Origin: a virus
IMG/VR virus record: IMGVR_UViG_3300034175_000015
Span: 1 to 39,226 of that record
Strand: one strand, 5' to 3'
Length of the DNA: 39,226 nucleotides
The position numbers and the translations under genes are program-made. Shown here piece after piece: positions 1 through 39,226 of the stretch; within the stretch, counting starts at the first letter, position 1, and each line of letters starts with the position of its first letter. Below the pieces are notes generated by a model. That model was not told where the DNA came from and did no database searches. It saw nothing but the letters and a program-made list of their open reading frames with translations.

Positions 1-1
1 A

Positions 2-355
2 TCTTTAGAAGCTTGTGAAGACCTTTTAGAGTGGTGTCGCACTACACCCCATCTATCTGTAGCTGATTTTAATAACAGAGTACATCAATGGATGCCTGGC
101 GCTAAATCTATGTATCCTTTAAACTATTTTGAATCTGTTGATGCTGCAATGTTAACTATTCCTTCTACTGCAGAAGGTCGTTATCTTTTTGAATTTAAAG
201 AAGAATGCTACAAAACTCTTAGAGCGTATAACGTAACTTTACGTAACCCTAATAGTTGCATTCTAACCTCTACTAGTACTCAATACTTGACTTATTCTAT
301 TGTTCTGGCTTCTATTGAAGCTCGCATTCTATCGCTGCGTGGGCCGCACTCTTAA
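2..355 (+). CDS. Hypothetical protein, 3' part only
   Basis: The frame is open to the left edge, so this is the C-terminal 117 residues of a gene that begins outside the window. The ATG at 92 lies inside this open frame and has no clear ribosome binding site, so it is not needed as a start. The product is mixed alpha/beta in composition with no membrane segment or cysteine motif. I do not recognise a family. It is followed by a 40-base gap and then a small membrane protein gene just before the phage RNA polymerase, so it may be the last gene of the preceding early block (inference). Confidence 0.55.
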   Translation, partial: SLEACEDLLEWCRTTPHLSVADFNNRVHQWMPGAKSMYPLNYFESVDAAMLTIPSTAEGRYLFEFKEECYKTLRAYNVTLRNPNSCILTSTSTQYLTYSIVLASIEARILSLRGPHS

Positions 356-395
356 TTATTTTTTCAAAACACCCAAATAGAATACCGGAGACCGA

Positions 396-530
396 GTGAA
401 CCCTAACACACACCCCTTAGTTACTTTTATTATTGGCGGCATATTATTTTGTGTACTTTTCAAAGTAGCTGTGCTAATAGGTGGTGTTCTTGCTGCGGTC
501 TATACTATAAAAATTTTATCTCCGAGGTAA
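396..530 (+). CDS. Small membrane protein, GTG start
   Basis: This 44-residue ORF starts at GTG 396 and is preceded by CGGAG at 386-390, a ribosome binding site at workable spacing. Its stop (528-530) is one base from the RNA polymerase ATG. Almost the whole chain from residue 9 to 38 is hydrophobic (runs such as FIIGGILF and AVLIGGVLAAV), so it should span the membrane once or twice. No family is recognised. Position suggests co-transcription and perhaps translational coupling with the RNA polymerase gene. Confidence is moderate because the ORF is very short and uses GTG. Confidence 0.5.
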   Translation: MNPNTHPLVTFIIGGILFCVLFKVAVLIGGVLAAVYTIKILSPR

Positions 531-531
531 T

Positions 532-2766
532 ATGAAGCAAAAGTTGAAGTCCATTATAGAACAAAGACTTGCAACTGAAATAGCACCTCAAAATCCACTC
601 AAGTATCTCAAGAAGTTCTCTGTAGATGATTACCTCGATACGGTGATTTCAGTAGTACATTTATATACGAGAATGAAGAGAGGCGCTTCTACTACTATAC
701 TCTTTATTGAAGTAATTTCTGCAATTGGTCATTCTGTACGAAACCGATTGAAGCAAAAATTAGATAGTGCCCTTGCTGCAAAGACAGGTGCATTCCTACT
801 CTATAATTTAGAACAGATGGGAATGCTTCAAGTTATACTTGGCAAGGGCTCTAAAGGCCATGGTACATACATCATTCAAGTAATTGATGATGATAAAATT
901 TGTGACTTAATGAGTGAAGTTCCTGATAACAAAATGGAAAAGCTTCCAGCACTCATTCCTTTTGAAGATTGGACTTCTAGTCGTCATATAACAGGTAAGA
1001 CGATTATTAAGACTACTAACAAGGATGTTCTATCTGCAGTAACCCCAGAAACCCATCCTATTATTTATGATGCTTTGAATAAGGCACAGCATGTAGGTTG
1101 GCGGATTAATGAAGACATTTATCGAATTCATACCTGGGCACTTAAGAACAGAACAGATGCGTTCTCAGATATCTGGGAGCAAACTAATCCAGAAGCTAAG
1201 ACTACTAAACTTCGCGAAGCACGAGCTATTGGAGACATTGCAAGACGTCTCATGGGAAAAACCTTTTTCCATCTTTATTACTACGATTTCAGAGGACGAC
1301 GTTATCCAACTTCAGCCTATCTTCATGAGCAAGGCTCTGATCTCGCCAGAGGTCTCCTCCTCAGAGATGATTGCGCCTCTATTGGAAGGGAAGGATATTT
1401 TTGGCTGCTCGTATCTATCGCTTCTAACTGGGCAGGAGACGCTGGTCGTGACGACGGATATAAGACTGACAAAATACCTCTACAGGACAGAGCCGATTGG
1501 GTTTTGGATAACGAAGAAATCCTTCTCAGCTATGCAGAGTCCCCCAAGATAAATCAAGGTTGGATGAAGGCTGATAAACCTTGGCAATTTCTTGCTGCTT
1601 GTAATGAGTTGATGAAGCTTAGATTATGGCAGATGGAGAAGGGTGATGTTGACAATTATGATTTTGAGTCTCATCTGGAATGCTATATTGATGGTAGTAA
1701 TAATGGGTCTCAGCACTTATCAGCGCTTACGACGGATGAGCAGACTGCGGTACATGTTAATCTGGTACCCTCTGACCTTCCTGGTGATTTGTATAAATAC
1801 GTTGCTGACCATGTATGGACTACTCTTGATGAAATTGTTGCCGGAATGGAGCCTACTCTAGTAGCTGCTTGTGAAAAGTTCATTCGTGAATTAATGAAGA
1901 TCAAGAAAGAAATTCAAGCAGCAGAACCTAAGAGTGTTCTAAGAAAAGAATTGATTGACAAGATAAAAGATTTCAAAGAAGATAATATAGAGCTTCTTGA
2001 GAAGTCAGCGCCTGTATATTGGGCGTTAATAACCGATGGTAAGGAACGTCGAAAGATTGTTAAAAGAAATGTTATGACACTTCCATATGGTGGTACTAAA
2101 TATGGATTAGGTCAGCAACAAATCGACGATTCCAAGAAACACGGTATCGAATGGTTGTTATACATGGAGCACCGTTGGGGCGCTTACATGGGTCGATTAG
2201 TATACGAAGATTGTTGTGTGTCTCTCCGTCGTCCTATGCAATTACTTTCTGTATTTGAAGATGCAGGTAAGCTTGCAGAGCAAGATGGGAGATTCTTGAG
2301 TTGGACTATCCCAATTACTAACTTTCCAGTTGTGCAGAATTACACAGAAGGTAAGGTTAGAAAGATTTGGGTTCAATATGGTCCATTTCAAGGTGAACGA
2401 TTAAACACTGGGTATTTTATCAATACTTTCCAAATTGCTGTATCATTCCTAGAAGATCCTACTCCTTCTAAGAATAAGCAGTCTCAAGGTGCAAGCCCTA
2501 ATGCTATCCATTCATTAGATGCAGCCCACCTAACACTTACTGTTCATAAAGCTAATTTTCCTATTACTACTATTCACGATTCATTTGGTGCTCTCCTTAG
2601 AGATATGCCAGTTCTATTTCGCTTGATTCGAGAAACCTTTGTTGAATTATATGAAGCTGACCCTTTGTATGATATAATGAAAGCTATCGATGGTGATATC
2701 ACAAACATTGAGTTTGGTACTCTTGATCTTACGCTTGTGTTAGATTCAGAGTATTGCTTTGTCTAA
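532..2766 (+). CDS. T7-type single-subunit DNA-dependent RNA polymerase
   Basis: This 744-residue protein is a phage-encoded RNA polymerase of the T7/mitochondrial family, which transcribes phage genes from phage-specific promoters. Visible signatures are motif A YIDGSNNGSQHLSAL with catalytic D387, motif B KRNVMTLPYGGTKYG with K511 and Y519 (T7 K631 and Y639), and motif C TTIHDSFGAL with catalytic D683. The segment YYDFRGRRYPTSAYL near residue 250 matches the family's DxRGR region. It is about 140 residues shorter than T7 RNAP (883), mostly in the N-terminal half. The C-terminus ends YCFV, comparable to the FAFA foot of T7. The region corresponding to the T7 promoter-specificity loop (about 621-650) differs strongly from T7, so a non-T7 promoter is expected. 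All catalytic residues are present. Confidence 0.97.
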   Translation: MKQKLKSIIEQRLATEIAPQNPLKYLKKFSVDDYLDTVISVVHLYTRMKRGASTTILFIEVISAIGHSVRNRLKQKLDSALAAKTGAFLLYNLEQMGMLQVILGKGSKGHGTYIIQVIDDDKICDLMSEVPDNKMEKLPALIPFEDWTSSRHITGKTIIKTTNKDVLSAVTPETHPIIYDALNKAQHVGWRINEDIYRIHTWALKNRTDAFSDIWEQTNPEAKTTKLREARAIGDIARRLMGKTFFHLYYYDFRGRRYPTSAYLHEQGSDLARGLLLRDDCASIGREGYFWLLVSIASNWAGDAGRDDGYKTDKIPLQDRADWVLDNEEILLSYAESPKINQGWMKADKPWQFLAACNELMKLRLWQMEKGDVDNYDFESHLECYIDGSNNGSQHLSALTTDEQTAVHVNLVPSDLPGDLYKYVADHVWTTLDEIVAGMEPTLVAACEKFIRELMKIKKEIQAAEPKSVLRKELIDKIKDFKEDNIELLEKSAPVYWALITDGKERRKIVKRNVMTLPYGGTKYGLGQQQIDDSKKHGIEWLLYMEHRWGAYMGRLVYEDCCVSLRRPMQLLSVFEDAGKLAEQDGRFLSWTIPITNFPVVQNYTEGKVRKIWVQYGPFQGERLNTGYFINTFQIAVSFLEDPTPSKNKQSQGASPNAIHSLDAAHLTLTVHKANFPITTIHDSFGALLRDMPVLFRLIRETFVELYEADPLYDIMKAIDGDITNIEFGTLDLTLVLDSEYCFV

Positions 2767-2775
2767 GGATTTAAA

Positions 2776-3378
2776 ATGAAGAAATTTACAAATCTCTCTG
2801 AAATGATGGGTAACGTTGACGAAGAAATCTTTAACGAAATCCAATACTCGCTTGGTGAAGAAGCCGATTCCGGTAAGTCTTTTGAAGAACTTCTCGGTGG
2901 GGATATCTTCTTAATTGGAACGCCAGAAGATTTGAAAGAAGTACAAGCTACTGGTGACGAAGGTTATGTGGATATTAGAAGCAAGACTGGAGGCTTTGAC
3001 GCAGCCTTTTATTTTCCTTCAAAGAATTGGGTCTTTCTATTCTTAGCGAATAGTGATGCTGGTGGACCTGCTTTTATAGCGCCCATGAGTATCGCTAAGC
3101 ACTATATTACAATAGAAGAATCAATTCGTCAAGCAAATCCTGATGGAAAGCTTGTGAGAACTTTCAGAGGTCCGCTAGTAGAGATTACTAGAGTATCTCC
3201 TGCATCAGGAAGAATCCACACAAAGGTACTGCCGTTTACAGAAACGCAGTTACGTGCTCACATTAATGGTGTGCCTCTTCATAGTAGCATGCCTCAACTA
3301 ACCTCTAATGAAGCTGAATTTGTTATGTCGGGTATTACAGGAGAAGAATGGAATCTCGTGTACGCCGACGACGCTTGA
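2776..3378 (+). CDS. Hypothetical protein downstream of RNA polymerase
   Basis: This 200-residue ORF has a good ribosome binding site (TAAGGA) before ATG 2776 and starts 9 bases after the RNAP stop, so it is co-transcribed with it. The N-terminal third is acidic (DEEIF, EEADSGKSFEELL) and the rest looks like a mixed alpha/beta globular domain with many aromatic residues. There is no signal peptide, transmembrane segment or nucleotide-binding motif. I do not recognise the family. The next feature is a candidate phage promoter at 3395, so this gene closes the RNAP transcription unit. Confidence 0.7.
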   Translation: MKKFTNLSEMMGNVDEEIFNEIQYSLGEEADSGKSFEELLGGDIFLIGTPEDLKEVQATGDEGYVDIRSKTGGFDAAFYFPSKNWVFLFLANSDAGGPAFIAPMSIAKHYITIEESIRQANPDGKLVRTFRGPLVEITRVSPASGRIHTKVLPFTETQLRAHINGVPLHSSMPQLTSNEAEFVMSGITGEEWNLVYADDA

Positions 3379-3394
3379 AATAAGTTTTAGAGCG

Positions 3395-3412
3395 ACCCCG
3401 TTAATTTAACCC
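3395..3412 (+). promoter_or_regulatory. Candidate phage promoter, CCCGTTAnnTTAA family (copy 1)
   Basis: The sequence ACCCCGTTAATTTAACCC lies in the intergenic region 34 bases upstream of the SSB-like gene. The same core CCCGTTAnnTTAA occurs at 16310, 35938 and 36132, each time in non-coding DNA upstream of a gene block. This copy and the 16310 copy share CCCGTTAA(T/C)TTAACCC over 16 bases. The most economical reading is a promoter for the phage RNA polymerase. No typical sigma-70 pair fits here, since the only TATACT lies one base before the ATG. Promoter function is an inference. Confidence 0.5.
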
Positions 3413-3445
3413 TGTTTGGGAAATAGTAAGGTTTAAGGTATACTA

Positions 3446-4060
3446 ATGTCATTTTTGAATAATGTTAAGTTGTATTTTGTTAAGTGTGACCCTAAGCGCC
3501 CCAACGCTTTTTACAACAAAGAAAATCCCACTTGGGAAGTCCAGATTAGAACCCATGATCGTGTACAAGCGAAAGAATGGGAGAGTCAGGGAATTCCTCT
3601 CAAAGTTGTTATTCCTGATCCTGAAAAGGATGATGCTGAGACAGTTAAGGCTGGTCCTTACTGGAAGACTGTTCTTCGTAAGCGTTCTAAGAAGAAGGAT
3701 GATGATGGTAATTTAACTATTGCAAATGGTCCTGTTGAGGTCATGGATGGTCATCTTAATGACATCGACCCAAATACTATTGGTAATGGTTCTATCGGTA
3801 ATCTACGGATTTTCCAGTATGATTATCCTAAGGGCGAAGGCACTGGCACTGCTACCGTTCTAATGGGTATCCAAGTGACGACTCATAAGTTGTACACTCC
3901 TACTCGTGAAACTTTCGGTCAAACCGAGACAGTTCGAATTGCAGAAGAACCTAAGGAAATGAAGGATGTTCTACAAGGTGATGGTGTGCCTAATTTTGAT
4001 AAGCCCACCGTGCCTAGCGTCCCGTCTGCTCCTGCAGTAGACCCTTCCCAGGTTTTCTAA
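3446..4060 (+). CDS. Single-stranded DNA-binding protein (T7 gp2.5-like role)
   Basis: This 204-residue protein resembles phage SSB-type proteins. It has a beta-rich N-terminal body starting MSFLNNVKLYFVKCDP, a basic stretch LRKRSKKKDDD near residue 80, the segment IGNGSIGNLRIFQYDYP around 113-129 that is typical of phage SSBs, and a flexible proline-rich tail ending in an aromatic residue (DPSQVF). T7 gp2.5 likewise ends in an acidic tail with terminal Phe that contacts polymerase and helicase. Codons here look like those of strongly expressed genes (many GGT, AAG, GAC). It follows candidate promoter copy 1 and sits in the replication block. Family assignment is by pattern, so moderate confidence. 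Confidence 0.68.
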   Translation: MSFLNNVKLYFVKCDPKRPNAFYNKENPTWEVQIRTHDRVQAKEWESQGIPLKVVIPDPEKDDAETVKAGPYWKTVLRKRSKKKDDDGNLTIANGPVEVMDGHLNDIDPNTIGNGSIGNLRIFQYDYPKGEGTGTATVLMGIQVTTHKLYTPTRETFGQTETVRIAEEPKEMKDVLQGDGVPNFDKPTVPSVPSAPAVDPSQVF

Positions 4061-4065
4061 AACAG

Positions 4066-4100
4066 TTTCAGCCCGTTGCCAGCCAGTATCGGGACTGAAA
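4066..4100 (+). other. Intergenic hairpin with one-base 3' bulge
   Basis: TTTCAG (4066-4071) pairs with CTGAAA (4095-4100), and CCCG (4072-4075) pairs with CGGG (4090-4093), leaving A4094 bulged on the 3' side and a 14-base loop. There is no U-run after it, so it is not a normal terminator. It lies directly before leader-hairpin copy 1. A similar bulged hairpin precedes leader-hairpin copy 3 (24117-24145). An RNase III-type processing site is one possibility. Confidence 0.5.
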
Positions 4101-4104
4101 GAAC

Positions 4105-4129
4105 TCCTAGGCATGAGTATAAACTGCCT
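4105..4129 (+). promoter_or_regulatory. Repeated leader hairpin element, copy 1 of 4
   Basis: After TCCT, the stem AGGCA (4109-4113) pairs with TGCCT (4125-4129) around the 11-base loop TGAGTATAAAC. Copies occur at 23306, 24151 and 30588, and each ends 17-28 bases before a start codon. Stem bases differ between copies but stay paired (AGGCA/TGCCT, GGGCA/TGCCC, AAGCA/TGCTT), which is what selection on RNA structure would produce. The spacing TAGG-N6-TATA also recalls the SP6 promoter, so a phage promoter is the alternative. Confidence 0.6.
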
Positions 4130-4142
4130 TTTAGGATAACAA

Positions 4143-4895
4143 ATGATTTTTAGATATTATAGCAATGGTGGTCATGCAAACGTCATTGTTGATGAAGAAC
4201 ATATTTTCGAGCATGACTGGAATAAAGGTTTCTATAGAGTTTTTGAAAAGCTCAATAGTTGTATTCCTTTAAAAGAGTTCCTAACATACGACGACTATTT
4301 AAGTTGGCGTACAGCTCAAGAACGTGTAACTGCATGGAAACCTACATTGTTAGAGGAATACCCGTCGTTGCTTACTGTACCTGTAAAAGACCACATCAAT
4401 CCTTCTCACTATCAAGCATACATTAAAACACTTCAAGAAGAATTACAATGGCTTGAGGCGATGCAATATCTTCCTCGCTTTCGTAACCCTGAAGTGTTCA
4501 TTGGTGCTGTTGAATTACAAGGTCGTAAATATTGGGATAGAAATGGGGGTAAAGATGAAGAAGCCCAAGAACTCCAAAAAGGTATTTGGTACTTTAAATT
4601 CCTGCTTGCTTATATCCTTAATGATCGTAAGCCTATTCGTGTATGCGACATTAACAATCTTATAGGTGATATGGGTCAAGGTCTTCCAACACCTACACTA
4701 GTGCATGCTGTACCAGATCTACAACAATATGGTGTTCTCTTAGTAAATCCTTCAGCAACATATGAGAACCCTACTCTAGTTGGTATTCTAGGAAAGTTTT
4801 GGTATGATACACGTGAAGAAGCCCAAAAAGTCTTAAATAGAATGACTATTGACTACAAAAAAGACTACATCATTATTTCAAAGGTGAAAAACTAA
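4143..4895 (+). CDS. DUF3310-containing protein
   Basis: This 250-residue protein has a DUF3310-like region at about 82-160: it begins KDHINPSHY, the family's hallmark NPSHY motif, and ends with a helix containing QELQKGIWYFKFLLAYI. DUF3310 proteins are common in phages, sometimes annotated as nucleotide kinases without firm proof. The flanking N-terminal 80 residues and C-terminal 90 residues are not recognised. AGGATAAC upstream of ATG 4143 provides a weak ribosome binding site, and leader-hairpin copy 1 ends 14 bases before the start. The stop overlaps the next ATG (TAATG). Confidence 0.75.
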   Translation: MIFRYYSNGGHANVIVDEEHIFEHDWNKGFYRVFEKLNSCIPLKEFLTYDDYLSWRTAQERVTAWKPTLLEEYPSLLTVPVKDHINPSHYQAYIKTLQEELQWLEAMQYLPRFRNPEVFIGAVELQGRKYWDRNGGKDEEAQELQKGIWYFKFLLAYILNDRKPIRVCDINNLIGDMGQGLPTPTLVHAVPDLQQYGVLLVNPSATYENPTLVGILGKFWYDTREEAQKVLNRMTIDYKKDYIIISKVKN

Positions 4896-5125
4896 TGTCG
4901 ACTCCTCGTTTAAATGAAACTGACTACAAGCGCATTCTCTATGATATTTACAATGGAACTGGTGATGGCACACCAATACGTGAATGTCTGACACCTGCTC
5001 AACTTGAGGTATTTGATGCGCTTGATATTATGAATTCCAAGAATGACGGTGATGTCAACGCTTGGAATGAAGATATGATTGATCAATTTGATGCTGTTGA
5101 TGGTGTTGTGAGTGTTGCTAATTAA
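4895..5125 (+). CDS. Small acidic hypothetical protein
   Basis: This 76-residue acidic protein starts at the ATG that overlaps the preceding stop (TAATG), a translational-coupling arrangement. Its stop abuts the DNA polymerase ATG directly. The composition is rich in Asp, Asn and Glu (NSKNDGDVNAWNEDMIDQFD), with no cysteines or membrane segment. Not recognised. Because it sits between two well-translated genes with no gap, it is very probably real. Confidence 0.65.
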   Translation: MSTPRLNETDYKRILYDIYNGTGDGTPIRECLTPAQLEVFDALDIMNSKNDGDVNAWNEDMIDQFDAVDGVVSVAN

Positions 5126-7123
5126 ATGAGTCGGTGGGTCTACGACATCGAAACGGATGGTCTCTACAACCAGACGACTCGAATGTGGATTCTTGTAGCC
5201 TATAATATTGACACTCAAGAGTTTCGTACATTTCTTGAAGGTGATCTCGGTTGGATGGATATCTTCAATGAAGCCGAATTAGTAGTAGGTCACTATATTC
5301 TAGGTTTCGATAATTTGGTTCTCAAGAAATTGTTTGATTACGATTTCCCAAAGACTTGCAAAATGCACGATACGCTCATCTTCTCTCGTGTCTTAGACTA
5401 TCGACGGTTTAGAGATCAAGGTCACTCTTTGGAAGTCTGGGGTAATGCCTTAGGCTTTCCAAAGATTGGACACGAAGACTGGTCACAGTATTCAGAGGAA
5501 ATGCGTTTACGTTGCGTAGGTGACGTTAAGCTTACTGTGCTTGTTTATAATCAGGTGCTTGAAGAGTTTGCTGAAATGATTGGACAAAATCCTTTAATCG
5601 GCACCTATCTAAAGGCAGAACATGCTGTTGCAAAATGGTGTAGTGCCGCATATGTTCATGGCTGGCCTTTTAATAAAGACAAGGCTCTACAATTAGAGAC
5701 AGTCCTTGAAAAAGAGCTTGCAGATGCAACAACACAGCTTGAACATAAACTAGGTTACAAATGTACTCCTATGGATAAATGTAAAGGAGTCATTGATGTT
5801 AAAGAACCAAAATGGGTTAAAACGGGTTTCTACCATGCCCATACAGCAACCTACTTCGGTATCGACCCCTGTTCGGGTTTTGAGGGAGAAGAACGCCCCA
5901 TTGCTGGAGCCTACGTTAGAGTGGAAGTTGAACCACTTAAGTTATCTTCTAGTGCCGACGTTAAAATCTTTCTATTCAGAAATGGATGGGAACCAACCGA
6001 ATACAACGGTAAATGGGACCCAGAGCTAAAGCGTAAAGTAGATACTTCTCCAAAGATTACGCTTGATAGTCTTGAGTTTCTTGGTGCTGATGGTATTCTA
6101 TACAAGGAATACTTGACTGCATCTTCTCGTCACGCTGTGCTTAAAGGTTGGATTGAGAACACTGATGAGAACGGTCTTCTACATGGTGATTGTATTACTA
6201 TTGGTACACCAAGTATGAGAGCTACTCATAACATCATTGTTAATGTTCCTTCTCATGATTCCAAGTGGGGTCGCGAAATGAGAGAGCTATTCGGAACACT
6301 TCCGGGATGGACTCTTATTGGTACTGACTCTGCAAGTAATCAAGCAAGAGGTTTGGCACATTTCCTTGGTGATCAAGAGTTTGCTGATGTTCTTATCAAT
6401 GGCGACATTCATAAGTATAATGCTACTCTACTAGATAAAGTTATAACTGGTATGGGTCTCGATTGGGACGAGCATATCATTAAATACAAGAAAGCGAGAA
6501 TCAATAAACATGTCGTCAGATTCCTTCAACAAAGAGGAATATCAGAAGAGACTTATCTCTTATCTGTACGAAAGAGTGCTAAGAAAGCGATATCGTCTTT
6601 CAAAAGGTCGGCTGCTAAGCGCATCCTCTATGCTTTCCTTTTCGGTGCATCAGGGAAGAAACTGTGGTCTTACGTTTTCGGAAGTGTTGATGCTACGCTC
6701 GGAAATAAGCTCAAAATTGGCTTTACGAAAGCTGTTCCAGGCTTCCAAGACTTAATGAAGAAGCTAGAGAATATTTATGGTGGAACAAAGAAGTATGGTG
6801 AAGGTTATATACCATCACTTGCTGGAAATAGAATTTATGTAGATTCTTTCCACAAGTTACTTGTTTACCTCCTTCAGTCTGCTGAAAAGATTACGTGTTC
6901 AGCTGCCGTTATGTTGATAATGGAAAGACTTGAAGAAGCAAATATTCCCTACATTCCCTGTATTATGATGCATGACGAAGCTGATTACATGGTACCTGAT
7001 GAATATGCTGAACAGGCTGCAGCAATTAGCAAACAATGCTTTGTTGATGGACCTAAACTATTCGAAGTTATGATCATGGATGGTGAATCTAAGATGGGTC
7101 GTAATTGGTTTGATATTCACTAG
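5126..7123 (+). CDS. Family A DNA polymerase with 3'-5' exonuclease (T7 gp5-like)
   Basis: This 665-residue replicative polymerase carries an N-terminal proofreading domain (VYDIETDGL, D7 and E9; FDN at 61-63; D133) and a palm/fingers region. Motif A is GTDSASNQARGLAHF with D401; motif B is KRSAAKRILYAFLFGASG with R494, K498 and Y502; motif C is IMMHDEAD with H616, D617 and E618. It is close to T7 gp5 in length (704). Residues about 213-272 occupy the place of the T7 thioredoxin-binding insertion and share landmarks with it (DPC, then IAGAYVRVE, against REPC and VAGAPYTPVE in T7). It starts immediately after the preceding stop. All catalytic residues are present. Confidence 0.97.
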   Translation: MSRWVYDIETDGLYNQTTRMWILVAYNIDTQEFRTFLEGDLGWMDIFNEAELVVGHYILGFDNLVLKKLFDYDFPKTCKMHDTLIFSRVLDYRRFRDQGHSLEVWGNALGFPKIGHEDWSQYSEEMRLRCVGDVKLTVLVYNQVLEEFAEMIGQNPLIGTYLKAEHAVAKWCSAAYVHGWPFNKDKALQLETVLEKELADATTQLEHKLGYKCTPMDKCKGVIDVKEPKWVKTGFYHAHTATYFGIDPCSGFEGEERPIAGAYVRVEVEPLKLSSSADVKIFLFRNGWEPTEYNGKWDPELKRKVDTSPKITLDSLEFLGADGILYKEYLTASSRHAVLKGWIENTDENGLLHGDCITIGTPSMRATHNIIVNVPSHDSKWGREMRELFGTLPGWTLIGTDSASNQARGLAHFLGDQEFADVLINGDIHKYNATLLDKVITGMGLDWDEHIIKYKKARINKHVVRFLQQRGISEETYLLSVRKSAKKAISSFKRSAAKRILYAFLFGASGKKLWSYVFGSVDATLGNKLKIGFTKAVPGFQDLMKKLENIYGGTKKYGEGYIPSLAGNRIYVDSFHKLLVYLLQSAEKITCSAAVMLIMERLEEANIPYIPCIMMHDEADYMVPDEYAEQAAAISKQCFVDGPKLFEVMIMDGESKMGRNWFDIH

Positions 7124-7138
7124 TAAAGAATAAGCATA

Positions 7139-7378
7139 ATGAATAAGACATTACATCGTGTTTTTGCAGGTAACAGACACGATTATGCTGAGTATCTTCG
7201 TTTGTTCGAGCGTAACCACAGTGATACGCGATACATCACTGGCCCAGAGCAGCTAAGAGGTATCCCTATGGGGTCTCCAATTTTCTTTGTAGGTAACTTC
7301 AGAGATAATAAAGCTTTTCGTGAAGTTTACGAACAAGTGATTGTGAGAGACCTCCGAACGATTAAAGTAGAATTTTGA
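7139..7378 (+). CDS. Hypothetical protein between DNA polymerase and exonuclease
   Basis: This 79-residue protein lies 15 bases after the polymerase gene, and its stop abuts the exonuclease ATG. It has a basic N-terminus (MNKTLHRVFAGNRHDYAEYLRLFERN) and a central stretch GSPIFFVGNFRDNK that could be a beta-strand/turn, with no cysteine or membrane motif. Not recognised. The uninterrupted replication operon context suggests a replication accessory role, but the sequence does not show one. Confidence 0.65.
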   Translation: MNKTLHRVFAGNRHDYAEYLRLFERNHSDTRYITGPEQLRGIPMGSPIFFVGNFRDNKAFREVYEQVIVRDLRTIKVEF

Positions 7379-8200
7379 ATGGGTAGAATAGCTATTATCG
7401 ATGGTGATTGTCTTTGCTATCGATCATTTCAACCTAGGTGGAACGATAATACAAACGCCTATGGTGAGAATATCATTTCGTTAGATGCAGATGGTCAAAA
7501 GATACATAAAGAGTATTCCAAGGAAGAAAATGCAGCATATCTACAACAGACCTATAGAACTCTTAAACGTCATGTTGTGGAAATGCAAGAGAAGTTCTTT
7601 TGTAGCGATTATCTTATGGCAGTTCAAGGTCCTGGAAATTTCAGGTTCGAGTTGTTCCCTGAATACAAAGCAAAGCGTGGAAATTATAGGCCAAGCGAAA
7701 TCTCAGCTATGGTTCCAACGCTTCGCAAGTTGCTCGTTCATGAAGGTCTCGCCGTTCCCTCCCAAGGAATGGAAGCTGACGACCTGATAAGGATTTGGGC
7801 AGCTGAATGTGAAAGAGCAGACCAAGAATTTGTTATCATAAGTTTAGATAAAGATTTGCAGTGTATCCCTGGTAAACATTATATGATTCATAAGAATGAA
7901 ACCATTGATGTTTCTGATGCACAAGCAATGTATAACTACCATTATCAACTTATCATTGGTGATCAAGTTGATAATATACCTGGCATCCCTGGTGTTGGGC
8001 CTAAGAAAGGTGAAAAGCTACTAGTGGATTGTGTTACGTTAGAAGACTTTCAAGAGGCTGTTGTTACAGCTTATTTGAATTTCTTTGGCGAAGATTGGCG
8101 ACAATATCTCTTAAGCAATGGAAAGTTAATTCATCTATTACGTGATGAAGACGATTTCTTTGACTTATCTGATTGGCCGATTGCTCAAATCATTCCATGA
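7379..8200 (+). CDS. 5'-3' exonuclease / flap endonuclease (T7 gp6-like role)
   Basis: This 273-residue protein has the signatures of the FEN/5'-3' exonuclease family: IAIIDGDCLCYRSF at the N-terminus, GMEADDLIRIWA near residue 135 and FVIISLDKDLQC near 155 with metal-binding aspartates, and the helix-hairpin-helix region GDQVDNIPGIPGVGPKKG around 198-215. The role is removal of RNA primers and degradation of DNA during replication or recombination. Its ATG follows the previous TGA without a gap, and its own stop overlaps the next ATG in ATGA. Confidence 0.93.
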   Translation: MGRIAIIDGDCLCYRSFQPRWNDNTNAYGENIISLDADGQKIHKEYSKEENAAYLQQTYRTLKRHVVEMQEKFFCSDYLMAVQGPGNFRFELFPEYKAKRGNYRPSEISAMVPTLRKLLVHEGLAVPSQGMEADDLIRIWAAECERADQEFVIISLDKDLQCIPGKHYMIHKNETIDVSDAQAMYNYHYQLIIGDQVDNIPGIPGVGPKKGEKLLVDCVTLEDFQEAVVTAYLNFFGEDWRQYLLSNGKLIHLLRDEDDFFDLSDWPIAQIIP

Positions 8201-8697
8201 GCGTTCCTTCGCTTCCAAGTAATTTAAGGCTTCCAGTGAGCACAATTGTTCCTGTAAGTTGCAATATAAACGGTAGATGGTCTTTTCCTACACAAATGGG
8301 AATTAAACCTTATACCGGATTTGTTTATGTTATTAGAGATAATGTCCTAAAAAGATTCTATTTAGGTAAGAAGTTCTACGAAACTACTAATAGACGTACA
8401 CATAAGAAAGAAGTTTCTAATTGGAAGACTTATTTAAGCTCTTCAAAAACTCTCGAACTTATGTTAAAAGAACGACCATTAGAAGAATTTGAATTTATTA
8501 CTCTCGAAGAATACAAGATGCGAGGCGCTGTAAGTTATGCTGAAACATGGTCATTATGTCATGTAGAAGCACCAACTACAGAAATCTGGTATAATAAACG
8601 TATTGAAGAAATTTCTTGGAATGTCAGAGAACGTGTAACTGATAGACACAAGGAAAGATTACAAAGAGTAATTGACTTCGATACCTTTAAGGAGTAA
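8197..8697 (+). CDS. GIY-YIG endonuclease, SegE-like
   Basis: I place the start at ATG 8197, which overlaps the exonuclease stop (ATGA), instead of the ATG at 8173 buried in the exonuclease gene. The 166-residue product has a GIY-YIG core: GFVYVIRDN at 41-49 and RFYLGKKFY at 53-61. A phage SegE-type region SNWKTYLSSSK follows near residue 74, and a likely catalytic glutamate is E116 in YAETW. Related phage proteins are homing or debranching nucleases. Its place between exonuclease and primase suggests it could instead do the junction-resolving job of T7 gp3 (inference). The next gene's site AAGGAG overlaps its last codons. Confidence 0.72.
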   Translation: MSVPSLPSNLRLPVSTIVPVSCNINGRWSFPTQMGIKPYTGFVYVIRDNVLKRFYLGKKFYETTNRRTHKKEVSNWKTYLSSSKTLELMLKERPLEEFEFITLEEYKMRGAVSYAETWSLCHVEAPTTEIWYNKRIEEISWNVRERVTDRHKERLQRVIDFDTFKE

Positions 8698-8698
8698 T

Positions 8699-10456
8699 AT
8701 GACTAGTAGTAAAATTGTAAAACACAACCAACCGTGTCCTGACACAATAACATGTGGTTCAAGTGATGCGTTACAAATTTATGAAGAAGGTACAGGCTTC
8801 TGTTGGTCTTGTTCGTCTTTCTTTAAGGCAGATGAAATCGAAGAAGGTGCAAAGAAACCTCGTCCGGAGGTAGCACCAGAAGCAGATGATGGAAACTCAA
8901 AGAAGCTTACAGTAGGTCAGATCAAAACCTTTCCTATACGAGGTTTTAAAGATAGAGGAATTCCACAAGAGATTTGTGAATTCTTTGATATTAAAGTTAG
9001 CTATGGTTCCAACGGTCAAATTGATACTCATTACTATCCACATGGTGAAGGTTACAATTGTAGACTTGTAGCTGATAAGAAATGGTTCAGTGTAGGTACT
9101 AAGACTAAACTCTTCGGTCAGGATAAGTTTAGTACAGGTGGTAAACGATTAGTTATCACAGAAGGTGAAATAGACGCTCTTACAGTTGCTTATGCGTCTT
9201 ATTCTAGATTTAATAAACGTATCTATCCAGTTGTTTCTATGGGTTCAGCTTCAAATCTCAAGATGCTGATTGAGAATAGAGAATGGATTAGATCGTTTGA
9301 AGAAGTAGTTCTTTGGTTTGATGCTGATGATGTTGGTGAGAAAGCTACAACAGAAGCAATCCGTATTGTAGGTTATGATAAAGTTCGAGTTGTCAAACAA
9401 CAGACTTTCAAAGATGCAAACGAGATTATTGTTCAGAAAGGCTTCACTGCTCTTCCTGAAGTATATCAAACTATTCTTGATGCAGAAACTTTCGTACCTT
9501 CAGGCATCATTACCAAAGATGCTCTGTGGGATCAACTTATAGAGTATAATGCAAAAGAATCTCTTCCTTACCCACCTTGTTTAGCTGGTGTAAATGCAAA
9601 GCTAAAAGGGAAGCGCGAAGGTGAGATTACTCTTTTGATATCTGGCACAGGGTCTGGTAAATCTACTATTCTTCGTGAAGATATGCTTGATACTCTTAAA
9701 AACACCCCAGATGACGTTAAGATTGGTGTGCTTTCTTTAGAAGAAGCACCAGCAGAGACTGCTAGGAAGCTAGCGGGTATGTATCTTAACAGGAATCCTG
9801 CAAATGAAGAAATTCCTATTGATGAACTCAAAGTTGGCTTTGACGCTGTCTTCGGTTCTGATCGTGTTGTCTTATTGGACCATCAAGGTTCTATCACCGA
9901 CAACTCTATCGTTGACCAGCTTGAGTATATGTGTCTCATTGGTTGTAAGTATATCTATATCGATCACATTACTATCTTGGTATCTGAAGGAGTGGATAAG
10001 CTGCAAGGAAATGAAGCACAAGATAAAATGATGAATGATCTTCTAAGGTTAGTGAAGAGACATCCTGTATGGATTGGTCTAATCTCGCATCTTAGAAAAG
10101 TCAACTCGGGTGCAACGTCCTTTGAACAAGGTCGATTACCTACTATGGACGATATCCGAGGTTCAGGTTCAATTAAACAGATTTCTTTCGACATCATCGC
10201 TTTCGCCAGAGATTTAATGGCAGAGGAAGAAAGTGAAAGAAACAAAATCAAAATGGCAGTACTAAAAGCCCGTTTCACTGGTCTAACTGGTGAAGTATTA
10301 GGTGCTGTCTACAATCAAGAGACTGGACGATTGTCTGCTATGAACGATGCAGACACAGTTGCTCCTAAAGAAGAGTCTTTCAAGCCCGTTAAACAAGAAC
10401 AAGCTTCGTTGGCGTCTACATGGCGTCCACCAGTGCCGAAGGAAGTGACTAATTAG
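8699..10456 (+). CDS. Bifunctional primase-helicase (T7 gp4-like)
   Basis: The start at ATG 8699 is set by AAGGAG at 8689-8694; an in-frame ATG at 8672 has no such site. The 585-residue product has an N-terminal zinc finger (C13, C19, C35, C38, with CGSSDA and GTGFCWSC), a TOPRIM primase core (VITEGEIDAL with E155; LWFDADDVG with D208 and D210) and a DnaB/RecA-type helicase domain with Walker A GTGSGKST at 316-323. TYMDHIT-like IYIDHITILVS and RGSGSIKQ further downstream fit the helicase motifs. It unwinds the fork and makes primers. It completes a T7-type replisome with the polymerase and SSB-like protein. Confidence 0.96.
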   Translation: MTSSKIVKHNQPCPDTITCGSSDALQIYEEGTGFCWSCSSFFKADEIEEGAKKPRPEVAPEADDGNSKKLTVGQIKTFPIRGFKDRGIPQEICEFFDIKVSYGSNGQIDTHYYPHGEGYNCRLVADKKWFSVGTKTKLFGQDKFSTGGKRLVITEGEIDALTVAYASYSRFNKRIYPVVSMGSASNLKMLIENREWIRSFEEVVLWFDADDVGEKATTEAIRIVGYDKVRVVKQQTFKDANEIIVQKGFTALPEVYQTILDAETFVPSGIITKDALWDQLIEYNAKESLPYPPCLAGVNAKLKGKREGEITLLISGTGSGKSTILREDMLDTLKNTPDDVKIGVLSLEEAPAETARKLAGMYLNRNPANEEIPIDELKVGFDAVFGSDRVVLLDHQGSITDNSIVDQLEYMCLIGCKYIYIDHITILVSEGVDKLQGNEAQDKMMNDLLRLVKRHPVWIGLISHLRKVNSGATSFEQGRLPTMDDIRGSGSIKQISFDIIAFARDLMAEEESERNKIKMAVLKARFTGLTGEVLGAVYNQETGRLSAMNDADTVAPKEESFKPVKQEQASLASTWRPPVPKEVTN

Positions 10457-10490
10457 TAATATTGAAACACCGTGGAGTTCGGTAGGTTAT

Positions 10491-12356
10491 TTGACCTATA
10501 AAAGAACTTATTCTCGTCCTATTGAAGAGTTGGGGCGGAATGAAGAATTCCCGGAGACTATCGACCGAATTTTAAACGCTTGTAAGACGCAATTGCATGT
10601 TGGCTTTTCACCTCTTGAAGAGGAGCGGTTACGTGAATATATGTTGGGACTTAAATGTTCTGTGGCAGGTCGTTTCCTTTGGCAACTTGGCACTACTACT
10701 GTGGACCGCTTGGGTCTTGCATCCTTGCAGAACTGTGCGTTCACCGTTGTTGATCACCCTGTACGTCCGTTCTGTTGGGCTATGGATATGCTTGCTCTTG
10801 GGAGTGGCGTTGGGTACAATATCCAAAAACACCATGTCGATAAATTACCTGCTGTAAGAACATGGTTTAAACCACCTACTAGAGTAGATGACGGTGGTGC
10901 AGACTTCATTATTCCTGATTCTCGGGAAGGTTGGGTTAAGTTTCTTGGTAAGACACTTAAAGCTGCTTTCTTGAGTGAACGACCTGAGAATGGTACATTT
11001 ACCTATTCAACGCAAGCAATTCGAGGCAAAGGCGAACCAATCAAAGGGTTCGGTGGGGTAGCCTCTGGGCCGACAGAGCTTGTGTGGGGAATAGACGAAA
11101 TATCGAAGATTTTACTTAGAAAAGCTGGTAAGCAGATCAAGCCGATTGATGCACTAGATATTATGAATATTATTGGATTTATCATTGTAGCCGGTAATGT
11201 CAGAAGAAGTGCGCAGTTAGCCATTGGTGACCCAGATGATGTTGAATACTTGCTTGCTAAAAGATGGGATTTGGGAACACTTCCTAAATGGCGAGCAATG
11301 TCTAATAATTCAGTAGCTTGCAATGATATTGGAGATTTACATGAACGATTCTGGGATGGTTACGAAGGCAAGGGAGAGCCTTACGGACTCATTAACCTCG
11401 AACTCAGCAGGGCTGTTGGTCGCCTTGGGGACTATGACTACGGCGATCCACGAGTTGAAGGCTATAATCCATGTGCCGAGCAGTCGCTCGAAGACAAAGA
11501 AACTTGTTGCTTAAGCGAAATTTACCTACCAATGATTGGTTCATTGGGTGAATTCTTAGATATTCTTGAGCTTAGTTATCGTATCAATAAACACTCTTTG
11601 ATGCTTCCATGTCATAATAAAGATACCGAAGCTGTTGTGCATAGAAATATGCGAATGGGCATTGGTATTACTGGTGTACTGCAAGCAACTCCAGAACAGT
11701 TAGATTGGTTAGATATCGGCTATAAACACATTCGTGAGTATGATCAGAAATACTCAGCGATTAGGCGCTTTAATGAATCAATTAAACTTACTACTATTAA
11801 ACCATCAGGTACCCTTAGCCTATTGCCAGGTGTTACTCCAGGTTGTCATCCTGGTTACGCTCGCTATATGATTAGGCGAATTACAATTGCAACCGAGCAT
11901 CCTCTTGTACAGGTGTGTCGTGACAATGGCTACAATATGGATTATAAGCTTAACATTGATGGTACCGAAGATTATGGTTCCATGGTGGTTGAGTTTCCAT
12001 TCTCGTACCCAGAAGGCACTACACTTGCTAAGGATATGACTGCACTTGATCAGCTTAATCTTATCAAAAGGCTACAGACCGAATGGTCCGATAATAGTGT
12101 GTCGTGCACTGTTTATTACAAGAAAGAAGAGATTCCGTTAATCCGTGAATATCTAGAAAAGCATTATAACACTTGCCATAAAAGCTTATCATTCCTATTA
12201 CATTCAGATCATGGGTTTGTACAAGCACCTTTTGAAGAAATTACGCAGGATGAATACGACAGACTTGTTGAAAAAACTAGGCTTATCAGCTCCATTGCAA
12301 GTGCCGAATTCGAAGGCTCTGATGAATGTGCGAGTGGTGTCTGCCCCGTTCGATAG
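10491..12356 (+). CDS. Class II (adenosylcobalamin-dependent) ribonucleoside-triphosphate reductase
   Basis: The product reduces ribonucleotides to deoxyribonucleotides using a B12-derived radical. It has LQNCAF (C82), YNPCAEQ (C328, radical site; E330), ETCC (C339/C340) and a C-terminal ECASGVCPVR (C613, C618) redox pair, as in the monomeric Lactobacillus-type enzyme. No ATG or GTG precedes the conserved region, so TTG 10491 is used here, with only GGTAGG upstream. The frame is open back to 10449, and the upstream codons read PWSSVGYLTYKRTY, which resembles the Lactobacillus enzyme's GKLGWVTYKRTY. The real start may therefore be a non-standard codon such as ATT 10461. The 3' end overlaps the next gene. 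Confidence 0.93.
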   Translation: MTYKRTYSRPIEELGRNEEFPETIDRILNACKTQLHVGFSPLEEERLREYMLGLKCSVAGRFLWQLGTTTVDRLGLASLQNCAFTVVDHPVRPFCWAMDMLALGSGVGYNIQKHHVDKLPAVRTWFKPPTRVDDGGADFIIPDSREGWVKFLGKTLKAAFLSERPENGTFTYSTQAIRGKGEPIKGFGGVASGPTELVWGIDEISKILLRKAGKQIKPIDALDIMNIIGFIIVAGNVRRSAQLAIGDPDDVEYLLAKRWDLGTLPKWRAMSNNSVACNDIGDLHERFWDGYEGKGEPYGLINLELSRAVGRLGDYDYGDPRVEGYNPCAEQSLEDKETCCLSEIYLPMIGSLGEFLDILELSYRINKHSLMLPCHNKDTEAVVHRNMRMGIGITGVLQATPEQLDWLDIGYKHIREYDQKYSAIRRFNESIKLTTIKPSGTLSLLPGVTPGCHPGYARYMIRRITIATEHPLVQVCRDNGYNMDYKLNIDGTEDYGSMVVEFPFSYPEGTTLAKDMTALDQLNLIKRLQTEWSDNSVSCTVYYKKEEIPLIREYLEKHYNTCHKSLSFLLHSDHGFVQAPFEEITQDEYDRLVEKTRLISSIASAEFEGSDECASGVCPVR

Positions 12357-12585
12357 AATTGGGATCATTGCTTGCAGAGACGGAACACTGATAGAAGTCT
12401 TCCTGCCAACATATGCTGATATTATTATGTCTGAACAACAATTATTAGCGTATCAAAAGCCTTATCTAATTTCACGTGTTATTAAAGTTGACGATAGACC
12501 AGTTTGCCTTGATGAAGTTTTGAAGTTATATTGGGATGAGGCAGTAGAAATACTAGCATTAATTAGAAAGCATTCAAAAGTATAA
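12322..12585 (+). CDS. Hypothetical protein overlapping the RNR gene
   Basis: The frame is open far into the RNR gene, but the likeliest start is ATG 12322, preceded by AAGG and overlapping RNR by 35 bases. That gives 87 residues. It contains DRIGIIACRDGTLIEVFLP and a C-terminal helical part DEVLKLYWDEAVEILALIRK. No family is recognised. An intrinsic terminator follows immediately, so this gene closes the replication/RNR transcription unit. Confidence 0.6.
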   Translation: MNVRVVSAPFDRIGIIACRDGTLIEVFLPTYADIIMSEQQLLAYQKPYLISRVIKVDDRPVCLDEVLKLYWDEAVEILALIRKHSKV

Positions 12586-12590
12586 ACCTA

Positions 12591-12623
12591 GGGGAACATG
12601 TAAAAGTGTTCCCCTTTTATTTT
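12591..12623 (+). terminator. Rho-independent terminator after the RNR unit
   Basis: GGGGAACA (12591-12598) pairs with TGTTCCCC (12607-12614), leaving an 8-base loop, and TTTTATTTT follows. This is a textbook intrinsic terminator for the unit ending at 12585. Confidence 0.88.
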
Positions 12624-12633
12624 GGAAAGAACG

Positions 12634-12840
12634 ATGGCAGACTTTTCAGCGAACGATTTATTCAAGAACCTACAGGGTTTCAAGAGTAAGTACGTTAAAG
12701 AAGATATGCAGGGTCGTGAGAATGATGTGACTATTCTATTGGAAATGTCGCATCTACTTGAGTTAGATTTAAAGTTTACGTTTAACCCTGTAAAAGAAGC
12801 CTCATTTGTGGGCTTCCATGCCCCAGGAAGTAAAGAATGA
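12634..12840 (+). CDS. Small hypothetical protein
   Basis: ATG 12634 follows GGAAAG at a suitable distance; an in-frame TTG at 12622 lies inside the terminator tail and is unlikely. The 68-residue product (MADFSANDLFKNLQGF at its start) has no membrane segment or recognised motif and ends in PGSKE. Its stop overlaps the following ATG (ATGA), so the two are probably translated together. Confidence 0.65.
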   Translation: MADFSANDLFKNLQGFKSKYVKEDMQGRENDVTILLEMSHLLELDLKFTFNPVKEASFVGFHAPGSKE

Positions 12841-12977
12841 AATATTTATTATTCCTACTATTAGCTGGTTGCGCAGTTGCAAAGCCAGAAACACCTAGCG
12901 GTTACAAAGAGCAGATGGTCTGTGTTCCACAAAACAGTGGTGATATGATCTGCTATGTTAAGGACCACAATGTTTAG
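12837..12977 (+). CDS. Small lipoprotein (46 residues)
   Basis: The ATG overlaps the preceding stop in ATGA and the 3' end overlaps the ligase start by 8 bases. The N-terminus MKYLLFLLLAGC is a classical lipoprotein signal with lipobox LAGC, predicting lipidation of C12 and a mature chain of 35 residues with two further cysteines (C29, C39). Such tiny lipoproteins in phages can be outer-membrane spanin subunits, but this one is not proline-rich and has no partner beside it, so the role is open. It supports a Gram-negative host. Confidence 0.65.
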   Translation: MKYLLFLLLAGCAVAKPETPSGYKEQMVCVPQNSGDMICYVKDHNV

Positions 12978-13866
12978 ACCACAACTTGCTGCTAGAGAAG
13001 ACCCAAAGACTTACCCTAACTATTTTAAAGAACTACAATTTCCTCTATTATGTTCACCTAAGCTTGATGGTATCCGTTGTATCATTTCAAGTGAACGTCA
13101 AGCGATGTCTAGGACTTGGAAACCAATTCCATCATTTCAGGTGCAACAAGATTTCTGTATTCAACCATTTCTTGATGGTGAACTAATAGAGGGTAAAGAA
13201 ACAGATGTAGACGTTTATAATCGTACACAGTCACATGTAATGTCAATGAACAAACCAGGTGATATACATTTTCATGTATTCGATTATTGTGACCCTGAAT
13301 GGTTAGATGTTCCATTTAGAATGCGATTAGCTAGAGCACAAATTATCTGTGAAAATCTACCTAACTACAAATTTGTTGAACACACTCTAGTTAATAATGT
13401 AGATGAACTACTTGAATTTGAAGGTAAATGCTTAGATGCTGGATTCGAAGGTGTCATCATGCGAGACCCTGAAGGACGTTATAAAAACGGACGAGGGACT
13501 TGGAAAGAAGGTCTCATCTACAAACTCAAGCGTTTCGCTGACGACGAAGGTGAAATTATTGGGTTTGTTGAACGACAGCAAAACACTAATGTCCAGACTA
13601 GAGACGCTCTCGGATATGCTGAACGATCCTCCGCCCAAGCAGGTAAAGTGGGAACTGGACTCCTTGGAAAATTCCTTGTTATCTATGATGGGAACACTAT
13701 TGAAGTTGCGCCAGGATGCTTGAATCATAATCAATTAGAAGAAATTTGGAATAACAAAGAGTATTATCTCAATCGTATTCTCAAGTTTCGTCACTTTCCA
13801 CATGGTGTTAAAGATAAACCACGCTTCCCTAGGTTTGTCGGATTTAGAGATAAAATTGACCTCTGA
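12970..13866 (+). CDS. ATP-dependent DNA ligase
   Basis: ATG 12970 has AAGGA six bases upstream, so it is preferred over the in-frame ATG at 12955. The 298-residue protein carries the adenylation motif SPKLDGIR with nucleophile K31, a motif III-like FHVFDYCDP, motif IV GFEGVIMRDPEGRY and motif V GLIYKLKRF. The C-terminal 100 residues form the OB-type domain. It seals nicks after replication, as T7 gp1.3 does, and its length is slightly below that of T7 ligase (359). Confidence 0.93.
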   Translation: MFRPQLAAREDPKTYPNYFKELQFPLLCSPKLDGIRCIISSERQAMSRTWKPIPSFQVQQDFCIQPFLDGELIEGKETDVDVYNRTQSHVMSMNKPGDIHFHVFDYCDPEWLDVPFRMRLARAQIICENLPNYKFVEHTLVNNVDELLEFEGKCLDAGFEGVIMRDPEGRYKNGRGTWKEGLIYKLKRFADDEGEIIGFVERQQNTNVQTRDALGYAERSSAQAGKVGTGLLGKFLVIYDGNTIEVAPGCLNHNQLEEIWNNKEYYLNRILKFRHFPHGVKDKPRFPRFVGFRDKIDL

Positions 13867-14089
13867 TGTAAGAGAACGTATTCGTGAGCTTGCTACAATA
13901 CTAAGGAAACAAGCTGTTGATATTCTTATGAGACAAGATGCTACTTATGCGAAATGCAATGGTGATATAGCTGTTTCTCAAACTAATATTGATATGGCCT
14001 TAGGTCTTATACGCAAAGCAAATGAGTTAGATGGGCTAAATGAAAGACATGACCTTCAAGGACTTGTTAAATCAAATGAAGATGCGTGA
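13802..14089 (+). CDS. Small helical hypothetical protein
   Basis: The frame is open from ATG 13802 inside the ligase gene, which has no visible ribosome binding site. TTG 13856, with weak TAGAG upstream and an 11-base overlap, is a plausible alternative start and would give 77 residues. The product is helical and charged (DVRERIRELATILRKQAVDILMRQ). Not recognised. It is the first of several small overlapping genes between ligase and the nucleotidyltransferase-like gene. Confidence 0.5.
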   Translation: MVLKINHASLGLSDLEIKLTSDVRERIRELATILRKQAVDILMRQDATYAKCNGDIAVSQTNIDMALGLIRKANELDGLNERHDLQGLVKSNEDA

Positions 14090-14222
14090 TTTGATGTTCG
14101 AGCTTAAGGGCGTGCCACCTGATGCTGTTGTAACTATCAATGGTAAAGCAGTCACTTCTTTGAGAATGAGTTATAATCAGCTTACAAATAAAGTTGAGAT
14201 AGAGATTAAATGCCCGGAATGA
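14040..14222 (+). CDS. Small hypothetical protein
   Basis: The open frame of 60 residues overlaps its upstream neighbour by 50 bases. Internal ATGs at 14049, 14076 and 14082 are possible starts, and none has a strong site. The C-terminal part GVPPDAVVTINGKAVTSLRMSYNQLTNKVEIEIK resembles a small all-beta fold. A similar design appears in the gene at 15064. Its stop overlaps the ATG at 14219. Real coding is likely from tight packing, but the start is uncertain. Confidence 0.5.
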   Translation: MKDMTFKDLLNQMKMRDLMFELKGVPPDAVVTINGKAVTSLRMSYNQLTNKVEIEIKCPE

Positions 14223-15064
14223 AAAAGAAATCAATCGAAGCAGTAATTTGCAAGAAGATTGATAATTGGTTGGAGTCAATCACAGATGTTAACGTACGTA
14301 GAATTGCTAAGGACAATTGTATTGTCTCTGGTGGTTGCATTGCTAGTATGTTGCTTGATGAAGAGATAAATGATTACGATATCTACTTCCGAACAAAAGA
14401 TGCAGCTATAAAGGTTGCACAATACTATATTGATACTTGGAAGACGTTAAATCCTAATGGTGTACGTCCTGAGATTAAAGAAACAAAGATTGTAAATATT
14501 CGCGGTGAAGACGAAGAACGTATTACAATCTTCGTCAAATCAAGCGGTACTGCAGGTGATGTAGAAGCACCTAAGAAAACAAAGGGTAAAAAGTTATGTT
14601 ATGACCCTGTGTTTCTTACAGACAATGCAATCACACTTACTGATAGAATTCAACTAGTAATTCGTTTCTTTGGAGAGCCTTCTCAAATTCATGATAATTA
14701 TGATTTCGTTCATGCTATGAATTACTATGAACGTCGTACTAATAAAGTGACTTTTCATCCTGAAGCTCTTGAAGCAATTCTAGCAAAGACGCTTGTTTAC
14801 AAAGGCTCACTATATCCTATCTGTTCGCTATTTCGAATCAGGAAGTTTGTTGAACGAGGCTGGCGCATTAGTGCTGGCGAAATGCTCAAGATTGTTTGGC
14901 AAGTTAGTGAACTCAATCTTCATGATTTCAATACTATTAGAGAACAATTAATCGGTGTTGATGTTAGTTATATGCTTGAATTGATTTCTAAGTTGAAAGC
15001 TAAAAATTTAGAAACAGTTGATTCTGCAATGATGACTAAACTTATCAATGAGTTGTACGAGTGA
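14219..15064 (+). CDS. Nucleotidyltransferase-like protein (Pol beta/CCA-type fold)
   Basis: I use ATG 14219, which overlaps the previous stop in ATGA; ATG 14210 is an alternative three codons upstream. The N-terminal half has VSGGCIASMLLDEEINDYDIYF, the pattern of a nucleotidyltransferase active site: a GG pair, then a D-x-D pair (D52 and D54 from this start). A later segment FGEPSQIHDNYDFVHAMNYYE and a helical C-terminus recall phage nucleotidyltransferase-like proteins. The substrate is unknown. tRNA repair is imaginable given the tRNA genes at 19.5-20.2 kb, but those encode CCA themselves. The next ATG overlaps its stop (TGATG). Confidence 0.6.
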   Translation: MKKKSIEAVICKKIDNWLESITDVNVRRIAKDNCIVSGGCIASMLLDEEINDYDIYFRTKDAAIKVAQYYIDTWKTLNPNGVRPEIKETKIVNIRGEDEERITIFVKSSGTAGDVEAPKKTKGKKLCYDPVFLTDNAITLTDRIQLVIRFFGEPSQIHDNYDFVHAMNYYERRTNKVTFHPEALEAILAKTLVYKGSLYPICSLFRIRKFVERGWRISAGEMLKIVWQVSELNLHDFNTIREQLIGVDVSYMLELISKLKAKNLETVDSAMMTKLINELYE

Positions 15065-15285
15065 TGACATTGATTGACGCACTTAGAGCAATCTATCCGT
15101 ATCTAGAGAAAATGAATCCTGAAGCAATTATTCGGATAAATGATTTAGATATCGAAAGAATGTCTATTGTGGTAAGTCAGCCTACGAAAGAGTATGAGCC
15201 AGGCGCATTTAGCTCTGATTTCGTAATACGTAAAATGGTTCCATTTGGACCACCTATTATAAAGATTACTCTTGATGCAACTTGA
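15064..15285 (+). CDS. Small hypothetical protein
   Basis: ATG 15064 shares its first base with the preceding stop (TGATG), and GTG 15061 is in frame as an alternative. The 73-residue protein begins with a helix (TLIDALRAIYPYLEKMNPEA) followed by strand-like IIRINDLDIERMSIVV, a layout reminiscent of the gene at 14040. No family is recognised. Confidence 0.58.
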   Translation: MTLIDALRAIYPYLEKMNPEAIIRINDLDIERMSIVVSQPTKEYEPGAFSSDFVIRKMVPFGPPIIKITLDAT

Positions 15286-15490
15286 TATAGGTAAACAATT
15301 TAAGACTCGTGATAATCAGCTTGCTGGTATCATTAAAGAAATTACACAAGACACCTTTGTTGATGTCGACGATAAGAAATATGTCGTATCAATCAATGGT
15401 AAATTACATTGGTGTTTTAGTAATGGTGCATTTCTATCAACAGGTAGCCCTCATCCATTGGATTTAGTAGAAGAATATGAAAAACCCTGA
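15275..15490 (+). CDS. Small protein related to the 19678/20613 accessory family
   Basis: ATG 15275 overlaps the preceding gene by 11 bases. The 71-residue product reads IGKQFKTRDNQLAGIIKEI, then SINGKLHWCFSNGAF and ends HPLDLVEEYEKP. This follows the plan of the proteins at 19678 and 20613 (N-terminal T-R-D-G strand, central strand with W, 'DL(I/V)E' end), a small beta-barrel-like accessory domain common in phages. Relationship is by eye and needs a profile comparison. Function unknown. Confidence 0.58.
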   Translation: MQLDIGKQFKTRDNQLAGIIKEITQDTFVDVDDKKYVVSINGKLHWCFSNGAFLSTGSPHPLDLVEEYEKP

Positions 15491-15779
15491 TGATTTAATT
15501 GCAAGACAAAATGCTAGATTGGCTGCAAGGGAGCCTAAGCTTCCTGAAAAGCTTTCTAATTTAGATCGTCTTCATCACATGATGAATTTCTCAGAACATG
15601 GTGCAATGGCTCAACTCTTCATTATGGAAGCCATTCGTTATTATTCGGAAATCAACATGCAAGTTGAAATAGATGAAAACGAAGTAGACAATAGAATCAT
15701 TCCCAAGCGTTTGTGGAGAGACGTCGCAATAGATATCAACCGACAGATCAACGAACATCTTGGAATTAAAAAGGATTAG
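15477..15779 (+). CDS. Hypothetical protein, helical
   Basis: The ATG at 15477 lies within the last codons of the previous gene. The 100-residue product is charged and largely helical (MKNPDDLIARQNARLAAREPKL; later HHMMNFSEHGAMAQLFIMEA and DVAIDINRQINEHL). It has no cysteines or membrane segment. Not recognised. Packing and length support coding. Confidence 0.6.
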   Translation: MKNPDDLIARQNARLAAREPKLPEKLSNLDRLHHMMNFSEHGAMAQLFIMEAIRYYSEINMQVEIDENEVDNRIIPKRLWRDVAIDINRQINEHLGIKKD

Positions 15780-15784
15780 AATTT

Positions 15785-16174
15785 ATGCCGACTTCTGTTT
15801 ATGCTACCTCATGGAGAAAAGTGATTGGAAGTTTCAGAAGTTCGCAAGGGCATTTGATTCCTCCACATATTAGAGAACAACTTTTCAAATACATTGTTGA
15901 AGGTGAAATTCCACCTAACCCTTTAAGAGCTCTCCTTGCAAATGATTTACCAACAGCGCTAAGCTCAGCTTGCAATGTGACTGAATCAACAAGGATCCCT
16001 GCTATTTGGGAATTCATTACAACACGCATGCCAACAGGTATGTGGCGTTCATATGAGAAGCTAGAAATCTTTTCTAAAGCAGCTAACATGCAATGGAGTC
16101 TCCAAACCAAGTATGAAGCTGGCCTAAGAAAAGCGCTAAAGAAGCTTAGTGAAGAACCAATTCTTCTTGATTGA
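15785..16174 (+). CDS. Hypothetical protein
   Basis: This 129-residue ORF starts 5 bases after the previous stop. It is a soluble helical protein (PPHIREQLFKYIVEGEIP; KAANMQWSLQTKYEAGLRKA) with one cysteine and no recognised motif. It is the last gene before the non-coding stretch 16175-16386, which holds a candidate structured RNA and a candidate promoter. Confidence 0.62.
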   Translation: MPTSVYATSWRKVIGSFRSSQGHLIPPHIREQLFKYIVEGEIPPNPLRALLANDLPTALSSACNVTESTRIPAIWEFITTRMPTGMWRSYEKLEIFSKAANMQWSLQTKYEAGLRKALKKLSEEPILLD

Positions 16175-16185
16175 GCTTTCTTAAA

Positions 16186-16280
16186 TTGGACGCTGGTGAG
16201 GCGTCATGGGCCGGATGAGGACGCTTTCCAAGTGCCGCGTCTCGCGCTGCCCGTATGGCTACAGCTTAGCCAGCGTCCAA
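16186..16280 (+). ncRNA. Candidate structured RNA, GC-rich, closed by an 11-bp stem
   Basis: TTGGACGCTGG (16186-16196) is perfectly complementary to CCAGCGTCCAA (16270-16280). Inside, AGGCGTC (16199-16205) pairs with GACGCTT (16220-16226) around a 14-base loop, and a CGCG-TCT-CGCG hairpin lies near 16236-16246. The loop CATGGGC (16205-16211) could pair with GCCC and ATG at 16249-16257, giving a pseudoknot. TGGCTA/TAGCCA (16256-16272) could form an alternative to the closing stem. The segment is far more GC-rich than its surroundings and lies just upstream of promoter copy 2. A 38-codon ORF (ATG 16206) overlaps it. I do not recognise an RNA class. Confidence 0.55.
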
Positions 16281-16307
16281 ATATCTGACGGGGAAACTAA
16301 AATCTCG

Positions 16308-16325
16308 AACCCGTTAACTTAACCC
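16308..16325 (+). promoter_or_regulatory. Candidate phage promoter, CCCGTTAnnTTAA family (copy 2)
   Basis: AACCCGTTAACTTAACCC lies 62 bases upstream of the gene at 16387 and matches copy 1 at 15 of 16 core positions. A TATAAT occurs at about 16346, but the sequence 17 bases before it has no -35 match, so a host sigma-70 promoter is a weaker explanation. Function is inferred from recurrence and position. Confidence 0.52.
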
Positions 16326-16386
16326 TTATATCTGAAACGAGCAGGTATAATTAACTAGACAAAACACATTAAGGACTACATTTTTT

Positions 16387-16980
16387 ATGTCGAATACCGA
16401 ATTCACTCAAGTCTACAAGACTCCCGATGGTACCGTGTTTGAGAGCAAGGCTGAGGCCCAGACTCATATCCGGCGTCCAAAGATTCTCGCTGCTCTCCTC
16501 CCTGTTGTGGACGGTAACGCTGAGATTGCGAACTTCCTGATTGATAATCGCGAAGGAGTCGAGACTGCACTTGAGGCTGGTACGATTAAGCGTGTTACTA
16601 AGAGTGACACTGCTAAGCTTACCAAGGCACTTGATGCTGTTGTTGCATTGAATGATAATAAGCTGAATTTCATTACTGAGAACCGTGATGCGATTCTTGA
16701 GTCGTTTCGTTGGCCTTCGGTTAAGCGCATGGATGACGCTCAGAAAGAAACTGCTGCTGTTGCAAGTCTTACTGTGCTGTGCGAAGGTAATGGCGAACTG
16801 GCTACTTATGTTTACTCGAAGCGTGAAGGCGTAGTTACCGCTTACAACGCTGGTGTTGAGAAGCGTCAGGTGAACCCTGCTGCGGCTGAAGCACTCGCGA
16901 AGTATCATGCGGAACGTAAGGCGAAGAAAGCTGCCGCTGAAGCAGACGCTCCTGCTGCTGAAGCTGCTACTGCAGAGTAA
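16387..16980 (+). CDS. Probable abundant phage protein with three internal repeats
   Basis: This 197-residue protein stands alone between a candidate promoter and a terminator. Its codon choice looks like that of a highly expressed gene (C-ending and GCT/GGT codons). Three related helical units are visible at about 44-69 (NAEIANFLIDNREGV...KR), 89-114 (LNFITENRDAILES...KR) and 135-160 (NGELATYVYSKREGV...KR), spaced about 45 residues apart. The tail is Ala/Lys/Glu-rich and disordered-looking. No enzyme motif is present. A DNA-, capsid- or host-binding scaffold is possible, but the function is unknown. Confidence 0.75.
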   Translation: MSNTEFTQVYKTPDGTVFESKAEAQTHIRRPKILAALLPVVDGNAEIANFLIDNREGVETALEAGTIKRVTKSDTAKLTKALDAVVALNDNKLNFITENRDAILESFRWPSVKRMDDAQKETAAVASLTVLCEGNGELATYVYSKREGVVTAYNAGVEKRQVNPAAAEALAKYHAERKAKKAAAEADAPAAEAATAE

Positions 16981-17028
16981 GCGCCTTGTGTGGTCCTGGT
17001 TATGACTTAAAACTGACCATTTTATATT

Positions 17029-17062
17029 GCCCACCATTGATTAATTTCAGTGGTGGGCTTTT
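17029..17062 (+). terminator. Rho-independent terminator
   Basis: GCCCACCA (17029-17036) pairs perfectly with TGGTGGGC (17051-17058); TGA/TCA can extend the stem inward. TTTT follows at 17059-17062. It ends the single-gene unit at 16387-16980. Confidence 0.9.
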
Positions 17063-17078
17063 AAATTGGAAACTATGA

Positions 17079-17270
17079 ATGATAATTGTTATTCCTCGCC
17101 GCTTTGAGAACGAAAATCTTATTGATCGAAACGCAGTTCAACATGCGTCTCTTCTAGCTCTTCAAAATCCTGATAACAGCTATACTGTTATAAAAGATAG
17201 AGTAACTGGTAAAACAGAGATTACAATTTCTAAACAAGAATTCCTTAATCTCCTAGGAAAGCATGTGTAA
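17079..17270 (+). CDS. Small hypothetical protein
   Basis: This 63-residue product begins with a beta-like stretch MIIVIPRRFENENLIDRNAV and ends ISKQEFLNLLGKHV. GGAAAC precedes the ATG as a weak binding site. Its stop overlaps the next ATG (TAATG). It is the first gene after the terminator and opens a run of small accessory genes. No family is recognised. Confidence 0.58.
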   Translation: MIIVIPRRFENENLIDRNAVQHASLLALQNPDNSYTVIKDRVTGKTEITISKQEFLNLLGKHV

Positions 17271-17527
17271 TGGAAGAACTTTCGAATACAAGCTCTGTAT
17301 CGCCTAAAGATGAACCTGTCCTAGAGGAGTTTGACTACGATGCAGAAATTCATGATTGGAGTATTGTACCTTCTATCTCTGGCGGTAGTATTGTCTGTGG
17401 TGCTATCTTCAATGATAAAGCTAAACGCTTTCGGGATGGGCAACGTATCAGAACAAGCAAAGTCGTCTCTGTCAATAACGGTAAAGTGACAACACTGAAT
17501 ACCCGCTATTTATTGGTGAATGTATGA
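17270..17527 (+). CDS. Hypothetical protein, acidic N-terminus
   Basis: This 85-residue protein is coupled to its neighbours on both sides (TAATG upstream, ATGA downstream). The first 30 residues are acidic and look disordered (PKDEPVLEEFDYDAEIHD). The remainder GGSIVCGAIFNDKAKRF and KVVSVNNGKVTTLNTRYLLV looks like a small beta barrel. Not recognised. Confidence 0.6.
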   Translation: MEELSNTSSVSPKDEPVLEEFDYDAEIHDWSIVPSISGGSIVCGAIFNDKAKRFRDGQRIRTSKVVSVNNGKVTTLNTRYLLVNV

Positions 17528-18075
17528 ACCCCACAGAATACTTTCCTCAAGCTTTAACTCTTAATTTACTTGCACTTGTTCAAAGTTTTTGTAACAATAT
17601 TACAAAAGGACGAGAGCCTAATCAGATTATTGCTAGGAATGGAAGTCCATATCTATTTAGATGGATGCTAGGTCGAAAGATGGAATTTCCTTCTTTTGAT
17701 AATGGTAAACTTAATGGAATGTCTGCTGATTGGTTTCCATCTGAAATAGAAAATATCTATCTACACAAGTTCATCAGATCTGATCGTGATGATCCACACT
17801 CACACCCTTGGGGAAATGTTACACTTGTTGTTAGTGGCTCTTATGATGAAGATGTGTTTATCAATGACGATCAAACACATGTTGGAACGTTTCATAGAAC
17901 AGCAGGAGATATTGTAGTTAGACGACCTAACGCAATTCATGCTATTACACATACAAGTGAAGATTGTGTAACGTTATTTGTAACAGGTCCAAAGATGCAA
18001 GATTGGGGCTTTTACCAAGATGGTCAATTCATCCCTGATGGGGCTTATCAAGCGAATAGCGTAATTGATGCTTGA
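17524..18075 (+). CDS. Cupin-fold protein
   Basis: This 183-residue protein shows a cupin core: YLHKFIRSDRDDPHSHPWGN gives H81, H92 and H94, then VVSGSYDEDV, and GDIVVRRPNAIHAI places H139 as the usual last metal ligand. Cupins bind a metal and often act as dioxygenases, epimerases or sensors, and the substrate cannot be told from sequence. It overlaps the previous stop by 4 bases and the next start by 8, so it belongs to this accessory operon. Confidence 0.7.
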   Translation: MNPTEYFPQALTLNLLALVQSFCNNITKGREPNQIIARNGSPYLFRWMLGRKMEFPSFDNGKLNGMSADWFPSEIENIYLHKFIRSDRDDPHSHPWGNVTLVVSGSYDEDVFINDDQTHVGTFHRTAGDIVVRRPNAIHAITHTSEDCVTLFVTGPKMQDWGFYQDGQFIPDGAYQANSVIDA

Positions 18076-18262
18076 AGTCCAACGTACCTTTGATGGTAAA
18101 TGGTACGTATATAGGCTTGATAAAGCTTGCGAGTCATGTGGACGAAGAGACGGTTTTGCAAGACGTATCAGCCCAAAAGAGGGTTTTGATACAGAGGAAG
18201 AAGCGAATGTTTGGAAAGATTCTCACGACCCCTTATTACACAAGAAAGGACATACAGGCTAA
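18068..18262 (+). CDS. Small CxxC protein
   Basis: I take ATG 18068, which lies in the last codons of the cupin gene; a TTG at 18065 is one codon upstream. The 64-residue product has MLEVQRTFDGKWYVYRL, then a single CESCGRR knuckle and a C-terminal EEANVWKDSHDPLLHKK. One CxxC alone gives two ligands, so metal binding would need the histidines near the end or a dimer. It overlaps the next gene by 56 bases. Not recognised. Confidence 0.55.
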   Translation: MLEVQRTFDGKWYVYRLDKACESCGRRDGFARRISPKEGFDTEEEANVWKDSHDPLLHKKGHTG

Positions 18263-18602
18263 TTCTAAGCAGATTTATGTCTTCGGTGATAATATGGCTC
18301 GTCGTGGACTAGGAGGCCAAGCTAAAGAAGCTCGTGGTGAAGTAAACTCTATAGGGATTCCTACTAAATGGTTTCCTAGTATGGAAGAGAATGCTTTCTT
18401 TAGTGACACTGACTATAATTTTGTAGCACCCGTTATTAGAGGTGAGTTTAAAAAGATTTCTCAATACTTGTTTTCAGGTTACACTGTTATTTGGCCAGCC
18501 GATGGTGTTGGAACAGGTTTATCTGAATTAGAGACGAGAGCGCCACAGATCTTTGATCTTATTGAAGATTGTTATAAAGGATTAAGAAATGGGGTGTTTT
18601 AA
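18207..18602 (+). CDS. Conserved phage protein, macro-domain-like pattern
   Basis: The frame is open from 18072, but GAGGAAG just before ATG 18207 marks this as the likely start, giving 131 residues. It contains IYVFGDNMARRGLGGQAKEAR, GIPTKWFPS and WPADGVGTGLSE. This glycine-rich 'FGDN...GGQA' design occurs in a phage family resembling macro (ADP-ribose-binding) domains; that resemblance is my inference. If so, it could reverse or read host ADP-ribose signals. It overlaps both neighbours. Confidence 0.58.
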   Translation: MFGKILTTPYYTRKDIQANSKQIYVFGDNMARRGLGGQAKEARGEVNSIGIPTKWFPSMEENAFFSDTDYNFVAPVIRGEFKKISQYLFSGYTVIWPADGVGTGLSELETRAPQIFDLIEDCYKGLRNGVF

Positions 18603-18837
18603 TACAATCAAATTTCTTTGTGATAAATGTTGGATGAGTGATTCTAAAAGAGCAGAGATTGAAGTCCAAACAAAGACTGGCGATTGTTCTATGAGTGAAT
18701 TTGAATATGGATTAGCACCCATTGCTGACGCAGGTGGTGTCCTTGGAGATAGAGTTATCTGTTCTACTTGTAGAACTGAATATGAGATTACTACTCTCTA
18801 CTCACGTGTTCAACTACGACTTACACCAATAGTATGA
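18589..18837 (+). CDS. Zinc-ribbon-like small protein
   Basis: This 82-residue protein has two CxxC knuckles, CDKC (C11, C14) and CSTC (C58, C61), separated by 43 residues, the arrangement of a zinc ribbon. AGGA precedes ATG 18589 and the gene overlaps both neighbours (ATGA at 18834). The middle is acidic and hydrophobic (GLAPIADAGGVLGDRVI). Such ribbons in phages bind nucleic acid or host proteins, and this one's partner is unknown. Confidence 0.65.
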   Translation: MGCFNTIKFLCDKCWMSDSKRAEIEVQTKTGDCSMSEFEYGLAPIADAGGVLGDRVICSTCRTEYEITTLYSRVQLRLTPIV

Positions 18838-19409
18838 ATATATTCTTTCTAAGTGAAACACCACAACAAGCTGCAGAGTATCAATGCGATAAACATATTG
18901 TCAAGATGATAACTGAGTCTGCTCAGATGATTAGCACTTGGTACTTGACAAGCGATTTCGAATTTGAGGATGATACACCATGGTATCGTCCTACACATAT
19001 AAATCATCCTTGTGTTAAATGGCTGTCTGAATCTACTCATAATGTACTATGGCTCGTTAGACATCTAAGAGCATTGCTTAATGAGTATGATCGACGCTTT
19101 CACAAGAAAGACAAATTTGCTAATGCAAGAATTATTCTATCAGGTGTTGAGATTGGATTGTCTTATTTCTTACTAGATGAGAAAATGACACTACCTCCGC
19201 TTTGCATGCCAGAAGAATATAGAGTTACTCCTTGTAATACAATGCATGATGTTGTTGCTTCTTACAGAGCATATTATACTGGAGACAAAGCGCATATGTT
19301 CAAATATACAAATGTAGAATGGCCTTCCTGGCTCCTTAGCTCAATGGTAGAGCGCCCCTGCCAAAACAAAGGGGATACGTCGGTTCGATTCCTTCAGGAG
19401 CTACCTTAA
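18834..19409 (+). CDS. Conserved CDKH phage protein with a tRNA-like-encoded tail
   Basis: Most of this 191-residue protein belongs to a widespread phage family with the signature MNIFFL...QCDKHIVKM, followed by THINHPCVKWL and a C-terminal SYRAYYTGDKAHMFKYTNVEWPSW. I do not know its biochemical function. Relatives normally end close to that last Trp. Here the frame continues through 26 more codons that are the sense strand of a tRNA-like element (19330-19405), ending at TAA 19407. The extra tail (LLSSMVERPC...) is therefore an unusual, probably recent addition. Confidence 0.72.
   Translation: MNIFFLSETPQQAAEYQCDKHIVKMITESAQMISTWYLTSDFEFEDDTPWYRPTHINHPCVKWLSESTHNVLWLVRHLRALLNEYDRRFHKKDKFANARIILSGVEIGLSYFLLDEKMTLPPLCMPEEYRVTPCNTMHDVVASYRAYYTGDKAHMFKYTNVEWPSWLLSSMVERPCQNKGDTSVRFLQELP
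19330..19405 (+). pseudogene. Degenerate tRNA-like element inside a CDS
   Basis: Acceptor GGCTCCT (19330-19336) pairs with AGGAGCT (19396-19402) and the D arm GCTC/GAGC is intact. The T-loop box GGTTCGATTCC is present, but its stem GTCGG/CCTTC has two mismatches. The anticodon stem CCCCT/AGGGG encloses a 10-base loop instead of 7, so no anticodon can be assigned with confidence (a GCC follows the T). The end reads ACCT, so no CCA is encoded, unlike the three intact tRNAs downstream. It is translated as the tail of the upstream protein. Confidence 0.65.
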
Positions 19410-19594
19410 TGGAAGATATTTCAGAGTGGGTTGCCGAAGCTTTGTCTGAGCGCGGTATTGACCCGAATCAGTTTGTAATAATGAGTGAACAAGAGTTACT
19501 AAATGAAGTCTTAGAATGGCATGGTATTATTGGTTTCACTAGTAATATTCGACAAGCTATTAAAGACATTAAGATGCTTAAACAGGACCCTTAG
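19409..19594 (+). CDS. Small acidic protein ending inside tRNA-Lys
   Basis: ATG 19409 overlaps the previous stop (TAATG). The 61-residue acidic helical protein (MEDISEWVAEALSERGID; LNEVLEWHGIIGF) ends KQDP, and its TAG stop (19592-19594) is formed by bases 8-10 (U8-A9-G10) of the tRNA-Lys gene. CDS and tRNA overlap by 10 bases. No family is recognised. Confidence 0.58.
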   Translation: MEDISEWVAEALSERGIDPNQFVIMSEQELLNEVLEWHGIIGFTSNIRQAIKDIKMLKQDP

Positions 19595-19661
19595 CTCAGT
19601 TGGTTAGAGCGTTCGACTTTTAATCGAAAGGTCCTGAGTTCAAATCTCAGAGGGTCCACCA
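19585..19661 (+). tRNA. tRNA-Lys (TTT)
   Basis: Acceptor GGACCCT/AGGGTCC, D stem GCTC/GAGC, anticodon stem TTCGA/TCGAA with loop CTTTTAA (anticodon TTT at 19619-19621), T stem CTGAG/CTCAG, discriminator A and encoded CCA. All stems are perfect. Its 5' end overlaps the upstream CDS. Confidence 0.97.
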
Positions 19662-19677
19662 AAGAACGAGCAAACGA

Positions 19678-20076
19678 ATGATAAACAAAGAGAGAGAATA
19701 CCAAACAAGAGACGGTAGAAGCGTTGAGATTTTATATACAGACCTTGGTGGTCATCGACCAATTGGTGCTATGGTGTCTAGCGGTCGTTTTAAATGGTTA
19801 AAACAATACAATACAGAAGGACGTCTAACTTTACATTCTGAAACTGATTTTGATCTTATAGAAATTAGATCAACACCTTATGAACGTCCAAATGTAGACG
19901 ATCGTGCACCTTTCAAACTCTGTAAAGTAGCTAGCGGTAGAGTGAATCGTAGATTTTGTAATACCTTTTTACAAGCAATGAACACACTTGGTGAAAAATA
20001 TTACAGTAAGTCATATGATGCTGTGATCGATAAAGATGGAAATATTGTGTTTAAACTAGAAGATCAGGCCTCGTAG
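19678..20076 (+). CDS. Phage accessory protein, TDLxGxxPI family (paralogue A)
   Basis: This 132-residue protein contains TRDGRSVEILYTDLGGHRPIG, then RFKWLKQYNTEGRL and DFDLIEIR. The protein at 20613 shows the same pattern (EGLSVEITRTDLEGWKPISG; IMQYYPDGK; YDLIDE), so the two are paralogues; the one at 15275 is a shorter relative. The small beta domain is common in phages with no known function. The C-terminal 60 residues are specific to these two proteins and mixed alpha/beta. The TAG stop at 20074-20076 is bases 8-10 of tRNA-Arg. Confidence 0.65.
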   Translation: MINKEREYQTRDGRSVEILYTDLGGHRPIGAMVSSGRFKWLKQYNTEGRLTLHSETDFDLIEIRSTPYERPNVDDRAPFKLCKVASGRVNRRFCNTFLQAMNTLGEKYYSKSYDAVIDKDGNIVFKLEDQAS

Positions 20077-20143
20077 CTCAGCTGGATAGAGCACAAGACT
20101 TCTAATCTTGTTGTCGTTGGTTCGAATCCAACCGAGGTCGCCA
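20067..20143 (+). tRNA. tRNA-Arg (TCT)
   Basis: Acceptor GGCCTCG/CGAGGTC (one G-T), D stem GCTC/GAGC, anticodon stem CAAGA/TCTTG with loop CTTCTAA (anticodon TCT at 20101-20103), T stem GTTGG/CCAAC, discriminator G and encoded CCA. It abuts tRNA-Leu with no spacer and overlaps the upstream CDS by 10 bases. Confidence 0.97.
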
Positions 20144-20229
20144 GCGGGTATGACGGAACGGTAGACGTACCAGACTTAAAATCTGTTGTCCAATAGGGCG
20201 TGGGAGTTCGAGTCTCCTTACCCGCACCA
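20144..20229 (+). tRNA. tRNA-Leu (TAA)
   Basis: A class II tRNA with a long variable arm (about 20187-20202). Acceptor GCGGGTA/TACCCGC, anticodon loop CTTAAAA (TAA at 20177-20179), T arm GGGAG-TTCGAGT-CTCCT, discriminator A and encoded CCA. The anticodon stem has one outer C-T mismatch. It starts on the base after the CCA of tRNA-Arg, so the two are probably processed from one precursor. Confidence 0.95.
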
Positions 20230-20245
20230 TTTATAGGAGGTCCAT

Positions 20246-20434
20246 ATGGAACTTGATTTTGATAACTTAGTTCGTAAATATGGACCTCCAGATGATATGG
20301 GCCATATTACTCGTTTTTCTGATTCATCTTTATATGACGAGATATGTGTTGTATGCGGTCTCACTGATGGTGCAGGTTGGCACGTCAAAAGTACTATTGA
20401 TAACACAAGATGCACTCGTAAGGAAACGAAATGA
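20246..20434 (+). CDS. Small CxxC protein
   Basis: AGGAGG stands just before ATG 20246. The 62-residue product has CVVCG (C36, C39 approximately), a histidine (GWH) and a later cysteine (TRCTRK), enough for one small zinc site. Not recognised. The stop overlaps the next ATG (ATGA). Confidence 0.58.
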   Translation: MELDFDNLVRKYGPPDDMGHITRFSDSSLYDEICVVCGLTDGAGWHVKSTIDNTRCTRKETK

Positions 20435-20613
20435 TTGTGCCAGATATGGCTATCTATGATGCTATTACAATTGCAATGAGTGTGCTGGCTGAACATGAAG
20501 GTGTAACATACTCAAAAACTTTCGATCGATACTATGGTACAACTACCAGAGGTAAACGTTTGGCAAGAGCTTATAATGCTCTAGAAAAATATCAAAGAGA
20601 AGAATTAAAATAA
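20431..20613 (+). CDS. Small helical hypothetical protein
   Basis: This 60-residue protein is coupled upstream by ATGA and downstream by TAATG. It is helical and basic toward the C-terminus (RGKRLARAYNALEKYQREELK), with YDAITIAMSVLAEHEG near the start. No cysteines. Not recognised. Confidence 0.57.
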   Translation: MIVPDMAIYDAITIAMSVLAEHEGVTYSKTFDRYYGTTTRGKRLARAYNALEKYQREELK

Positions 20614-20993
20614 TGTTTCAAGTAGGTAAACCCGCAAAGACAGAAGAAGGTCTTTCTGTAGAAATTACCAGAACAGACTTAGAAGGTTGGAAACCTATAT
20701 CAGGTGTTATCACACTTGCAAATGGACATAATCTTATCATGCAATATTACCCTGATGGGAAATGCCATCAGAGCCGTTATTGTAAGTATGATTTAATTGA
20801 TGAAGACGAAATTGAATTAGTTTACTATCTTCTTAATTCATTTAAAATGAACTTAGATAGACGTTGTTTCAAGTCTCTGATACTAGCTAAACAAATAGCG
20901 ATATCTGAAGGTTTTGATGTCATCTTAGAAAGACCTACCATTAACTCTTTTACACACTCTGTGAAAGTGATTAGCGCAAAAAATGGAACTTAA
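20613..20993 (+). CDS. Phage accessory protein, TDLxGxxPI family (paralogue B)
   Basis: This 126-residue protein is a paralogue of the one at 19678. Its N-terminal domain reads FQVGKPAKTEEGLSVEITR, TDLEGWKPISGVITL, LIMQYYPDGK and YDLIDEDE. The C-terminal halves are also alike in plan (a helix with NRRFCNTFLQA in one and LDRRCFKSLILA in the other, then a strand). The two copies flank two tRNAs and two small genes, which suggests duplication with later insertion. Function unknown. Confidence 0.65.
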   Translation: MFQVGKPAKTEEGLSVEITRTDLEGWKPISGVITLANGHNLIMQYYPDGKCHQSRYCKYDLIDEDEIELVYYLLNSFKMNLDRRCFKSLILAKQIAISEGFDVILERPTINSFTHSVKVISAKNGT

Positions 20994-21279
20994 TCCTTGG
21001 CATCCAATGACTAAACCTGTTGATTTAAAACATCTGGGTAAGCTTGGAGAGGAGTTAGGCGAGTGTAGTGCAGCAGTTGCTCGCTGTATTATCCAAGGTA
21101 TAGATGAAGCTGAGCCTGTTACTGGTAAGATTAATCGTATATGGTTAGAAGATGAGATTTCAGATGTCTTAGCAAATTTCACTCTTGTAATTAACCATTT
21201 TGATTTAGATGACAAGCGAATGGCTGATCGCTTATTGGTGAAGGTTAAGCACCTTAGTCAATGGCACAAAATGGCATGA
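20983..21279 (+). CDS. MazG-like NTP pyrophosphohydrolase
   Basis: This 98-residue all-helical protein has GKLGEELGECSAA (E23, E24, E27) followed by WLEDEISDVLANF (E56, E58, D61), the ExxE...ExxD metal-binding pattern of MazG-type pyrophosphatases. These enzymes hydrolyse NTPs or dNTPs to monophosphates; phage versions may alter nucleotide pools or alarmones. It overlaps its neighbours by 11 and 4 bases, and the next gene is a SLOG/DUF1273 nucleotide-binding protein. Confidence 0.75.
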   Translation: MELNPWHPMTKPVDLKHLGKLGEELGECSAAVARCIIQGIDEAEPVTGKINRIWLEDEISDVLANFTLVINHFDLDDKRMADRLLVKVKHLSQWHKMA

Positions 21280-21743
21280 GAATTATAGGTGCTACAGGTC
21301 ATAGACCTAAAAGTTTCGCTGATCCTTTTCCTCTAGTTATTGGCAAGATGAATAAAATTGCCTACAGGTACTTAGAAGCAGAAAAACCAGATAAGATTGT
21401 TTCTGGTATGGCGCTCGGATGGGATACTTGTATTGCTAATATGGCATTAGATTTAAGAATACCATTTATTGCAGCTGTTCCGTTTCCAGAACAAGCTTCT
21501 CGTTGGCCACAAGCTCAACAAGAATTCTATGAATACCTCCTATCAAAGGCAGAGAAAGTTATAACGGTTTGTCCGATATATTCTACTCTAGCCTTTAAAA
21601 AACGCAATATAGTTATTGTTGATGAATCAACGGAAATCGTTGCTTTGTTTAATGGTAGTCGAAATAGCGGCACTGCTCACTGTCTGAATTACGCTGCGCT
21701 TCAACAAAAGCCCATAACTAACTTATTTTCTGAATACGCGTAA
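21276..21743 (+). CDS. SLOG-domain protein (DUF1273-like)
   Basis: I choose ATG 21276 (ATGA overlap with the MazG-like gene), because the family normally begins MRIIGATGHRP; ATG 21261 would add five residues. The 155-residue product has TGHRPKSF, then IVSGMALGWDTC, AAVPFPEQASRWP, KKRNIVIVDES and NGSRNSGTAHCLNYA. These fit the Rossmann-like SLOG/DUF1273 family, thought to bind nucleotide-derived ligands. In phages its target is unknown; coupling to a MazG-like enzyme points to nucleotide signals (inference). Confidence 0.75.
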   Translation: MRIIGATGHRPKSFADPFPLVIGKMNKIAYRYLEAEKPDKIVSGMALGWDTCIANMALDLRIPFIAAVPFPEQASRWPQAQQEFYEYLLSKAEKVITVCPIYSTLAFKKRNIVIVDESTEIVALFNGSRNSGTAHCLNYAALQQKPITNLFSEYA

Positions 21744-21746
21744 AAA

Positions 21747-21765
21747 CGGGTATCTTATATGATAA
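21747..21765 (+). promoter_or_regulatory. Repeated motif CGGGTATCTTATATGATAA (copy 1)
   Basis: A 19-base sequence identical to 33284-33302. It starts 4 bases after the stop of the SLOG gene. The inner TATCTTATATGATA is an imperfect palindrome (TATC...GATA). It resembles the CCCGTTATCTTAATGAT copy at 36132, so it may be a variant phage promoter. Here a hairpin starts within it. Confidence 0.45.
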
Positions 21766-21809
21766 GCCTACCACTTCGGTGGTGTGACTATCATGCTTTT
21801 TAATTTTTT
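21759..21809 (+). terminator. Hairpin plus U-rich tract (terminator or attenuator)
   Basis: ATGATA (21759-21764) pairs with TATCAT (21789-21794), and ACCAC (21770-21774) pairs with GTGGT (21779-21783) over a stable TTCG tetraloop, with an internal loop between. GCTTTTTAATTTTTT follows. It could end the 17.1-21.7 kb unit. If the overlapping repeat motif is a promoter, it could instead attenuate new transcripts. Confidence 0.6.
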
Positions 21810-21871
21810 CAAAAAGGAGGAATTGAAAACTACGTTTGAATTTGTATGTTTCAAGCAAAGGAGTTAATCAT

Positions 21872-21967
21872 GTGAATATGCGTAGGTTAAATAGCGTGGG
21901 GTCTTTAGTAATAGTATATGTGGGGACGGAAAATGGAATCAACGGATGCTGCAGCACTTCTCTCTAA
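21872..21967 (+). CDS. Possible very small ORF (low confidence)
   Basis: GTG 21872 lies 8 bases after AAAGGAG and opens a 31-codon frame (MNMRRLNSVGSLVIVYV...) that overlaps the next gene. An ATG at 21870 in the other frame is followed at once by TGA. Upstream, AAAAAGGAGG is followed by TTG 21823 and a 14-codon frame. This 21.8-21.9 kb leader therefore holds two strong ribosome binding sites and only tiny frames. They may encode leader peptides or simply affect translation; coding is unproven. Confidence 0.28.
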   Translation: MNMRRLNSVGSLVIVYVGTENGINGCCSTSL

Positions 21968-22250
21968 TGTGAGAGCAGGGGTGTCGCATGACCTGGCAAT
22001 AGATATACAAGAAGATATCGTTGGGGATGTGCTTCTTGCTTTTCTATCAAGTAAAATGCCAGAGTCACTCAGAACGTTAATTACTACTTACACTGATAAG
22101 AATGTTCAAATGTACGTGAAACCACGTGATGAGCAGATCTATACCAGTGAATTTAGTTCAAATCGTTTTGGGGAAAATAGAATAACAGGGATTGTAGACG
22201 AAAAAACTTTGATTCCATTTGAGGAACGTTTTGTCGTAGAAATAGACTAA
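21933..22250 (+). CDS. Hypothetical protein
   Basis: ATG 21933 follows GGGGACGG at good spacing and is preferred over the in-frame ATG at 21918. The 105-residue protein begins with helical STDAAALLSNVRAG and DLAIDIQEDIVGDVLLAFL, then has more polar strand-like parts (VQMYVKPRDEQIY; TGIVDEKTLIPFEERFVVEID). No family is recognised. A bulged hairpin follows at 22261. Confidence 0.58.
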   Translation: MESTDAAALLSNVRAGVSHDLAIDIQEDIVGDVLLAFLSSKMPESLRTLITTYTDKNVQMYVKPRDEQIYTSEFSSNRFGENRITGIVDEKTLIPFEERFVVEID

Positions 22251-22260
22251 TTTTATGGAG

Positions 22261-22290
22261 CCTCTGTAGCCACTACGACCTACAATGAGG
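22261..22290 (+). other. Intergenic hairpin with two-base 3' bulge
   Basis: CCTC-TGTAG (22261-22269) pairs with CTACA-GAGG (22280-22290), leaving AT (22285-22286) bulged on the 3' side and a 10-base loop. No U-run follows. It resembles the bulged hairpins at 4066 and 24117 in having its bulge on the 3' strand, so an RNase III-type processing site is a candidate role. Confidence 0.42.
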
Positions 22291-22310
22291 TAATCCTTTG
22301 GGAATTTGTT

Positions 22311-22580
22311 ATGATGCATGGTTTCGATAAACTTGCTAAAGATATCTCTATGGGTGCATTCTTCTTAGTTGTGGAAGCTCCTGTTGGTCGTGCCTTTTCG
22401 CAAGCTTTCTGGGAGGGGAAGACTTATAGGCCAAGCCAGGTTGCATTTGATACTGCTATGAAATATGGTCTTATCAAATTCGTCGGGCTTGACACGTATC
22501 AATTTACGCCTCACGGATTGGCATTCAGAAGCTTTGTCACCAACGCAAAACAAGAAGAACGACAACTAAAATATGCTTGA
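22311..22580 (+). CDS. Hypothetical protein
   Basis: This 89-residue product (88 if ATG 22314 is used) has an amphipathic N-terminal half (FDKLAKDISMGAFFLVVEAP) and a segment AFDTAMKYGLIKFVGLDTYQFTPHG that looks like a winged-helix wing, so DNA or protein binding is conceivable. Its ribosome binding site is weak (GGGAA). It overlaps the thioredoxin-like gene by 8 bases. Not recognised. Confidence 0.57.
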   Translation: MMHGFDKLAKDISMGAFFLVVEAPVGRAFSQAFWEGKTYRPSQVAFDTAMKYGLIKFVGLDTYQFTPHGLAFRSFVTNAKQEERQLKYA

Positions 22581-22878
22581 ACAGTTGAACAAAGAGAGCT
22601 TTGACACAAAAGTTCTCGATTCAACAGAGAAAGTAGGGGTTCTGTTCCATGCTGAATGGGCTATGCCATCTGTGCATCAGTTTATCAACATGGAGCAGTT
22701 CCCTGTTTATCACGTAGATATGGAAGAAACACCTGAAGTTGGCGCTATTTTAAACATTAGAGCACTTCCTGTCATCTATGTCTTCGAAAAGGGTGAGATA
22801 AAATCTTTCAAAGTTGGATATATGGACGTCTCTGAAATCCAAAAATACTTACAACAGGAGGGTATCGTTGCGACGTAA
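22573..22878 (+). CDS. Thioredoxin-like protein lacking both active-site cysteines
   Basis: This 101-residue protein has the length and layout of a thioredoxin: strand GVLFHAEW, then the active-site position, a helix, strand VYHVDME, the cis-proline segment ALPVIYVF (P66), and VGYMD before the last helix. The usual WCGPC reads WAMPS here (W29, A30, M31, P32, S33), so it cannot do dithiol-disulfide exchange. There are no cysteines at all. T7 DNA polymerase uses host thioredoxin as a processivity clamp, a function that does not need its redox activity. This product could be a dedicated clamp for the phage polymerase at 5126 (inference). Confidence 0.8.
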   Translation: MLEQLNKESFDTKVLDSTEKVGVLFHAEWAMPSVHQFINMEQFPVYHVDMEETPEVGAILNIRALPVIYVFEKGEIKSFKVGYMDVSEIQKYLQQEGIVAT

Positions 22879-23074
22879 ACACAAATTTGGCGATGAACGT
22901 GACAAACTTGGTTCACGTCCTACAATGCCTTCTGAAACTCGTCCTGGAAAAGAATATCCTGGTGGGCGCACTTTAAGACGAAATCTCGCTAGACTTGGGA
23001 GACGGCAAACTGCTTGTCCTGATTCCAGTAAGAAACCCGGCTATAAGATGCCTGGTAGTATGAAGAAAGGATGA
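22868..23074 (+). CDS. Small basic protein, TTG start
   Basis: AGGAGG at 22857-22862 sits 5 bases before TTG 22868, which decides the start; an in-frame ATG at 22814 lies deep inside the thioredoxin-like gene. The 68-residue product is very basic and glycine/proline-rich (RRKHKFGDERDKLGSRP; GRTLRRNLARLGRR; KKPGYKMPGSMKKG), as expected for a nucleic-acid-binding or structural tail peptide. Not recognised. Confidence 0.58.
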   Translation: MRRKHKFGDERDKLGSRPTMPSETRPGKEYPGGRTLRRNLARLGRRQTACPDSSKKPGYKMPGSMKKG

Positions 23075-23298
23075 ATATGCCTAAAGCTACTTATGATCAA
23101 GCACACGTTGTTATTTCGACTAAAGAAGGAGAAGGAATTCTTCAGCAGTCTGAATTAATGCCTACGTATCGTGAAGCTGAAGAGCGTGCAACGATTTACG
23201 CTGAGGCTAACAAGACTGAAACAGTTATGATCTGCAAGCCGGTTGCGATTGTCGAGACCAAGACAGTCACTGAAGTTCGCAAGATCAACGAAGCTTAA
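23071..23298 (+). CDS. Small hypothetical protein
   Basis: The ATG at 23071 overlaps the previous stop; ATG 23077, with AAAGGA upstream, is an equally good start. The 75-residue protein has HVVISTKEGEGILQQSELMP, EAEERATIYAEAN and VAIVETKTVTEVRKI, a beta-alpha-beta pattern. Codon use resembles that of the well-expressed genes. Leader-hairpin copy 2 follows it. Not recognised. Confidence 0.6.
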   Translation: MNMPKATYDQAHVVISTKEGEGILQQSELMPTYREAEERATIYAEANKTETVMICKPVAIVETKTVTEVRKINEA

Positions 23299-23305
23299 CA
23301 ACCGC

Positions 23306-23330
23306 TCCTAGGCATGAGCATAAACTGTCT
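23306..23330 (+). promoter_or_regulatory. Repeated leader hairpin element, copy 2 of 4
   Basis: TCCT, then AGGCA (23310-23314) pairs with TGTCT (23326-23330), including one G-U pair, around loop TGAGCATAAAC. It ends 22 bases before the TTG start at 23353, upstream of AGGAGG. Confidence 0.6.
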
Positions 23331-23352
23331 ATTCTTTTAACAGGAGGCACCA

Positions 23353-24108
23353 TTGTTATATATAGCTGCACCATATGGGTCACCCTGTGGACTTTCTGTT
23401 TCTTTAGTTGCGCCTAACGAGCGTTATTTCGAAGTTGGTGAGGTAGTTATAGATTTCGGATGTCCTCCTCATATAGCAGATAGAGTTAGATCTTGTATTA
23501 AAGCGTCTGGACGTTATGACTGTTTTGTCAGTAATGGCGTTGCAAAACAATTCAACCTGCTTCAGTTCTTCATGGTAGAACTTGGTGGCAATGCTATTGT
23601 ACGTGCAACAGATTCTTATGAATACAAATTTGGTTATCTGAAACGGGACTCCATCACAGAAACAGTCGGACTCGATATCCAAGTAAAAGATTCTAACCGT
23701 CATGCTAGAAGACGGCTTAAAAAGTTTGAAGCGGTAGTTAATGTGCCTGTCGCTTCAATAGGGGATTTAATAGAGGAGGTGCTACGTGAAGTAACAGAGA
23801 AACAGGAACGAATATTCAAAGAAACCCTACTAATTAAGGATATAATAATGAAAACTTTCATTCCCCAATCGCATGACAACAATCTGAGTGCATGGCTCTC
23901 GAACGAGAACAATGCAACTCCTCTTACAGGCAAAGAGGAAGTCACTCAGACCATTCAATCTGGCGATAAGTATCCTGGTTTCCTGAAGGATAACAAAATC
24001 GTTGTTGCCACGACCGAGGGTGAAGGACGCCAGTTGGTTTCTGAAGCCAAGGCTGATACTTCTTTCTATGCTATCGATCGTTCGCTTGTCGATAACGACG
24101 CAAGCTAA
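23353..24108 (+). CDS. Hypothetical protein with a possible internal second start
   Basis: TTG 23353 is set as the start by AGGAGG five bases upstream. The full frame encodes 251 residues. Residues 1-165 (MLYIAAPYGSPCG...) form one unit ending in a charged helix (LIEEVLREVTEKQERIFKE). A second ATG at 23848, with AAGGA at correct spacing, would give an 87-residue product (MKTFIPQSHDNNLSAW...). From there on the codons shift toward those of highly expressed genes. This may be a fusion or an internally initiated gene. Neither part is recognised. Confidence 0.6.
   Translation: MLYIAAPYGSPCGLSVSLVAPNERYFEVGEVVIDFGCPPHIADRVRSCIKASGRYDCFVSNGVAKQFNLLQFFMVELGGNAIVRATDSYEYKFGYLKRDSITETVGLDIQVKDSNRHARRRLKKFEAVVNVPVASIGDLIEEVLREVTEKQERIFKETLLIKDIIMKTFIPQSHDNNLSAWLSNENNATPLTGKEEVTQTIQSGDKYPGFLKDNKIVVATTEGEGRQLVSEAKADTSFYAIDRSLVDNDAS
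23848..24108 (+). CDS. Possible separate product from internal ATG
   Basis: TTAAGGATAATA precedes ATG 23848, a good ribosome binding site inside the longer frame. The 87-residue product would be MKTFIPQSHDNNLSAWLSNE..., with DKYPGFLKDNKIVVATTEGEG in the middle. Codon use (GTC, ACC, AAG, GGC) differs from the upstream part of the same frame, which supports an independent, strongly expressed protein. Function unknown. Confidence 0.42.
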   Translation: MKTFIPQSHDNNLSAWLSNENNATPLTGKEEVTQTIQSGDKYPGFLKDNKIVVATTEGEGRQLVSEAKADTSFYAIDRSLVDNDAS

Positions 24109-24116
24109 TATTGATT

Positions 24117-24145
24117 CCGTTAGCTAGCAACAGCTAGTTTAGCGG
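24117..24145 (+). other. Intergenic hairpin with one-base 3' bulge
   Basis: CCGTTAGCTAGC (24117-24128) pairs with GCTAG-TTTAGCGG (24133-24145), with one base bulged on the 3' side and loop AACA. It is followed by GGAACTCC and leader-hairpin copy 3, the same order as at 4066-4129. There is no U-run, so it is not a typical terminator. Confidence 0.52.
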
Positions 24146-24150
24146 GGAAC

Positions 24151-24175
24151 TCCTGGGCATGAGTATAAACTGCCC
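24151..24175 (+). promoter_or_regulatory. Repeated leader hairpin element, copy 3 of 4
   Basis: TCCT, then GGGCA (24155-24159) pairs with TGCCC (24171-24175) around loop TGAGTATAAAC. Compared with copy 1, the outer pair has changed from A-T to G-C on both sides. It ends 27 bases before ATG 24203. Confidence 0.62.
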
Positions 24176-24202
24176 ACTCTTTTTAACAAGGTAAATCATT
24201 TA

Positions 24203-24646
24203 ATGTCGAATAATGTTAAGTTCACCGTTGGTACTCAATCTTTTGAGATCGTCCAGCGTCCTCACTTCAAGTTTGATATTCTTGAAGGTACTACTGTTCG
24301 TGGGTCAGGCCTCACTGCTGGAGAAGTATTTGAATTCTTTAGCTCAAAGCTTGCTGGTGCTGTAGATATGATTGGTAAACTCAATGAGTTGTCCAGCACC
24401 TCTAACGAAAGTTGGAAGAATCTAGTTGATACTATTACGAATCATTCATTGGCAGATGGTTCGCGTGTTAGTGTTGATCTTGATGCAAGTCCTCAGAATC
24501 CTTCGGTCAATGTAACTTTCAATGCTGGTACACCAGATGAAGTTGTCAAGACCTATCGCTTAAACGATGTTCTTCCAAACGTATGGTTCTGGCGTTTGGC
24601 CACTCTTGCTCTTAGCGGATTGGTAGCCTTTCAGAACTTCTTCTAA
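24203..24646 (+). CDS. Hypothetical protein with a hydrophobic C-terminus
   Basis: This 147-residue protein starts MSNNVKFTVGTQSFEIVQRP and has a beta-rich middle (SRVSVDLDASPQNPSVNVTF). Its last 20 residues, VWFWRLATLALSGLVAFQNFF without the first V, are hydrophobic enough to be a membrane anchor. Codon use is that of a well-expressed gene and leader-hairpin copy 3 precedes it. No family is recognised; a tail-anchored membrane protein is possible. Confidence 0.65.
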   Translation: MSNNVKFTVGTQSFEIVQRPHFKFDILEGTTVRGSGLTAGEVFEFFSSKLAGAVDMIGKLNELSSTSNESWKNLVDTITNHSLADGSRVSVDLDASPQNPSVNVTFNAGTPDEVVKTYRLNDVLPNVWFWRLATLALSGLVAFQNFF

Positions 24647-24657
24647 AGGAGCATGAC

Positions 24658-25179
24658 ATGGTTGATTTCAGTATACCTAAAGAGTTTCCTGTTGGTGCAA
24701 CAATTCGCGATAGGCTTTCTGGTGCTACTGGAAAAGTCGGTGGTTATATGAAGAGAATTAATGGTTGTATCCAGGTTCTTTTAGTGCCGCAAGTAACAGA
24801 AGGTGGTACTGATACCAATAAGCAATATTACTATGATCAACCATTATTAGAAGTCCTTGATGCCTCTACAGCAATTGATGGCTTAGGTGCTCCTGATTTT
24901 CCAATTAAATTTGATATTGGAACGCAGGTAGTTGATCCAGTCTCTGGCTATGAAGGTATTGTTACTGAAATCTCTCTAGCAGCTAATGGCTGTTTTGATT
25001 GCAATGTTACAAGTAAAGGTCAGAGCTTATTTGATGGACCTTCTGTTCGTGCATTCGATCATCGTCGACTAGAACAAAAGTTCGTGGTTGCTGAAGAAGG
25101 CGCAAAGCCTAAAAAAGCTCCCAAGGTTAAGACAGGTGCAACATCAGGAGGTTGTGCGCCCATGTTGAAATGCAGTTAA
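24658..25179 (+). CDS. Hypothetical protein with two SH3/KOW-like repeats
   Basis: GGAG stands just before ATG 24658. Two similar units are visible in 173 residues: about 8-45 (FPVGATIRDRLSGATGKVGG) and about 82-120 (FDIGTQVVDPVSGYEGIVTE), each with a G-x-x-(V/I)-x-D-x-x-S-G-x-x-G pattern typical of small SH3- or KOW-like barrels, separated by a linker. The C-terminus is Lys/Pro-rich and ends GGCAPMLKCS. The role is unknown; the fold suggests protein or RNA binding (inference). Confidence 0.63.
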   Translation: MVDFSIPKEFPVGATIRDRLSGATGKVGGYMKRINGCIQVLLVPQVTEGGTDTNKQYYYDQPLLEVLDASTAIDGLGAPDFPIKFDIGTQVVDPVSGYEGIVTEISLAANGCFDCNVTSKGQSLFDGPSVRAFDHRRLEQKFVVAEEGAKPKKAPKVKTGATSGGCAPMLKCS

Positions 25180-25307
25180 AGTATCGTTATAAAATCACTA
25201 GGAAGAATGGAGCAATAGCATCTGGGATGATGCGTAATCTTGAATCGTTAAAACATTTTCAAGTTGAAGATGGTGATAAAATTGCTATCGATGTTACTTT
25301 AAAATAG
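25170..25307 (+). CDS. Very small basic protein
   Basis: ATG 25170 overlaps the previous gene by 10 bases. The 45-residue product MQLKYRYKITRKNGAIASG..., ending KIAIDVTLK, is basic and strand-rich. AGGAGG lies about 18 bases upstream, farther than usual, so initiation may depend on coupling. It fills an otherwise empty gap and is therefore probably real. Not recognised. Confidence 0.45.
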   Translation: MQLKYRYKITRKNGAIASGMMRNLESLKHFQVEDGDKIAIDVTLK

Positions 25308-25316
25308 GAGAATATA

Positions 25317-25778
25317 ATGCGTATCGCTATTCGAGACCAGAGGTTGTTCCTCAATTTTAAACTGAACGAGGTACCTGCTGAACTTCTCAACGGTGTTCGT
25401 GTTACTGCTACCGATTACTGTGTTTTTCTTGTCCCTGACGCAGAAGGACCGAAAGGTTCTGCAAATCAAAACGAACATGTCTTTACACTTCAGAAGATCG
25501 AAGATAGGGATAAGCTCCCTACCAAAGTTGAAGCGATCGAGACAGAGATCATCAAATTGGAAGAGAAACGTTGGTGCGTCATTTATGATCAAGCCAAGAT
25601 GCCGAAGATTACTGATCTTGTCGACGAGACAGATGTAGTAGCACCTTCGCTTCTGTCTGGCTTCGGTGTCATCAAGGATGCTGCATCGCTTCTCAATGAT
25701 CTTGTGAGTGAAAATCCTGAAGAAGTCTCTCTTGAGATTGTCGAAGGTCGCCTCAAGGTGAAGCTCGAACTTAGTTAG
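25317..25778 (+). CDS. Hypothetical protein, well expressed
   Basis: This 153-residue protein has a good binding site (GGAG) and is followed directly by a strong terminator. It is acidic with beta strands in the N-terminal half (LFLNFKLNEVP; VTATDYCVFLVPDAEG) and helices after residue 70 (KVEAIETEIIKLEEKRW). C-ending codons (ATC, GTC, CTC) suggest high expression. No family is recognised. Confidence 0.65.
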   Translation: MRIAIRDQRLFLNFKLNEVPAELLNGVRVTATDYCVFLVPDAEGPKGSANQNEHVFTLQKIEDRDKLPTKVEAIETEIIKLEEKRWCVIYDQAKMPKITDLVDETDVVAPSLLSGFGVIKDAASLLNDLVSENPEEVSLEIVEGRLKVKLELS

Positions 25779-25785
25779 AATAGAG

Positions 25786-25822
25786 ACCCTCCCATGCTTT
25801 TGTTAGTGTGGGAGGGTTTTTT
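25786..25822 (+). terminator. Rho-independent terminator
   Basis: ACCCTCCCA (25786-25794) pairs with TGGGAGGGT (25809-25817), with G-U pairs extending inward, and TTTTTT follows. It closes the unit that begins around 21.9 kb. Confidence 0.92.
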
Positions 25823-25851
25823 AACGCCTTTATTTTTTCCAGGAGGGGCTA

Positions 25852-26073
25852 ATGGTACGTGATTATTTTTTGTATATAATCAGCTTTAGATATTTGAAAC
25901 GTGTCCTTGCTGAAAATGATGTGCGTGAATATCCAAATCATCCAGAAGTAATACGTATTGCTGCACCTTCACAAGCACTTGCAGAGGCGTATCTCTATGA
26001 ATTACACAAAGGCGCTAACATTCTATCTGTTCGTTGGATGCCAATTGACACTATGATAGAGCTTCACACTTAG
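25852..26073 (+). CDS. Small hypothetical protein
   Basis: AGGAGGGG precedes ATG 25852. The 73-residue product has YFLYIISFRYLKRVLAENDV, then VIRIAAPSQALAEAYLYELHKGA and ILSVRWMPID. The 'A-P-S-x-A-x-A-Y-x-Y-E' part resembles small proteins that handle one residue per phage tail or host target, but I cannot assign it. It opens the unit after the terminator at 25786. Confidence 0.58.
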   Translation: MVRDYFLYIISFRYLKRVLAENDVREYPNHPEVIRIAAPSQALAEAYLYELHKGANILSVRWMPIDTMIELHT

Positions 26074-26082
26074 GAGGATAAT

Positions 26083-26331
26083 ATGAAGTCGCTTCAAGTT
26101 GCTAAACATAATATTCCAGATGCTGATAACTATACAGAACTACAAGTAATGCGCTCAGCCGCTGGTTATTATGTGGGGACATATTACAATAACTATGATG
26201 ACATTGGTGCATTATTGTTTCAAGAACCTGGTTCTCGTGAGTCTGCTTATTTCAGAACTGAAGAAGAAGCAAGAGCTTGTCTTGCGAGAATAGAGGGTGG
26301 AGATCGTTCTGAAGTAAGGTGGGCTCCATGA
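26083..26331 (+). CDS. Small hypothetical protein
   Basis: AGGAGG stands before ATG 26083. The 82-residue protein has VMRSAAGYYVGTYYNNYDD, AYFRTEEEARACLARIE and ends SEVRWAP. The N-terminal aromatic part looks like beta strands and the Glu/Ala part like a helix. Its stop overlaps the next ATG (ATGA). Not recognised. Confidence 0.6.
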   Translation: MKSLQVAKHNIPDADNYTELQVMRSAAGYYVGTYYNNYDDIGALLFQEPGSRESAYFRTEEEARACLARIEGGDRSEVRWAP

Positions 26332-26594
26332 TAACATTTCAAATGCGGGTAATACCATATGGTATTGAAGCACCTGAAATGCTTGTGTATGGTACAATTG
26401 CTACTACTCCTGATAACAAGCGTCATAAGTATACTATTAACGATAATAATGGTACACTGATCTTTGCAGGGAGTATGCGTAAAGAATACTCAGGACACAG
26501 GAATCCTTTGAAACTTATGAAGGCTATTCTCGATCGACATGACGTAGATAAAATTAAACACAATCACATTAAAGTGGAGGGCTATGATGCTTGA
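26328..26594 (+). CDS. Small hypothetical protein
   Basis: ATG 26328 overlaps the previous stop (ATGA), with AAGG upstream; an in-frame GTG at 26319 is less likely. The 88-residue product reads MITFQMRVIPYGIEAPEM, then ATTPDNKRHKYTINDNNGTL and LMKAILDRHDVDKIKHNH. It has a beta-then-helix layout. It overlaps the 662-residue protein gene by 11 bases. Not recognised. Confidence 0.6.
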   Translation: MITFQMRVIPYGIEAPEMLVYGTIATTPDNKRHKYTINDNNGTLIFAGSMRKEYSGHRNPLKLMKAILDRHDVDKIKHNHIKVEGYDA

Positions 26595-28572
26595 AGAATT
26601 TCCAAAATTCGCTGATATGGTACACGCCAGATATCTTGAAATGGCAAAGAATGAGCTATATGTAGTAGATATCGAGGATATCTTCAGCACATATCTTGCA
26701 GCTTTTCCGGAGGGGACTAATCCAATCTTTCGTGAAAGGACTGAGCATGATTGTTCGTGTTGTAAGCAATTCATCAGGACTCTTGGAGCCCTTGTTACAA
26801 TTCACAATGGCAATGTATCGTCTGTATGGGACTGTGTGGGACTCCCGTATCCATACGATGTTGTTGCAGGACAAATGTCCGCTGCACTCCGCCAGCTTCC
26901 AATACGAACCGTTTTTAGAACCAAAGAACGTCAGTACGGAACAAAGTACAACTATGATACGGAAACTTCTAGACGATGGGATCACTTCCATGGTCGTGTA
27001 GAAGATAAGCATTACTCTCTCAATGCTGATACCGTTCGTGGTGAAATGATGTCTGCTAAAGATGTCATGAAGAGGGGTCTTGAAGAATTGCATCCTGTGG
27101 CACTAGCAACGGTACATGATCTGATTGCCTCAAATTCTTTCTATCGCGGTGCAGAACATAAACCTGCTCTTGATGGTTTCATAACGCTTCAACGTAAATA
27201 TCTAGAAGCTGATAGTAAAGAACTCTTCATCTTAGAGAACATGAATGATCGTGCGGCTCGTTTCCGTAATACGGTCATTGGTACACTTGTAGTGGACCTT
27301 TCTGAAGGTGTTGAGCTTGAAACTGCAGTTCGTAAGTTTGAAGCTAAAGTGGCTCCAGCTAATTATAAGCGTACTACCAGTCTTATCACTCCACGTATGA
27401 TTGATGATGCTGTGAATAAGCTTAAAGAAATGGGACTTGAGGGTGCAGTCGAGAGAAGGTTTGCACGTATTGAAGATGTATCAGTGAACAATGTTCTATT
27501 CGTAGACAACGCTGCTAGATCAAAGATGCGTGATGGTTTGACTAGTCTCTTGATGAGTGCTGCTAAACCTGCTACTGTCAGCATTGACTATAAAGAAAAG
27601 GTGAGTGTTGAGGATTTCCTTTCAACTATTGTTCCAAAGGCATCTTCACTCGAACTTCTTCTTGAGAACAAGCATCTATCCAATTTTGTATCTCTGACTG
27701 CTCCTGCTAAAGAAGACACTGGTCAGTTATTCAGATGGGGTAACGATTTCGCTTGGTCTTATGATGGTGAGGTCACAGACTCTATTAAACAGCGTGTTAA
27801 GGCTGCTGGCGGTAATGTCGATGCTGCTCTTCGAGTATCGCTTGCATGGTTCAATACAGATGATCTTGATCTTCATGTACGTACACCTTATGGTCAACAT
27901 ATCTATTATGGCAACAAGGGAAATCCATCTACTGGTAACCTTGATGTAGATATGAATGTTGGCCATACCGTTCGTAATGCTGTTGAGAATGTCTCTTGGA
28001 CTTATCCTCCTAGAGACGGTAACTATGTGGTGCAAGTTAATAACTTCACTAAACGAGAGAGTGTTGATGTTGGATTCATGATAGAAGTTCAATCTAATGG
28101 ACAGATTCAACAATTCAGTCATAAACCAGGTCTTCCTGCTAAATCGACTGTTGATGTCTTAACGATTACTGTTCGTAAAGGCGTTATTGAATCGATCAAA
28201 ACTCATGGTTCACTTGTAGGTGGAAGCGTCCCAACTGACAAATGGGGTGTGCAAACTGAAACACTTGTTCCTGTAGATACTCTTATGTTAAGTCCTAACT
28301 ATTGGGATGGACAACATGTTGGCAATCAGCACTTGTTCTTTATACTGAAAGGTTGTAAGAACCCAGAGCCGGTTCGTGGCATCTATAATGAGTTTCTCAA
28401 GAGTGAACTTGAACCTCATCGGAAGGTCTTTGAAGTCCTCGGTGGTAAGCTGAAATGCGAACCTACTGATGATCAACTTTCTGGTGTCGGTTTCTCGTCT
28501 ACAAAACGAGACGCTGTAACAGTAGTAGTTAAGGGTGAAAGCATTAACAAAGCATTTGAGGTAACCTTCTAA
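26584..28572 (+). CDS. Large protein with DUF2135-like beta-sandwich domain
   Basis: GGAGG precedes ATG 26584. The 662-residue protein has an N-terminal region with clustered cysteines (HDCSCCKQ at 55-62; C84), a long helical middle (about 150-350), and at about 413-505 a domain reading RVSLAWFNTDDLDLHVRTP, IYYGNKG, GNLDVDMN and DGNYVVQVNNF. This matches the pattern of DUF2135/YfaP-like domains, in which acidic residues probably bind metal. A further C-terminal domain covers about 520-662. No structural-protein hallmark is visible. It is the longest gene in the accessory region and its function is unknown. Confidence 0.8.
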   Translation: MMLEEFPKFADMVHARYLEMAKNELYVVDIEDIFSTYLAAFPEGTNPIFRERTEHDCSCCKQFIRTLGALVTIHNGNVSSVWDCVGLPYPYDVVAGQMSAALRQLPIRTVFRTKERQYGTKYNYDTETSRRWDHFHGRVEDKHYSLNADTVRGEMMSAKDVMKRGLEELHPVALATVHDLIASNSFYRGAEHKPALDGFITLQRKYLEADSKELFILENMNDRAARFRNTVIGTLVVDLSEGVELETAVRKFEAKVAPANYKRTTSLITPRMIDDAVNKLKEMGLEGAVERRFARIEDVSVNNVLFVDNAARSKMRDGLTSLLMSAAKPATVSIDYKEKVSVEDFLSTIVPKASSLELLLENKHLSNFVSLTAPAKEDTGQLFRWGNDFAWSYDGEVTDSIKQRVKAAGGNVDAALRVSLAWFNTDDLDLHVRTPYGQHIYYGNKGNPSTGNLDVDMNVGHTVRNAVENVSWTYPPRDGNYVVQVNNFTKRESVDVGFMIEVQSNGQIQQFSHKPGLPAKSTVDVLTITVRKGVIESIKTHGSLVGGSVPTDKWGVQTETLVPVDTLMLSPNYWDGQHVGNQHLFFILKGCKNPEPVRGIYNEFLKSELEPHRKVFEVLGGKLKCEPTDDQLSGVGFSSTKRDAVTVVVKGESINKAFEVTF

Positions 28573-28742
28573 TGGGTGCCTTTGCTTTCACATTATTGTT
28601 CACTATCAGTATAGCTTGGATAGTAAATTGGATGCTTGGTGAATTTACTACAATCAAAACCAAGATACCTAATATCTATTTTCCAATCGCATTGGTGGTA
28701 GCAGTATGGTTGTTTATGATGGTTTTAACTTGGAGTGCATAG
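28572..28742 (+). CDS. Small two-span membrane protein
   Basis: ATG 28572 overlaps the preceding stop (TAATG). The 56-residue product has two hydrophobic segments, FAFTLLFTISIAWIVNWML and FPIALVVAVWLFMMVLTW, joined by a short polar loop with basic residues. It should cross the inner membrane twice. Not recognised; small membrane proteins of this type can be holins or exclusion proteins, without evidence for either here. Confidence 0.6.
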   Translation: MGAFAFTLLFTISIAWIVNWMLGEFTTIKTKIPNIYFPIALVVAVWLFMMVLTWSA

Positions 28743-28743
28743 A

Positions 28744-29145
28744 ATGGATTATTTCGTAGAAGCAACTCGTAAAAAGTATCGCTACAAGTCAACTCGTGGT
28801 GATATCACTACAGAACAACTCTGGGATCTTCCTCTCAAGAGCACAGTTGGTTTTGATCTTGATACAGTTGCCAAGGGTATTAGCCGTGAGGTTAAGGCAG
28901 AGACTGAAGAATCGTTCGTCACGACTACTGCTAATGCTGGTGCTGAACTTGCTAAGAACAAGCTTGAAGTTGTGAAGGCAATCATTGCTACTAAGATTGC
29001 TGAATCGAAGGCACTTGAAGATCGCAGGGAGAGAGCAACTAAGCGAGCACGTATTCTTGATGCTCTCGATCAGAAGGAAGGACAGGCGCTTACTAACGCT
29101 TCTATTGATGAGCTTAAGAAGCAGCTTGCTGAATTGGACGCCTAA
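28744..29145 (+). CDS. Helical, coiled-coil-like protein
   Basis: ATG 28744 has GGAG eight bases upstream; GTG 28735 in the same frame is less suitable. The 133-residue protein begins MDYFVEATRKKYRYKSTRG, continues TTEQLWDLPL and then becomes a long charged helix from about 45 to 133. Codon use is that of a well-expressed gene, and a terminator follows at once. Similar 'TEQLWDLPL' proteins occur in other phages without a known function. Confidence 0.65.
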   Translation: MDYFVEATRKKYRYKSTRGDITTEQLWDLPLKSTVGFDLDTVAKGISREVKAETEESFVTTTANAGAELAKNKLEVVKAIIATKIAESKALEDRRERATKRARILDALDQKEGQALTNASIDELKKQLAELDA

Positions 29146-29151
29146 ATAAGA

Positions 29152-29185
29152 GTGCGGAGGGACTTGTCACCCCTCCGTGCATTTT
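29152..29185 (+). terminator. Rho-independent terminator
   Basis: GTGCGGAGGG (29152-29161) pairs with CCCTCCGTGC (29171-29180) through two G-U pairs, and ATTTT follows. It separates the 25.9-29.1 kb unit from the paralogue-rich block. Confidence 0.8.
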
Positions 29186-29196
29186 GAGGAATAGTC

Positions 29197-29538
29197 ATGA
29201 AACAAGATGTTAAAGAAAAGTGGATCTCTGATCTTCGTTCTGGTAATTACAAGCAGGCTCAACAATCACTTAGAAATAGAGAAGGTTATTGTTGCTTAGG
29301 TGTCTTGTGTGAATCCATGGGATACAAAGATTGGAAAGACGCTGGTGAGGATGACTACTCGTTAAGAGGCTTCTACCATAAAGGAGAAGATAATGTCTAT
29401 ATCACTGGTGATCTTAATGAACAATTGCTAGAAGAAGCGGGTCTTACAAGAAAAGATACGCAGCAATTGATTACTCTGAATGATACAGATAACTATACTT
29501 TTGAAGATATCGCGACATACGTAGAAGAAAAATTATGA
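29197..29538 (+). CDS. CCLGVLC-family small protein, member 1
   Basis: This 113-residue protein has the layout shared by seven proteins in the next 6.5 kb: an N-terminal helix KEKWISDLRSGNYKQ, the core YCCLGVLCES near residue 32, a variable middle, then LITLNDTDNYTFEDIATYVEEKL at the C-terminus. The CC-x(4)-C arrangement suggests a metal or redox site, but no enzyme motif is known to me. Related sequences are widespread in phages as proteins of unknown function. GAGGAATAG precedes ATG 29197, and the stop overlaps the next ATG. Confidence 0.75.
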   Translation: MKQDVKEKWISDLRSGNYKQAQQSLRNREGYCCLGVLCESMGYKDWKDAGEDDYSLRGFYHKGEDNVYITGDLNEQLLEEAGLTRKDTQQLITLNDTDNYTFEDIATYVEEKL

Positions 29539-29729
29539 ACGACAAAACACGCAGGTATATCTATGAGTTAATCGCATTGTGTTTAACAGGTTTCTTTGGA
29601 GCTTTTGCTCTACCAGAGCTTGTTAATGCACATAACAGTGTTGCACTATTAGCGGGAGGGATTCTTTTCATTACATATCTTTGTTGGTTTGCTTCTTTCA
29701 TTTACAGGGGATTAAAAAGCGATGTTTAA
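29535..29729 (+). CDS. Small two-span membrane protein
   Basis: ATGA couples this gene to member 1. The 64-residue product has a basic start (NDKTRRYIYE) and two hydrophobic segments, LIALCLTGFFGAFALPEL and VALLAGGILFITYLCWFASF, ending in a basic tail (YRGLKSDV). It overlaps the SPFH gene by 8 bases, so the two membrane proteins are probably made together and may interact (inference). Not recognised. Confidence 0.65.
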   Translation: MNDKTRRYIYELIALCLTGFFGAFALPELVNAHNSVALLAGGILFITYLCWFASFIYRGLKSDV

Positions 29730-30579
29730 GTTAATTGCGGGAGTTGCAACAGTTCTCATTCTTCTTATGTTGGGAATGTGTTCATTCGAGCGGGTTGGGC
29801 CAGGACACGTAGGTGTTCGTGTTAACAATTTCGGTTCACAATCAGGTGTTGATCCTTCACCCAAACAGGTTGGTTGGTATTTCACACCACCAGGTTCTAC
29901 TATCTACGAATATCCAGTATATACTAATACCTATCTATGGAATGAGGACGCTGCTTTCCGTTTCCAGGATAAGAATGGTATGCCACTCTCAGCTAACGTT
30001 GCTGTAGCTTACTCTGCAGATGCTCATAAAGCACCAGCATTGTATCAGAAGTATCGTATCGGTATGGATGAAATGTTACAGGGACCAGTCTTAAGGACAC
30101 TTCGTAACGCTGTTGTTGCTGAAGCAAACCTACTCTCTGTTGAGGAGATCTATGGTGTGCAGAAAGCTGCTCTTATTGAGCGTGCTCGTATTAGGTCTAA
30201 TAAATATCTAAATCCATTTGGCCTTAATATCGAGCAGCTAACTTGGGATTCAAATATCAATCTTCCTGAGGCTGTTCAACAGCAGATTGCAGCACGTGTA
30301 CAGAATGAGCAACAAGCAATTGCTGTTCAAGCGAAGGTTAAGATTGCAGAAGCAGGTGCTAATGAGCGTCGCGCCAATGCACAAGGTCTTGCTGATGCTG
30401 TTATCATTAAGGCAAAGGCAGATGCTGAAGCTACTCGTCTACAAGGTGAGTCACTGAAAGCTAATCCTGAATCTCTTGAGGCTCAGGCTATTGCTCGTTG
30501 GAATGGTAACGTTCCACAGATTGTTGGTACTGCTAGTCAGGTTCCATTTGTTGGACCTACTATTCTACAACGTCGTTAA
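29722..30579 (+). CDS. SPFH/prohibitin-like membrane protein
   Basis: This 285-residue protein has an N-terminal transmembrane segment (LIAGVATVLILLMLGM, about 4-19), then an SPFH-type domain (ERVGPGHVGVRVNNFG; PGSTIYEYPVYTNTYLW; LRTLRNAVVAEA; VEEIYG), and from about 190 a long Ala/Glu/Gln-rich helix (AVQAKVKIAEAGANERRANA) typical of the prohibitin/stomatin coiled coil. SPFH proteins form ring or cage assemblies on membranes and can control proteases such as FtsH. A phage copy could shape the host membrane or protect it from defence or superinfection (inference). Confidence 0.88.
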   Translation: MFKLIAGVATVLILLMLGMCSFERVGPGHVGVRVNNFGSQSGVDPSPKQVGWYFTPPGSTIYEYPVYTNTYLWNEDAAFRFQDKNGMPLSANVAVAYSADAHKAPALYQKYRIGMDEMLQGPVLRTLRNAVVAEANLLSVEEIYGVQKAALIERARIRSNKYLNPFGLNIEQLTWDSNINLPEAVQQQIAARVQNEQQAIAVQAKVKIAEAGANERRANAQGLADAVIIKAKADAEATRLQGESLKANPESLEAQAIARWNGNVPQIVGTASQVPFVGPTILQRR

Positions 30580-30587
30580 TGGCAACG

Positions 30588-30612
30588 TCCTAAGCATGAC
30601 ATAAAACTGCTT
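30588..30612 (+). promoter_or_regulatory. Repeated leader hairpin element, copy 4 of 4
   Basis: TCCT, then AAGCA (30592-30596) pairs with TGCTT (30608-30612) around loop TGACATAAAAC; T30591-A30613 adds a sixth pair. The second pair is A-T here, where the other copies have G-C or G-U, again changed on both sides. It ends 16 bases before ATG 30629. Confidence 0.6.
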
Positions 30613-30628
30613 ATTAATGGAGAGAATT

Positions 30629-31201
30629 ATGCCTTTTGATAGTTTTGATCGCCGTCCAGAACCTACTGTCAAAGAGAAGTGGATTGCTGCTCTAAGGTCT
30701 GGTGAACATAGACAAATCCAAAATGCATGGAATAATGGTCAAGGCGGTATGTGTGCTGCTGGTGTACTCATGCATGTTGTTGAGCCCTCTTGGAAATATG
30801 GCACAGCGATGAGTCCTGTGGACTTTCTTATTAGCACCCAACCTTTTGTCACTGAAGATCTTCTTCGTGCAGTGGTCTACTTCAACGATGGTCCCGGCTT
30901 ATCGTTTAAAGCTATTGCTGATAAGCTTGAGCGCAATGACTTTGAAATACCAGAGATCTTTCGTCGTAGTGCTCAAATGCTTTCATTCGATGAGCTTGCA
31001 GCCATTCCATATCCTAAAGCAATTAAACATGGTGAAGTCATTCCTATGGGTTATTATGGACAGAACTCTGGAAAGAGCTTTTTTGCACAGGAATATATGG
31101 CTAACTTTGTAGAGCCTAATCCTTGTGCAGAAATGGTACCAAAGGATTTCTATACCCTGCCTAAGTGGGATTGTAATCCTAAAGTCCTCGAGACTGTTTA
31201 A
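30629..31201 (+). CDS. Divergent CCLGVLC-family protein with extended C-terminus
   Basis: GGAGAG five bases before ATG 30629 decides this start; ATG 30617 overlaps that site. The 190-residue protein has the family N-terminus VKEKWIAALRSGEHRQ, but the core reads GGMCAAGVLMHVVEPSW, keeping only one of the three cysteines, followed by VVYFNDGPGLSFKAIADKLE, equivalent to the family C-terminus. About 80 additional residues (SFDELAAIPYPKAIKHGE...) follow. It is the only member with a leader-hairpin element in front and a terminator behind, so it is expressed separately. Confidence 0.7.
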   Translation: MPFDSFDRRPEPTVKEKWIAALRSGEHRQIQNAWNNGQGGMCAAGVLMHVVEPSWKYGTAMSPVDFLISTQPFVTEDLLRAVVYFNDGPGLSFKAIADKLERNDFEIPEIFRRSAQMLSFDELAAIPYPKAIKHGEVIPMGYYGQNSGKSFFAQEYMANFVEPNPCAEMVPKDFYTLPKWDCNPKVLETV

Positions 31202-31208
31202 CCTAAAC

Positions 31209-31242
31209 GCTCCCTGCTACTTGCGTGGTAGGGAGCACTTTT
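31209..31242 (+). terminator. Rho-independent terminator
   Basis: GCTCCCTGCTAC (31209-31220) pairs with GTGGTAGGGAGC (31225-31236) using two G-U pairs over a TTGC loop, followed by ACTTTT. It ends the single-gene unit at 30629. Confidence 0.85.
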
Positions 31243-31255
31243 ACAGGAGCATATT

Positions 31256-31522
31256 ATGATCGATCATGAATGGCTTAAGAGAAATGGCGAACGTCGTTTT
31301 TATGATGCGTTCGAACATTGGGATTTTAAAACAGCTGAACATATCATCGTCTTTGTCGATCATGATAAACTGCGTATAGTAGATACATGGGAAATCCTTG
31401 CTGATTGCTCTCGTAAAATATCTGCTAAAAAGTCTTGGTATATTGTTCCTAAATCATGTTATGCTAGAGAGGTCTTTCGAAATGCAAGAAGAATGGAAAT
31501 CCAAGTGGGTAGCCGCGCTTAG
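31256..31522 (+). CDS. Hypothetical protein
   Basis: AGGAGC precedes ATG 31256. The 88-residue product has HEWLKRNGERRFYDAFEHWDF, TAEHIIVFVDHDKLRIVDTW and a basic end. A helix-strand alternation is likely. It overlaps CCLGVLC member 2 by 41 bases, more than other pairs here, so either the tail is dispensable or the two are coupled. Not recognised. Confidence 0.55.
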   Translation: MIDHEWLKRNGERRFYDAFEHWDFKTAEHIIVFVDHDKLRIVDTWEILADCSRKISAKKSWYIVPKSCYAREVFRNARRMEIQVGSRA

Positions 31523-31841
31523 GTCTGGTAAGTATCGACAAGGTGAAATGACACTAAGAGATTATGACGATAAGTTTTGTTGTCTAGGTGTCTTGTGTGA
31601 CCTTGTAAAACCTGATGGATGGGTACGCGGAACTGGACGGTATGTTTTCGAATTCGAAAGTCAAGTGCAAACTACAAAATTGCCTTGGTCTGTAATAGAT
31701 ATTGTTGGTGACGTTAATCAAGGTGATCTAATTCGAATGAACGATAACGACAAGGCGTCATTTGAAAAGATTGCTGATTTCATTGAGGGGAGTGAATGGA
31801 GTGGACCAAGCGTTAAAAACGAAATGGGTAGCAGCACTTAG
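31482..31841 (+). CDS. CCLGVLC-family small protein, member 2
   Basis: The frame is open from 31398, but ATG 31482, with AGAGAGG upstream, gives a normal family N-terminus. The 119-residue protein has EWKSKWVAALRSGKYRQGE, FCCLGVLCDLVKPDGW, and RMNDNDKASFEKIADFIEG, then about 15 extra residues that overlap the next gene by 41 bases. Members 2, 3 and 4 are consecutive and presumably arose by tandem duplication. Confidence 0.75.
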   Translation: MQEEWKSKWVAALRSGKYRQGEMTLRDYDDKFCCLGVLCDLVKPDGWVRGTGRYVFEFESQVQTTKLPWSVIDIVGDVNQGDLIRMNDNDKASFEKIADFIEGSEWSGPSVKNEMGSST

Positions 31842-32112
31842 ATCAGGTGATTATAAACAGGGCACGGGCGTACTAAGACGCAATGACGACACATTCTGTT
31901 GTCTAGGTGTTCTATGTGATATTATTAATCCTAAGAAATGGCAAACAGAGCCTCTTCGATTTACCTTTGAAGAAAAGTCAACCGAGCCTCCTGACAGTGT
32001 AACTGATGCTGCACAACTTGATGCTGCAGACATAGGTGTCCTAATAGGTCTAAATGATGCTCGTGGATGTTCATTTAACAAGATTGCTGCTCATATTGAA
32101 AGGGAAATGTAA
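31801..32112 (+). CDS. CCLGVLC-family small protein, member 3 (GTG start)
   Basis: The likely start is GTG 31801, preceded by a GGAG-rich stretch; the upstream ATG 31762 belongs to the overlap with member 2. The 103-residue protein reads VDQALKTKWVAALRSGDYKQ, FCCLGVLCDIINPKKW and IGLNDARGCSFNKIAAHIE. Its stop overlaps the start of member 4 (TAATG). Confidence 0.74.
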   Translation: MDQALKTKWVAALRSGDYKQGTGVLRRNDDTFCCLGVLCDIINPKKWQTEPLRFTFEEKSTEPPDSVTDAAQLDAADIGVLIGLNDARGCSFNKIAAHIEREM

Positions 32113-32432
32113 TGGACGCTGCTTTAAAAGAGAAATGGGTCGCTGCCTTACGCTCTAGTAAATATAAACAAGGGCGCTCTAGGCTACGTACAAAAGACGA
32201 TAAATTTTGTTGTCTTGGTGTTCTCTGTGATGTCATTGATTCTGAAAAATGGGAATTGTCAGAGGGTGGTGATTGTTATATCTATACAGCAGACAGACAT
32301 CAGAGTGCTACTTTTATTCCCAATACAATAACGGATGTGAGTGGTTCAGACCAATCGTTACTAATCGGTATGAACGATACAAATGAAATGTCATTCAATA
32401 GAATTGCTGATTATATAGAGAGGAAGCTATAA
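32112..32432 (+). CDS. CCLGVLC-family small protein, member 4
   Basis: This 106-residue protein is coupled by TAATG to member 3 and to the next gene. It has LKEKWVAALRSSKYKQGR, FCCLGVLCDVIDSEKW and IGMNDTNEMSFNRIADYIERKL. The middle segment (YTADRHQSATFIPNTITDV) is unlike that of its neighbours; the variable middle between two conserved ends is the pattern across the family. Confidence 0.75.
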   Translation: MDAALKEKWVAALRSSKYKQGRSRLRTKDDKFCCLGVLCDVIDSEKWELSEGGDCYIYTADRHQSATFIPNTITDVSGSDQSLLIGMNDTNEMSFNRIADYIERKL

Positions 32433-32737
32433 TGCTTAGAGATTGGTATAATCGTCTCATTGGTAATGTTCCTTCTGTTTATGATTTCAAGAAGTGGCTT
32501 GACACCAAAGACCCAAATGAAGAATACGAGTATATCAATTACGGGCATATCGCTACTTGTGCTTTTGGTCAATATCTTATTGAGACAAAGAAAACAAAAG
32601 CACCTGGTGTAGGTGTGAGTGCATGGGCATTACATTGGCGTAGCCCAGATCGTCGACCAATACCAGCAGAATTAGTAAAGCCATTAAATCAAGCAGGTAC
32701 ATTTGGTGAACTTAAAAGGATACTTGAACATGTTTGA
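32432..32737 (+). CDS. CAFGQYL-family small protein, copy 1
   Basis: This 101-residue protein shares its plan with the next gene: VYDFKKWLDTKDPNEEYEY, TCAFGQYLIE, RRPIPAELVKPLN and TFGELKRILEHV. The order W-containing helix, C-x-x-G-x-L core, IP, N, (S/T)F and a final helix with LE also matches the CCLGVLC proteins, so both groups may be one distant superfamily (inference). It is coupled to its neighbours by TAATG and an 8-base overlap. Function unknown. Confidence 0.72.
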   Translation: MLRDWYNRLIGNVPSVYDFKKWLDTKDPNEEYEYINYGHIATCAFGQYLIETKKTKAPGVGVSAWALHWRSPDRRPIPAELVKPLNQAGTFGELKRILEHV

Positions 32738-33029
32738 AGCAATTTTACATTTCTTTCGTAAGCCCAAAAAGCCAACCGTATATGATTTCAAGAAGTGGCT
32801 GAATACGAAGGACTCTAATGAGGTATATCGCTATTGGAGCAGTCAATGTGCCTTTGGTCAGTATCTTCGAGATAGAAACTTTGTCTCAAATCCAATAGTT
32901 AATGAAAAGACTTGGCAAAAGAGTCCTTTTTATGATGCTCCTGAATATCCAATTCCAGAGAGACTTCATCCACACCTAAACTCAAGGACGTTTGGTGAGC
33001 TTAAGAGAAAGCTTGAAAATGTCCGATGA
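32730..33029 (+). CDS. CAFGQYL-family small protein, copy 2
   Basis: ATG 32730 has AAGGA upstream inside the end of copy 1. The 99-residue product reads TVYDFKKWLNTKDSNEVYRY, QCAFGQYLRD, YPIPERLHPHLNS and TFGELKRKLENV, clearly a tandem duplicate of copy 1 with diverged middle. The DNA encoding the conserved ends is also similar (TATGATTTCAAGAAGTGGCT in both). Confidence 0.72.
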   Translation: MFEAILHFFRKPKKPTVYDFKKWLNTKDSNEVYRYWSSQCAFGQYLRDRNFVSNPIVNEKTWQKSPFYDAPEYPIPERLHPHLNSRTFGELKRKLENVR

Positions 33030-33213
33030 GCAGTTGATCGAAAAGTTTCGCAGACGTCGTCAACAGATGATTGAAGCTAAAGATGAGCTGGAAAAGCTTG
33101 GGTATCACTTTGAAACAGAAAATGGAGCAAGTTTCTATTGGGCAGGTTTTAAGATATTCAAGTATGAGAAGATTACTACAAAGCTTGAACAGACCATAAA
33201 AGTATATCGTTGA
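33019..33213 (+). CDS. Small charged hypothetical protein
   Basis: ATG 33019 overlaps copy 2 by 11 bases. The 64-residue protein is a charged helix (DEQLIEKFRRRRQQMIEAKD) followed by strand-like HFETENGASFYWAGFKIFKY. No cysteines. The first of the duplicated terminators follows at 33219. Not recognised. Confidence 0.57.
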   Translation: MSDEQLIEKFRRRRQQMIEAKDELEKLGYHFETENGASFYWAGFKIFKYEKITTKLEQTIKVYR

Positions 33214-33218
33214 TATAT

Positions 33219-33259
33219 CCCTCTTCATTGTCCTTATTTAGGATAGTGGAGAGGGTTTT
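33219..33259 (+). terminator. Rho-independent terminator, duplicated type (copy 1)
   Basis: CCCTCTTCATTGTCC (33219-33233) pairs with GGATAGTGGAGAGGG (33241-33255) through several G-U pairs, followed by TTTTC. The hairpin at 35866 is nearly identical, and their differences keep pairing (TCCT...AGGA here, TCCC...GGGA there). Confidence 0.88.
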
Positions 33260-33283
33260 CTATACTTTTATTTTTCGCTCATT

Positions 33284-33302
33284 CGGGTATCTTATATGAT
33301 AA
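33284..33302 (+). promoter_or_regulatory. Repeated motif CGGGTATCTTATATGATAA (copy 2)
   Basis: Identical over 19 bases to 21747-21765. It lies just before AGGAGG and 13 bases before ATG 33316, and follows a terminator, so a start signal for the next unit is expected here. A leader this short argues against a sigma-70 promoter at this exact place and fits a phage-RNAP start near the motif's 3' end, or an operator. Confidence 0.5.
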
Positions 33303-33315
33303 ACAGGAGGACGTA

Positions 33316-33765
33316 ATGGACATTCAGAAACTATATGAGATTTTAAATGAGACAACAGCACAGTATCGTAAAGGTCCTGAGCGTGTTGACACTAAGACTG
33401 CAGGTGTTAATGTTACTGAGTTCTACATGATGCCACCCACCAGTGATATCGCAGATGATATCGTAAAGGTTGATCTTTCTTTCATCACTATTGGTGTTGA
33501 TAAAAAGAAAGCAGAAGCTCGTAAGGCTGAGCTTATTGGGATACTAAATCACTATCCCGAGCCTAAAGAACTCGCTGATGGCCCTTCTTACATCACTGTG
33601 GGTGCACGTATTGGCGATCAAGGTGCTGCTTTTCAATTGTTTGCTCTTGGGGAAGTGTTGGGACTTTGGAAGGTTATTACACCAGAGTTCTTTGGTATTA
33701 CAGGCAGTGCTGCCCGAGAGGCTGCTGGTAATGGTTACATTATGATATCAGGATATAAATCATGA
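33316..33765 (+). CDS. Conserved phage protein of unknown function
   Basis: AGGAGG precedes ATG 33316. The 149-residue protein has helical charged ends (VDKKKAEARKAELIGILN) and a conserved-looking C-terminal half: YITVGARIGDQGAAFQLFA, LGEVLGLWKVITPEFFG and GNGYIMISGY. I have the impression of a family seen in other phages, but I cannot name a function. The stop overlaps the next ATG (ATGA), coupling it to CCLGVLC members 5 and 6. Confidence 0.65.
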   Translation: MDIQKLYEILNETTAQYRKGPERVDTKTAGVNVTEFYMMPPTSDIADDIVKVDLSFITIGVDKKKAEARKAELIGILNHYPEPKELADGPSYITVGARIGDQGAAFQLFALGEVLGLWKVITPEFFGITGSAAREAAGNGYIMISGYKS

Positions 33766-34097
33766 ACCACAACATTAAAACGAAATGGGTAGCTGCTCTC
33801 AGGAGTGGCGATTATAAACAAACTAAGGGTGCTCTTCGTCGACCACCTGGAGCAGATTATCCTGAAGGGTACTGTTGCTTAGGTGTATTATGCGAAGTTG
33901 TTAAACCTAATGCACCTTGGTTAAAAGACGGTGATAGATATACGCTTCTCGGTGCAGCAGGTGTTGCACCACAATCGATTGTGCAACAACTTGGTTTAAC
34001 ATTCGATGATCAGGGTGCTTACAATCTGCTTCCACATATGAATGACGGTGGTAGAACATTTGAAGAAATCGCTGATTTCATTGAGGAGCGTTTATAA
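33762..34097 (+). CDS. CCLGVLC-family small protein, member 5
   Basis: This 111-residue protein reads IKTKWVAALRSGDYKQTKG, YCCLGVLCEVVKPNAPW, then a variable part (VAPQSIVQQLGLTFDDQ) and PHMNDGGRTFEEIADFIEERL. It is coupled by ATGA upstream and TAATG downstream. The central part with L-(P/A)-x-S/I and the Q-x-x-L-x-(L/F) stretch is shared with members 6 and 7, forming a subgroup distinct from members 2-4. Confidence 0.76.
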   Translation: MNHNIKTKWVAALRSGDYKQTKGALRRPPGADYPEGYCCLGVLCEVVKPNAPWLKDGDRYTLLGAAGVAPQSIVQQLGLTFDDQGAYNLLPHMNDGGRTFEEIADFIEERL

Positions 34098-34417
34098 TGG
34101 ATGCCAATATCAAGAAGAAATGGCTGGCTGCTCTTAGGAGTAGAGAATTTAAGCAGGTCATGGGAGCACTTAAACGCGATGAAGGACATTGCTGTTTAGG
34201 TGTTCTATGTGAGCTTCTGGAACCTGATGCTCTGTGGGAAAAGAGATCAACAGGTAGTTACACCATTCGTGGTGAAGGTGCGCTTATGCCTTACTCTCTT
34301 CAAGAGAGGCTTAATCTTTCTGATAGTGAGAAAGAACCTTTTGCTCAACTTCCAAAAATGAACGATCGAGGTAAAACCTTTGAAGAGATCGCTGATTTCA
34401 TTGAGGTGCGATTGTGA
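34097..34417 (+). CDS. CCLGVLC-family small protein, member 6
   Basis: This 106-residue protein has IKKKWLAALRSREFKQVMG, HCCLGVLCELLEPDALW, LMPYSLQERLNLSDSEK and PKMNDRGKTFEEIADFIEVRL. It is a tandem neighbour of member 5 and most like it and member 7. Its stop overlaps the GTG of the next gene (GTGA). Confidence 0.76.
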   Translation: MDANIKKKWLAALRSREFKQVMGALKRDEGHCCLGVLCELLEPDALWEKRSTGSYTIRGEGALMPYSLQERLNLSDSEKEPFAQLPKMNDRGKTFEEIADFIEVRL

Positions 34418-34557
34418 GGCTTATGTGTCGTCTCTTTGGTCATAAATGGAGGCTTGCTCCCGGCTTCTATACGATTGGCCAAAGAGTCACATACTATTGT
34501 GCTAGGAAGGATTGCTTCTATGCTAAGAACGACACATTTCATATAGAAAGGTTCTGA
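34414..34557 (+). CDS. Small zinc-finger-like protein (DUF1660-like)
   Basis: GTG 34414 overlaps the previous stop; ATG 34423 is the alternative start. The 47-residue product MRLMCRLFGHKWRL..., with YCARKDC later, follows the C-x(4)-H ... C-x(4)-C plan of small phage zinc proteins such as DUF1660. It would bind one zinc ion through C5, H10, C29 and C34. The role is unknown. Confidence 0.6.
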   Translation: MRLMCRLFGHKWRLAPGFYTIGQRVTYYCARKDCFYAKNDTFHIERF

Positions 34558-34558
34558 T

Positions 34559-34723
34559 ATGCCTTATGAAGAGAGTCACCTTGGTGATGGTGTATATGCT
34601 TCTTATGATGGTTATCATATACGACTTGCTGTTAACCATCATGAAAACAAGGTTGTTGCATTAGAGCCTTCAGTAGTATATGCTCTCATTGCTTATGCTA
34701 AACGCCTAGCGGTGATAAAGTGA
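34559..34723 (+). CDS. Small conserved phage protein
   Basis: This 54-residue product reads LGDGVYASYDGYHIRLAVN, then VVALEPSVVYALIAYAKRL. The pattern 'LGDGVY-S-DGY-I-L ... VALEP-V--AL--Y' is familiar from many phages as a tiny protein of unknown function. AAAGGT lies upstream of ATG 34559, and the last codons overlap the GTG start of the next gene. Confidence 0.62.
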   Translation: MPYEESHLGDGVYASYDGYHIRLAVNHHENKVVALEPSVVYALIAYAKRLAVIK

Positions 34724-34956
34724 GAGGTGAAGAGAACGGTAGCTGTAAGAAGTGTCAAGCGTCACCTGCTAACTGGTATGATCATAGGACTCGTCATTGG
34801 TATTGTCTTGACTGCTCAATAGCAATTGGTCAGAGTGTTGTTAAGTTACGTGAGTGGCTGACTTACCACTATCATATACATAAGCATTCTCAATTTGAGA
34901 CACGCTCTATGATGAATACGAGAGTTTGTTCAAAGAAGCGTTGTAATCGTATTTAG
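34720..34956 (+). CDS. Zinc-ribbon small protein, tandem copy A
   Basis: GTG 34720 overlaps the previous stop (GTGA). The 78-residue protein has SCKKCQASPANWYDHRTRHW, YCLDCSIAIGQSVVKLREW and FETRSMM. Four cysteines in two CxxC knuckles form a likely zinc ribbon. The neighbour at 34966 has the same design, so these are tandem duplicates. A few further cysteines (VCSKKRC) end this copy. Function unknown. Confidence 0.65.
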   Translation: MRGEENGSCKKCQASPANWYDHRTRHWYCLDCSIAIGQSVVKLREWLTYHYHIHKHSQFETRSMMNTRVCSKKRCNRI

Positions 34957-34965
34957 GAGATAGAT

Positions 34966-35235
34966 ATGCCTTACCCGCAATATGACGGTCCTAACAAACC
35001 TGATAAAGGTAAAGAAGGTGGTAGCTGTAATAGGAGTAAGTGTCAAGATTCACCTGCTGACTACTATAACCATGGTTCTCACTCTTGGTATTGTCATGGG
35101 TGCTCAATAGCGATTGGCGAGGACGTTGTAAACGCGCGTAATTGGCCAATTGATTTCCCTCGATTGTTTCCAAATAGAACATTTCATCCAATGTTTGAAA
35201 CACGCGAAATGATTGATAATCATGACGCCTCTTGA
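34966..35235 (+). CDS. Zinc-ribbon small protein, tandem copy B
   Basis: AGGAGAT precedes ATG 34966. The 89-residue protein has a proline-rich start (PYPQYDGPNKPDKGK), then SCNRSKCQDSPADYYNHGSH, WYCHGCSIAIGEDVVNARNW and FETREMID. The first knuckle is CxxxC here instead of CxxC. Close similarity to copy A (SPA-YxH, WYC--CSIAIG--VV--R-W, FETR-M) supports a tandem duplication. Confidence 0.66.
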   Translation: MPYPQYDGPNKPDKGKEGGSCNRSKCQDSPADYYNHGSHSWYCHGCSIAIGEDVVNARNWPIDFPRLFPNRTFHPMFETREMIDNHDAS

Positions 35236-35314
35236 AATAGAAGGCTTTATTTGGCTTGGTATGGCAATCTTCACTTACTTTCTTGTGTTGATTGTAATAT
35301 TCATTAGGGGATAG
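35222..35314 (+). CDS. Very small single-span membrane peptide
   Basis: ATG 35222 overlaps the zinc protein by 14 bases. The 30-residue product MTPLEIEGFIWLGMA..., with FTYFLVLIVIFIRG at its end, is almost entirely a membrane span. Its last codons contain the AGGGGAT ribosome binding site for CCLGVLC member 7. It is small and has a weak site of its own, so confidence is limited. Confidence 0.45.
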   Translation: MTPLEIEGFIWLGMAIFTYFLVLIVIFIRG

Positions 35315-35316
35315 AT

Positions 35317-35664
35317 ATGGACCAAGAGATTAAAGATAAATGGTTAAAGGCACTCCGTGGTGGTCGTTATAAGCAGGTTCGAGGTTTTCTTAAACGCACT
35401 ACAACCTCTAAAGGAATTAAATCGACAGGTTATTGTTGCCTTGGTGTATTATGCAGAGTTGTTGAACCAAATACTAAATGGGAGTCAATAGGAGGCGGCC
35501 TCTACGAATTCCACGGTAAAGATACTCACCTACCCAAGAGTGTAAGAGACAAGCTTAAACTAACACCTTTTGAAGAGAGTCAGTATTGGCTGCTACCTGT
35601 GCTGAATGATACGCATCGTAAGTCATTCAAAGAACTTGCTGACTTTATCGAAAAGAAGCTTTAG
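35317..35664 (+). CDS. CCLGVLC-family small protein, member 7
   Basis: TAGGGGAT precedes ATG 35317. The 115-residue protein reads IKDKWLKALRGGRYKQVRG, YCCLGVLCRVVEPNTKW, LPKSVRDKLKLTPFEESQ and PVLNDTHRKSFKELADFIEKKL. It is separated from member 6 by five small genes, so at least one duplication was followed by insertion or transposition of neighbours. It belongs to the members 5-7 subgroup. Confidence 0.76.
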   Translation: MDQEIKDKWLKALRGGRYKQVRGFLKRTTTSKGIKSTGYCCLGVLCRVVEPNTKWESIGGGLYEFHGKDTHLPKSVRDKLKLTPFEESQYWLLPVLNDTHRKSFKELADFIEKKL

Positions 35665-35673
35665 GTGATAACA

Positions 35674-35859
35674 ATGTCTGATGGAAATAAGTTAACAGAA
35701 GATGAGGAAGCTGCAGTGACTTTCTTGTTTCGCCATATGTACAATATAGGCGGTATTGCAGCATTAGCTGAATTAGAGCCTGATCAACAAGCTAAATTCT
35801 ATGCTGTTGCTGAATTCAATGCAATGTCTCAATTGAAACGCTATCTACACATAGACTGA
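35674..35859 (+). CDS. Small hypothetical protein
   Basis: ATG 35674 follows AGGTGA; GTG 35665 in the same frame is an alternative. The 61-residue product is acidic and helical (GNKLTEDEEAAVTFLFRHMYN; ALAELEPDQQAKFYAVAEFN). It is the last gene of the accessory block, directly before the second duplicated terminator. Not recognised. Confidence 0.57.
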   Translation: MSDGNKLTEDEEAAVTFLFRHMYNIGGIAALAELEPDQQAKFYAVAEFNAMSQLKRYLHID

Positions 35860-35865
35860 TTCAAA

Positions 35866-35910
35866 CCCTCTTCATTGTCCCTATTTGGGATGGTGGAGAG
35901 GGTTTATTTT
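35866..35910 (+). terminator. Rho-independent terminator, duplicated type (copy 2)
   Basis: CCCTCTTCATTGTCCC pairs with GGGATGGTGGAGAGGG (ending at 35902), followed by TTTATTTT. It is a near copy of the hairpin at 33219, and like that copy is followed by CTTTATTTTTT-like DNA and a promoter-like motif. Confidence 0.88.
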
Positions 35911-35935
35911 GACTTTATTTTTTCGGATTAGCTTG

Positions 35936-35954
35936 AACCCGTTAAATTAATGAT
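35936..35954 (+). promoter_or_regulatory. Candidate phage promoter, CCCGTTAnnTTAA family (copy 3)
   Basis: AACCCGTTAAATTAATGAT lies in the 351-base non-coding stretch before the packaging genes, just after a terminator. It agrees with copies 1, 2 and 4 over CCCGTTAnnTTAA and with copy 4 also over the following TGAT. Confidence 0.52.
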
Positions 35955-36054
35955 CGCTTGGCTCCCCTCCCTGAATGAGATAACGTGAGTAAGTCGTTTT
36001 AATTCCTTAAAGTATAAACCTCTAAAGAATACACCTATAACATAAGCGTAAAGA

Positions 36055-36083
36055 TTGATAAAGAAAATAAGGTACATTATCAT
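36055..36083 (+). promoter_or_regulatory. Candidate host sigma-70-type promoter
   Basis: TTGATA (36055-36060) and TATCAT (36078-36083) each differ by one base from the TTGACA and TATAAT consensus and are 17 bases apart. It sits between candidate phage promoter copies 3 and 4. The rest of 35955-36210 holds no convincing gene; a 61-codon frame at 36090 has no ribosome binding site and runs into the next gene. Confidence 0.4.
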
Positions 36084-36129
36084 AAGAACTTGGGAAGGTA
36101 CATCGGAAAGACCATTTTAAATGTTACTG

Positions 36130-36148
36130 AACCCGTTATCTTAATGAT
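36130..36148 (+). promoter_or_regulatory. Candidate phage promoter, CCCGTTAnnTTAA family (copy 4)
   Basis: GAACCCGTTATCTTAATGA... starts 81 bases before ATG 36211. It shares GAACCCGTTA, TTAA and TGAT with copy 3. Its TATCTTAATGAT part also resembles TATCTTATATGAT in the 21747/33284 motif, linking the two motif families. Confidence 0.52.
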
Positions 36149-36210
36149 GGTGATCGAACGCGAGACTAAAACGCTTCCCACCTGTGTCCTTTCAATCCGG
36201 AGATACCAGA

Positions 36211-36633
36211 ATGGCAGACGATTTAAACAAAATCGAACAACCTGGTGCTCAAGACCCACAAATGTCAGCATATAAGCGTTTTCACGCTGGTTCCGAACGA
36301 AGCCAAAGAAGGTTATGTGAACTGAATTATGACCCTATTGGTGAGCTTGTGCAACAGTATCATGATATATGTGGTCTAATCAAATCAGAAATTGATTGGA
36401 AAGAAGGAAGAGAAACACGACTTACCGCTAAAGGTACAGAGCGTCAGTTTCACCACGACTTCTTAGATAAACTCTTAGATAAGAAACAGAAGATTGCTGC
36501 AGAGCTTATTAGATATGGCTATGGAAGAGTCCCTGAAGTTGGTGTTATCGAAGAGAAATCTGTTACTCCCTTTATTGTTAATACAAGTAGAGGTGAGATT
36601 AGACGTTTAAAACCTCCAGGGAGTGAATCATAA
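36211..36633 (+). CDS. Putative small terminase subunit
   Basis: CCGGAG eight bases before ATG 36211 sets the start; GTG 36184 in frame is upstream of that site. The 140-residue protein is charged and helical (ELVQQYHDICGLIKSEIDW; HHDFLDKLLDKKQKIAAELIRYGYG) with a more extended C-terminus. It is one tiny gene away from the large terminase, where small terminases usually lie, and its size fits. No DNA-binding helix-turn-helix is obvious, so the call rests on position and composition. Confidence 0.55.
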   Translation: MADDLNKIEQPGAQDPQMSAYKRFHAGSERSQRRLCELNYDPIGELVQQYHDICGLIKSEIDWKEGRETRLTAKGTERQFHHDFLDKLLDKKQKIAAELIRYGYGRVPEVGVIEEKSVTPFIVNTSRGEIRRLKPPGSES

Positions 36634-36734
36634 TGTTACTATTTACTGCAGGCTTCATTTGTGGTGGTATCACTATTGCTATAGCAGCAGTGATCGCTCT
36701 TATGTATGCATTTAAAGATTTCAAGGTGTACTAA
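36633..36734 (+). CDS. Very small membrane protein
   Basis: TAATG overlaps couple this 33-residue ORF to both neighbours. The product MLLFTAGFICGGITIAIA... is one hydrophobic span followed by a short polar tail (KDFKVY). It fills exactly the space between the two terminase-region genes, which supports translation. Not recognised. Confidence 0.55.
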   Translation: MLLFTAGFICGGITIAIAAVIALMYAFKDFKVY

Positions 36735-38065
36735 TGGTAGACTTACACCCTGGTCAATCTGAAGCCTATGAAGATCTGTTCATAGATAACAAGTACAGAT
36801 TTATTTCTGTATGTTGTGCTCGTGGTTGGGGTAAGAGTTACTTCTTAGCTGTTGCTGCAATGACTGCTGTATTCGAACTTATGAATATGCCAGCTTCAGT
36901 GCCAAATAAGAGAGTTGCTATCATTGCTCCTACCTACGATCAGGTTACAGATATTTATTTTCCTCTATTAGCATGGGACATGGGTGTCGAAGAGATAGCC
37001 CTTAAGTCTTCACGCGATAAAGGTGTTTTCCATTTTCCTAATAACGTTGAGTTGAGATTACTATCCTATGAAGCTGTTGAGAGAATGCGTGGTAAAGGTT
37101 ACTACTTTGTTGGATGGGACGAGGTCTCATCTTGCTCTAAGGGAATTAATCCTAAAGACGCATGGCAAGGTGTTATTCAACCGTGTATTGTTACGCGTTG
37201 GTCACCTGAAAGAGCTGCCTTTTATGATGCTCCGAGTCCTGGGCGTGCTGCTGTCGTTAGTACTCCTGATGGTTATAACTTCTTTCATGAGTTGCATCAT
37301 TATTTTGAGAATGATCCTCAATGGAATAGCTATCACTACGACTATACTGGCTCACCGTATATTGACCCTGATGAAGTCGAAAGAATAAGACACCAACTAG
37401 ACCCGAGAGTATTCGCATCTGAATACATGGCCTCCTTTGAGGACTCGGGTACGAATGTCTTTTACTGCTTCAAAAGGAAGAAACATGTTAGAAGTGATCT
37501 GGAAGACTTTGCAGAGAATGAAGATGTCCATTGTGCTATTGACTTTAACGTCGGGATTCAAGCTACTTCTATATTTGCTATCCGTGGCAAGCAGAAACAC
37601 TTTATACATGAGTTCAAAGGGCATCCTGACACTGAAACTCTTGCTATTGCGCTCAAAACGAGGTTTATTGATAAAGGACACAAAGTGTTCGCTTATCCTG
37701 ACCCAAGCGGACGCGCAAGAAAAACTAGCGCAGCAGTCGGTAGAACAGATTTTGCTATCCTCGAAGAATACGGAATCAGATGTTTAGCAAGACTTAAGGC
37801 TCCTCCTATTATTGACTCTACTAATGCTGTCAATAGAGAGCTTATGACTGCTGCTGGCGAGATATCTATGTATTTTCATCCTCGGTGCACTGGCACGATA
37901 GAATCTATGGAAAGAACCAAGTGGGTTGATAAGAACCCTGAAACAGCTACGATTGATAAGACAGAGGGCGTAGAGCATTTCTCTGATGGTATCAGGTACG
38001 CTACCGAATATCTATCGCCTGTGATTATCTCACGGACGAGACCTAAAAGAGGATTTGGATTCTAA
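36734..38065 (+). CDS. Large terminase subunit
   Basis: This 443-residue DNA-packaging motor has an N-terminal ATPase with Walker A-like CARGWGKSY near residue 28, a motif region VAIIAPTYDQV, and Walker B YYFVGWDE near 125 with catalytic Glu. The C-terminal nuclease shows AIDFNVG, YPDPSGRARK and a final HFSDGIRYATEY, with aspartates expected to bind metal. It pumps DNA into the procapsid and cuts it. It is close to the usual 450-600 residue range. All main motifs are visible. It starts at the overlapping TAATG. Confidence 0.93.
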   Translation: MVDLHPGQSEAYEDLFIDNKYRFISVCCARGWGKSYFLAVAAMTAVFELMNMPASVPNKRVAIIAPTYDQVTDIYFPLLAWDMGVEEIALKSSRDKGVFHFPNNVELRLLSYEAVERMRGKGYYFVGWDEVSSCSKGINPKDAWQGVIQPCIVTRWSPERAAFYDAPSPGRAAVVSTPDGYNFFHELHHYFENDPQWNSYHYDYTGSPYIDPDEVERIRHQLDPRVFASEYMASFEDSGTNVFYCFKRKKHVRSDLEDFAENEDVHCAIDFNVGIQATSIFAIRGKQKHFIHEFKGHPDTETLAIALKTRFIDKGHKVFAYPDPSGRARKTSAAVGRTDFAILEEYGIRCLARLKAPPIIDSTNAVNRELMTAAGEISMYFHPRCTGTIESMERTKWVDKNPETATIDKTEGVEHFSDGIRYATEYLSPVIISRTRPKRGFGF

Positions 38066-38379
38066 TGGAACCCGATATAGTAGAAATTCTCTTAGGCATA
38101 GTAGTTACAGGACTTGCATGGTGGATGAAAACCATTTGGATAACTGTAAAAGAACTCCAAAATAAGCAAACAGCAATGGAACTTGACATTGCAAAGAACT
38201 ACAGCACTAAGAACGAGAATGCCCTTATCATGGTCGACTTCAATAGGAAGCTTGACAAGATAGGTAATTTAGAACTCTTATTTGCTCAACATGAGACTAG
38301 ACGTATATCTGCTGATAAACAGCTAGACAGTATCACTAGTCGATTAGATGTGATTTATGAGGAATTGATAAAGAAATGA
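38065..38379 (+). CDS. Membrane-anchored coiled-coil protein (holin- or i-spanin-like)
   Basis: This 104-residue protein has one N-terminal membrane segment (IVEILLGIVVTGLAWWM, about 5-22) followed by KTIWITVKELQNKQ and a long charged helix to the end. Phage proteins of this design are often annotated as holins; an inner-membrane spanin is the other possibility, because the next gene (ATGA overlap) encodes a lipoprotein. Which, if either, is correct cannot be told from sequence alone. Confidence 0.6.
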   Translation: MEPDIVEILLGIVVTGLAWWMKTIWITVKELQNKQTAMELDIAKNYSTKNENALIMVDFNRKLDKIGNLELLFAQHETRRISADKQLDSITSRLDVIYEELIKK

Positions 38380-38750
38380 AAAAGCTAAAATTATTGCTTC
38401 TTGTACCTGCTCTTATGAGTGTACAGGCATGTAAGCATATGACCGATGTTCCTACTAGTGGACCTGTTGTGATTGCTAGACACAGCGTTATTGATGATAG
38501 AGCAATGCTTACTGCAGAACTCTCTTTCAAGGCTACTGACATTATTGTCAACGGTCTAATCAATAGCGGTATGCTATCCCTCCCACAGATTGGTATTGCT
38601 AAGAACATCCTCAAGTCTGCAGCTACTAGCCTCTACATTGCACGTGATGCTTACAAGGCATTTAACTCTGCAGGTCTTGAACTTGCTGTTAAGCAGCTAC
38701 AAGCATTAGAGAAGCATGCACACCAGTTGAGGAGTGAAACTAATGTTTAA
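38376..38750 (+). CDS. Lipoprotein next to the terminase
   Basis: The N-terminus MKKLKLLLLVPALMSVQAC is a lipoprotein signal with lipobox VQAC, predicting lipidation of C19. The mature 106 residues are polar then helical (AELSFKATDIIVNGLI; AATSLYIARDAYKAF; ELAVKQLQALEKHA). Coupling by ATGA to the membrane coiled-coil gene is compatible with an outer-membrane spanin, but the length and sequence fit a general phage lipoprotein equally well. Confidence 0.65.
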   Translation: MKKLKLLLLVPALMSVQACKHMTDVPTSGPVVIARHSVIDDRAMLTAELSFKATDIIVNGLINSGMLSLPQIGIAKNILKSAATSLYIARDAYKAFNSAGLELAVKQLQALEKHAHQLRSETNV

Positions 38751-38940
38751 ATTAGAGAATGTACTATTCCTTATTCTCAACCTTCCACAAGCACTCATGG
38801 CATTGCAAGAGATTAAAGAGGTTGTTGAGGAAATCATCAAAACTTTCGGTGAAGACGATCAAGAGAAATTACAAGCTGCTATTAGAGAAGTAGCCGCTGA
38901 TAATGATCGCCGCATTGCTGAGAATAACAGCGAGGCGTAA
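38743..38940 (+). CDS. Small helical protein
   Basis: GAGGAG seven bases before ATG 38743 decides the start; GTG 38734 in frame lies on that site. The 65-residue product has a hydrophobic N-terminal part (ENVLFLILNLPQALMALQEI) and an acidic amphipathic C-terminal helix (EDDQEKLQAAIREVAADNDRR). It may associate with the membrane. Not recognised. Confidence 0.58.
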   Translation: MFKLENVLFLILNLPQALMALQEIKEVVEEIIKTFGEDDQEKLQAAIREVAADNDRRIAENNSEA

Positions 38941-38943
38941 TCG

Positions 38944-39226
38944 ATGAACAAGGCAGAGATTGATAAGAAGTACCATGAATTATACTACTCTGAATATGAC
39001 TCTCCTTACGGAATTATTTGTCTCGATCTTGCTAGCCAACTTGATCTATATCGCGGCGCTATATCTGCATTACGTGCAGGTAACAATGCTGATTGGTCAA
39101 TTCCTATTAAGTTAAAGGATGGGTCAGTCGTAGAGCTTAGTGCTCCTATTATGTTACTTATCTATGATTGTGTTAGCTTACATCTAGATAACATTAAGCG
39201 TGAGTGGGCGGAGGCACTTAAAGATG
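38944..39226 (+). CDS. Hypothetical protein, 5' part only
   Basis: GAGGCG precedes ATG 38944 and the frame is open to the right edge, so 94 complete codons are visible. The product begins MNKAEIDKKYHELYYSEYD, then GIICLDLASQLDLYRGAISA and SAPIMLLIYDCVSLHLDNI. It looks globular and mostly helical. Not recognised. The gene continues beyond the window. Confidence 0.58.
   Translation, partial: MNKAEIDKKYHELYYSEYDSPYGIICLDLASQLDLYRGAISALRAGNNADWSIPIKLKDGSVVELSAPIMLLIYDCVSLHLDNIKREWAEALKD

Follow-up and report, generated by a model that had tools for sequence, protein, structure and literature searches.

Two kinds of described phage gene cluster come closest to the locus considered here. Synechococcus phage B23 carries four clustered members of PHROG 18067 (gp84, gp85, gp86 and gp88), a family for which the PHROGs collection gives no function; the B23 cluster is found near tRNA genes. 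Genes for DUF6197 proteins (PF19698), whose function is likewise unknown, stand in tandem arrays in phages Motura (four), pf16 (two) and BUCT-ZZ01 (three), and in the Gordonia A15 phages DUF6197 genes are duplicated, some of them with two tandem domains (PMC10586128).

We report the analysis of an array of small genes in a viral record of 39,226 bases, the whole of which is referred to here as the window. The window encodes an RNA polymerase, DNA polymerase, primase-helicase, ribonucleotide reductase, ligase and terminase, and the closest named phages by this last protein are DSS3_VP1 and DSS3_PM1, two roseophages of the Naomviridae, with whose terminases it shares 60% identity. Because the genomes of these phages are 70-75 kb, the record is probably roughly half of a phage genome. 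Upstream of the array interval the window and both roseophages share a 662-aa and a 136-aa gene, but neither roseophage record contains a CCLGVLC gene anywhere. The B23 cluster resembles the array in its grouping of family members, whereas B23 belongs to the Kyanoviridae, has fewer copies and has its row broken by one unrelated gene (gp87). The family is already catalogued and has tandem copies in other phages, so the array is a high-copy case of an uncharacterised kind.

Family membership of the array genes

The first-pass annotation had described ten paralogues in this interval. All ten ORFs are present at their coordinates, every one with a start codon (Table 1; genes are named by their start position), and eight of them, seven CCLGVLC proteins and the CAAGVL protein 30629, form one family. 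The seven share 22 invariant alignment columns and are 41-53% identical to the reference member 33762; 30629 can be aligned with the seven and is hit by the HMM of the family at E=7e-17. The phrog_18067 profile matches all eight window proteins with E values from 7e-7 to 1e-22 (2.8e-16 for 29197), and 117 of 117 relatives match PHROG 18067 (best E 1.5e-28), which is the CCLGVLC family itself. Neither the NCBIfam profiles nor a PDB profile search by sequence gave a credible match to the family, and no paper in the library searched contains the string CCLGVLC.

The two CAFGQYL proteins are homologous to each other. Against the CCLGVLC family HMM their scores lie inside the range of their own shuffled copies, they do not match phrog_18067, and an HMM-HMM comparison of the two groups with hhalign gives no support for a relation. 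With another choice of columns hhalign reports a short local C-terminal match to the pair, equalled by 2 of 150 permuted controls. A low-confidence model of the pair, made from two sequences only (pLDDT 62.5), resembles the CCLGVLC proteins in its order of helices and strands and has no fold match. Viral contigs gave no relatives of the pair in either pattern or relative scans, tblastn against phage records returned chance-level matches only and 299 Pseudomonadota genomes contained none; a single candidate among 50 phage records, a weak local 13-bit match in an ORF that begins like a zinc finger, was judged to be due to chance. Judged by sequence, therefore, the pair fails as part of the CCLGVLC family, and the array is one of eight plus two genes rather than of ten paralogues.

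Table 1. Features of the array interval and its borders (positions in the window)
Feature	Position	Strand	Evidence or remark
CCLGVLC member, singleton lineage	29197..29538	+	phrog_18067 match; unplaced singleton in tree
Putative regulatory motif TCCTAAGCATGACATAAAACTGC, before 30629	30588..30610	+	close relatives at 4105, 23306 and 24151
Divergent member, CAAGVL, C-terminal extension	30629..31201	+	family HMM match
CCLGVLC member, trio A	31482..31841	+	PHROG match, alignment, tree clade 100/96
CCLGVLC member, trio A, GTG start	31801..32112	+	PHROG match, alignment, tree
CCLGVLC member, trio A	32112..32432	+	PHROG match, alignment, tree
CAFGQYL protein 1	32432..32737	+	49% identical to 32730; no CCLGVLC-family match
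CAFGQYL protein 2	32730..33029	+	homologous to 32432; no CCLGVLC-family match
Strong intrinsic terminator	33219..33255	+	near-identical to the copy at 35863, 84% over 57 nt
Putative promoter motif CGGGTATCTTATATGATAA	33284..33302	+	identical copy at 21747; 0 expected by chance
CCLGVLC member, trio B; AlphaFold-modelled, pLDDT 97.3	33762..34097	+	tree clade 100/87
CCLGVLC member, trio B	34097..34417	+	alignment, tree
CCLGVLC member, trio B, basic, pI 9.6	35317..35664	+	alignment, tree
Strong terminator between array and terminase genes	35863..35905	+	sequence feature

Predicted structure and conserved residues

Structure prediction of single chains had been proposed at the outset; the AlphaFold model of 33762, from 117 sequences, is a confident small single domain (pLDDT 97.3, pTM 0.90). 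It begins with a helix (residues 3-15) and short strands, followed by a helix that starts at the cysteine motif (39-47), a beta hairpin (54-62) and three further helices (71-77, 81-95 and 100-110). Foldseek found no match in the PDB (best E 3.1), which does not prove a new fold; a resemblance to kinase C-lobes (VIA-align, best Z 3.4) is of a kind common in the background and was set aside.

Eight residues, W9, L13, C38, G41, L43, N94, D95 and F100, are invariant in 117 non-redundant members, though the patterns CCLGVL and KxKW also served as search seeds and conservation of those stretches is inflated accordingly. Polar positions are strongly kept as well: N94-D95 in 117/117 members, Q20 in 113, S15 in 111, Y18 in 109, R14 in 108 and E108 in 101. 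Metal binding by the three cysteines, suggested in the first-pass annotation, fared poorly. C38 is present in 117/117 and C39 in 114/117, while C44 is missing from 15 (102/117); 30629 retains the first cysteine and is without C39 and C44, a relative in phage record G506 has the motif CACALGVL, and in DUF6197 a single cysteine is invariant. Since only the first cysteine is invariant and no histidine is conserved among the 117 members, a metal site at the triplet is unlikely.

Relation to DUF6197

A DUF6197 profile, built from 13 proteins that are all recognised by Pfam, was run against the 117 family members together with 1170 shuffled copies, and 39 of the 40 best hits were real sequences. In hhalign the C-x-x-G and N-D elements of the two families fall in register (P 0.0017); with another choice of columns P was 0.012, and 2 of 150 column-permuted controls scored equally high. 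The Pfam gathering cut-off for PF19698 (24.6 bits) was not reached by the window proteins, the best of which scored 19.0 bits (E 0.0018), and three of the 117 relatives have E<0.1, the best again 0.0018. Because no window CCLGVLC protein clears this cut-off, we describe the relation as one of superfamily and not of membership: the CCLGVLC family looks like a distant relative of DUF6197 with the same C-x-x-G / N-D core order. The two are similar in size and in the succession of a W region, a C-x-x-G-[AV]-[LI] helix, an N-D turn and a C-terminal helix; they differ in that DUF6197 has WxxG in place of KWxxALRSGxYxQ and HxxVL in place of [ST]FxxIA. Among the weak entries of the fold search is a 118-aa protein of Motura, whose four DUF6197 genes lie close together, and an actinobacterial DUF6197 query found no match in phage records. 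The link appears to be unrecorded in the libraries searched.

These comparisons bear on the possibility that the conserved part of the protein does the work, with C38, Q20, R14, Y18 and N94-D95 lining a ligand or catalytic pocket and the middle only tuning substrate or partner. The high conservation of the polar residues across the 117 members speaks for such a pocket, as does the fact that the cysteine, glycine and asparagine are also invariant in the distantly related DUF6197 proteins, and the aspartate almost invariant. Against it, DUF6197 does not conserve Q20, R14 or Y18, the CCLGVLC family has no conserved histidine or metal set, no enzyme fold was matched in the PDB, and N94-D95-x-G-x-[ST]-F resembles a turn with a helix cap, whose role would be structural. 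We consider a working pocket rather unlikely.

Duplication and divergence of the copies

In a family tree of 118 sequences, in which few columns are usable and the deep forks are without resolution, the window copies cannot be traced to fewer than two origins. Six of the copies fall into trios A (31482, 31801 and 32112) and B (33762, 34097 and 35317), while 29197 and 30629 stand apart as singletons; 30629 clusters, with a long-branch caveat, with the CAAGCL protein L046:13074. The single ten-gene expansion first envisaged is thus too simple, the tree being one of two local tandem trios and two singletons.

Trio B is flanked by the two near-identical strong terminators and lies downstream of the motif that recurs at 21747. 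The space that separates the array from the terminase genes has another motif, ACCCGTTAnnTTAA, at positions 35937 and 36131. With the motifs taken as putative promoters, the array has the appearance of several accessory transcription units set apart from the packaging genes.

The evolution of the middle region was followed in the best recent clade, made up of nine close relatives that come from five contigs; the pairs within it are not independent. Omega, with bootstrap intervals, was 0.44 (0.20-0.83) for residues 1-48, 0.98 (0.62-1.64) for the middle (49-89) and 0.78 (0.35-1.74) for residues 90-111. The earlier picture of constant ends and a variable middle holds in so far as the middle seems to change faster than the ends, although the intervals overlap and omega in the middle is no greater than 1. 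It is plausible that a fixed core carries a fast-changing face; relaxed constraint accounts for the omega of the middle equally well.

An alternative reading is that of a duplication-prone accessory stretch, in which small genes are copied and drift under weak selection, or are kept for dosage, with no diversification of targets. Three small-gene families are duplicated within the same 6 kb, namely the CCLGVLC trios, the CAFGQYL pair and a tandem zinc-ribbon-like pair (34720 and 34966, 43% identical); in relatives the interval is a zone of variable small ORFs; and omega in the middle is close to 1. On the other side, all eight ORFs are intact despite the 41-53% identity of the seven to 33762, which argues for long purifying selection, omega at the N-terminus is below 1, and amplification in other phages suggests a recurrent benefit. 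Such drift is, in our judgement, an unlikely account of the array.

Distribution and copy number

At least 510 CCLGVLC relatives were confirmed in viral contigs, and in 84,980 genomes of bacteria and archaea the same scan picked up seven loci, figures that pattern scans understate for this family. In a sample of 299 Pseudomonadota genomes the sole match was the reference genome, picked because the family is present there, and the 298 others had none. The family is phage-centred.

Among 50 whole viral contigs, which are the best hits of the family scan and not a random sample (two partial matches below 20 bits are omitted), 28 have one copy, 11 have two and seven have three; the remaining four carry arrays of 6, 7, 7 and 8 copies. 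Terminase relatives of this phage were gathered with a terminase alignment, a scan with the single protein having given only one relative. Of these 36 records, some of which are fragments, 34 are without the family, one has one copy and one has two, which points to an accessory position. The copy number is large, as had been supposed: eight is extreme for this Naomviridae-like lineage and stands at the top of the family's range, extreme but not unique.

Possible function

The net charge of the window copies runs from -9.6 to +8.5, a spread that fits the expectation of different partners, in a family that is mostly acidic (median pI 4.9, median charge -5.6). The idea of DNA mimicry is weakened by the strongly basic copy in the window. 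Genes adjoining family members are mostly of unknown function; some are replication genes, and no partner recurs. No known anti-defence signature was seen among the families listed there, and the defence library PADLOC gave no credible match.

A further possibility is that the proteins bind DNA or RNA and regulate phage or host expression. Their small size, the replication genes (such as primase, helicase and exonuclease) that adjoin some family members, and the one basic member are in keeping with this. The mostly acidic character of the family speaks against nucleic-acid binding, however, as does the lack of a credible match to nucleic-acid-binding families, and the model ends with the [ST]FxxIA helix, leaving no second helix for an HTH. 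We regard this explanation as very improbable.

Our favoured reading, to which we give a probability of only about 0.36, is that the eight genes encode accessory factors that act on host proteins by binding them. They would be small cytosolic proteins of one family, specific to phages and branching distantly within the DUF6197 superfamily, with a fixed core in which the N-terminal helix, the C-x-x-G helix and the ND...[ST]F...I C-terminal helix are predicted to pack together. The middle, comprising the beta hairpin and the helices next to it (approximately residues 49-89), may provide a changeable face with a different partner for each copy, most likely a host protein. Copies arise by local tandem duplication, inside what are probably accessory transcription units with terminators and putative promoters of their own, apart from the terminase genes. 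The likely pay-off would be that several host proteins are inhibited or redirected during infection, which might amount to host takeover or counter-defence. Against the favoured reading stand the one to three copies of most contigs, a number that a many-targets model does not require, the strongly kept polar residues and the duplication of other small genes in the same stretch. More specifically, the widespread phage-specific fold, for which no solved relative is recognised, might be a platform for inhibitors, one scaffold with many targets, and the tandem copies, their middle faces diversified, a panel of binders to different host proteins. We hold this narrower proposal to be doubtful.

The relation to DUF6197 would unite two families of unknown function, so that solving one would help to annotate both. 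Environmental phages commonly carry the CCLGVLC family, and its arrays of six to eight diverged copies are natural panels for identifying binding partners.

Neighbouring features and related arrays

Tandem arrays of genes for DUF6197 (PF19698), a distant superfamily relative of the CCLGVLC family, are present in three other phages, and in a relative phage a different small protein, perhaps another member of a wide C-x-x-G group, carries a CAAGFCI motif.

Features in the window and in stretches of other phage records (L handles)
Feature	Location	Remarks
DUF6197 gene tandem array	L132:794-2584	Achromobacter phage Motura
DUF6197 gene tandem array	L133:1166-1839	Pseudomonas phage pf16
DUF6197 gene tandem array	L134:834-1821	Synechococcus phage BUCT-ZZ01
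CAAGFCI protein gene	L130:4837-5322	relative phage
Tandem small-protein genes	window 34720-34956, 34966-35235	CxxC-type zinc-ribbon-like patterns
Intergenic motif TCCTAGGCATGAGTATAAACTGC	window 4105, 23306, 24151, 30588	repeated; 0 expected by chance
Second intergenic motif ACCCGTTAnnTTAA	window 3396, 16309, 35937, 36131
Third intergenic motif CGGGTATCTTATATGATAA	window 21747, 33284	exact, 19-nt
phrog_200 match	window 29722-30579	protein match; lipoprotein, SPFH/HflC-like
Cysteine dioxygenase match	window 17524-18075	phrog_4786, E 2.6e-31

The zinc-ribbon-like pair, whose products are 43% identical, sits within the CCLGVLC array and has no connection to that family. The phrog_200-matching gene adjoins the first CCLGVLC family gene of the array; in Alteromonas phage AD45-P4, too, a gene of the HflC/HflK type lies approximately 3 kb from the CCLGVLC gene.

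Among the intergenic motifs, TCCTAGGCATGAGTATAAACTGC is likely to represent a phage promoter or regulatory class, and ACCCGTTAnnTTAA could be a promoter class for the phage's RNA polymerase. The cysteine dioxygenase-matching gene may be an unusual auxiliary metabolic gene of the phage.
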